This document shows, one piece after another, positions 1 to 39,009 of a DNA stretch of 39,009 bases. The notes beneath the pieces are model-generated. The model worked only from the letters and a program-made list of their open reading frames with translations, was not told the origin of the DNA and did not search any database. A program made the translations under genes and the position numbers. Source of the DNA: Hahella sp. (GTDB lineage: Bacteria; Pseudomonadota; Gammaproteobacteria; Pseudomonadales; Oleiphilaceae). Each line of letters opens with the position of its first letter. The stretch's first letter is position 1. Where the stretch lies: assembly GCA_028280065.1 (NCBI GenBank), contig JANQMN010000131.1, positions 1 through 39,009 on the forward strand, read 5' to 3'.

Positions 1-667
1 TGGAAATTAAGGTAACCGCCACCAGGGCCACCAACTGCGGTGGCACGAACCTTTTAATCTTCTGCGGCATGAAAAACAGAATGATAAGAGTGAGCACGCC
101 CAACGCCAGCTCCCCAAAATGGATATTGGCCAGCAGGTCGGGCAGCGCCATCAAGGTTCCCATCGCGCCGCCCGGCGGCGTGGATTGCCCTAAAAATGGT
201 CCGAGCTGCAAAATGATCAATATGACGCCCACCCCGGACATAAAACCGGAAATCACACTGTACGGCATGAGAGTGATGTATTTACCCAGTTTCAAGGCTC
301 CCAGAGCAATTTGAAACAGGCCGGCCATCATCACCACGGTAAAGGCCATTGCCAATCCATGTTCCGGGTGTTCAGCCATCATGCTGGTTAACACTGCGGC
401 CATCACCACGGTCATCGGGCCGGTGGGCTCGGAAATCAGTGTGCGGGAGCCGCCAAATACCGCGGCAAACAATCCGACCAGTATCGCACCCCACAACCCA
501 GCCTGGGCGCCGGCCCCGGATGCGACGCCAAACGCCAATGCCATGGGCAGGGATATGATCGCGGTTGTCACGCCACCGAACAGATCACCCTTGATATTTA
601 GCTGTTCAAATCTGTTTGCTGCCAATGACCAATCCTCGCTAGTGTTATCGTCGGTAGCGTCCATCAT
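1..667 (-). CDS. SulP-family anion transporter, BicA-like, 5' part only
   Basis: This is the N-terminal 222 codons of a SulP-family inner-membrane anion transporter, cut off by the start of the window. I translated it by hand from the reverse strand. It opens MMDATDDNTSEDW and then carries the SulP core signature SLPMALAFGVASGAGAQAG, followed by SEPTGPMTVVMAAV and MPYSVISGFMSGVG, a run of hydrophobic helices. These stretches closely resemble the cyanobacterial sodium-dependent bicarbonate transporter BicA as I remember it, more than typical sulfate permeases, so bicarbonate uptake is the likelier role. An in-frame TGA lies two codons upstream of the ATG at 667, so the start is 667 or the adjacent ATG at 664. 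The C-terminal STAS domain, if present, lies outside the window. Substrate is inferred. Confidence 0.85.
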   Translation of the reverse strand, partial: MMDATDDNTSEDWSLAANRFEQLNIKGDLFGGVTTAIISLPMALAFGVASGAGAQAGLWGAILVGLFAAVFGGSRTLISEPTGPMTVVMAAVLTSMMAEHPEHGLAMAFTVVMMAGLFQIALGALKLGKYITLMPYSVISGFMSGVGVILIILQLGPFLGQSTPPGGAMGTLMALPDLLANIHFGELALGVLTLIILFFMPQKIKRFVPPQLVALVAVTLIS

Positions 668-852
668 CTTTCAGCCCTAAGGCGAAAAACAATTAGCCAT
701 TAGATTCATACCTGTTGTCTCAGTTAGACGGTATTGGATATGTCGCCCGAATTGACAATATCCGGGACGCACTCACGAAATGTACGAAAAAACCCGGCAA
801 ATAGGAATCAAAGAAACCGGCTGGAAGGAAATCTCAAGGAAGGAAAGGGACG

Positions 853-874
853 GCCGCCCGCAAATCCGGGCGGC
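853..874 (-). terminator. Hairpin after the phosphorylase gene
   Basis: A perfect 8-bp GC stem (853-860 with 867-874, loop CAAATC) lies about 35 bases past the stop of the GH65 fusion gene. On the minus strand it is followed by CGTCCCTTTCCTT, which is pyrimidine-rich but not a clean T run, so it is a moderate Rho-independent terminator candidate. It would separate the sugar cluster from the transporter gene at 1-667. Confidence 0.55.
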
Positions 875-908
875 TAATGGAGCGCTACTATCAATAGGTG
901 CCGTTGGA

Positions 909-3900
909 TTATTCAAATACTTCGATGATCTTCCGGTAATGGGTCAAATCCGGAAGCAGCCGGTCGGCGATTTCCAATCCGGGATGAGTACCCACGCCGA
1001 TCGCATACATACCGGCATCGATAATACCCTGCAACCCGGCGACAGCGTCCTCGACACCGACAACCTGTTGCGGCGGCAGGCCAAGCAACTCGCAGCCCTT
1101 ACTGAATAAATCCGGCGCCGGTTTGCCACGGGCAACGGAGTCCGGCCGCACAATGTCTTTGAAGAAATCCTTCAACCCCAATTTCTCCAGTATATAGGGT
1201 GCGTTGTGGCTGGCGGAAGCTAATCCGCAGAGTATTCCCCTGGCTTGCAATCCTTCCAGCAACGGTGTGACGCCCGGTAGAATATGGCTCGCGTCCATTG
1301 CCTCAACCAAACTCTGTTTATACAGGTCATTTTTCAATGTAATCCAGTGATCTATGTCCGCATCGGACATTTGCTTCTTGTTGGCAGCCAGTATCAGCAG
1401 AAAACTATCCCGGCGACTGATGCCCCTGACCGCATCACCCATTTTTTCGTCGAATTTCATGCCAAGCTGGTCGGTAATTTTAATCCAGGCGCGATTATGA
1501 AATTCCGCAGTGTCGGTGATAACACCATCCAAATCGAACAGCACGCCTCGGTGCGGAACTTTCTTGGGGCGTTTCCCGGCAAACGCTTTGACTTTGCCAA
1601 CCTGCCGTTGATGCTGCGCTTTTAACCAAGAAATCGACACCTCCTCTCCCTTGGTATCCGCGAGATTGACCGTCGGATAGGCCTGTTTAACCTGCCACCA
1701 GGTGGCGTGATCCCGGCAAACGGCCAAGACTTGTTCCGGCAGTAAACCCTGCCGGTTCAACTGTTGATGGATCTGGTCTTCCCAGGCGGCCGAGTCGGAC
1801 TCCCCGACCTGGAGAGTTGCAACAACCGGCACACCCGGAGCCTGTAGTTCCTGTTGCTCGGTCTCGGTAGCAGACTTAACGTCCAGCAGCCCAACCAAAT
1901 CCGGCACCATCGGGCAAGTCTCCTGACTGCCCTCACGCAGAGTCTTTCGGTTACCGAATACCATTATCTCCAACGCATTGCCCGCCAATAACCTGAGACG
2001 GATCTCCGTATCACTTAACTCCAGATTGAGGCGCCGTCCCTGCAGCACAAGATTCACGGAAAGACAGGGTAACTGCACCGGCAGGCGTGGTCGAAAGCGC
2101 GGCATTCCCTGAAAAAAATCGAGACCCAGAAAACCGCAAATCACCATCAGATAACTACCGCCCATGGATGCAGTATGCAGGCCGTGATCAACATTCCCAT
2201 GCAAGTCCTTCCTGTCGGTATGCAGGGTTTCGAGAAAATACTCCCAGGCCAGTTCGTCGTAGCCGGCGCGATTGGCCGCTATGCCTTGAGCACAGGCGCT
2301 AAGGGACGAATCGCGGGTTGTGGTTTCCTCGTAGTAGGCCAGATTGCGGCGATACAGCGCGGGTGAAAACGCATCCGGATTCTGAACCATGGCCATCACC
2401 ACATCGGCCTGTTTCTGCACCTGTTTGCGATAGATATTCAGGGGATGAAAATGCAACAGCAGCGGATATTGCTTGGCTTCGGTGGCAGCAAAGTCCCAAC
2501 GTTCCTTTGCCAGAAAACTATCGTCCTGGGGTGTGATTCGGTTACTTAACGGAAGATAGACCGCCTCTGCCGCCGTCTGCCAATCGGCGATTTCGGTGTC
2601 GGTCACGCCAATTTGTTGCGCCAGCGTTTTATCGCCGGAGACAAACTTGACTGCCGCCAAAAGATTGTTTTTGGCAGCCATATTGGTGTAAAAGTTGTTA
2701 TCCACCAGGGCGGTATATTCGTCCGGACCGGTGACGCAATAGAATCCGAAACCTTTCTCCGACCAACTGCCCAAATCCATCCAGAAGCGTGCCGTTTCGG
2801 CGAGCAATTCCGCACCCCCCTCGGCCAGCAAACTGTTATCGCCTGTCGCTTCCAAATACCGGGCTAGCGCCAATGCTATATCCGCGTTGATGTGATATTG
2901 CGCGGTCCCCGCAGGATAATAGGCAGAGGCTTCTTCGCCATTAATTGTCCGCCACGGAAACAATACGCCACGATGATTGAGTTTTCGCGCCCGCTGACGC
3001 GCCTTCTCCAAACCCGATATGCGATACTGCAGCATACTCCTGGCGATTTCGGGCTTGGTATAGGTAAAAAATGGCAGCACATAAGTTTCCGCATCCCAAA
3101 AGAAATGCCCTTCGTATCCCAAGCCGCTCAGCCCTTTCGCAGCGATACTGCGGTTGCCGTCGCGCCCTGTCGACTGCAGTAACTGGAACAGGTTATACAA
3201 CAGGCTTTCCTGGGTTTCGGTATCGGCGCCTGTCAGCACCATGCAATCACGCCAAAAGTCCGCTAAATAGCGCTGTTGATTCTGTAAATGTTCTTCAACA
3301 CTCGCCGCCATCATGGCTGCAAGCGCTTGCCGGGTTTGCTCGGTACAGCTTGTTATCGATTCCGACTTGCCATAATCGTAGGCAAGCACCTTGGTAAACC
3401 GCAGGGTGGTTGCAGCAGTATCTCCTTGCAAACGCCATTCAATGCCCTGCGCAGTCTCCTCACACCTGGGTTCTTCCCAGTTAACGCCTTCGCTAAGGTG
3501 ACCCGCCAAGGCAACCGCACTAAGGTCGGAACCGGTGGCGGTAATGGTCATCCCTTGCGGCGCACTGCTAATATGCCTTTCGGTGATCGCCACGGTGTCA
3601 CCCTTAAAATGCTCCGGTAACCGCGGATCGTGGCTCCCGTGATTGGCATAGCTCACGGCCAAACCGTGCTTCAGCGAGACGGCAAGCCCGGTGTTAGGCA
3701 AATCGATCTCCCAGCTTATCAGGCAGGCGCCTTTGCTATCGAACGGGACTATACGAACAACTTTACCGGTAACGACATAACCATTGGGGTGTTGCCATTC
3801 AAAGGACCATTCCAAGGTTCCCGACTGCATATTCAAATGACGATCACGGATGGTTAAAGCGCCATCCCGATGCAGCACCGCGCCATCGATTTTCCAATGA

Positions 3901-4169
3901 AATGCTTTGCCCTCCGGCAAGGCTATCATGGTCTGCCAGCGCTCGGCATAGCCATAAGCTTTTTCGCCATAGGTAATAGGACCGCTTTCGTAAAAGCCGT
4001 TAATATAGGTACCACGCTGCGACGCATAACCGGGTAGTTCACAATCGCCACGCAAACCGAGAAACCCATTTCCCAGGGTAAAAAGGCTTTCGTACTTACC
4101 GCGTTTAGCAGTATCGAATTCTTCTTGCACTATCTTCAAAGAAGCATCGATGGCATCCATCTTGGTCAT
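909..4169 (-). CDS. GH65 disaccharide phosphorylase fused to beta-phosphoglucomutase
   Basis: This is a 1086-residue two-enzyme fusion. Residues 1 to about 750 are a glycoside hydrolase family 65 phosphorylase, as in maltose, trehalose and kojibiose phosphorylases. The motif TGPDEYTALVDNNFYTN places the predicted catalytic acid at E484, near the E487 of Lactobacillus maltose phosphorylase. Residues about 872-1086 are a HAD-family beta-phosphoglucomutase with FDLDGV (nucleophile D879, acid/base D881), a SAS segment and GVEDAVAG. The predicted path is disaccharide plus phosphate to sugar plus beta-glucose 1-phosphate, then glucose 6-phosphate, in the cytoplasm. No signal peptide is seen. A roughly 110-residue linker separates the halves. 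It is the last gene of the agl-like transporter cluster, which should supply its substrate. GAGGG precedes the ATG. The exact disaccharide (trehalose, maltose, kojibiose, glucosylglycerol) cannot be told from sequence by eye. Confidence 0.93.
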   Translation of the reverse strand: MTKMDAIDASLKIVQEEFDTAKRGKYESLFTLGNGFLGLRGDCELPGYASQRGTYINGFYESGPITYGEKAYGYAERWQTMIALPEGKAFHWKIDGAVLHRDGALTIRDRHLNMQSGTLEWSFEWQHPNGYVVTGKVVRIVPFDSKGACLISWEIDLPNTGLAVSLKHGLAVSYANHGSHDPRLPEHFKGDTVAITERHISSAPQGMTITATGSDLSAVALAGHLSEGVNWEEPRCEETAQGIEWRLQGDTAATTLRFTKVLAYDYGKSESITSCTEQTRQALAAMMAASVEEHLQNQQRYLADFWRDCMVLTGADTETQESLLYNLFQLLQSTGRDGNRSIAAKGLSGLGYEGHFFWDAETYVLPFFTYTKPEIARSMLQYRISGLEKARQRARKLNHRGVLFPWRTINGEEASAYYPAGTAQYHINADIALALARYLEATGDNSLLAEGGAELLAETARFWMDLGSWSEKGFGFYCVTGPDEYTALVDNNFYTNMAAKNNLLAAVKFVSGDKTLAQQIGVTDTEIADWQTAAEAVYLPLSNRITPQDDSFLAKERWDFAATEAKQYPLLLHFHPLNIYRKQVQKQADVVMAMVQNPDAFSPALYRRNLAYYEETTTRDSSLSACAQGIAANRAGYDELAWEYFLETLHTDRKDLHGNVDHGLHTASMGGSYLMVICGFLGLDFFQGMPRFRPRLPVQLPCLSVNLVLQGRRLNLELSDTEIRLRLLAGNALEIMVFGNRKTLREGSQETCPMVPDLVGLLDVKSATETEQQELQAPGVPVVATLQVGESDSAAWEDQIHQQLNRQGLLPEQVLAVCRDHATWWQVKQAYPTVNLADTKGEEVSISWLKAQHQRQVGKVKAFAGKRPKKVPHRGVLFDLDGVITDTAEFHNRAWIKITDQLGMKFDEKMGDAVRGISRRDSFLLILAANKKQMSDADIDHWITLKNDLYKQSLVEAMDASHILPGVTPLLEGLQARGILCGLASASHNAPYILEKLGLKDFFKDIVRPDSVARGKPAPDLFSKGCELLGLPPQQVVGVEDAVAGLQGIIDAGMYAIGVGTHPGLEIADRLLPDLTHYRKIIEVFE

Positions 4170-4197
4170 GGCAAACCCTCAAAGAAATATGGAATTA

Positions 4198-5247
4198 CTA
4201 GCTATCCGATTCCGGACAGCTTTCACGAATAATGAGTTCTGTGTCTAACTGCACGGAATCTTTGTGCTTGTGTCCCAGCAGCATCTCGACTGCCTGACGG
4301 CCCTTTTCGACATTGAACTGGTGAACAGTGGTGAGTGATGGATGAAAGTTCGCGCCGGCCGATATGCCATCGAAACCAACAACTTTGACATCTTCGGGAA
4401 CTTTCAGTCCCAACCGCATCACGGCCTGTATCGCCGCCAAGGCAATGCGATCGCTCATACAAAGCAATAGATCCGGCCTCGGACGCAGGCTTAATGCATC
4501 TCTTGCCGCCTGATAGGCGTAGTGATGAATATTTTCCGGAACATGCCAGATATTACTGGCGGGAATATCAACCCCCAAGTTTTCCGCGGCATCCATAAAA
4601 CCGAGCCAGCGTTGATAGGAAACCGGCGTGGTTTCCTGTAAATCGGCACTGTTCCTCAGACGTTGAATGCGCGCATCTTCCAACATACGCAGACCCAGCA
4701 CAGCTACCCGATTCGGCTTGTGAGCGAAGGCATGAGAGGCAACTTGGCGCGCGCCGCCGCGGTTATCAACCGTGACCGACGGGAAATCTTCCCAAGTAAA
4801 ATCCACCGTAACCACGTTCTTCGTCGGCAACCGTAAACCGTGCGGCTGACAATGCTGCAAGCCGTACAGGATCAAGCCATCCCCCATAAACGACAAACGC
4901 GCGCTACCGTTGCCTGCTTCCAAGGAACCTGCGGACAGCAGCAGTAAATTGTAGTGATACCGGTCTAATACTTCGCCGACGCCTTCCAGAAAGTGGCTGG
5001 CAACCGGATCGGTAACGCTGTAGCTGATGCGGTCGGACAGCACCACGCCTATGATACCGGTGCGCCCGGTTCGTAAACTTCTCGCCGCAGCGTTCGGGCC
5101 GTAGTAGCCCATCGCCTCGCATTCAGAGAGGATCTTTTGGCGCAAGCCGGCCGACAACTGGTCCGGCCGGCTAAATGCATTTGAGATAGTGGCTGTCGAG
5201 ACACCAATTTTCGCAGCCACATCTTTGAGCGTTAATTTCGCTACCAT
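4198..5247 (-). CDS. LacI-family transcriptional regulator, AglR-like
   Basis: This is a 349-residue LacI/GalR repressor. The N-terminal helix-turn-helix reads TLKDVAAKIGVSTATISNAFSR, followed by the hinge segment AAARSLRTGRTG and a periplasmic-binding-protein-like effector domain ending near VVGFDGISAGANFHPSLTTV. I chose the ATG at 5247 (MVAKLTLKD); the frame stays open to a TTG at 5280, but that would add 11 residues before the DNA-binding domain. It lies between the ATPase gene (63 bases upstream) and the phosphorylase gene (28 bases downstream) on the same strand, so it is likely co-transcribed and controls the cluster. The inducer is presumably the imported alpha-glucoside or a breakdown product. 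A candidate operator is the palindrome at 10168-10183. Confidence 0.9.
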   Translation of the reverse strand: MVAKLTLKDVAAKIGVSTATISNAFSRPDQLSAGLRQKILSECEAMGYYGPNAAARSLRTGRTGIIGVVLSDRISYSVTDPVASHFLEGVGEVLDRYHYNLLLLSAGSLEAGNGSARLSFMGDGLILYGLQHCQPHGLRLPTKNVVTVDFTWEDFPSVTVDNRGGARQVASHAFAHKPNRVAVLGLRMLEDARIQRLRNSADLQETTPVSYQRWLGFMDAAENLGVDIPASNIWHVPENIHHYAYQAARDALSLRPRPDLLLCMSDRIALAAIQAVMRLGLKVPEDVKVVGFDGISAGANFHPSLTTVHQFNVEKGRQAVEMLLGHKHKDSVQLDTELIIRESCPESDS

Positions 5248-5310
5248 TGGGATACCAACTATTCCACTGCAGTCCAGCAATCACCGCTGCAATTGGTGGC
5301 AAATTAACGA

Positions 5311-6429
5311 TTACCTAGCCAAACGCGGGAAGGCTTTTCCATTACTGTCAAACAGGTGGCATTTACCGACAGGCACCTGCAGCGACACGCTATCACCAGG
5401 GTTAAACGGACTATCGCCGTCGTTACGAGCGGTAACCAAGCCGTCGTGACCTTCAACATGCAAATATAGGTAGGAAACTTCACCCAGCCGTTCGACATAG
5501 GAGACCTTGCCAAGAACATCGTCGCCTTCAGATTCACCCGAATGCAAATGCTCAGGCCGTATACCCAATTCGATTTTTGCGCCTTTTGCGGCGCTGGTGG
5601 CATCCACCGCCGCATGGACTTTAGAACCATTACAAAGCTGAATGGTTGCCTGTTGCGCGGTTGCTTCCAGAATTTCACCGGCAATAAAGTTCATCTTTGG
5701 CGAACCGATAAATCCGGCGACAAAACGCGTGGCCGGATTATGGTAGAGCTCCAACGGGGGGCCGACCTGGGCAATACTGCCTTCTTTCTGCACCGCTTCA
5801 CCGGCATTCAACAGCACGATTTTGCTGGCCAGGGTCATGGCTTCCACTTGATCGTGGGTAACATAGATCATGCTGGCCGAAAGGCTGTCGTGCAGGTTGG
5901 CGATTTCCAACCGGGTTTGCACCCGTAACGCCGCATCCAGGTTGGAAAGCGGCTCGTCAAACAGGAACACGGAAGGATTACGAACGATCGCCCGGCCGAT
6001 TGCCACCCGTTGTCGCTGGCCGCCGGAAAGCTCTTTTGGCAGCCGCTCCAATAAGTGACTTAGCTGCAGAATCTCACCGGCATGCTGGATTGCCTCGTCG
6101 ATTTCCGCCGGTTTTTTCTTGGCAATTTTCAAGGCGAACGCCATATTCTCAGCAACGGTCATATGCGGATACAGTGCATAGGATTGGAATACCATGGCGA
6201 TACCACGCTGTGCCGGCGGCACATCATTCATCACCATACCATTGATTTCCAAAGTGCCGGCAGTAATGGATTCAAGTCCTGCAATCATTCTCAGCAGGGT
6301 AGATTTTCCGCATCCTGAGGGGCCCACAAACACGGTAAAATCCCCTGACTCCAGTTCCAGATTGATGTTTTTCAACACCTCAACCGGACCATAGGCTTTT
6401 TGTACATTTGTTAGTTTTATTTGAGCCAT
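5311..6429 (-). CDS. aglK: ABC transporter ATPase, AglK/MsmX/UgpC type
   Basis: This 372-residue ATPase energises a carbohydrate importer of the CUT1 class. It shows Walker A GPSGCGKST at residues 36-44, the Q-loop in AMVFQSYALYPHMTV, the ABC signature LSGGQRQR, Walker B VFLFDEPLSNLDA, the switch histidine in VTHDQVEA, and a C-terminal TOBE-like regulatory domain (about residues 235-370) containing GIRPEHL. The length is normal for the family. It follows the second permease gene after 89 bases. In Rhizobium the corresponding gene is aglK of the alpha-glucoside system. ATPases of this type sometimes serve several importers, which may matter for the orphan binding protein at 10412-11674. Confidence 0.93.
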   Translation of the reverse strand: MAQIKLTNVQKAYGPVEVLKNINLELESGDFTVFVGPSGCGKSTLLRMIAGLESITAGTLEINGMVMNDVPPAQRGIAMVFQSYALYPHMTVAENMAFALKIAKKKPAEIDEAIQHAGEILQLSHLLERLPKELSGGQRQRVAIGRAIVRNPSVFLFDEPLSNLDAALRVQTRLEIANLHDSLSASMIYVTHDQVEAMTLASKIVLLNAGEAVQKEGSIAQVGPPLELYHNPATRFVAGFIGSPKMNFIAGEILEATAQQATIQLCNGSKVHAAVDATSAAKGAKIELGIRPEHLHSGESEGDDVLGKVSYVERLGEVSYLYLHVEGHDGLVTARNDGDSPFNPGDSVSLQVPVGKCHLFDSNGKAFPRLAR

Positions 6430-6518
6430 ATTGATAATCTCTAAATCAATTCCGCTTCGCCAACTTCATCCACCGGAAGCTGACCGGGATAATTTCTGTA
6501 AATTCATGCAATAACGAA

Positions 6519-7655
6519 TTAACCGCCTTTTACCGATCCAGCGAGCAGTCCACGCACCAGGTATCTCTGCATCGAGAAGAACACAAAAAGCGGCACGACA
6601 ATGGATACGAATGCGGACGCAGCAAGAATTTCCCAGTCGCCACCCCTGGAGCCTAACAATTCGCGCAAGCGGCCAGTCATGACCAACTGCTCTTCGTTGT
6701 TACCCAAGAATACCGTGGCAACCAGCAAATCATTCCAAACCCAAAGGAACTGAAAAATTGCAAAGCTCGCCAAAGCAGGGAAGGAAAGCGGCAGGATGAT
6801 GCGCCGAAAAATATCGAAATCCGTTGCGCCATCGACTCTGGCGCTTTCGATTATTTCCCGTGGCAATCCAGCGATATAGTTTCGCAGCAGATAAATAGCG
6901 AGCGGTAAACCGAAGCCGGTATGGGCCAACCATATTCCAAGGTAGTCCTTACCGATGCCTATTTCGTTATGCAACTTCAAAAGCGGAATAAGCGCCATCT
7001 GCAGCGGCACAACCAACAACCCTACAACAGCGGCAATCAATAATGCGCGTCCGGGAAAGTTCATCCATGCCAGTGCGTATGCTGCGAAAGCCGCTACTAG
7101 TATCGGAATGATGGTCGCCGGTATTGTGACGGTAAATGTGTTCAGGAAAGACCGTCCGACACCTTCTGAAAACAACACTTTTTCATAGTTGTCCAGGGTG
7201 AACTTAGGTGGCTCCTGAATAGTGGCAAAAATTCGAATCCCGCGTCTCGACTTAATCGGTTCCGGAGAACTGATCACATAGTCGCCGTTTGATTCTACAG
7301 TCATCTGACGATTTCTTGTCATCTCACCGGTTTCCCCGGGCAGATACTCTGTTGGTGCCTTAGAAGAAACACCAAAAGCAAGTACACTGCCATCGCTTCC
7401 GTCAAAGAGATTTCCAGTGATCTTGTATCCACTCGCATCCTGTATTTGGGCGTCGCCGGGCGCTGATCTGAATATCACATTTTTCTCGGCGGCAAACAGC
7501 GCTTGCCACCATCCTGAGTTGGCAATCTGATCGGCATCCCGGAACGAAGAAACTAACAGCCCGAAGGTGGGAATAGTCCATAGCAACACCAAGGCTACGA
7601 CTGAGATATTAATTGCCCAGGTCAAGCGGGCTTTTTGTCCAGCAATATCAGCCAT
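6519..7655 (-). CDS. aglG: ABC alpha-glucoside transporter permease AglG
   Basis: This 378-residue inner-membrane permease belongs to the MalG/AglG family. A first membrane helix lies at about residues 12-35 (INISVVALVLLWTIPTFGLLVSS). A large periplasmic insertion of about 120 residues follows, which is characteristic of AglG rather than plain MalG. The MetI-like core contains the coupling motif IIESARVDGATDFDIFRRIILP, which docks on the ATPase. The ATG at 7655 directly abuts the aglF stop codon (TAAATG), and a Shine-Dalgarno AGGAG lies inside the end of aglF, so translation is probably coupled. Confidence 0.9.
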   Translation of the reverse strand: MADIAGQKARLTWAINISVVALVLLWTIPTFGLLVSSFRDADQIANSGWWQALFAAEKNVIFRSAPGDAQIQDASGYKITGNLFDGSDGSVLAFGVSSKAPTEYLPGETGEMTRNRQMTVESNGDYVISSPEPIKSRRGIRIFATIQEPPKFTLDNYEKVLFSEGVGRSFLNTFTVTIPATIIPILVAAFAAYALAWMNFPGRALLIAAVVGLLVVPLQMALIPLLKLHNEIGIGKDYLGIWLAHTGFGLPLAIYLLRNYIAGLPREIIESARVDGATDFDIFRRIILPLSFPALASFAIFQFLWVWNDLLVATVFLGNNEEQLVMTGRLRELLGSRGGDWEILAASAFVSIVVPLFVFFSMQRYLVRGLLAGSVKGG

Positions 7656-8648
7656 TTATCTCATCTCCTTTCGTGCGTTACGGATATTCCACACCATGAT
7701 GGGCGTAACCAGTAACATGATGACCAACGCGATGGTGGATGCCCTGCCCGAGTCTGCACCACGGAACATCCAATCAAACATGAGATTGGCTAGCACCTGG
7801 CTACCCCACTGGCCATTGGTCATGGCTAACACGATATCGAATACTTTCAGTACTGTGATGGTGATGGTAGTCCAAACCACCGCAATGGTGCCCCAGATCT
7901 GCGGTACTTTGATCTTCAAGAAGATCTCCAGAGGCGATGCCCCGTCAAGGATTGCGGCCTCGATGGTTTCTTCCGGTATGCCGCGCAGGGCAGCTGACAA
8001 AATTACCATGGCAAAACCGGTCTGAATCCAGATCAACACGATCATGAGAAAGAAATTGTTCCAAAAATCCAGGGTAATCCAGGCTTCCGGAGTTCCGCCA
8101 AACATTTCCACCAAGGCATTGAGCAGGCCGATTTCAGCGCTGGCTTCGCCACGATAGTCGTAAATAAATTTCCAGATGACCGAAGCACCGATAAAGGAAA
8201 TCGCCATCGGCATGAAAATCAGCGACTTGGCCAAATTTCCCCAGCGGATATTATCCGTTAACTGAGCGGCAATCAGGCCAAAGAAGGTAGAAGCACCCGG
8301 TACCACAATCAGCCACATCAGGTTATTCAGCATCGATTCCTGAAATTTGGCGTCCTTGATCATCCAAATATAGTTATCGAACCCCACGAATTTTTCCGCG
8401 GAAGCATCATGAAAAGATAACCAGACGGAATTAACTACAGGGTAGACCAGATACAATGAAAGAATCGCAATCGCCGGTCCCAGGAACAACCAAGGGCGAA
8501 TGGCGTTGGCGCGATTAATATTGCGACCGGCATTCGGCCCCTTTGCGGGGTAGGCTCGATCAAGCAACAGGTTGGAAAAATAGAAGTATGCAACACAGCC
8601 GAACACCCCGATAATAATTGTCGAGAATGCCAACAAAATTTGATTCAT
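7656..8648 (-). CDS. aglF: ABC alpha-glucoside transporter permease AglF
   Basis: This permease of 330 residues pairs with AglG to form the membrane channel. It starts MNQILLAFSTIIIGVFGCVAYFYF, a first membrane helix, followed by a basic cytoplasmic segment and a MetI-like domain with the coupling motif TIEAAILDGASPLEIFLKIKVP. I chose the ATG at 8648 because GGGGG lies nine bases upstream; the frame continues to 8681 but that start has no such site and falls inside a stem-loop. The family homologue is the Rhizobium AglF. It lies between aglE and aglG in one transcription unit. Confidence 0.9.
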   Translation of the reverse strand: MNQILLAFSTIIIGVFGCVAYFYFSNLLLDRAYPAKGPNAGRNINRANAIRPWLFLGPAIAILSLYLVYPVVNSVWLSFHDASAEKFVGFDNYIWMIKDAKFQESMLNNLMWLIVVPGASTFFGLIAAQLTDNIRWGNLAKSLIFMPMAISFIGASVIWKFIYDYRGEASAEIGLLNALVEMFGGTPEAWITLDFWNNFFLMIVLIWIQTGFAMVILSAALRGIPEETIEAAILDGASPLEIFLKIKVPQIWGTIAVVWTTITITVLKVFDIVLAMTNGQWGSQVLANLMFDWMFRGADSGRASTIALVIMLLVTPIMVWNIRNARKEMR

Positions 8649-8665
8649 AACAATACCCCCACGCA

Positions 8666-8695
8666 TTCCACCGGCCAACAACAGGGCCGGTGGAA
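8666..8695 (-). promoter_or_regulatory. Stem-loop between aglE and aglF
   Basis: A perfect 11-bp inverted repeat (8666-8676 with 8685-8695, 8-base loop) sits in the 76-base gap between the binding-protein gene and the first permease gene. No T run follows, so it is unlikely to be a full terminator. Structures in this position in other sugar ABC operons stabilise the upstream message and keep binding protein in excess over permease. That role is inferred here. Confidence 0.7.
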
Positions 8696-8724
8696 TAATG
8701 TAATGATTTTATGAAGGGGACTGA

Positions 8725-10077
8725 CTACTTAATGGAATCCCAGGTTTTCTGAATATCATCAGCAACGGATTGAGCGTCGGTACCACCGGCGTAATCCACC
8801 ATACCGGTCCAGAATACACCGGCCCCTATCGCGCCAGGCATCAAATCCGAGCCATCGAATCTGAAGGTATCGGCATTCAACAGAATGTCGTTCATCTTAG
8901 CCACGGTCGGATCTGTGAACACTTCTGTATTGACGCCCTTATGCGGTGTCAGGAAACCTTTCTGCGCCATCCATACTTCGTGGGCAATTGGCGACTTCAG
9001 GAAGTCGATAAATGCCCTTGCAGCTTTCGAATCTTGAGTGATCGCGTACATAGTACCCGCGCCAAGGACCGGATTGCCCAGCTTCTTGCTGGCATAAGAT
9101 GGGAAGTAGAAGAAGTCAGCATCTTCTCCGACCACCGTGCCTTTGGGGAAGAAGGTCGGTATGAAGGAAGCCTGGCGATGCATGTAGCATTGCGGAGGCG
9201 AGCTGAACAGGCCTTTCGGGCTATCGCGGAAGTCTGTTGACGCCACGGCTCCGGTTCCGCCGGCGACATATTTCTCATTCCGGGCAAACGTACCGAACGC
9301 TTCAATGGCTGCCACAACTTTCGGATCATTAAATTTCAGATCGTTAGTTACCCAACGGTCATAGTCGGCAGGAGACTGGGTACGGAGCATCATATCTTCA
9401 ACCCAATCCGTGGCCGGCCAACCGGTGGCTCCGCCCGAACCTAAACCGATGCACCATGGAGTGCCACCGTCTTTTACGATCCGATCACTTAATGCAATAA
9501 GTTCTTCCATGGACCCAGGGACTTCATATCCGGCATCCTCGAAATTCTCCGGGGAATACCAGACCAGGGATTTGACATCGACCTTATAGAAGAAACCGTA
9601 GAGGTCTTTTTTGCCATCCTTGCCTTTAAAAGTGCCAAGATCGACCCAGGATTGGCCGGCAGCATAGTTATCCCGTACCCAGTCTGCGGTTTTACTTTCC
9701 AACGGGACCAAATGCCCTTTCGACGCCAGATCAGCAGCCAGTCCCGGCTGTGGGAAGATAGCGATGTGAGGAGGAGATCCGGCTTCCAGATCAATCACAA
9801 TTTGCTGCTCAAAGGTGTCCGAGCCTGAATACTTAACGTTTGCGCCGGTAGCGGCTTCAAAATAGGATATGACGCTTTCGACTAAATCTTTGTCGGGACC
9901 GAGCCAAACACCGAATACATTCAGTGTTTCGCCCTTAAGGTTCATGGACTTCAGATCTTCATAACTGTCCCAACTAAACTTGGAATCGGCGCCGGGAGGA
10001 TACTTCAGCTCGTCAGCAGAAGCAGTACCGGCCAGAAGGCACCCGGCCATAACAGCGTGGGGAAGAAATTTCATCAT
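8725..10077 (-). CDS. aglE: Alpha-glucoside ABC transporter substrate-binding protein AglE
   Basis: This 450-residue periplasmic binding protein has a signal peptide with predicted cleavage after GTASA (residues 17-21), then a mature protein starting DELKYPPG. The fold is the MalE-like extracellular solute-binding family 1. Features include the LVESVISYFEAATGANVKYSG segment and WCIGLGSGGATGWPATDWVEDMML, which I associate with the AglE subfamily. AAGGAG lies eight bases before the first of two tandem ATG codons (10077 or 10074). It is the first gene of the transporter block, downstream of a candidate promoter and operator. The substrate is an alpha-glucoside by analogy with Rhizobium AglE. Confidence 0.9.
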   Translation of the reverse strand: MMKFLPHAVMAGCLLAGTASADELKYPPGADSKFSWDSYEDLKSMNLKGETLNVFGVWLGPDKDLVESVISYFEAATGANVKYSGSDTFEQQIVIDLEAGSPPHIAIFPQPGLAADLASKGHLVPLESKTADWVRDNYAAGQSWVDLGTFKGKDGKKDLYGFFYKVDVKSLVWYSPENFEDAGYEVPGSMEELIALSDRIVKDGGTPWCIGLGSGGATGWPATDWVEDMMLRTQSPADYDRWVTNDLKFNDPKVVAAIEAFGTFARNEKYVAGGTGAVASTDFRDSPKGLFSSPPQCYMHRQASFIPTFFPKGTVVGEDADFFYFPSYASKKLGNPVLGAGTMYAITQDSKAARAFIDFLKSPIAHEVWMAQKGFLTPHKGVNTEVFTDPTVAKMNDILLNADTFRFDGSDLMPGAIGAGVFWTGMVDYAGGTDAQSVADDIQKTWDSIK

Positions 10078-10167
10078 AAGATGGTCTCCTTGTTGTTATT
10101 TTGCTTGTTAAGCAGCATGGAGTTTTTTGGAATTGCGGAATTGCAGGCTCCAAAAGTTGAGTTACGC

Positions 10168-10183
10168 TCGTTGTAAACAACGA
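10168..10183. promoter_or_regulatory. Candidate LacI-family operator upstream of aglE
   Basis: TCGTTGTAAACAACGA is a perfect palindrome of two 7-base arms around AA. It lies about 27 bases downstream of the transcription start expected from the adjacent promoter candidate, a position where a repressor would block transcription. The size suits a LacI-family dimer, and such a regulator is encoded in the same cluster. Binding is inferred. Confidence 0.5.
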
Positions 10184-10209
10184 CTTTCTAAATCGTTTAA
10201 GTTCCAGAT

Positions 10210-10237
10210 ATCCTAGCAGAGACCGTTGCTTTTTCAA
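10210..10237 (-). promoter_or_regulatory. Candidate sigma-70 promoter for aglE
   Basis: On the minus strand, TTGAAA (10237-10232) and TAGGAT (10215-10210) are separated by 16 bases, matching the -35 and -10 consensus at 5 of 6 and 4 of 6 positions. Transcription would begin near 10203, leaving a leader of about 125 bases that includes the palindrome at 10168-10183. Confidence 0.45.
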
Positions 10238-10411
10238 CCAATTTGGTAACTTAAATCCCCCTTAATTGACTTAGACTAAAGTATTAGTAAGCTTTTTAGA
10301 TCAAAGATAGCTTTTCAACTGGAACAGGGTATCGAATAAGAATAGCAGCAATGGAAGGACTTGTTAGGGAAAGGCGAACCGGTCGGTCCGCCAACATGGG
10401 AAAGAGCTGGA

Positions 10412-11674
10412 TCAGTTGATGATATAAGCTCCTAACTTCATCCGCTTGGCCAGCATCACCCGGCCTTGCTTCGCACTCATATCGGGATTTTTCATAAACT
10501 CGTCAATAGCGCCATACATCTCGGTTTGAATGCGTTCGGTAGTCGCCATGCCATGGGCGATACTGGGCAGTAACGCCTTCTTTTTCTCAGCGGCCACAAA
10601 CTCTTGCAATCCGTTATTGGCACAGGGATCGAACTGGTTTAGCGAGATGTCAGTACGGGCGGGAATCGAGCCCTTTACCAGATTGAAACTGGTTTGGAAC
10701 TGGTCATTCATGACCGAGCTGGCAAGCACACGCTGTGCTTCAATCTCTCCGGCTTCCTCCAGCTTAAACATTACCAACGTATCCAGGTTGTATAGAAACT
10801 TATCCTGGGTGCCTGGTAGCGCCACGCATCCAAAGTCCGAATTCGCTTCCATATTGGCATTCAAAAACTCACCCTTGGCCCAATCACCCATTATTTGAAA
10901 TGCCGCCTCGCCGTTGATAACCCTCTGAGTGGCATGGTTCCAGGCGGTATTGCCGGAGTCCATATCGAGATAAGGCTGGATCTTACGTAGCTTTTTGAAA
11001 ACCTCTTCCATCTCCTTACTCTTTTGCGACCGGTAATCCTGTTGCACAAATGCCTTGTAATACAACTCAGGGCCTCCGACAGACAGCGCTAAGCCTTCAA
11101 ACAGGGTCGCATGCTGCCAAGCCTCGTTGCCGTGGGCGACAACCTTATAGCCCGCCGCCTTGATTTTTTCTGCGGCTTCAAAGAAATCATCCCAGGTATT
11201 GGGAACCGATACGCCGGCTTTTTCCAACACTCCCAAGTTCACCCACATCCAATTGGTACGGTGAATATTTACCGGAGTGGCTACGTATGAACCGCGAAAC
11301 TTCACAGTGTCGGCGACCACGGAAGGGAGCTTAGCGTCCCATTGTTCTTCTGCGGCCAGACTATCGAGATTCTGTAAAAATCCCATGCGCGCCCAGCGCT
11401 GGATATCCAGCCCCTTAACCATTGCAGAGGCGGGTGGATCACCGCTGACAACCCGCGTCCTCAGCTCCTTTTTGGCACTTTCGCCACCGCCTCCCGCAAT
11501 AACGAAATCCTTCCAGGTGTGCCCTTTGTCGGTAACGAGCTCTTTTAGTACATTGATGGCTTTTGCTTCGCCCGCCGAGGTCCAATAATGGAGAACCTCG
11601 ACAACTTCAGCAAAGACCGGGGGCGACAGGATGAACGATAGTCCCAGAATGAAACGGCATAGCGATGATTTCAT
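10412..11674 (-). CDS. Orphan sugar ABC transporter substrate-binding protein
   Basis: This 420-residue extracellular solute-binding protein of family 1 has a signal peptide ending at PPVFA (about residue 22) and a mature protein starting EVVEVLHYWTSAGEAKAINVL. That segment and TPVNIHRTNWMWVN resemble the glucose/mannose-type binding proteins (GtsA-like) found in Pseudomonas. No permease or ATPase genes accompany it directly, so it may dock on the AglFG-AglK complex or on permeases encoded elsewhere. GAGG precedes the ATG at 11674. Direct repeats upstream may be a regulatory site. Its ligand is probably a monosaccharide, but that rests on recalled similarity only. Confidence 0.85.
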   Translation of the reverse strand: MKSSLCRFILGLSFILSPPVFAEVVEVLHYWTSAGEAKAINVLKELVTDKGHTWKDFVIAGGGGESAKKELRTRVVSGDPPASAMVKGLDIQRWARMGFLQNLDSLAAEEQWDAKLPSVVADTVKFRGSYVATPVNIHRTNWMWVNLGVLEKAGVSVPNTWDDFFEAAEKIKAAGYKVVAHGNEAWQHATLFEGLALSVGGPELYYKAFVQQDYRSQKSKEMEEVFKKLRKIQPYLDMDSGNTAWNHATQRVINGEAAFQIMGDWAKGEFLNANMEANSDFGCVALPGTQDKFLYNLDTLVMFKLEEAGEIEAQRVLASSVMNDQFQTSFNLVKGSIPARTDISLNQFDPCANNGLQEFVAAEKKKALLPSIAHGMATTERIQTEMYGAIDEFMKNPDMSAKQGRVMLAKRMKLGAYIIN

Positions 11675-11793
11675 GTAACAACCTCATGTTATTTTTATTG
11701 GTAGGGATTTTTACGTATAGGTCATTTATCATACCGGGATTCATAGAGGTTAGCCTGCGTGTCCCGGTTAGATTTGTACCTCTTTGGTTATGA

Positions 11794-11813
11794 AACCTTG
11801 CAGTAACCTTGCA
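11794..11813. repeat. Two AACCTTGCA direct repeats
   Basis: AACCTTGCA occurs at 11794-11802 and again at 11805-11813, a period of 11 bases, about one helical turn. A partial third copy (AACTTGC) follows at about 11816. The repeats lie about 120-140 bases upstream of the orphan binding-protein gene. They may be an activator site or chance. Confidence 0.4.
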
Positions 11814-11845
11814 AAAACTTGCGGAATCTCGGGAAATGTCGCAAA

Positions 11846-12556
11846 TCACGAACAAGAATTGCACTCTTGTAAAATCTCCTGCAAGGCAACCGCCGGATTC
11901 GCGGCTTGCGTGACGGGGCGCCCTATCACCAGATAATGACTGCCGTTTTGCAAGGCCTGCGACGGGGTTACAACCCGCGACTGATCGTCAGCGGCAGCCG
12001 AAGCAGGTCGAATCCCCGGCGTGACAAGACAGAATTCGCTTCCGAGGTTTTGCCGCAGACTCGTCGCTTCCTGAGCGGAACAAACCACGCCATCCAACCC
12101 ACAGGCTTTGGTTAAGGCTGCCAGCCTTTCAACCAATTGGCCCGTCGGAATGGCGAATCCAACTTCCCGGATATCCGCCGAACTCAGGCTGGTGAGCATA
12201 GTGACGCCGATCAACAATGGCGGATTGGAGAACTGCTCGAGGACTTCCCGGCAACTCGCCATCATTTTCCGCCCCCCGGAGGCATGAACATTAACCATCC
12301 AAACCCCCAGGCCGGCGGCGGCTTTTACCGCCTGGGCGGCAGTATTGGGAATATCGTGGAACTTAAGATCAAGGAACACGGAAAAGCCTCTGGATTGTAT
12401 CCACTCCACAATTTCCGGACCGAACCGGGTAAAGAGCTCCTTGCCTACTTTCAAACGGCAATGGGCGGGATCAAGCTGGGACACCAAGTCTTCAAGCGGT
12501 TTTCTTTCGGAAAAGTCGAGCGCAACAATAATTTGGGGCGTTTCTGGATTCGTCAT
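11846..12556 (-). CDS. pyrF: Orotidine 5'-phosphate decarboxylase
   Basis: This 236-residue enzyme makes UMP from OMP, the last step of pyrimidine synthesis. The active-site signature [12 protein letters not shown] (DxKxxD) is intact. The N-terminal [10 protein letters not shown] and the C-terminal LVTPGIRP and [11 protein letters not shown], which bind phosphate, are all present, and the length is normal. It lies 50 bases downstream of lapB, the arrangement lapA-lapB-pyrF also seen in E. coli. The ribosome-binding site is weak, suggesting dependence on upstream translation. Confidence 0.95.
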
Positions 12557-12606
12557 AAGGCAGCTTCGTTTTATCTAGTGTTTTTGAGTAAGGCAATGAA
12601 TTCCGG

Positions 12607-13767
12607 TTAGTCCTTCCAGAGCAAAGGCTTTACGGTCGCCCAGGACTTACACTGCGGACATAGCCAATGCAGCAGACCGCCGGAAAATCCACATTCCCGG
12701 CAGCGGTAATCCGCTTGCTTCTCCAGGAGAGATTCCAGTACTTCGAGCAAAATTTTAATCCAGCGCTGGGTTTCCGTGTCGGCATAGGGAGCTAACAATT
12801 CCAACAACGACCGCGTACCTTCCAAGCTCGGGTGTTCGTCTAACTCCCGCAAAAGAAATTCCGTTGCCTGCCAGGTACTATCCTGCTGTTTGAAATACTG
12901 CGCCAGCTTAACCATTAGTCTGGCAGACGGCTGGCGCTTCCACAGTTGCTGAAGCTTGATTTTAAAGTCGCTCTCACGGCCCTGCTTGCAGTAGACCTGC
13001 TCCGTTTGGGGGAGAATTTCCAATAGAAAGTCTTCATCTTGGGACTCCGCAGTCGCCAGGTATTCGAGTGCTAACGAATATTCCGCTTTGCCGGCCGCCA
13101 GCTTGGCGAGCAATAAGGCCGCCCGAACGCATTTGGGGTCATATTGCAGCGCTTGCTGCAGATACGCTTCAGCCTCTGACGGATCTTTACGGCGCAGCGA
13201 GCGTTCGGCTAGTTCACAGCAGTACTGCCCAATCCTTACCTTCCATTGAGGTTCGGGACCGGCGGACAAACTCAGAACGGTATTTCGGGCTAACTCCCAA
13301 TCTTTCTCATGTTCATAGATTTCGAGCAATCGCTCCATAGCCCGCGCTTGCCATACGGGATCTTCCAGCAGGTTTTCAAACAACCCCTCAGCGCGGTCAT
13401 AAAGTCCGGCCGCCAGGTAATCCTGAGCCAACTCGAAATATAGTTGACCGGTATCCAGTGTCTCGAATGTCGGACCGGCCAGCAGTTTTTGATGGATGGC
13501 AGTAGCTTTTTCGATTTCGCCCTTTCGCCGAAAAAAGTTGGCAATCGCAAGATGGAGCTGCAGTGTGTCTTGATTTACCTGGAGATCCTGGACAAATGAG
13601 TCAAGGGTAGGCGCATCGTAGGCATCGAACAGATACTGCAGTGAACGCGGTGGGCGCGCTGACGGTTTGGCTTGGGACTTGGCATGTTGACGTTGTTGTA
13701 AAGTGGCGATCAGCCAGCCGATACCGATGGCAGCAGCAACTAGCAGCCATTGGATCAGAGTTTCCAT
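12607..13767 (-). CDS. lapB: Lipopolysaccharide assembly protein LapB (YciM)
   Basis: This 386-residue protein has an N-terminal membrane anchor (about residues 4-20), a series of TPR helical repeats through the middle, and a C-terminal rubredoxin-like metal site with C356, C359, C370 and C373 (CRECGF and CPQC). LapB balances lipopolysaccharide synthesis by regulating LpxC breakdown through FtsH and by acting as an assembly hub at the inner membrane. It starts six bases after lapA ends, so the two are surely co-transcribed. Both the length and the Cys pairs match the family. Confidence 0.95.
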   Translation of the reverse strand: METLIQWLLVAAAIGIGWLIATLQQRQHAKSQAKPSARPPRSLQYLFDAYDAPTLDSFVQDLQVNQDTLQLHLAIANFFRRKGEIEKATAIHQKLLAGPTFETLDTGQLYFELAQDYLAAGLYDRAEGLFENLLEDPVWQARAMERLLEIYEHEKDWELARNTVLSLSAGPEPQWKVRIGQYCCELAERSLRRKDPSEAEAYLQQALQYDPKCVRAALLLAKLAAGKAEYSLALEYLATAESQDEDFLLEILPQTEQVYCKQGRESDFKIKLQQLWKRQPSARLMVKLAQYFKQQDSTWQATEFLLRELDEHPSLEGTRSLLELLAPYADTETQRWIKILLEVLESLLEKQADYRCRECGFSGGLLHWLCPQCKSWATVKPLLWKD

Positions 13768-13773
13768 TAGAGA

Positions 13774-14049
13774 CTACTTGGCGGTTACGACATCTTGGGC
13801 GGTCTGAGATGGAGCAGGTCGCCGCCGCGCTAACCGGCGGCTCACCCTGGTAATACCGGTAAGCAATATTCCAGCGACTATTCCGAGAATAAATGAACAG
13901 AGTAAAAGTATCGAAACAGGCAGCGGCGTTAATGTCGTAAAGACCAAATCGAGCTGAACGCTTTCTGTGTTGCGTAGCGCAAGAATAACTCCTGCCCCGG
14001 CGCTAACCAGGCAAACTAAAAGAAGTAATATCAGTTTAATCTTTGCCAC
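13774..14049 (-). CDS. lapA: Lipopolysaccharide assembly protein LapA (YciS)
   Basis: This 91-residue inner-membrane protein has two hydrophobic helices (about residues 5-26 and 42-67) and a basic cytoplasmic tail (RVSRRLARRRPAP). The central RNTESVQLDLVFTTLTPLPVS segment is typical of LapA. It works with LapB in coordinating lipopolysaccharide assembly. It is the first gene of lapA-lapB-pyrF and is separated from ihfB by a 199-base gap that contains a hairpin. Confidence 0.9.
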   Translation of the reverse strand: MAKIKLILLLLVCLVSAGAGVILALRNTESVQLDLVFTTLTPLPVSILLLCSFILGIVAGILLTGITRVSRRLARRRPAPSQTAQDVVTAK

Positions 14050-14196
14050 ATTTCCCCCAACATTAACGCCCTGAAATTCCTGAAGAAATATTGCTTTTCC
14101 TTCGCCCGGCCCACAGACGGCAGCAACATGGTTTGTGCTTGTTCGAAGGGTTTGTATGGTAGCACAGGTTGACTGGCTGGTGCTGCCGCTTTAAAG

Positions 14197-14236
14197 AAAA
14201 AGCGATAGAGCTCTTACATGGAAGAGCTTCGTTTTT
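14197..14236 (-). terminator. Hairpin downstream of ihfB
   Basis: AGCTCTT (14209-14215) pairs with AAGAGCT (14222-14228) around the loop ACATGG. A-rich and T-rich flanks extend the structure on both sides. On the minus strand a CTTTTTCTTT tract follows after a short spacer. It probably terminates the ihfB message and separates it from lapA. Confidence 0.55.
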
Positions 14237-14248
14237 CGATGAAAAAAC

Positions 14249-14545
14249 TTAATAACCGGCTTTCAGGCCATCATTTACTTCGTCGCGCAGCTCTTTTCCC
14301 GGCTTGAAATGCGGCACATATTTAGCCGGAAGGTGAACGGTTTCCCCTGTTTTCGGATTACGTCCAACGCGAGGGGCACGGTAATGCAGGCTAAAACTAC
14401 CAAAACCACGAATTTCGATCCGTTGGCCTTCTGATAGCGTCTGCGACATATATTCAATGATCGTTTTAACGGCCAACTCAACATCCTTAATGGATAACTG
14501 AGGCTGTTTCGCTGCAACGATTTCTACTAGTTCTGACTTGGTCAT
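14249..14545 (-). CDS. ihfB: Integration host factor beta subunit
   Basis: This 98-residue DNA-bending protein forms a heterodimer with IhfA and acts in recombination, replication and sigma-54 transcription. The DNABII signature [28 protein letters not shown], with the conserved arm proline in NPKTGE, is intact. [17 protein letters not shown] is typical of the beta subunit. It lies downstream of rpsA as in many gammaproteobacteria, but a strong terminator between them suggests its own promoter in 14546-14600 or partial read-through. Confidence 0.95.
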
Positions 14546-14603
14546 AGCTGTTTCCTTATCCTAGCCACAGTCAAAAAGTCTAGTAAACGATTGAAAAAAA
14601 CAC

Positions 14604-14633
14604 AAAAAAAACGGGCATATAGCCCGTTTTTAT
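14604..14633 (-). terminator. Rho-independent terminator after rpsA
   Basis: ACGGGC (611-616 of this kilobase, 14611-14616) pairs with GCCCGT (14622-14627) around a 5-base loop. On the minus strand a run of eight T follows directly, and on the plus strand four to five T follow. It lies 24 bases past the rpsA stop codon, and is a classic strong terminator. Confidence 0.88.
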
Positions 14634-14656
14634 AATATTTAGTAGAACAATCAGCG

Positions 14657-16336
14657 CTAATTTTGCTGTTGCATCTGCTCTTTGATCAGATCACCGATAG
14701 TGGTCGGGCCTTGCGCTTCCGTCTGCTTCTCTTTCACGTCGCGAATCGCCTGCTTCTCTTCGTCAATATCCTTGGACTTGATAGACAGGTTAATCACCCG
14801 ATTTTTACGGTCAACGCTGATAATTTTCGCTTCGACTTCATCGCCTTCTTTCAGCACATTACGCGCATCTTCAACTTTGTCGCGGCTGATTTCGGAAGCC
14901 TTCAGGATCGCTTCGACATCGTCATTCAAGGCGATAACAGCAGCCTTGGCGTCGATGGAAGAAACCTTACCGGTAACGACAGCGCCCTTCTCATTGAGTT
15001 GTGTAAACTCTGCAAACGGATCGCTTTCCAGTTGCTTGATACCCAAGGAAATCCGCTCACGCTCAGGATCGATGGAAAGAATGACGGTTTCGATATCGTC
15101 GCCCTTCTTGTATCTGCGGACGGCTTCTTCACCGGTCTCGTTCCAAGAAATATCCGACAGGTGCACCAGGCCGTCGATGCCGCCGTCAAGCCCCAGGAAG
15201 ATACCGAAATCGGTAATGGACTTGATCTTGCCGTTGATGCGGTCACCCTTGTTGAACTTACTGGAAAACTCTTCCCAGGGATTCGGGTGACACTGTTTGA
15301 TACCGAGAGAGATGCGACGACGCTCCTCATCGATATCAAGGACCATCACTTCAATTTCGTCGCCTAACTGGACCACCTTGGACGGATGAATATTCTTGTT
15401 GGTCCAATCCATTTCGGATACGTGAACCAAACCTTCCACGCCTTCTTCCAGCTCGGCGAAACAGCCATAGTCGGTCAGGTTGGTGACGCGGGCAGTGACG
15501 CGGGTATTTTCCGGGTAACGCGCCTTGATCGCCACCCAAGGATCTTCGCCAAGCTGCTTCAGACCCAAGGATACGCGGTTACGCTCACGATCGAACTTCA
15601 ATACTTTAACGCCGATTTCATCGCCGACATTAACGATTTCGCTTGGGTGCTTGATCCGCTTCCAAGCCATATCGGTAATATGCAACAGGCCGTCGACGCC
15701 GCCCAGGTCAACGAATGCACCGTAATCGGTAAGGTTCTTGACGATACCCTTGACTTCCATGCCTTCCTGCAAGGTTTCCAGCAATGCTTCACGCTCGGCG
15801 CTATTTTCCGCCTCAAGCACTGCGCGGCGGGAAACCACAACGTTGTTACGCTTCTGGTCGAGCTTGATGACTTTGAATTCCAGGTCTTTGCCTTCCAGGT
15901 GCGCCGTGTCGCGGATAGGACGGACATCTACCAAGGAGCCTGGCAGGAACGCGCGGATACCGCCTAATTCGACGGTAAAGCCGCCTTTAACTTTGCCGTT
16001 GATAACGCCGTTGACAACTTCGTCTGCCTCAAAAGCTTTTTCAAGCTCTTTCCAGGCTTCGGCACGTTTGGCTTTTTCTCGGGATAGGCGGGTTTCGCCA
16101 AATCCGTCTTCCACGGCATCGAGAGCTACGTCGACCTCATCACCAATTGCAAGATTCAGTTCTCCTTTTTCATTTAAGAACTGAGAAACGGGTATAACCC
16201 CTTCGGACTTGAGTCCAGCATGGACAGTGACCCAATCCTGGTCAATGTCGACGACGGTTCCTTTAACGATGGAACCTGGTTGCATATCAATTTCTTTTAA
16301 ACTTTCTTCAAAAAGCTCAGCGAAGCTCTCGGTCAT
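14657..16336 (-). CDS. rpsA: 30S ribosomal protein S1
   Basis: This 559-residue protein has six S1 RNA-binding repeats, as in E. coli S1. Repeats are marked by [21 protein letters not shown] near the start and by repeated [20 protein letters not shown] and RISLGIKQ segments. It helps the 30S subunit recruit and unfold messenger RNA. The start at 16336 is preceded by AGGAAA. The neighbours cmk upstream and ihfB downstream are the standard context. The leader contains a hairpin that may serve the autoregulation known for S1. Confidence 0.97.
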
Positions 16337-16365
16337 TGGGTTTCCTGTGTGAATGAAAAACGCTT

Positions 16366-16386
16366 CCGTACGGCCAGCCTGTACGG
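16366..16386 (-). promoter_or_regulatory. Hairpin in the rpsA leader
   Basis: CCGTAC (16366-16371) pairs with GTACGG (16381-16386), with GG and CC that may extend it inside the loop. It lies 30-50 bases upstream of the rpsA ATG. In E. coli a structured rpsA leader is used for translational autoregulation by S1. The same role here is inferred. Confidence 0.4.
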
Positions 16387-16485
16387 TCTATTAACAATAC
16401 CCCGGCATTCCGCAAGTCTGGCATTTAACGGAATCGGGATGAAAAAATTTGTTTTTTAACGAGTAAGGCGATATGACAGCGACTG

Positions 16486-17175
16486 TCAGCCAGCCTGTTT
16501 TTCAGACCAGATTCGCATCACTTTTTGCAACACCTGATCAATGGAAAGTCCAGATGTATCAAGGGTTACAGCGTCATCGGCAGGGCGTAACGGGGCATGT
16601 AAACGGTTCATATCCCGAGCGTCCCTTTCCTCTATCTCGTTTAAAAGGTGCGCAATTTTAACACTCTGCCCCTGCTGCATCAACTGCCGCTGTCTTCTCC
16701 TGGCACGCTCTTCTGCGCTGGCAACCAGAAACAACTTGCAATCCGCATTCGGAAACACCACCGTGCCCATGTCCCGACCGTCGGCGATTAATCCGGGTGG
16801 TTGTTGAAAGTCCCGTTGGCGTTGCAACAGCGCTTCCCTAACCTGCTGATGAGCGGCAACTTGAGAGGCCATTGCGCCGCAGGATTCGGTGCGAATTTCC
16901 AGCGTGACATCTTCGCCTGCCAGATTCACGGATACAGGCTGATCCGCCGCGCCTGGAACAAACTCCACAGCCAAAGTCGACGCAACCCTAGCAACCGCCT
17001 CGGCATCGTCCAATGCGACGCCCTGTTTGGCGGCGCTCAACGCGGTCAAGCGATACAAGGCCCCCGAATCCAAAATCCGCCAGCCGAGCTTGCCGGCCAA
17101 CAGCTGAGCGATCGTGCCTTTACCGGACCCGGAAGGCCCGTCGATGGTAATGACCGGTGCAGACGATTGCGTCAT
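16486..17175 (-). CDS. cmk: Cytidylate kinase
   Basis: This 229-residue enzyme phosphorylates CMP and dCMP with ATP. The P-loop GPSGSGKGT is at residues 13-21. The nucleotide-binding segments LDSGALYR and ADGRDMGTVVFPNADCKLFLVASAEERARRR are conserved. Its ATG (17173-17175) overlaps the TGA of the upstream tyrA-aroA gene by four bases, so translation is coupled. cmk sits between the aromatic genes and rpsA as in Pseudomonas. Confidence 0.96.
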   Translation of the reverse strand: MTQSSAPVITIDGPSGSGKGTIAQLLAGKLGWRILDSGALYRLTALSAAKQGVALDDAEAVARVASTLAVEFVPGAADQPVSVNLAGEDVTLEIRTESCGAMASQVAAHQQVREALLQRQRDFQQPPGLIADGRDMGTVVFPNADCKLFLVASAEERARRRQRQLMQQGQSVKIAHLLNEIEERDARDMNRLHAPLRPADDAVTLDTSGLSIDQVLQKVMRIWSEKQAG

Positions 17176-19433
17176 GCTTTCTCCACCATTTGAATATTAA
17201 ACCCTGAATCCTTGAGCAAGGACCATATATCCGGGAAGGTTTCCGCTAATTTCTCAGGCATCGCCAATTCCTGTTCATCTAACAGAATACTCGCCGCCAA
17301 AATCGTTGCCAAATCCAGGAAAGGATCGCCGGCAGCCTGGCGGCGCACAACCGGGAGTTGCACTGCCGATGGCTCGATCGGCTGAATTATCCAACGCTCG
17401 GCCTCTACAATCAGCTTGCAGCCCAACCAGGCAAGATGCTCAAAAAGACGCAATATCGTTTGCCGTTCGACGTCACCGAGCTGCTGACAATCACGCAGCG
17501 TGCTCGGCGATTCGGCGAACAGCGCCGCAACGATTAACGCCGCCATCTCATCCCGCATCCTATAGAAATCTATTGCCAGTAGATTAAATCCCTGCAACGG
17601 CGCACTTCTGATACGCAGATCGGCAACCGGTTCGGCACAGACCCGGTATTCACGCAGGACAATCACGTCAGCACCCATCTTCCGTAAAACCTCGTATGCC
17701 TTGAGCCGGAACGGGTTCAAGCCAAGGTGGCGCAGGGTTAAATCCGAGGATTGCACGAGGCTGGCGATCACGATAAAAAAGGTTGCCAGGGAAATATCCC
17801 CAGGTATATCCAACTGGGTCGCCTTGAGCGTTTGCCTTCCAGGAATTCGGATGTGCCCGCTGGAGCGTTGTATCGGATAACCGAAGCCTTCCAACATCCG
17901 CTCACTGTGATCCCTAGTCAACTGCTGTTCAACGATTTCCGTCTCCCCTTCGGCGAAGAGGCCGGCAAACAGTAGGCCCGACTTCAATTGCGAACTCGGC
18001 TCATCGAGCTGATGCAGGCAGGCTTGCAAAGCCGTCTTGCCATACAGCACTACCGGCGGCTTACCGTTGTCTCCAACTTCGATACTCGCTCCCATCAGCC
18101 GCAATCCGTCGGCAATCTTGGCCATGGAAAACTGCTGTATCGTCGCATCACCGACGATTTCACTGGCGAATCTCTGACCCGCCATTACGCCGGACAATAG
18201 CCGCATCGAGGTTGCCGAGTGTCCCACATACAGCGGTCCGGGCGGCGCATGCAAGCCATCAAAGCCAACGCCATGGATGACCATTCTTCCCCGGTCAGGC
18301 CCTTCAATCACCACGCCCATGTCCCGAAACGCCTGCACCGAAGCCAAGGCTGCTTCACTTTCCAAAAAGCCTTCAATATGCGTTGAACCCTCTGCCAGCG
18401 CTCCCAGGACCACGGCGCGATGAGCTATGCTCTTGTCGCTGCAAACTCGAATATCTCCGCCTATTCGTTTTGCCTTGCGAATCCGGATCGCCATCGCAAC
18501 GGGCTTATCCTGCCCCTGGTGATACCCCTGTCCGGCCAGCATTCTGCCGAAATGTTCCCGGGCTGCCTTGGCCCTGGTAAAAACGCCGAGTAACTGTTCG
18601 CCTTCGCCTTGGGCGATTGCCTCCCGAAGTTTAGCCAGGTCCACACTGAACCGGTCGATCATTTTTAACACAGCCCGTTGGTTAGAGAGATAGATGTCAT
18701 GCCACATTACCGGATCACTGGCCGCGATACGGGTAAAATCACGAAAACCGCCGGCAGCGTAGCGAAAAATGTCCTTGTTATCGTCGGCGCCCGCAAGGGT
18801 GTCCACCAGAGAAAAGGCAATCAAATGAGGCAAATGACTGGTAGCCGCCAACACTTCATCGTGATGTCCCGCCGACATCATCAACACTTGCGCACCCGCC
18901 GCTTTCCAAAGGCGCGCGACACAGTCCAGAGCGTCCATGGACGTTTCCGGAAGCGGGGTCAGTATGGTCTTATGATCTACAAACAACCCGGCATCCGCTG
19001 CCGCCACCCCGCTCTTTTCCGATCCGGCGATCGGATGCCCAGGCACGAACCCCGGAAAAGGTCCGGAAAACACCCGTGAAACCGCCTCGACCACAGCACC
19101 TTTGACACTGCCCATATCGGTCAAGACATGATGGCTTTTAAGCTCTCCGGCCATCTCCGACAACACCGGCTCAATAGCTTTCACCGGTACGGAAAGGACA
19201 ATAACGCGTGACTTTTGCGCCAACTCTTTCAAGTCACCGCAAGCGTGGTCTATCACCCCCATTCGAACGCCGGTCTGCATCTCATGCTGACGTAAATCAA
19301 AGCCATATACGGTCTTGACCGACTTTGCCTGCTTGAGCGCTTTTGCAAATGAGCCGCCGATCAACCCGAGCCCGACAATACCGATGCTGTCGACGGCGGG
19401 TTCCGAGGGCGAATTGGTCTGTAGACTGGTCAC
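17172..19433 (-). CDS. tyrA: Prephenate dehydrogenase fused to a degenerate EPSP synthase domain
   Basis: This is a 753-residue fusion. Residues 1-300 are TyrA: the NAD site GIVGLGLIGGSF (residues 18-29), GHPIAGSEKSG with the active-site His, and RDFTRIAASDPVMWHDI all look functional. Residues about 314-753 have the length and fold signature of EPSP synthase. K334, S335 and R339, which bind shikimate 3-phosphate, are kept, as are SSQLKS and TRDHSERML. Key sites are altered: the usual GNSGT is GHSAT (H405, A407), the RP after GDAS is F435-S436, KESDR is V655-E-R-Q-T659, and DHR is D703-P704-F705. Three PEP-binding arginines are therefore missing. I chose GTG at 19433, just before the conserved region; the frame extends to a TTG at 19538 without a ribosome-binding site. 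Confidence 0.9.
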   Translation of the reverse strand: MTSLQTNSPSEPAVDSIGIVGLGLIGGSFAKALKQAKSVKTVYGFDLRQHEMQTGVRMGVIDHACGDLKELAQKSRVIVLSVPVKAIEPVLSEMAGELKSHHVLTDMGSVKGAVVEAVSRVFSGPFPGFVPGHPIAGSEKSGVAAADAGLFVDHKTILTPLPETSMDALDCVARLWKAAGAQVLMMSAGHHDEVLAATSHLPHLIAFSLVDTLAGADDNKDIFRYAAGGFRDFTRIAASDPVMWHDIYLSNQRAVLKMIDRFSVDLAKLREAIAQGEGEQLLGVFTRAKAAREHFGRMLAGQGYHQGQDKPVAMAIRIRKAKRIGGDIRVCSDKSIAHRAVVLGALAEGSTHIEGFLESEAALASVQAFRDMGVVIEGPDRGRMVIHGVGFDGLHAPPGPLYVGHSATSMRLLSGVMAGQRFASEIVGDATIQQFSMAKIADGLRLMGASIEVGDNGKPPVVLYGKTALQACLHQLDEPSSQLKSGLLFAGLFAEGETEIVEQQLTRDHSERMLEGFGYPIQRSSGHIRIPGRQTLKATQLDIPGDISLATFFIVIASLVQSSDLTLRHLGLNPFRLKAYEVLRKMGADVIVLREYRVCAEPVADLRIRSAPLQGFNLLAIDFYRMRDEMAALIVAALFAESPSTLRDCQQLGDVERQTILRLFEHLAWLGCKLIVEAERWIIQPIEPSAVQLPVVRRQAAGDPFLDLATILAASILLDEQELAMPEKLAETFPDIWSLLKDSGFNIQMVEKA

Positions 19434-19565
19434 TGCAGATTTCCAAAGATAAGGAGCTTCATTGTCGGCATGCCTTGCGACTGCCTGACCTGTTAAGATA
19501 GCTGATAAATTCCGGCACCGCGAAACCGGCAGTAGCAATGCAATCGAACAACGATTGTTATTGAG

Positions 19566-20663
19566 CTAAAGAACGCCGAGCGGGTAGGAACCCAGATGCC
19601 GGATATCCAATACCTCTTTGCCAAGCTCCGCGATAACCTCTGCAACTTCCGGCTCATCCCAGTGCCCGCTGAAATCGATAAAAAAATGATAACGCCGTTC
19701 ACCACTGGAGGCGGGACGAGAATCCAACCGGGTGAGGCTCAGTCCATGCAGATAAAAGGGACCCAGCATTCTATATAGCGAACCTGGCTCATCTTTAATG
19801 GTGACCAAAATCGTTGTCCGGTCATTACCGCTCGGAGGAATGCGATCCTTGCCTACGATAAGATAGCGTGCGATTTGATTCGGCCGGTCTTCAATGTTTC
19901 CAGCCAACCGGCTTAATTCAAAAAGTTCTTCACAGATTTTCCCGGCCAGGGCCGCTGCGTTTTTCTGTTTTGCTGCAGTTTCGGCAGCTTCTTCATAGGT
20001 GGATACCGAGACACGTTCAACGCCGGGCCAGTTTTCATCCAGCCATTGCCGACAGTTGGCAAAGGTATCCGATTTGGAATAAATCACCGAGATGTCTTCC
20101 ACCGGCGTCATTTTCGAGGCGAGCAAATGGTAATGGGTTCGAATCTGCACTTCCCCGCAGATATTCAACGGCGAGTTGACGAACACATCTAAAGTGTGGC
20201 TGATCAAACCTTCGTTGGAGGTTTCGACCGGCACTACGCCATATTGGGCGGTTCCCGCCTCCACTTCTCTAAACACTTCATCAATTGCCTGATGCGGCAA
20301 AGCATGCACGGATTGGCCGAAGTGCTTAATCGCCGCCTCGTGGGTAAAGGTTCCGACCGGTCCCAAGTATGCTACGCGGAGAGGTCGTTCGAGCGCCAGA
20401 CAGGCGGACATCACTTCGCGAAATAACCGGGCTACTTCTTCGTCACTCAGCGGACCGGGGTTGCTTTCCATGATCTTGCGCAATACCTGGGCTTCACGCT
20501 CGGGGCGGTAGAAGATAACTTCTTTATAAGATCGATTTTTCAGCTTGACCTCGGCAACCTGCTGCGCACATTGCGCCCGCTCGGAGATCAAGGCTAACAA
20601 CTGACCGTCGATCGCGTCTATGCGATCCCGAAGTTTGCTCAATTCAACCTGTTCGTCACTCAT
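19566..20663 (-). CDS. pheA: Chorismate mutase with altered prephenate dehydratase (P-protein)
   Basis: This 365-residue protein has an N-terminal AroQ chorismate mutase (residues 1-90), with LRDRID, SERAQCAQQVAEVK and YRPERE intact. A prephenate dehydratase domain (about 95-275) and an ACT regulatory domain (about 280-365, LTRLDSRP and YHFFIDFSGH) follow. In the dehydratase the conserved GPEGTF is GPVGTF (V103), VENS is VETS (T148), the Gln of the S-H-x-Q-x-x-x-Q-C segment is N203, and the catalytic TRF motif is A265-R-Y. This would abolish or strongly alter phenylpyruvate formation if no compensating change exists. The ATG at 20663 has TTAGGAG ten bases upstream. gyrA ends 32 bases before it. 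serC, normally between gyrA and pheA in Pseudomonas, is missing. Confidence 0.9.
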   Translation of the reverse strand: MSDEQVELSKLRDRIDAIDGQLLALISERAQCAQQVAEVKLKNRSYKEVIFYRPEREAQVLRKIMESNPGPLSDEEVARLFREVMSACLALERPLRVAYLGPVGTFTHEAAIKHFGQSVHALPHQAIDEVFREVEAGTAQYGVVPVETSNEGLISHTLDVFVNSPLNICGEVQIRTHYHLLASKMTPVEDISVIYSKSDTFANCRQWLDENWPGVERVSVSTYEEAAETAAKQKNAAALAGKICEELFELSRLAGNIEDRPNQIARYLIVGKDRIPPSGNDRTTILVTIKDEPGSLYRMLGPFYLHGLSLTRLDSRPASSGERRYHFFIDFSGHWDEPEVAEVIAELGKEVLDIRHLGSYPLGVL

Positions 20664-20695
20664 TGCAGTCGGTCTCCTAACCACCCAGTGGCCAA

Positions 20696-23344
20696 TCAAT
20701 CCATATCGGTTTCGTCTTCGCCGCCGCCTGATCCGGCTTCGCGCTCCTCATCCTCTGAGCCGGCGTCGCTATCGTCAGTCTGGTCCGCTACCGCAGAAAC
20801 GGCTTCGTCGTCTTCCTCGGGTTCGGCAATCCGTTCGACACCCACCAGTTGCTCATCGTCCGCGACTCTGATTAAGCGTACTCCCTGAGTATTACGGCCA
20901 ACCACAGATATTTCTCCCGCGCGGGTACGCACCAGCGTGCCCTGGTTGCTGATCAGCATCAGTTCATCGCCTTCGATAACCTGCACTGCGCCGACCAACT
21001 TGCCATTTCGATCCGAACACTGAATTGCAATTACACCTTGTCCGCCACGCCCGTAAACAGGGAATTCGGTGACATCGGTGCGTTTGCCGTAGCCTTTTTC
21101 GCTGGCGGTCAGGATGAACGCCTCGTCGTCGGGCAGAATGAGAGAAACAACGGTCTGCCCTTCCACCAAGCGAATCCCCCGAACGCCTCGCGCTGTACGC
21201 CCCATGGGCCTAACGTCACTTTCATTGAACCGGATAGCTTTGCCGCTATCGCTAAACAGCATGACGTCGCTTTCGCCGTTGGTGATCGCCGCGCCGATTA
21301 AAATATCGTCGTCATCCAGATCAAGCGCAATCAACCCGGAAGACCGCGGGCGAGAGAAATTCTCCAACGAGGTCTTCTTCACCGTGCCCTTGCGCGTAGC
21401 CATGAACACATAGTGATCCTGGGCATATTCATTGACCGGTAAAAGGGTGCTGACCCGCTCGTCTTCCGCCAATGGCAGGATATTAACGATGGGCCTACCG
21501 CGGGAAATACGACTGGCCTGGGGGATCTCGAAGGTTCTCAGCCAGTACACCTTACCGTGACTGGTAAAGCATAAGATCGTATCGTGGGAATTGGCGATAA
21601 GAAGCTTTTCAATAAAATCCTCATCCCTGACAGCAGTTGCCGACTTGCCTTTGCCACCGCGCCGTTGCGCCTGATAATCTTCCAGCGGCTGGGATTTGGC
21701 ATAACCTTTGTGAGATAGGGTAACGACCACATCCTCTTCGGCAATCAAGTCCGCTACCGTGAGATCCCGCTTGGAACTACGAATTTCCGTCAGTCGCTCA
21801 TCTCCATAGGTATCGCGGATGTATTCAAGCTCTTCGCGGATGACTTCCATCAACCGGTCCGGGCTTTGCAAAATCTCTAATAACTCGGCAATTTTTTCCA
21901 GAATAACCTTATATTCATCAAGAATTTTCTCGGTTTCCAAGCCGGTTAATTTTTGCAGGCGCAGTTCCAGAATCGATTGTGCCTGGGCTTCCGACAAATA
22001 GTATTTGCCATCCACCAGCCCTAACCCGGGCGGCAGATCGTCCGGGCGGCAGGCATCGGCACCTGCCCTTTCCAACATGCCGGTCACCGAACCTGGTAGC
22101 CAGCCCTGGGCCATTAACTTTTCTTTCGCTTCGGCGGCAGTCGGCGATGCCTTGATCAAAGCGATAACGGGATCAATGTTTGCCAATGCAACCGCCTGGC
22201 CTTCCAGGATATGCCCCCGTTCCCTGGCTTTGCGCAGTTCGTATATGGTTCGGCGGGTGACCACTTCGCGACGGTGGCGCACGAAATTTTCGATCGCATC
22301 TTTCAGATTTAGCAGTTTTGGTTCGCCATTCACCAGCGCAACCATATTGATGCCGAAAACCGTTTCCAGCGGCGTTAAGGCAAACAAATTGTTCATAATA
22401 ACTTCGGCGTTTTCACCGCGTCTTAGCTCAATGACAATTCGCATTCCTTCCTTACTCGATTCGTCCCGAAGCTCGGTAATGCCTTCGATCTTCTTGTCTT
22501 TCACCAAATCGGCAATTTTTTCAACCAGTTTGGCCTTATTCACCTGATAGGGTATTTCCGTGACAATCAGTGTTTCCTTGCCGCTTTTGGGATCGCTTTC
22601 AACTTCATATCTGGCACGGATATATATGCGGCCGCGCCCTGTGCGGTAAGCTTCAATAATCCCCGCTTTGCCATTGATAATTGCCGCCGTGGGAAAATCC
22701 GGCCCCGGAATGTGCTCAATCAACTCATCGATACTGATATTCGAATTTTCGATATAGGCCAAGCAGCCGCTGATCACTTCTCGCAGATTGTGCGGCGGGA
22801 TATTGGTGGCCATACCGACAGCAATGCCGGAAGAACCATTCACCAGAAGGTTGGGGACTTTGGTCGGCAGAACAACCGGAATTTGCTCCGAGCCGTCATA
22901 GTTAGGTGCGAAATCCACGGTTTCCTTTTCGAGGTCCGCGAGTAGTTCGTGGGCGAACTTTTCCATGCGAATCTCGGTATACCGCATGGCGGCGGCGCTA
23001 TCGCCGTCGATCGATCCAAAGTTGCCCTGCCCGTCGATCAAGGTATAGCGCAGGGAGAATGGTTGCGCCATCCGCACGATAGTGTCGTAAACCGCCGTGT
23101 CGCCGTGGGGGTGATATTTACCGATTACGTCACCGACGACACGGGCCGATTTCTTATACGCCTTGTTCCAGTCATTACTGAGCTCACTCATGGCGAATAA
23201 CACCCGCCGATGCACTGGCTTTAAGCCATCTCGTGCATCCGGGAGGGCTCGGCCCACGATGACACTCATCGCATAATCCAGGTAGGATTGTTTTAACTCG
23301 TCTTCAATGTTTACGGGGAGGATTTCTTTGGCAAAGTCAGCCAT
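20696..23344 (-). CDS. gyrA: DNA gyrase subunit A
   Basis: This 882-residue type II topoisomerase subunit carries the catalytic tyrosine Y122 ([11 protein letters not shown]), the quinolone-determining region [14 protein letters not shown] with T83 and D87, the GyrA box QRRGGKG, and a C-terminal beta-pinwheel. The last 40 residues are a strongly acidic tail (EEDDEAV through EDETDMD). Position 83 is threonine, as in wild-type Pseudomonas aeruginosa, where E. coli has serine. AGGA precedes the ATG by 11 bases. The 294-base gap upstream probably holds its promoter. Confidence 0.97.
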
Positions 23345-23638
23345 ATGTAGCTATATCCTGTAACTAAAAGGACTCATCGTTATTGTTGTAAGGAAGCCGT
23401 ACAACTATTGGCTATGGTTACCGGAACTTAAGAGGAAATGCTTGCAGTCCGGCGCTCTGGAAGCAGTATTAATCAAGGACTCACGATCAATCAGCCATTC
23501 ACTGACTGGCGTCGGCAGTGCCGTTTTCCAGAGAGATATCACAAGCGCCAAAGAATACCATAGAACGCGCCGGCAACGAAGCATTCTAAAGGTGTTTTTA
23601 GCGATATTGAACGCCCCTGGGAATCCGGGGCGACTGCA
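23345..23638. other. gyrA upstream region
   Basis: This 294-base gap holds the gyrA leader and, at its far end, the terminator of the CBS gene. GTTGT and ACAAC (about 23382-23406) could form a small hairpin in the leader. I see no gene and no promoter match I would defend. Confidence 0.5.
23612..23632 (-). terminator. Terminator after the CBS-domain gene
   Basis: CGCCCC (23612-23617) pairs with GGGGCG (23627-23632), and inner GG and CC can extend the stem. On the minus strand it is followed by TTCAATATCGC, only weakly T-rich. It lies seven bases past the stop codon, so a terminator role is likely. Confidence 0.5.
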
Positions 23639-24067
23639 TCAAGCGGTCTTATGGATCTGGTCGGGACTGACAAAATCACGAATCGCCCGCAAAATGTCTT
23701 TGCGGCTAATCTGCCCTACCAGCTTGCCATCTTCAACGACCGGAAAACGCCGCCGATTGTCTTTGGTAAAGCGGTCGCATACAGTCAGGATATCCAGATC
23801 CGGACTGACCGTTTCCACACTGGTGGTCATAAATTCCGAGACTTCACCGCCGAGAGATTCATAGTCGTAATAACTCCCGCTGACAATACTTTTCAAGCAG
23901 TCCAGTTCCGAAAGAATCCCCACAAGCTTGCCTTTGGCATCCACTACCGGTGCGCCTGAAATACTATGACTCAGTAATTCGTCAATTGCCGCAAAAAGGT
24001 CGGTGTCCGGATGAAACACAATTAAGTTAGTCACCATATAATCGCGAACTTTAACTGATCTAAGCAT
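23639..24067 (-). CDS. Small CBS-domain pair protein
   Basis: This 142-residue protein consists of two CBS domains (about residues 7-60 and 78-130), marked by VRDYMVTNLIVFHPDTDL and VSEFMTTSVETVSPDLDI, with DxKGKLVGIL and EDGKLVGQISRKDILRA strands. CBS pairs bind adenosine nucleotides and act as energy sensors, but the partner here is unknown. I chose the ATG at 24067 because AGGAGAGG lies just upstream; the frame continues to 24118 without such a site. It is a single gene between purU and gyrA with its own terminator. Confidence 0.88.
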   Translation of the reverse strand: MLRSVKVRDYMVTNLIVFHPDTDLFAAIDELLSHSISGAPVVDAKGKLVGILSELDCLKSIVSGSYYDYESLGGEVSEFMTTSVETVSPDLDILTVCDRFTKDNRRRFPVVEDGKLVGQISRKDILRAIRDFVSPDQIHKTA

Positions 24068-24189
24068 GGACACCCTCTCCTGTCCTTTCACTTTTGGTAT
24101 TTTGCCGTAACCCAGCAATGTTTTATAAACATACGCTCATCGCTGCATTCTTGCCAGCCAATTTTAGTGACACGGTTTCCAGTAAAGTT

Positions 24190-25044
24190 CTATTCAAAAA
24201 CAATGGTTTTGTTCTCATGCACGATAACCCGGTCCTGCAAGTGATAAAGCAGGCCACGGGAAAGCACCTGGCGTTCGACATCCCGCCCCAGACGCACCAT
24301 GTCTTCGATGGTATCGCTATGATTAATCCGCCGGACATCCTGTTCGATGATCGGACCTTCATCCAAATCTTCGGTAACGTAATGGCAGGTCGCGCCAATC
24401 AGTTTTACCCCGCGCTTGTATGCCTGATGGTAGGGTTTTGCGCCGGCAAATGACGGCAGAAAGCTATGATGGATATTGATGATCTTACCTTCATACTTAG
24501 CACACAATCCAGACGGCAGAATTTGCATGTAGCGGGCAAGAACCACTACATCGGCGTCATATTGATCGATCAGTGACTCCACTTCCGCAAACGCCGGCGC
24601 TTTATCCTTTGAATCCACTTTTACCAGGTGATACGGAATGGAATGCCATTCGACCATGCGCCGCAAATCGTCGTGGTTGGCAATTACCGCGACAATTTCG
24701 CCATCCAGCTCTCCGGTGTGATACCGATGCAGCAGATCGGCCAGGCAATGGGACTCCTTACTCGCCATCAACACAATTTTTTTGGTCTTGGCTGAGTCGG
24801 CAATATGCCAGCGCATTTCGAACTCGTTGGCGATCGGTTCAAAGGCTATGCGGAAAGAATCCAAATCGAAGGGCAGGGAACTGGCGCGGATTTCATTGCG
24901 CATGTAGAACCAGCCATTTGCCGGGTCCGCATGATGGCTGGCTTCGGTTATCCAACCATTGTAGGTTGCCAAAAAGGTGGTGACTTTGGCCACGATGCCA
25001 ACCCGGTCAGGGCAGGCGATGACCAATCGATAGGTTCTTTCCAT
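24190..25044 (-). CDS. purU: Formyltetrahydrofolate deformylase
   Basis: This 284-residue enzyme hydrolyses 10-formyltetrahydrofolate to formate and tetrahydrofolate, balancing one-carbon pools. An N-terminal ACT domain (about residues 5-85, YRLVIACPDRVGIVAKV) precedes a formyltransferase-type catalytic domain with the INIHHSFLPSFAGAKPYHQAY active-site segment and the downstream HYVTEDLDEGPIIEQD with its conserved Asp. The length is normal. It follows phhB by 40 bases on the same strand. Confidence 0.95.
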   Translation of the reverse strand: MERTYRLVIACPDRVGIVAKVTTFLATYNGWITEASHHADPANGWFYMRNEIRASSLPFDLDSFRIAFEPIANEFEMRWHIADSAKTKKIVLMASKESHCLADLLHRYHTGELDGEIVAVIANHDDLRRMVEWHSIPYHLVKVDSKDKAPAFAEVESLIDQYDADVVVLARYMQILPSGLCAKYEGKIINIHHSFLPSFAGAKPYHQAYKRGVKLIGATCHYVTEDLDEGPIIEQDVRRINHSDTIEDMVRLGRDVERQVLSRGLLYHLQDRVIVHENKTIVFE

Positions 25045-25084
25045 TGTTTATCGGTTCCAGTACTGCTAATTCATCAAATTTGGT

Positions 25085-25414
25085 TTAAACATTGTCACAA
25101 CGTTTCGCCATGGCGAAATCCAGCTCATGGAGACCCTTGATTTTGTGGCTCCACCAGCGCACGGTCACCGCCCCCCATTCGGTGAACAGTTCCGGATGAT
25201 GGCCGACTTCCTCGGCAATTCCCCCTACACTATTGGTAAACGCTAAAGCTTGCTTGAAATCAGAGAAGCCATAGCGTTTCTCAAGCATCGGGATAGCATC
25301 GCGAGTAACTAGCTGCCAGCCGCTCAACTGGCTGAGATAACGTTCCGCTTCTTCCTCCGTCAGCTTTGGCGCATCTGGCCTACAGGCTTCGCAACTTGGT
25401 ATTTCAGCAGTCAT
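25085..25414 (-). CDS. phhB: Pterin-4a-carbinolamine dehydratase
   Basis: This 109-residue enzyme regenerates the tetrahydrobiopterin-type cofactor after phenylalanine hydroxylation. The active-site motif EEVGHHPELFTEWGAVTVRWWSH, with the paired histidines, is intact and the C-terminal KGLHELDFAMAKRCD is typical. The ATG at 25414 has AGGAGG seven bases upstream; an earlier start at 25480 would overlap the fumarase gene. phhA, the usual partner, is not in the window. It is tightly packed between fumarase and purU. Confidence 0.95.
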   Translation of the reverse strand: MTAEIPSCEACRPDAPKLTEEEAERYLSQLSGWQLVTRDAIPMLEKRYGFSDFKQALAFTNSVGGIAEEVGHHPELFTEWGAVTVRWWSHKIKGLHELDFAMAKRCDNV

Positions 25415-25434
25415 TGTCGACCTCCTGATTGAGA

Positions 25435-26958
25435 TTAAGGCATTATATTTATCGCTTGTTCTTCGATCCTGTCGCGCCATTCCGCCGGACCGGTTTGGTG
25501 GACCGACGTTCCGGCAGAATCGACGGCGACGGTAACCGGCATATCCTGCACATCAAACTCGTAGATTGCTTCCATACCGAGTTCGGGAAAAGCCACCACT
25601 TCGGCGTGTTTAATGGCCTTGGACACTAAATAGGCGGCGCCGCCGACCGCCATCAGGTAAACCGCCTGATGATCACGAATCGCCTCAATCGCCAGCGGCC
25701 CGCGTTCCGCCTTGCCAATCATGCCGAGCAATCCTGTTTTTTCCAACATGGTGCGGGTAAACTTATCCATTCGCGTCGCCGTGGTCGGACCGGCCGGACC
25801 GACGACTTCTTCCCTGACCGGATCAACCGGGCCGACATAATAAATAAAGCGACCGGACAAATCGACAGGCAGTTGCTCGCCCTTGGCAATCAAATCGACC
25901 ATTTTCTTATGGGCTGCGTCGCGACCAGTGAGCATCTTGCCCGACAGTAAAAGCGTATCGCCGGGTTGCCAGCCTAATACGTCTTCTTTACTGACCGTAT
26001 TCAAGTCAACACGCTTAACGCTGGCGGAGACTTCCCTGGTAATTTCAGGCCAATCCGCCAGGTCCGGTGCTGTCTGCAAAGCGGGACCCGAACCATCCAA
26101 GGTAAAGTGGGCATGACGGGTGGCGGCGCAGTTGGGGATAATCGCCACCGGCTTGTTGGCGGCATGGGTCGGATAATCCTTTACTTTCACGTCCAGCACG
26201 GTGGTCAGCCCGCCCAGCCCTTGCGCCCCGATGCCCAACTTGTTGACCTTTTCGAATAGTTCAAGACGCAGGATTTCGGCCCGTGTCGATGCACCTTTTG
26301 TCCGCAGATCATGAATATCGATGGGGTCCAGCAAGGCTTCTTTGGCAAGCTGCATGGCCTTTTCCGCCGTCCCGCCGATGCCGATTCCCAACATTCCGGG
26401 CGGACACCAGCCAGCCCCCATTTTCGGCACTTGCTCCAACACCCAATCGACCACCGAGTCCGAAGGATTCAACATGGCAAATTTGGTCTTGGCCTCGGAA
26501 CCGCCTCCTTTGGCGGCCACATGCACTTCGACCTTTGCCCCCGGCACCAGCTTCATATGAATCACCGCAGGCGTATTGTCTCCGGTATTCTTTCGGGCTC
26601 CGTCGGGATCTGCCAGGATTGAGGCGCGGAGCACATTGTCCGGGTGCTGGTAGGCCTTGCGAACCCCTGCGTTGACCATTTCCTCGACACTCAGTTCAGC
26701 ATCCCAGCGGACCTCCATCCCCACTTCGACAAATACCGTCACAATCCCGGTGTCCTGACAGATAGGCCGATGGCCTTCCGCGCACATGCGGGAATTAATC
26801 AGGATCTGCGCCAATGCGTCCTTGGCGGCAACGGACTGCTCCCGCTCGTAAGCCTCATGAACCGCCTTGATGAAATCCACGGGGTGGTAGTAGGAGATAA
26901 ACTGAAGCGCGTCAAAAACACTTTCAATAAAATCCTGTTGCCGAATGAGTGTTGCCAT
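25435..26958 (-). CDS. Class I fumarate hydratase (4Fe-4S)
   Basis: This 507-residue enzyme interconverts fumarate and malate in the TCA cycle using an oxygen-sensitive 4Fe-4S cluster. The alpha-type N-terminal part carries HRPICQDTG and the middle carries IPNCAATRHAHF, both with cluster cysteines. The C-terminal beta-type part contains YYVGPVDPVREEVVGPAGPTTATRMDKFT. The length matches the single-chain FumA/FumB type. AAGGTG lies just upstream of the ATG. It heads a minus-strand run with phhB and purU. Confidence 0.95.
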   Translation of the reverse strand: MATLIRQQDFIESVFDALQFISYYHPVDFIKAVHEAYEREQSVAAKDALAQILINSRMCAEGHRPICQDTGIVTVFVEVGMEVRWDAELSVEEMVNAGVRKAYQHPDNVLRASILADPDGARKNTGDNTPAVIHMKLVPGAKVEVHVAAKGGGSEAKTKFAMLNPSDSVVDWVLEQVPKMGAGWCPPGMLGIGIGGTAEKAMQLAKEALLDPIDIHDLRTKGASTRAEILRLELFEKVNKLGIGAQGLGGLTTVLDVKVKDYPTHAANKPVAIIPNCAATRHAHFTLDGSGPALQTAPDLADWPEITREVSASVKRVDLNTVSKEDVLGWQPGDTLLLSGKMLTGRDAAHKKMVDLIAKGEQLPVDLSGRFIYYVGPVDPVREEVVGPAGPTTATRMDKFTRTMLEKTGLLGMIGKAERGPLAIEAIRDHQAVYLMAVGGAAYLVSKAIKHAEVVAFPELGMEAIYEFDVQDMPVTVAVDSAGTSVHQTGPAEWRDRIEEQAINIMP

Positions 26959-27336
26959 TGGTGCACCTTTTTTATTTATTGACCGACGGAAGCCTTGCGG
27001 AAGAAATAGTAAGGGGCCAGATTGTAGCCTAATTTGTCCGGTTTCAGAACTGCTCCTGTATTGGAAGTCACGTTAGGCGCAGGCAAACTGATAAGAAATC
27101 TATGAATGACCGTCACAACTTCCATTTTTTGAACTAAACTACTGAAGATTCAGATAAATCGCGTAATTTTTGAGGCACAGGATAAATATTCACGTAAGTT
27201 TGTGGGTTAATTCTTTCTCGTCAGAGAAAACTGGCCTATGCTTGTTACAGTTTTGAATTAGCCGGGTGTCCGAATCGGTTGACGTCCCAAAAAACTACAC
27301 ATAAAGCAATAATAAAAGGAAAGAAGGTCCTATCTT
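26959..27336. other. Divergent promoter region between fumarase and lipase
   Basis: This 378-base stretch lies between genes transcribed away from each other and must hold promoters for both. I see no gene. It contains a 16-bp palindrome at 27214-27229 and, just before the lipase ATG, a purine-rich ribosome-binding site (AAAGGAAAGAAGG). No -35/-10 pair is clear enough to call. Confidence 0.55.
27214..27229. repeat. Palindrome upstream of the lipase gene
   Basis: TTTCTC and GAGAAA flank GTCA, giving a perfect 6-bp inverted repeat about 108 bases before the lipase start codon. It could be a regulator site or a leader hairpin. Confidence 0.35.
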
Positions 27337-30300
27337 ATGTTCAAGAAAACCTTTTTGAGTATGACAGTCGCGTCATTCCTCGCACTTTCAGGCTGCAGTG
27401 ATAACGATGGCGAACCCAATAAGGGCTCAAGAAACGAATATGTCGGTGGTGTGGCGGATGAATTTGAAGCTTTGACTGCCGACGGAAGAATATATCCGGT
27501 GTTTAATCCTGCACTGAGTCAGGTACCGGTTCCTAACGATTTCATCTTTGACAGCACTGCAGGCGACGGCACGTTTTCGGATGCTGCCCCCGGAGAAACC
27601 AATCCGGTTTTAGTCGCACTGGGTTCATTGAGCGGCGCTTCCACCGTCGCACCAATTGATATCCCTCTATCCGGCGAAGTCGATCCCGGCACAATTGACG
27701 CCCGCGCATTTATGCCTTTTGGCACTAGTATCGTGCCTAATCCGGAACAGACCGTTTTCGTCATAGAACTGGACTATGCCAGTGGTGACCCACTGCAAGG
27801 CTTGCTTGCGCAGGAAACGCCGACCATTCCGATAGCACTGGCAGCACAAAATGCGGCCAACCCCGAGAGTCCGCTGGCGCCGGCAGCCGGTTTGCAGCTT
27901 TTTCAGGAGCTAAGCAACCCTTCTTTTGAGGCAACCCAGCTTAATCTGGGCGGCGTTTGGACATTACGGATTACGCCGACCAAACCCCTGAAGCCGAAAA
28001 CCCGTTATGTGGTAATGCTCACTGACGGCATATTGGATACCCAAGGCAGACCCATTGTTCAATCACCATCTTATTACAACCTGACCAATGAAGAACTGCC
28101 TTTGGCCTCTCCCACACTTGGTGCCCTACGATCGCTGGTTAACCTGTTTTGGGAAAGCATTGGCGGCACTTATCTCGCCAATCTTACTAATGCCGGGCGT
28201 CCTGACGAGGCTGATCTGAGCGTAAACAATATTGCACTGAGCTACTCGTTTACGACCTCCGGCGATGAAAAGGTGCTGGAGTACATAGCCAATCCGACCG
28301 AATGGTTTATCGATCAACTGACCACCTTTGTCAGATTGTCGGCTGTCGGCACGGTGACTTCCGACTTAACCGGAGACGGCGCTGTCGATTACTTTGACAA
28401 CGAGTTTGCCGCAGATGCCGCCGTTGCCGGCTTCCCAAGCGATGAAATCGCTGCCGCACTCGGGCCGGTATTCGCCTTTCCGCCACCCAATGGGTGCCAG
28501 GGTTTAACTGGCGAAACAGCGATTGCCTGCCTATCGACAGTCCTTGCCACTGCGCCAAGCAGTCAGGGCGGTTTTGCCGATCTTCTACCCACACCGGAAG
28601 CTCGCAATGTCGCGGTTACCTCACGCAATACTCCGCTGGCGTTCGTATCGGCACCGGCCAGCGCCGTGCTGACTTCTGCAACTATCACGCCGCTGGTGGC
28701 TCAAGGCACCATCGATGTCCCCTACTACCTGGGCATTCCCGGTTCGGGAGACGCCATTACCGGATCATCATGGAAAGCGGATACAACATTGGCCGGGGCC
28801 ATGAATAGCGCATTTGCCAGTATCGGGCTGGCATTGCCGCAAGGAACCGGCGCATCGGATGTCGTTAACTATATCTTCCCGTTCCCGGCCCAGTCTGATG
28901 GCGACACCACGGCCGAGGGCATCAATGACCTTACGATTCCCTGGCTTGCCATTTACCCCGACGCTAACTGCCCGATGCCTTACCCAACGGTTATTTTCCA
29001 ACATGGGATCACCACGGATCGGAGTGCGGCGCTATCTGTCGGCGGCGTGATGGCGGAACGCTGTTTCGCAACTATCGCGATCGATCAGGTAGTACACGGA
29101 GTTTCTCCAGTCTCTACCGAAGAGAAGCTCGGCCTTGCGGAAACGCTGCTAGGGATCGGCCAGGAAAATGGCTTGCCACCGAATCTGGCCCCAGGTGAAG
29201 CCAACAATCAGGCGGTTGCGGACGGCACCATCACGCTTGGATTCGTCATGGCGGCAGCGATGATCGAAGATCCGGAAATCGCCCAAGGCATTATCGACGG
29301 TGTAATCTCCGGAACCGCCAGTAGTGGCGATCCCTCGCTGGATGCCGCAATCGTGGCCCTGAAGTCCTTTGAGGGGGCGGTCGCGAACTCGGGCAGCACC
29401 ATACCGGGCATTGCCAGAACCGATCACGAACGCCATTTTGGCTTTACCGCGGATGCCTCATTGAATGCGGTGCCGATGAACTTTGACGAGTCCGCCGCGT
29501 TCGGAAGTTCCGGCAGCCTCTATATCAACCTATTAGGTTTCCTCAACTCCCGCGACATCAATCGCCAAGGCGTGGTTGATCTGTTAAATCTGCGGGAAAC
29601 CCTAAGCACGATCGACCTGAATGGTGACAGCGTGCCCGATCTGGATGCAGACAATGTTTCCTTCATGGGACACTCTTTGGGTACCTACACCGGTGCGACG
29701 TTCGTGGCGATTGCCAACATGTCGCCGGTGGGCAACATCACCAGCGCTTCATTGCTGACCCCGGCAACCGGCGTTGTGCGAATGTTGGAAAACTCGCCTG
29801 CCTTCGCACCAACCGTGGTTGGCGGTTTGGCGGGCGCAGGAATCAGCCAGGGTTCTTCCAGCTATGAAGCCTTCCTGAACTTCTTCCAAGCTGCTTTGGA
29901 TGCGGTTGATCCGATCAATTTTGCCGACAATCTGAATACGTCCATCAACTTCGCCGATCATGCCTTCACGAGTCCAAGCTACTACAGCTCCTCGTACAGC
30001 CGTTTTCAAACGTCTGCAGATGACACCGGGGTGTTGATGATTGAAATCGCCGGTCGCCCTGACGCCAACGGGAACCCGCAACTCGGGTTCGCCAGCGACA
30101 ATGTCAATCCGATTGAAACCGAGACGACTCAGTTGACCACGCAATTCGGCACCGCACTGCCGACGCTATTGTCGGGTACGGAGAAGTTAGCCGAAAACAT
30201 GGGTGCCGTGGACGTAATGGCATCGGCCCCGGTGGACTTGGCCTCACCTGATACAATTCTGAGTCGCTTAAGCTTCGGTTCACATGGCATGTATGTCCTG

Positions 30301-30627
30301 CCTATTCTGCAAAGCGGAGAAGAACAGCTCTATGGTGACGGTGCAGCGGCAGAAGAAACAAGGCGCACCGTAGCCTTTATCGAAGGATTAACCCAGTCCA
30401 TTGCGTTCTTCAGCGCGGGCGGTGAGCTGGCTGACGGTGCGCAACTGGGTGGCGCCATCCCGGACAGTGTCGATACCGGATTGGACGCGGCAGCGGCCTC
30501 GGCAGGCGTGCCTAGAGATCTGATATGCGCCTCCATCGGCATCGGTGGATCAGATGCAAATCCATGTTCGACGCTGGAAGCTGAAGCGCAATTCAATGCG
30601 CGGACTAACCAACAGTTGAATCTATAA
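27337..30627 (+). CDS. VolA/Pla-1-like outer-membrane lipase lipoprotein
   Basis: This 1096-residue lipoprotein has a lipobox ALSGC with the lipidated Cys at residue 20; the next residue is Ser, so sorting to the outer membrane is expected. An N-terminal domain (FNPALSQVPVPNDFIFD to about residue 330) matches the bacterial virulence-factor lipase N-terminal type. The alpha/beta-hydrolase core has YPTVIFQHGITTDR (oxyanion region) and the nucleophile elbow GHSLG with S780. Two calcium-loop-like stretches occur, DLTGDGAVDYFDNEF and DLNGDSVPDLDADN. VolA is a surface lysophospholipase used by Vibrio to feed on lecithin-derived lipids. At 1096 residues it is longer than the roughly 800 I recall for that family, with extra sequence between about 600 and 700. 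It stands alone with its own terminator. Confidence 0.85.
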   Translation: MFKKTFLSMTVASFLALSGCSDNDGEPNKGSRNEYVGGVADEFEALTADGRIYPVFNPALSQVPVPNDFIFDSTAGDGTFSDAAPGETNPVLVALGSLSGASTVAPIDIPLSGEVDPGTIDARAFMPFGTSIVPNPEQTVFVIELDYASGDPLQGLLAQETPTIPIALAAQNAANPESPLAPAAGLQLFQELSNPSFEATQLNLGGVWTLRITPTKPLKPKTRYVVMLTDGILDTQGRPIVQSPSYYNLTNEELPLASPTLGALRSLVNLFWESIGGTYLANLTNAGRPDEADLSVNNIALSYSFTTSGDEKVLEYIANPTEWFIDQLTTFVRLSAVGTVTSDLTGDGAVDYFDNEFAADAAVAGFPSDEIAAALGPVFAFPPPNGCQGLTGETAIACLSTVLATAPSSQGGFADLLPTPEARNVAVTSRNTPLAFVSAPASAVLTSATITPLVAQGTIDVPYYLGIPGSGDAITGSSWKADTTLAGAMNSAFASIGLALPQGTGASDVVNYIFPFPAQSDGDTTAEGINDLTIPWLAIYPDANCPMPYPTVIFQHGITTDRSAALSVGGVMAERCFATIAIDQVVHGVSPVSTEEKLGLAETLLGIGQENGLPPNLAPGEANNQAVADGTITLGFVMAAAMIEDPEIAQGIIDGVISGTASSGDPSLDAAIVALKSFEGAVANSGSTIPGIARTDHERHFGFTADASLNAVPMNFDESAAFGSSGSLYINLLGFLNSRDINRQGVVDLLNLRETLSTIDLNGDSVPDLDADNVSFMGHSLGTYTGATFVAIANMSPVGNITSASLLTPATGVVRMLENSPAFAPTVVGGLAGAGISQGSSSYEAFLNFFQAALDAVDPINFADNLNTSINFADHAFTSPSYYSSSYSRFQTSADDTGVLMIEIAGRPDANGNPQLGFASDNVNPIETETTQLTTQFGTALPTLLSGTEKLAENMGAVDVMASAPVDLASPDTILSRLSFGSHGMYVLPILQSGEEQLYGDGAAAEETRRTVAFIEGLTQSIAFFSAGGELADGAQLGGAIPDSVDTGLDAAAASAGVPRDLICASIGIGGSDANPCSTLEAEAQFNARTNQQLNL

Positions 30628-30642
30628 AAACGATCTTGTGTT

Positions 30643-30669
30643 AAAAAAACCCGCTACGGCGGGTTTTTT
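30643..30669 (+). terminator. Strong terminator after the lipase gene
   Basis: CCCGC (30650-30654) pairs with GCGGG (30659-30663) around TACG. Seven A precede the stem and six T follow, so it can work in both directions. It starts 15 bases past the lipase stop codon. Confidence 0.92.
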
Positions 30670-30706
30670 ATTGCCTGGCGATTAAAAAGCATTTAGAAAT
30701 CCTGCA

Positions 30707-30734
30707 TTTACCCACATAAGCACCTTGCTATACT
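30707..30734 (+). promoter_or_regulatory. Extended -10 promoter candidate for the DUF1631-like gene
   Basis: TGCTATACT (30726-30734) is an extended -10 element (TGnTATAAT-like). TTTACC lies 16 bases upstream at 30707-30712 as a weak -35. Placed after the terminator at 30643-30669 and before the gene at 30814, it is a sensible start site. Confidence 0.5.
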
Positions 30735-30813
30735 GTAATTTAACAGGTATCACGCTTTGCCAGTTTTACAACCTTTTGATTAATTGAAGCGACCGTCTTA
30801 TTATGCCGGGCCA

Positions 30814-33117
30814 ATGAGCAAAAACCAGAATCCAGATAATGCATCATCCAAAGTGATGCAAGAAGTGATAGCACTCTTTATTGACGGCATAAAATCCCGT
30901 TTTACCAAGGCACTGGATGCATTGGAGCCGCAGTTATTCAACGAAGCCCGCTGTTCCAGCGATATGCGGATCAAGGAAGACTGCATCCTGGCAATTGAAA
31001 CGCTAACGGCGAAACGGAAGGCAATTTCGGACGAGTTTCTTAGCCTGCTGGAGAACGGTTGCAACAGCTTTCGTCCGACCAATCTGCAAGCAACGCAAAG
31101 TAAACCTGCACCCGTAACCAGCTTGGATCTCTCCCACCTAAGCCTGGTCGACGATGACACCCTGCAAGAGCGGATTGATATTCAAACGGTAGTAGCCGAA
31201 TCACAACGAAGTTGCGAACACTTATTGATCCCGATTGCCAGCGGTTTTGCCAGAATCTTCTCTGTTCCCGAGGTCGACAAATTCGCCCACCCATTGGCTC
31301 CGTCCCGCCTTGGCGACTGGCTACAGAGCACGCTGCATGAAGGCCGATTTGCCACCGTGGCGCGCAGCGTCATTTATCAAACATTCAAAGAAGAGCTCTT
31401 TGACACCCTCGCGCCTTTATACAAAGAAATCATCGATCTGTTTCAGGCATATAGCATTGAACTGGCGATGCAGCGTTCAAAAACCAACTCCTATAACATT
31501 AAAACCCTGAGCTCACACCCCGTTGATCTGGGATTCGTTTCCACCGCGCCGGAAGCAAAGTATCGCCGGCGCGGTCTTGACGAGCAAGTGGAAACCGAAA
31601 GCACGGGCGAATCCTTGGCGGATGAGGATTCCATTCCGCAACTGGAGGAGGAAATCTCGGTTGGTGCCAAGCAGTCCGGCCCCCTTAATCTTGCCGACTG
31701 GCTCGAAAACAACCAGGTTCCCCATCGGGTGCGATTCGATGAGGGAATTGTCTCCGAGATTGACGCCAGCTTTGCGCTTTCCGAAATTCAGGCAGATGAT
31801 GACCGGACCCTTATTTCGGTATCGGCCAAACAGTTGAACCAAGTGCTGGCCGCCATCCAATTGGAGATGCTGAGAGACGAGACCGACTGGGTAACAAAAC
31901 TACGCCAATACCTGGCAAGCCGCACGAACGAACATGAACTATGGGTGATTAATCCTCAACATGAGAACATCATGCGCTTGGTAAATCATGCGCTGAATCT
32001 CATCTGTGAGATGTTTCATCCTTCGGTAGCGCGATATTTGAACTCCCTGCGCGTGGCATTTACCCGCATGGCCATCACGGATGCCGGTTTTCTCAACAAT
32101 GTTATGCACCCAGCAAAGTCTCTCTTTGACGGATTGACATACCTGTGTTACGGCCTGAACCCGATGGACAAACGCATCATCAAGCACCTGTTTCGGACTG
32201 TTCGAGAGATCTACGAAGCCGGTGCCGGAGAAGGGCCTGGACTGGAGAAAATCCGCTATGAACTGCTTGCCTTTATCGAAGTGGAGCAACACACCTCGCT
32301 AACCGAGGAAAAAGCCACGCTGCAAACGCTTTACAAACAGCAGCAACGGTTTCTGGCGTTCAAAACCGCTGATGCGTTTATTCAGACGCGCTATAAAACG
32401 CTTGCACACTTATTGACCTTTCATAAGCTACTGCACTCCGCCCTACGCCATATCTTGGCGGAAAGCTATTTAAACGGCGGTGCCGGAAGCGAAGATTGGC
32501 GATTGACTACAAAGGTTTTCTACGCCCTGATGTTTGCTACCCAAGCGGCGGCAACAGAAGACAACAAGCACAAAATTCTGAGCGGCCTTCCCAAATTGCT
32601 CGGCAAATTGAGTGAATTCTGCAAGAAACACCGCATTCCTTTGGATGTTCAATCCTTAATCATCAAGCAATTGAACGAAATCCAAACCCTGATCGTCGCG
32701 GGGAAAGACGGCTCCAGCCTTCGGGATGAAGACTTATCCGAAACAAATACAATCCAATATCTGCTCGACAAAATCAAAGCGGAAACCAAAGAAAGTTATC
32801 GGCAGAAGCAAATCATCGGTCATGAGCACAGTACGCCGGCACCCTTTACACCAAACGCCGAAGCTAAATTGCTTGAACCCGGCCAGCTGGTCGCATACAT
32901 CGTCGATGAGCAGATATTAATGTGCAAATATGTGTATCACTTTGAGCCTTTGGACAAACGGGTATTTGTAAATTGGGAAGGACAAAAGCTTTTTGAAAGG
33001 GAAACCCATTTAGTGAAACAGGATCTCGCAAAAGGCTATGCAAAACCCCTGGGCTTGCCTGTTCCCATTGAAAGTGCGCTTCGCTATGTTATCAAACAGG
33101 CAACGGCAGATAACTGA
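30814..33117 (+). CDS. DUF1631-like protein
   Basis: This cytoplasmic protein of 767 residues has no signal peptide or membrane helix and is mostly alpha-helical. Segments such as HPLAPSRLGDWLQSTLHEGRF and VNHALNLICEMFHPSVARYLNSLRVA, and a C-terminal beta-rich part (LEPGQLVAYIVDEQILMCKYVYHFEPLDKRVFVNWEGQKLFER), resemble the DUF1631 family, about 750 residues, common in Pseudomonas and relatives. Function is unknown; I do not assign one. The first ATG is at 30814; the frame is open from a TTG at 30784. The ribosome-binding site is weak for both. It converges with the gene at 33127, with nine bases between stop codons. Confidence 0.65.
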   Translation: MSKNQNPDNASSKVMQEVIALFIDGIKSRFTKALDALEPQLFNEARCSSDMRIKEDCILAIETLTAKRKAISDEFLSLLENGCNSFRPTNLQATQSKPAPVTSLDLSHLSLVDDDTLQERIDIQTVVAESQRSCEHLLIPIASGFARIFSVPEVDKFAHPLAPSRLGDWLQSTLHEGRFATVARSVIYQTFKEELFDTLAPLYKEIIDLFQAYSIELAMQRSKTNSYNIKTLSSHPVDLGFVSTAPEAKYRRRGLDEQVETESTGESLADEDSIPQLEEEISVGAKQSGPLNLADWLENNQVPHRVRFDEGIVSEIDASFALSEIQADDDRTLISVSAKQLNQVLAAIQLEMLRDETDWVTKLRQYLASRTNEHELWVINPQHENIMRLVNHALNLICEMFHPSVARYLNSLRVAFTRMAITDAGFLNNVMHPAKSLFDGLTYLCYGLNPMDKRIIKHLFRTVREIYEAGAGEGPGLEKIRYELLAFIEVEQHTSLTEEKATLQTLYKQQQRFLAFKTADAFIQTRYKTLAHLLTFHKLLHSALRHILAESYLNGGAGSEDWRLTTKVFYALMFATQAAATEDNKHKILSGLPKLLGKLSEFCKKHRIPLDVQSLIIKQLNEIQTLIVAGKDGSSLRDEDLSETNTIQYLLDKIKAETKESYRQKQIIGHEHSTPAPFTPNAEAKLLEPGQLVAYIVDEQILMCKYVYHFEPLDKRVFVNWEGQKLFERETHLVKQDLAKGYAKPLGLPVPIESALRYVIKQATADN

Positions 33118-33126
33118 CAACGGCGA

Positions 33127-33894
33127 TTAGCGGGAGAAATCGCTGCTCCCCACATACCTTTCATAGATTTCCGCTATCCTGCCAACGCTTTGCAATTCCG
33201 CAAAGCGTTGATTAAAGATATCTCTTACCGCTCTATCCTGAAAAATGAATCCGCAGCGGTTTTGTCCAAAGAGCGCAAAACTATCAACAGCTTGTTGGGT
33301 GTTAATCTTGCCTTCGGCTCCCACTTTCTTACGAAAATATTTGAAGATTTCCTTATCCAGTTGAATCACGTCCAAGCGCTTCGCAAACAGCATCTTAATT
33401 TGCAGTTCCTGGTTGGAGTGTTCCGAATAGGTCGGGTTGGCCGCAACCATTTCCGCATATTCCGCCCCGAGGACATATTTTGCTCCTTGCCAGGCAAGAA
33501 CACTATGCTGCCGCAGATCGCTGATTCTGGTAAATTTGAAGCCGTTATCTTTTAACGAATAAGCATAGTTTTCATAGGCATAAACAATATCAGACAGGTA
33601 TCCTTCAAGCTTTTCCCGAGCGATCACCTGTTGATTCATATCGATAGTGATGTCGACTTTTCCGGACCGAAAGGAAAAGATTCGGCGTGCATAGGGATCA
33701 TATTGCGGCAGGATTTTGTAACCCTCCGACTCCAGCGTTTCTTTTAAAATATCTACCAGAATCCCGCGTCCGGCATCCGGTATTACCCAGGGTGGCAGCG
33801 CATTACCAAAAGATATGCGCAACGACTCTGCGGCTTGGCTGCCTAAACTGCTTCCTATCAGGCATAAACAAAATAAAAGAACGCGACACGACAA
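33127..33894 (-). CDS. Periplasmic solute-binding protein, amino-acid type (SBP_bac_3-like)
   Basis: This 255-residue protein has a signal peptide (about residues 1-22, ending SQAA) and a mature part ESLRISFGNALPPWVIPDAGRGILVDILKETLESEGYKI, the usual opening of family 3 solute-binding proteins. No permease genes flank it. Such stand-alone proteins in marine gammaproteobacteria are often of unknown ligand. The start is a TTG at 33894: GGAGG (33908-33904) lies nine bases upstream. An ATG closer to GGAGG is in a different frame. Function beyond ligand binding is not assigned. Confidence 0.75.
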   Translation of the reverse strand: MSCRVLLFCLCLIGSSLGSQAAESLRISFGNALPPWVIPDAGRGILVDILKETLESEGYKILPQYDPYARRIFSFRSGKVDITIDMNQQVIAREKLEGYLSDIVYAYENYAYSLKDNGFKFTRISDLRQHSVLAWQGAKYVLGAEYAEMVAANPTYSEHSNQELQIKMLFAKRLDVIQLDKEIFKYFRKKVGAEGKINTQQAVDSFALFGQNRCGFIFQDRAVRDIFNQRFAELQSVGRIAEIYERYVGSSDFSR

Positions 33895-33903
33895 CGGGCA
33901 TTG

Positions 33904-33908
33904 CCTCC
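33904..33908 (-). promoter_or_regulatory. Ribosome-binding site setting a TTG start
   Basis: GGAGG on the minus strand is nine bases before TTG at 33894-33892, ideal spacing. The intervening ATG is two bases from GGAGG and out of frame, so TTG is the better start. Confidence 0.6.
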
Positions 33909-34011
33909 GAATTTCAAGGGATAACCCAGTACCCCCTGTTCGTCCCTAAGTATAGCCGTTCAGAAAAACGCGAACCCGAGAAAAAATTTTATTGAAGAAG
34001 AAGTCAAGGAA

Positions 34012-34029
34012 GCCGCCTTTGCAGGCGGC
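34012..34029 (-). terminator. Terminator candidate after argG
   Basis: GCCGCC (34012-34017) pairs with GGCGGC (34024-34029) around a 6-base loop. On the minus strand TTCCTTGACTTCTTCTTC follows, T-rich but broken. It lies 25 bases past the argG stop. Confidence 0.6.
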
Positions 34030-34053
34030 CGGGGAATAGAAGTAGTACCGATC

Positions 34054-35268
34054 CTACTTCATGCTTCGCCCTTTGTCCGCGGCAATTCTCAACCGCAAGG
34101 CATTGAGCTTGATGAAGCCTTCGGCGTCTCTTTGGTTATAAACACCACCATCGTCTTCAAACGTAGCGATACCTTCGTCAAACAGGCTCTGATCCGATTT
34201 TCGTCCGGTCACGGTAACATTACCCTTATACAGTTTGACACGCACAACGCCGTTAACCGGCTCTTGGGATTCATCAATCAACTTTTGCAATGCCAGACGC
34301 TCCGGCGACCACCAATAGCCATTGTAAATCAGCTCCGCATATTTCGGCATCAGGCTGTCTTTAAGGTGTGCCAATTCCTTGTCGAGAGTCAGTGACTCGA
34401 TTGCCCGATGGGCACGCAGCATAACCGTCCCGCCGGGAGTTTCATAACATCCTCTGGATTTCATGCCGACATAACGGTTTTCGACAATATCAAGCCGCCC
34501 TACGCCGTTTTCGCCGGCGATCTTGTTCAAAGTTGCCAGTACTAAGTGTGGAGCCATAGCTTCGCCGTTGATAGCGACGATATCCCCTTTTGCATAGGTA
34601 AGCTCAAGATTGGTAGGCTGGTCTGGAGCAGACTCCGGCGCCACCGACCAGCGCCACATATCCTCTTCCGGTTCTGCCCAAGGATCTTCCAGGATGCCGC
34701 CTTCATAGGAAATATGGAGCAGATTGGCATCCATCGAATATGGAGATTTGCCTTTTTTCTTTTCGACCGGAATGCCGTGCCTGTCACAATAGGCCAACAG
34801 TGTTTCCCGGGATGACAGGTCCCACTCACGCCAGGGCGCGATTACCTTAATACCGGGTTTCAATGCATAGGCGCCCAACTCAAAACGCACCTGGTCATTC
34901 CCTTTGCCAGTCGCTCCATGGGAAATCGCGTCTGCTCCCGTGGCATTGGCAATTTCAATCAGGCGTTTTGCAATGAGCGGTCTGGCAATAGAGGTGCCGA
35001 GCAAATATTCCCCTTCATAGACGGTATTTGCCCGGAAAATGGGGAACACAAAATCGCGGACAAATTCTTCCTGCAAATCGTCAATGAAAATTTCTTCAAC
35101 TCCCAGCGCTTCGGCTTTTGCCCTGGCCGGCTCAACTTCCTCTCCCTGCCCGATATCAGCCGTAAAAGTCACCACTTCGCACTGGTAAGTTTCCTGCAAC
35201 CACTTCACGATGACCGAGGTATCCAGGCCACCGGAATAGGCTAAAACCACCTTTTTTATTTCTGACAT
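34054..35268 (-). CDS. argG: Argininosuccinate synthase
   Basis: This 404-residue enzyme joins citrulline and aspartate with ATP in arginine synthesis. The PP-loop motif AYSGGLDTS is at residues 10-18. The citrulline and aspartate-binding segments [17 protein letters not shown] and [22 protein letters not shown] are intact. The length is that of the common bacterial type. GGGAG precedes the ATG. A hairpin lies in its leader and a palindromic element lies further upstream. The order argG, motY, pyrC, rnt is the one I recall from Pseudomonas. Confidence 0.97.
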
Positions 35269-35291
35269 TTGGTAGGCTCCCTTAAATCACA

Positions 35292-35312
35292 AAGGCGCCA
35301 TTCTAGCGCCTT
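35292..35312 (-). promoter_or_regulatory. Hairpin in the argG leader
   Basis: AAGGCGC (35292-35298) pairs perfectly with GCGCCTT (35306-35312) around a 7-base loop, 24 bases before the argG ATG. On the minus strand TGTGATTT follows, so a weak attenuator or a message-stabilising hairpin are both possible. Confidence 0.4.
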
Positions 35313-35331
35313 GTTGGGATAACAACCACCG

Positions 35332-35406
35332 CTAGTGTAATGTCCCATATAGATAGCCCATTAAGCGACTCGCTTAATGGGTTATCTATATGGGACATTA
35401 CACTAG
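35332..35406. mobile_element. 75-bp palindrome with CTAG ends, MITE-like
   Basis: Two 36-base arms (35332-35367 and 35371-35406) are reverse complements except for one position, around the loop ACT. Removing the terminal CTAG on each side leaves a 67-bp element with inverted ends TGTAATGTCCC. CTAG on both sides can be read as a 4-bp target duplication; IS481-family elements are known to target CTAG, so this may be a non-autonomous derivative of such an element. It encodes nothing. It lies between the 3' end of motY and argG. Confidence 0.65.
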
Positions 35407-35416
35407 TACTCCGGAA

Positions 35417-36370
35417 CTAATTCAATCCTTCTGAAAGCACTTCCAAATCCAGCTCCTCTTCCTCCTCCAGCGGGGTGCCACCGCGATCCAGGCGCACGGT
35501 GGCGCGGCGGTTGCGCGCATGTCCACTCTTGCTCTCGGCCTTCACAACGGGATAACGCTCCCCGTGATAACGGGTGGTGATTATCTCCCCTGGAATTCCC
35601 TGCCGTACCAAATAGTCGGTGACTGCCTCCGCGCGCCTTTTGGATAAGCGCCTATTGTAAATTCGGCGGCCGGTGACATCGGTGTGCCCATCGACAAATA
35701 TCGCCGTTACCGAAGGATCCGCTTTGGCATACAGAATAACCTGGTCCAAGGTCTTTTTGTCATCCGTGGAGAGAGTGGATTCATCGACTTTGAAGAATAC
35801 CAGGCTACGTTCGACCTGCCGAAAGTTCACCGGTAAAAGACTGGCGACACAGGTCAGGTAATCTTCATAAAATCCTTTGAAGTTTATCGAGGATACTTCA
35901 ACCCGCACGGTTTCGTTGTTGAATTTAGCCCGGCGGGTAAAGGTCGGCAGCATGCCCTGGAGCAGGCTTTCCATCATCTGGGTCGCCCGCCGGTTTTCAA
36001 CCGTAACCGGTCTGGTCTGTTCAGACACGGCAACAAACCCCAAGTCGCGGATCGAATTTCCCGGTCGCCACTTGGGCGCTTCGATCACGAGTGCGGCCTG
36101 CCCGGTACGCATGGGATTACGCGCGGTATCGAGAAAGAACTTCAGCGATTCGCCGGCCTCATGGTAAAAAGTGGCTCGGCCATAATCGGGTATAGTATGG
36201 GTCAGGGCGCATTCAAATATCGAGGAGGACAGATACCATTGGCTTCTTTCGATTCCGGCGCTATAGGTCATGCCCGAAACAGGGGACATCCAGCCTAACG
36301 CTATTAAGCAGGTAAGCGCTGTTAAGAACTTGATATTGCCTTTAACACTTCGAAATCTGATTGTTTTCAT
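35417..36370 (-). CDS. motY: Sodium-type flagellar stator protein MotY
   Basis: This 317-residue protein has a basic N-terminus and signal peptide (about residues 15-33, ending VSG), a MotY-specific N-terminal domain (SAGIERSQWYLSSSIFECALTHTIPDYGRATFYHEAGE), and a C-terminal OmpA-like peptidoglycan-binding domain (about 185-295, IFVDGHTDVTGRRIYNRRLSKRRAEAVTDYLV). MotY forms the T ring that holds the stators to the cell wall. It implies a polar flagellum. It ends in an acidic tail (EEEEELDLEVL). It is divergent from pyrC, with 147 bases between. Confidence 0.92.
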   Translation of the reverse strand: MKTIRFRSVKGNIKFLTALTCLIALGWMSPVSGMTYSAGIERSQWYLSSSIFECALTHTIPDYGRATFYHEAGESLKFFLDTARNPMRTGQAALVIEAPKWRPGNSIRDLGFVAVSEQTRPVTVENRRATQMMESLLQGMLPTFTRRAKFNNETVRVEVSSINFKGFYEDYLTCVASLLPVNFRQVERSLVFFKVDESTLSTDDKKTLDQVILYAKADPSVTAIFVDGHTDVTGRRIYNRRLSKRRAEAVTDYLVRQGIPGEIITTRYHGERYPVVKAESKSGHARNRRATVRLDRGGTPLEEEEELDLEVLSEGLN

Positions 36371-36466
36371 TTCTGATCAGCAGGTATTCGTATATCTGCT
36401 TTTATCGGCATCTTCGCAAGTTTCTAAAGCAAGGGCTTTTATTAACCATAGATTTTACCCGTATTC

Positions 36467-36475
36467 TGCTATACT
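36467..36475 (+). promoter_or_regulatory. Extended -10 promoter candidate for pyrC
   Basis: TGCTATACT is the same extended -10 sequence seen at 30726-30734. Transcription would start near 36481, giving a leader of about 37 bases with AAGGA before the ATG. No good -35 box is at the proper distance, which fits extended -10 promoters. Confidence 0.45.
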
Positions 36476-36517
36476 GCCGTTCTTTTCCAATTCTCTGCAA
36501 AACTCTTAAGGACAGTT

Positions 36518-37558
36518 ATGCCTGAGCAGTTAACAATAATTCAACCGGATGACTGGCACCTACATCTTCGCGATAACGCCGCCCTCGCGACCACGGTACC
36601 GGCAAGCGCCAGGGTCTTTAAACGAGCAATTATTATGCCCAATCTGGCGCCACCGGTGACGAATGTATCTCAGGCTACCGCTTATAGAGAACGAATCCTT
36701 GCTCAAGTGCCGGACGGCCTGGCATTCGATCCGTTAATGACATTGTACCTCACTGACAATACCTCGCCGGCGGATATTGAGGAGGTCAGCCGGTCTCCCT
36801 GCGTATATGCCTGCAAGCTGTATCCGGCCGGCGCCACGACCAATTCCGATGCCGGTGTCACCGATATCGGTAAACTTGAGCCTGTATTGGAAGCTATGCA
36901 AGCCTGCGCAGTACCCTTACTTATCCATGGCGAAGTGGTACAGGATCATGTGGACATTTTTGACCGGGAAGCGGTATTCATTGACAGCATTCTAAAGCCT
37001 TTAGCGGCAAAGTTTCCCCGCCTGAAAATCGTCCTTGAACATATTACCACCAAGGATGCTGTGGAGTTTGTCCGAAGCGCCGACGCCAATGTCGCCGCCA
37101 CTATTACCGCCCATCATCTACTTTACAATCGCAACCATATGCTGGTGGGAGGCATACGACCACATTACTACTGTTTACCTATCCTAAAACGCCAAATACA
37201 CCAAACGGCTCTCTTGGACGCGGCTGCTTCCGGTTCTGCAAAGTTTTTTCTGGGAACCGACTCTGCGCCCCACGCCCAGGGCGATAAAGAATCGGCCTGC
37301 GGATGCGCCGGTTGCTTTACCGCGCCAAACGCCATGGGATTGTACGCGGAAGCTTTTGAGGCGGTGGGCGCACTGAATAAGCTGGAAGACTTTGCTAGTC
37401 GTTATGGCCCGGAGTTTTATGGATTACCGGTCAATACCGGAAAAATCCACCTTATAAAGAGTCCATACACCATTGAGGCGAGCCTACCTTTCGAAGATAG
37501 CCGGATCATCCCATTCCGGGCCGATGAAACCTTGCAATGGCAGACAAAACTTGGCTAA
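36518..37558 (+). CDS. pyrC: Dihydroorotase
   Basis: This 346-residue enzyme closes carbamoyl aspartate to dihydroorotate in pyrimidine synthesis. The metal ligands are visible: H14 and H16 (DDWHLHLRD), the carboxylated lysine K100 ([12 protein letters not shown]), LLIHGEV, LEHITT and the final Asp in FLGTDSAPH. It belongs to the short class II type, as in E. coli. AAGGA lies eight bases before the ATG. With pyrF at 11846 it is the second pyrimidine gene in the window. Confidence 0.97.
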
Positions 37559-37641
37559 CCGACCGGCAACAGGCCAAACCACAAGGACGGGCCTTAACGC
37601 CGGCCTGATGAATATTAGCGGATTAATTAAGTAGAAGTCTG

Positions 37642-38295
37642 GTGTCAGAACAGAAGAAAAAGGCAAAGTCACAATTAGCATTGCGGTTTCGGGGCTTTCT
37701 TCCCGTAGTCATTGATGTTGAAACGGCAGGCTTCAATGCCAAAACAGATGCGCTGCTGGAAGTTTCCGCCGCCATAATCAACATGGATGCCCAGGGCTTG
37801 CTTTACCCTGAAGAGCCGAAAAGCTTCAATATCGAACCCTTCGAAGGCGCCAATATCGAAGCCTCGTCGTTGGAGTTTACCGGCATTGATCCCTACAGCC
37901 CGCTTCGAAACGCGAAATCAGAGAATGACGCTCTCACGGAGTTGTTTCGGTCAATTCGCAAGGCCGTCAAATCACACGGCTGTAACCGCGCTATTCTGGT
38001 GGGCCATAATGCGACGTTCGATCATTCTTTTCTGTTTGCCGCCGCTGACAGGCAGGACATCAAACGCAACCCCTTTCATCCTTTTTCAACCTTTGACACC
38101 GCAACATTGGCCGCATTGGCCTATGGCCACACGGTGCTTTCCCGGGCCTGCCAAATAGCCGGAATTGATTTTGATAACAATTCGGCGCATTCTGCTGAAT
38201 ACGACACCGTGAAGACAGCGGAGTTGTTTTGCGGCATTGTCAATCGCTGGAAGGAAATGGGAGGGTGGCTCCCGGAAGATATCGAGTTGTGTTAA
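37642..38295 (+). CDS. rnt: Ribonuclease T
   Basis: This 217-residue DEDDh exonuclease trims tRNA and other stable RNA 3' ends. The catalytic residues are D25 and E27 (IDVETAG), D127 ([11 protein letters not shown]), H183 and D188 ([11 protein letters not shown]). The start is a GTG at 37642 with only a weak AGAAG upstream. It follows pyrC after 83 bases, the standard arrangement in Pseudomonas. Confidence 0.96.
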
Positions 38296-38305
38296 GAGCC
38301 GCCCA

Positions 38306-38352
38306 CCCGATACTGAACACCATTATCGATTGGTAATTTCGGGAATTTTTTT
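38306..38352 (+). terminator. Terminator candidate after rnt
   Basis: CCCGA (38306-38310) pairs with TCGGG (38339-38343), and ACCA with TGGT (38319-38322, 38331-38334) form an inner stem. Two A and seven T follow (38346-38352). The composite stem has unpaired stretches, so it is a moderate candidate. Confidence 0.5.
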
Positions 38353-38403
38353 CTATTACTACTGTCATATCCTGTACGAGATTTCTAATTCAGGATTGAG
38401 AAA

Positions 38404-38943
38404 GTGAAACATCCAAATTTAACTAAAATAGCTACCGCATTCGCGCTATTAATCGTTAGTGCGTCCTCCCTTGCCGAAACGGAACAAGCGATCTTCGCCG
38501 GCGGTTGTTTCTGGTGTACTGAAGCGGACTTTGAAAAAGTTCCCGGCGTATTGTCTGCGGTTTCCGGCTATATCGATGGCCATGTCGAAAATCCTTCCTA
38601 CAAGCAGGTGTCAGCGGGCCAAACGGGTCATACGGAAGCGGTAAAAATCAGCTTCGACAACACCCAGGTATCCTACGCTCAGCTACTAACCTATTTTTGG
38701 CGCACTATTGATCCTTTGGTCAAGAACCGGCAGTTTTGCGATATCGGCAGCCAGTACCGGACAGGGATATTCACCCTTGACGAGGAACAGAAGGAAATGG
38801 CTGTAGCGAGCAAGAAACAAGTTCAAAACCAGCTTGGAGAAAGAATTTACACTGAAATCAGTGCAGAGTCCAAGTTCTGGCCGGCAGAGGACTACCACCA
38901 GGATTATTACAACTCAAGTTTCGGAGTTCAAAAACAGAGGTAA
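38404..38943 (+). CDS. msrA: Periplasmic peptide-methionine (S)-S-oxide reductase
   Basis: This 179-residue MsrA reduces methionine S-sulfoxide in oxidised proteins. The active-site motif GCFWCTE places the catalytic Cys at C35, and QFCDIGSQYRTGIF and AEDYHQDYY are conserved. An N-terminal signal peptide (residues 1-24, ending SSLA) suggests export to the periplasm, unlike the cytoplasmic MsrA of most bacteria. The start is a GTG at 38404, with AGGATTGAG upstream. It has its own gap of 108 bases after rnt and may be transcribed alone. Confidence 0.93.
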   Translation: MKHPNLTKIATAFALLIVSASSLAETEQAIFAGGCFWCTEADFEKVPGVLSAVSGYIDGHVENPSYKQVSAGQTGHTEAVKISFDNTQVSYAQLLTYFWRTIDPLVKNRQFCDIGSQYRTGIFTLDEEQKEMAVASKKQVQNQLGERIYTEISAESKFWPAEDYHQDYYNSSFGVQKQR

Positions 38944-39009
38944 AGATAACATAATTCATTGATTCATATAGAAAAGGCAGTCGCTGACTTGGTAAAATTT
39001 CGTTGCACT

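Follow-up and report, generated by a model that had tools for sequence, protein, structure and literature searches.

Why would a bifunctional gene keep, at full length, an enzyme half whose active site appears to have gone? TyrA-AroA fusions, tyrAc-aroF in Jensen's naming, belong to the upper gamma-proteobacteria, and one of them lies in the window, the 39,009-nucleotide stretch of Hahella sp. DNA analysed here. Its open reading frame of 788 codons, counted from a TTG, contains no internal stop, and the AroA half is at full length in an unbroken frame, as the earlier note had claimed. Of the two candidate starts, the GTG is the more likely. Residue numbers in this work (protein P0001) count from the TTG; those of the earlier note are 35 lower, which would fit its use of the GTG. 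The fusion, its domains and the neighbouring genes (the latter named from sequence) are as follows.

17172-19538, minus strand: tyrA-aroA fusion gene (open reading frame; start TTG 19538 or GTG 19433)
18519-19394, minus strand: TyrA (prephenate/cyclohexadienyl dehydrogenase) domain, residues 49-340, intact (Pfam PDH_N/PDH_C, invariant columns, motifs)
17199-18479, minus strand: putative pseudo-AroA domain, residues 354-780 (PF00275 at 226 bits, invariant columns, AF2 model and Foldseek)
17172-17175, minus strand: ATGA, the 4-base overlap of fusion stop and cmk start, read from the sequence
16486-17175, minus strand: cmk, cytidylate kinase, follows the fusion in the supraoperon
14657-16336, minus strand: rpsA, ribosomal protein S1
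19566-20699, minus strand: aroQ-pheA, chorismate mutase/prephenate dehydratase, upstream of the fusion
20696-23344, minus strand: gyrA, head of the ancestral supraoperon

To describe the AroA half, the domain was aligned with E. coli K-12 AroA and 19 fused relatives. Seven E. coli positions, N94, G96, R124, K340, R344, H385 and R386, are occupied in the window by H440, A442, F470, V690, T694, P739 and F740, while 19/19 relatives carry the canonical letter at all seven. We take R124, K340, R344, H385 and R386 to be PEP-binding or catalytic residues, with R124 at the PEP site, and K22, S23, R27, S169, Q171, D313 and K340 to be the contacts to shikimate-3-phosphate (S3P). Six of these seven presumed S3P contacts are present and K340 is absent. 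The kept residues are K22 (K369), S23 (S370), R27 (R374), S169 and Q171 (S515/S516/Q517 for S169-Q171), D313 (D663) and E341 (E691); T97 and R100 correspond to T443 and R446. The alignment places these features as listed below.

18417-18434, minus strand: K369-R374, kept (E. coli K22, S23, R27)
18210-18224, minus strand: GHSAT (439-443) replacing GNSGT (E. coli N94H, G96A)
18129-18131, minus strand: F470 replacing E. coli R124
17988-17996, minus strand: S515-Q517, E. coli S169-Q171 kept
17550-17552, minus strand: D663, E. coli D313 kept
17457-17471, minus strand: VERQT (690-694) replacing KESDR (E. coli K340V and R344T, E341 kept)
17319-17324, minus strand: P739-F740 replacing E. coli H385-R386

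The earlier note had proposed that PEP-binding and catalytic residues were lost, allowing that the arginines might be shifted but present. A shifted alignment was ruled out: GHSAT, VERQT and PF sit in register on GNSGT, KESDR and HR, and the arginines are absent, so the proposed loss is borne out. The window keeps 110 of the 185 AroA columns that are invariant in the 19 relatives, versus 78 of 79 such TyrA columns. In a leave-one-out comparison every relative missed at most 13 AroA columns invariant in the remaining 18, and the loss in the window is therefore beyond chance. Domain scores followed the same pattern, with 226-229 bits to PF00275 (over residues 354-773) versus 404-410 in six fusions of the same genus, and 236.4 bits to the AroA model TIGR01356, below its cut-off of 287.25. 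The window shares domain order, length and the neighbours gyrA, aroQ-pheA, cmk and rpsA with the PRK14806/NF011381 fusions, but it differs from them by the lost AroA active site and by its 860.6 bits to the NCBIfam bifunctional TyrA-AroA model, under the cut-off of 902. Judged from these replacements, the AroA half would be catalytically dead.

The remaining K22, S23, R27, S169, Q171, D313 and E341 could be read as the divergent site of a working EPSP synthase. We consider this highly improbable, since R124, K340, R344, H385 and R386 are gone from the window but kept in 19/19 fusions and 28/28 free AroA proteins, and since the window genome contains a canonical AroA. The latter had been predicted by the earlier note and was indeed found: contig C93 has a separate E. 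coli-type aroA adjoining cysE and gor, and none of the 21 residues checked is missing from its product, suggesting an active enzyme. C93 was ruled out as a contaminating contig, since genes native to the genus lie on it in the order usual there: GNAT and gor match their counterparts in two genomes of the same genus (G003 and G001) at 71-77% and follow the identical order. No aroA/cysE match was found behind gor in the 4.7 and 3.6 kb read in G003 and G001, respectively, and the free aroA was probably acquired by transfer. In all six same-genus genomes (G001-G006) the fused AroA is intact and is the single AroA, the other strong PF00275 gene being MurA. Among the six same-genus genomes compared, the loss of the fused active site is thus confined to the window lineage.

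The TyrA half presents a different picture. Both PDH_N and PDH_C were found by Pfam, and the motifs GLGLIG (GxGxxG), GHPIAG, SHLPH and GGFRDFTR are present, which we take to be the NAD motif and the substrate-site histidines and arginine. These intact motifs suggest that the TyrA half is still an active dehydrogenase.

The next question is whether the AroA half is still a folded domain or a relic. The three best Foldseek matches of its AF2 model were EPSPS chains, with TM-scores by target of 0.90-0.92, although AF2 may fold even a relic well, owing to its training and alignment. The domain is thus complete in length with a predicted EPSP synthase fold. Since the pTM was 0.61, the arrangement of TyrA and AroA is not fixed by the model. 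Simple relaxed decay of a domain without function, observed before its frame was disrupted, could also leave it at full length if stops and frameshifts were purged because they are polar on, or uncouple, the essential cmk and rpsA downstream. In the window the end of the fusion gene and the beginning of cmk share 4 bases, a cmk start candidate occurs at the identical offset (-4) in each of G001-G006, and translational coupling of fusion and cmk is possible. Erosion of the domain was also uneven and worst near the C-terminal end, with 16 of 55 invariant columns kept in residues 654-773 and 92 of 128 in 354-653, a pattern that unfinished erosion could produce as well. However, polarity guards the frame and not the amino acids, and the replacements in the window were milder than in neutral simulation (mean BLOSUM62 -0.25 versus -0.70 to -0.77, sd about 0.18). 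When the same decay was simulated without selection, 7-9 nonsense hits were expected on average, versus none in the window domain. Hydrophobic positions remained hydrophobic in 67 of 77 cases, above simulation by only about two sd. The dN/dS fit for the window branch was saturated, with dS saturated and branch lengths at their bound, and its value is unusable. No further genome from the lineage of the window turned up. A closer sister for this domain was also missing from a scan of genome contigs, in which the best segment had 48% identity and one short piece reached 61%.

The order offers more cases for comparison. We surveyed 390 genomes, among the matches listed (down to about 417 bits), and the follow-up covered free AroA scoring 450 bits or more in 69 genomes besides G000. 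At least 4 of 16 active-site letters were changed in 31 of the 38 full-length fusions that were aligned from genomes containing a free E. coli-type AroA; where the genome had none, all 16 letters were unchanged in each of 18 fusions. Seventeen of these 18 genomes have a second strong PF00275 match, which is MurA, and in G056 there is no such match; a third one, present in G001 and G020, fits MurA and neither of the other two queries used. Full-length pseudo-AroA fusions were found in Marinomonas (L085-L088) and in groups f26, f37 and f6, all with a free E. coli-type AroA, and the lost residues differ in part between the window and these four groups. In 24 of 67 free-AroA genomes TyrA has no AroA domain at all. 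TyrA can therefore live without it, which is also in line with relaxed decay.

A carefully built TyrA tree of 61 rows called for 6 state changes, with 5 or more of them forced by supported branches, and 0/200 bootstrap trees had a single change. The window TyrA is sister to G003 and G006 inside its genus (support 98/93; 95 in an earlier quick tree of 67 rows). Since both sisters carry intact domains, the loss in the window is independent of the others. The 67-row tree (8 changes, at least 4 forced) was superseded, as six f44g59 genomes had been counted there as dead; they were removed from the 61-row tree after the C-terminal part of one of the six was checked and gave no significant match to AroA (best E 0.18). 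N94H and G96A also occur in f37g52. One ancestral loss common to the window and f37 was ruled out by the placement of the window with G003 and G006, and these replacements are taken as parallel changes. A compilation of columns conserved in 97% or more of 61 rows was discarded, as shared gaps had spoiled it. Inactivation of the fused AroA is recurrent and arose several times independently.

Selection on such a dead domain could be followed in Marinomonas. Across the genus it was full length and free of stops in 48/48 genomes (731-772 codons). Its median dN/dS was 0.101, with 0.042 for TyrA (57 close pairs of 1128) and 0.017-0.045 for the free AroA (9 of 21 pairs). A dN/dS of about 0.10 together with 48/48 full-length domains makes it clear that the dead domain is under purifying selection in Marinomonas. 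Coupling to cmk would not account for this under relaxed decay, as all 39 placed loci have a cmk start candidate 15-22 bases beyond the fusion stop (9 of 48 were unplaced, and in 5 of the 39 further candidates occur ahead of the stop). Hence the proposal of the earlier note that the dead domain is kept for a reason holds at least in Marinomonas. As these relatives keep their dead domain, the one in the window is probably selected too, and relaxed decay is possible there but doubtful.

The Marinomonas pocket also bears on whether the domain has turned into a different enzyme. Recurrent new residues occur in the 48 genomes, with K340 replaced by Y/F/H in 44 and R100 by Y/H in 47, while R344 is kept in 47. 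However, near-invariant columns off the intact consensus were about equally common in TyrA (50/176) and in the dead AroA (25/80), no single new motif is common to the lineages, and the window does not have the Marinomonas residue set. New catalysis is therefore very unlikely.

The retained pocket residues raise another alternative, in which the dead domain would still bind S3P and tune TyrA (or the free AroA) allosterically. Across the window fusion and five dead fusions of f37, 24/24 S3P-only contacts and 10/42 PEP-site or catalytic residues are kept; compared with random sets of polar invariant columns, the retention had P 0.02 and the loss P 0.001 in these six rows, which are partly related and were tested in a frame set after the window had been seen. 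In the window alone 4/4 S3P-only contacts and 1/7 PEP-site or catalytic residues are kept, a retention that was not significant (P 0.12), and adding the three shared residues gave P 0.15 for the window and 0.10 for the pooled rows. In addition, the lost K340 is itself presumed to contact S3P, and the S3P-only contacts are reduced to 2-3 of 4 in the tested f26 rows, one in f6g155 and none in f6g122. An S3P sensor thus appears unlikely.

Related cases have been published. Passages of Song et al. (2005, PMC1173090) describe a truncated AroF (AroA) domain on the TyrA of P. syringae, with about 200 residues deleted, ascribe the free AroA of that organism to lateral transfer, and consider whether the remnant might serve as a new regulatory domain. 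They also describe fully functional core-only TyrA proteins and a TyrA core that was engineered from the Pseudomonas stutzeri fusion for study, a further sign that TyrA can do without the domain. Recurrence of the loss and selection on a dead domain do not come up in these passages. As in the window, the fused AroA of P. syringae is disabled alongside a free one; however, its remnant carries a deletion, whereas the domain in the window is full length and appears dead by point changes. In Candida albicans, according to parts of PMC9074039, the DHQase domain of Aro1 is inactive and replaced by Dqd1; the dead domain mediates homodimer formation, and deleting it had no effect on viability. A dead domain of a shikimate multienzyme is likewise kept there while a separate enzyme performs the step, but the case is fungal and concerns a different step and fold. 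The truncated remnant and the inactive Aro1 domain are thus already in print, while no match for a full-length dead AroA on TyrA was found among the open-access papers listed, judged by title or abstract opening. The "gene fusion" in the portion of PMC3097199 consulted is a transit peptide and is irrelevant to TyrA-AroA.

On balance, we favor the reading of the AroA half as a pseudoenzyme domain that arose after the gain of a free aroA and is kept for a non-catalytic job, most likely structural support of TyrA. Once aroA had been transferred, the fused active site would have become superfluous, and its residues would then have drifted or been selected away. The domain may have been retained as a full-length C-terminal part because it still serves the protein in a non-catalytic way, most likely in folding, stability, oligomer or partner contacts on which TyrA had come to depend. 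The retained S3P site could act as a sensor besides this structural role. A broader proposal, that AroA replacement repeatedly converts the old domain into a non-catalytic partner that selection keeps on TyrA, and that the version in the window and f37 is an allosteric S3P sensor tying tyrosine synthesis to the upstream pool, is speculative and would probably not hold in full.

These fusions amount to a natural repeated experiment on the fate of a fused enzyme half once its activity also comes from elsewhere. Intact, dead full-length and absent AroA domains can all be compared within one order, and the path from catalytic domain to pseudoenzyme becomes testable. They also carry a warning for annotation: some genes automatically named bifunctional here probably encode one activity only, which matters for pathway models and for the prediction of glyphosate targets.

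The fusion under study is one gene:

17172-19538, minus strand: tyrA-aroA fusion, an uninterrupted reading frame, 788 codons long if it starts at a TTG and 753 if it starts at the GTG at 19433

The GTG start agrees with the residue numbering of the earlier note (the 788-codon numbering minus 35). The surrounding string gyrA, aroQ-pheA, tyrA-aroA, cmk, rpsA, with neighbours named from sequence, is described by Song et al. 2005 (PMC1173090). Pfam domains PDH_N, PDH_C and EPSP_synthase were found in the fusion. Alignment with E. coli K-12 AroA and 19 fused relatives confirmed the loss of PEP-binding and catalytic residues that had been claimed for the AroA half: N94, G96, R124, K340, R344, H385 and R386 (E. 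coli numbering) are H, A, F, V, T, P and F in the window, and all 19 relatives carry the canonical letter at all seven positions. In the E. coli enzyme, R124, R344 and R386 serve PEP, and K22, S23, R27, S169, D313, K340 and others serve shikimate-3-phosphate (S3P). In the same alignment K22, S23, R27, T97, R100, S169, Q171, D313 and E341 are still present. Where all 19 relatives agree on one letter, the window protein retained 78 of 79 such invariant columns in the TyrA half and 110 of 185 in the AroA half. The window and its closest relative, G003, are 69% identical in the TyrA half and 44% in the AroA half, compared with 67% and 83% between G003 and G001; the AroA half of the window protein is therefore the outlier.

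The separate canonical aroA that such a loss was said to need was found in the window genome (6.68 Mb, 151 contigs). Three PF00275 genes are present: the fusion, MurA on contig C83, and a 427-residue AroA on contig C93 (489 bits). This C93 protein shares 70% identity with E. coli AroA and 31% with the fused AroA of G003, and none of the 21 residues checked is missing from it. In six same-genus genomes the fusion is intact (404-410 bits), and the second PF00275 match in each is MurA, 79-81% identical to that on C83. Third PF00275 homologues were observed in two relatives of the window:

G001:C1:1837800-1839199 (L227): 170 bits, 32% identical to MurA
G020:C15:167263-168662 (L228): 194 bits, 34% identical to MurA

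Neither AroA query matches these two, which are distant MurA-like paralogues.

On C93 the free aroA is followed by cysE:

L033:12295-14212 (G000:C93): aroA-cysE, behind gor; cysE runs off the contig end

The order on this contig is type II secretion genes, a GNAT gene, gor, aroA and cysE (named from sequence). The GNAT gene was found in all seven genomes of the genus, and the GNAT-gor order is the same in G003 and G001, where other genes stand behind gor and aroA and cysE were absent in the 4.7 and 3.6 kb read, respectively. Therefore, C93 is native to the genome, and aroA-cysE looks inserted, possibly as a single transferred segment. When 29 free AroA proteins were placed on a tree, the one from C93 fell outside a 99/99 group of 25, a position that fits a separate acquisition.

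A scan with the window AroA half yielded four Marinomonas fusions (L085-L088) with a lost AroA site in frames of 743-756 codons, and each genome also has one match that scores like MurA (405-415 bits), together with a free AroA (468-477 bits). Of 390 genomes surveyed in the order, we took further the 69, not counting that of the window, whose free AroA scores 450 bits or more. TyrA was located in 67, in frames longer than 600 codons in 43 and shorter than 400 in 24. Six of the 43 long frames (one genus, 607-647 codons) were set aside for having no clear AroA part, as judged from one of the six, so that 37 fusions and the window made up 38 from genomes with a free AroA, with 18 fusions from genomes without one for comparison. 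Of 16 active-site letters, at least four were changed in 31 of the 38, one or two in four and none in three; the cut-off of four for calling a domain dead is our choice, and G083 and G144, with four changes, sit among f6g61 fusions with one or two. None of the 18 had any change. The three intact fusions alongside a free AroA (G043, G092 and G136) are in line with, and do not prove, an order of gain first and loss later.

On a 61-row TyrA tree the dead state (31 rows) required six changes, starred branches forcing at least five, and in no tree of the 200 bootstraps was one change enough. The window TyrA is sister to those of G003 and G006, both with intact fusions (98/93*). Five f37g52 fusions (L103-L105, L109 and L111) carry N94H and G96A as in the window yet stand apart from it on this tree, apparently parallel replacements in one loop. 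The six f44g59 frames set aside (L144-L149) end in a C-terminal stretch of about 300 residues. For L144, the one of the six tested, Pfam gave nothing significant in this part (EPSP_synthase came closest, with E 0.18), which would be either an AroA remnant in advanced decay or a different domain. In f37g74, two genomes have a TyrA that lacks the AroA domain (L106 in G188, 354 codons, and L110 in G108, 333 codons), and G249 of the same genus has a full-length dead one; the domain was probably lost cleanly and recently.

Selection on the dead domain could be measured in genus g41, taken as Marinomonas by inference from L087 (Marinomonas sp. KMM3893) and G284, which agree in the coordinates of the free AroA and have an identical protein. 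All 48 g41 genomes have the fusion, in 731-772 codons with zero stops. K340, R100 and H385 are retained in none of the 48, Q171 in 4, R124 in 10 and R386 in 11, and K22, S169 and R344 in 46, 41 and 47. New pocket residues recur in the g41 domain (e.g., L150-L179), with K340 replaced by Y, F or H in 44 of 48 and R100 by Y or H in 47 of 48. A useless domain is expected to show a dN/dS of about 1. The comparison of the two halves proposed in the earlier note gave median dN/dS (Nei-Gojobori) of 0.042 for TyrA and 0.101 for dead AroA over 57 of 1128 pairs, those with a TyrA synonymous difference below 0.62, which share branches and are non-independent. Free AroA gave 0.017-0.045 and the dead domain 0.078-0.222 in 9 of 21 pairs from seven genomes (free-AroA dS < 2.5). 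Where measurable, the dead domain is under selection.

The window lineage is represented by one genome, and a codon model fitted to its branch was saturated; the case for constraint there is indirect. Decay without selection was simulated up to the point where 75 of the 185 invariant columns differed, with six settings run 300 times each. Simulated nonsense mutations averaged 7.2-9.1 (minimum 0-2 by setting), and the window has none. The mean BLOSUM62 of changes was -0.25 in the window and -0.70 to -0.77 in simulation (sd about 0.18), and 67 of 77 invariant hydrophobic positions (0.87) are still hydrophobic, compared with 0.79-0.80 (sd 0.04). Uneven erosion counts against constraint, with 16 of 55 invariant columns kept in residues 654-773 and 92 of 128 in 354-653. 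The fusion and cmk overlap by 4 bases, which could by itself be enough to keep the domain's reading frame. AlphaFold2 predicted an EPSPS fold for the domain with mostly high confidence (whole-protein mean pLDDT 86.6, pTM 0.61), the best PDB matches being the A. baumannii and C. burnetii EPSPS, and the Marinomonas L088 model likewise has this fold.

The principle of a dead domain kept beside a separate enzyme is already published, as two systems indicate. According to Song et al. 2005 (PMC1173090), about 200 residues are deleted from the fused AroA domain of P. syringae, the free aroF has transfer as its probable origin, and the remnant is suggested as a possible future regulatory domain. In Candida albicans Aro1, an inactive DHQase domain is reported to mediate the dimer, Dqd1 is capable of that step, and deleting the domain does not affect viability. 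Our search of open-access papers showed, by title or opening of the abstract, no account of a full-length dead AroA on TyrA, its recurrence, or selection on it.

The earlier note had proposed a structural or regulatory role, perhaps sensing pathway intermediates for TyrA. This held in part: a separate canonical AroA is present and the dead domain is selected in relatives, and the only hint of the sensor is the retention of S3P-only residues. The window keeps 1 of 7 invariant PEP/catalytic residues and 4 of 4 S3P-only ones. Against draws of polar invariant columns, P was 0.010 for PEP/catalytic loss and 0.12 for S3P-only retention in the window alone, 0.001 and 0.02 when pooled with five dead f37 fusions, and 0.15 (window) and 0.10 (pooled) for S3P retention with three shared residues added, all rough values because the rows are related and the test was framed after the fact. 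Elsewhere, two or three of the four S3P-only residues are kept in the three f26 rows tested, none in f6g122 and one in f6g155. Two observations count against an indispensable role: 24 of the 67 TyrA proteins from genomes with a free AroA are without the domain, and an engineered TyrA core of Pseudomonas stutzeri, separated from AroA, has been made for study (PMC1173090). The dead lineages have in common the length of the domain and, as far as the two models show, its fold; we therefore put structural support first as the candidate job of the dead domain.
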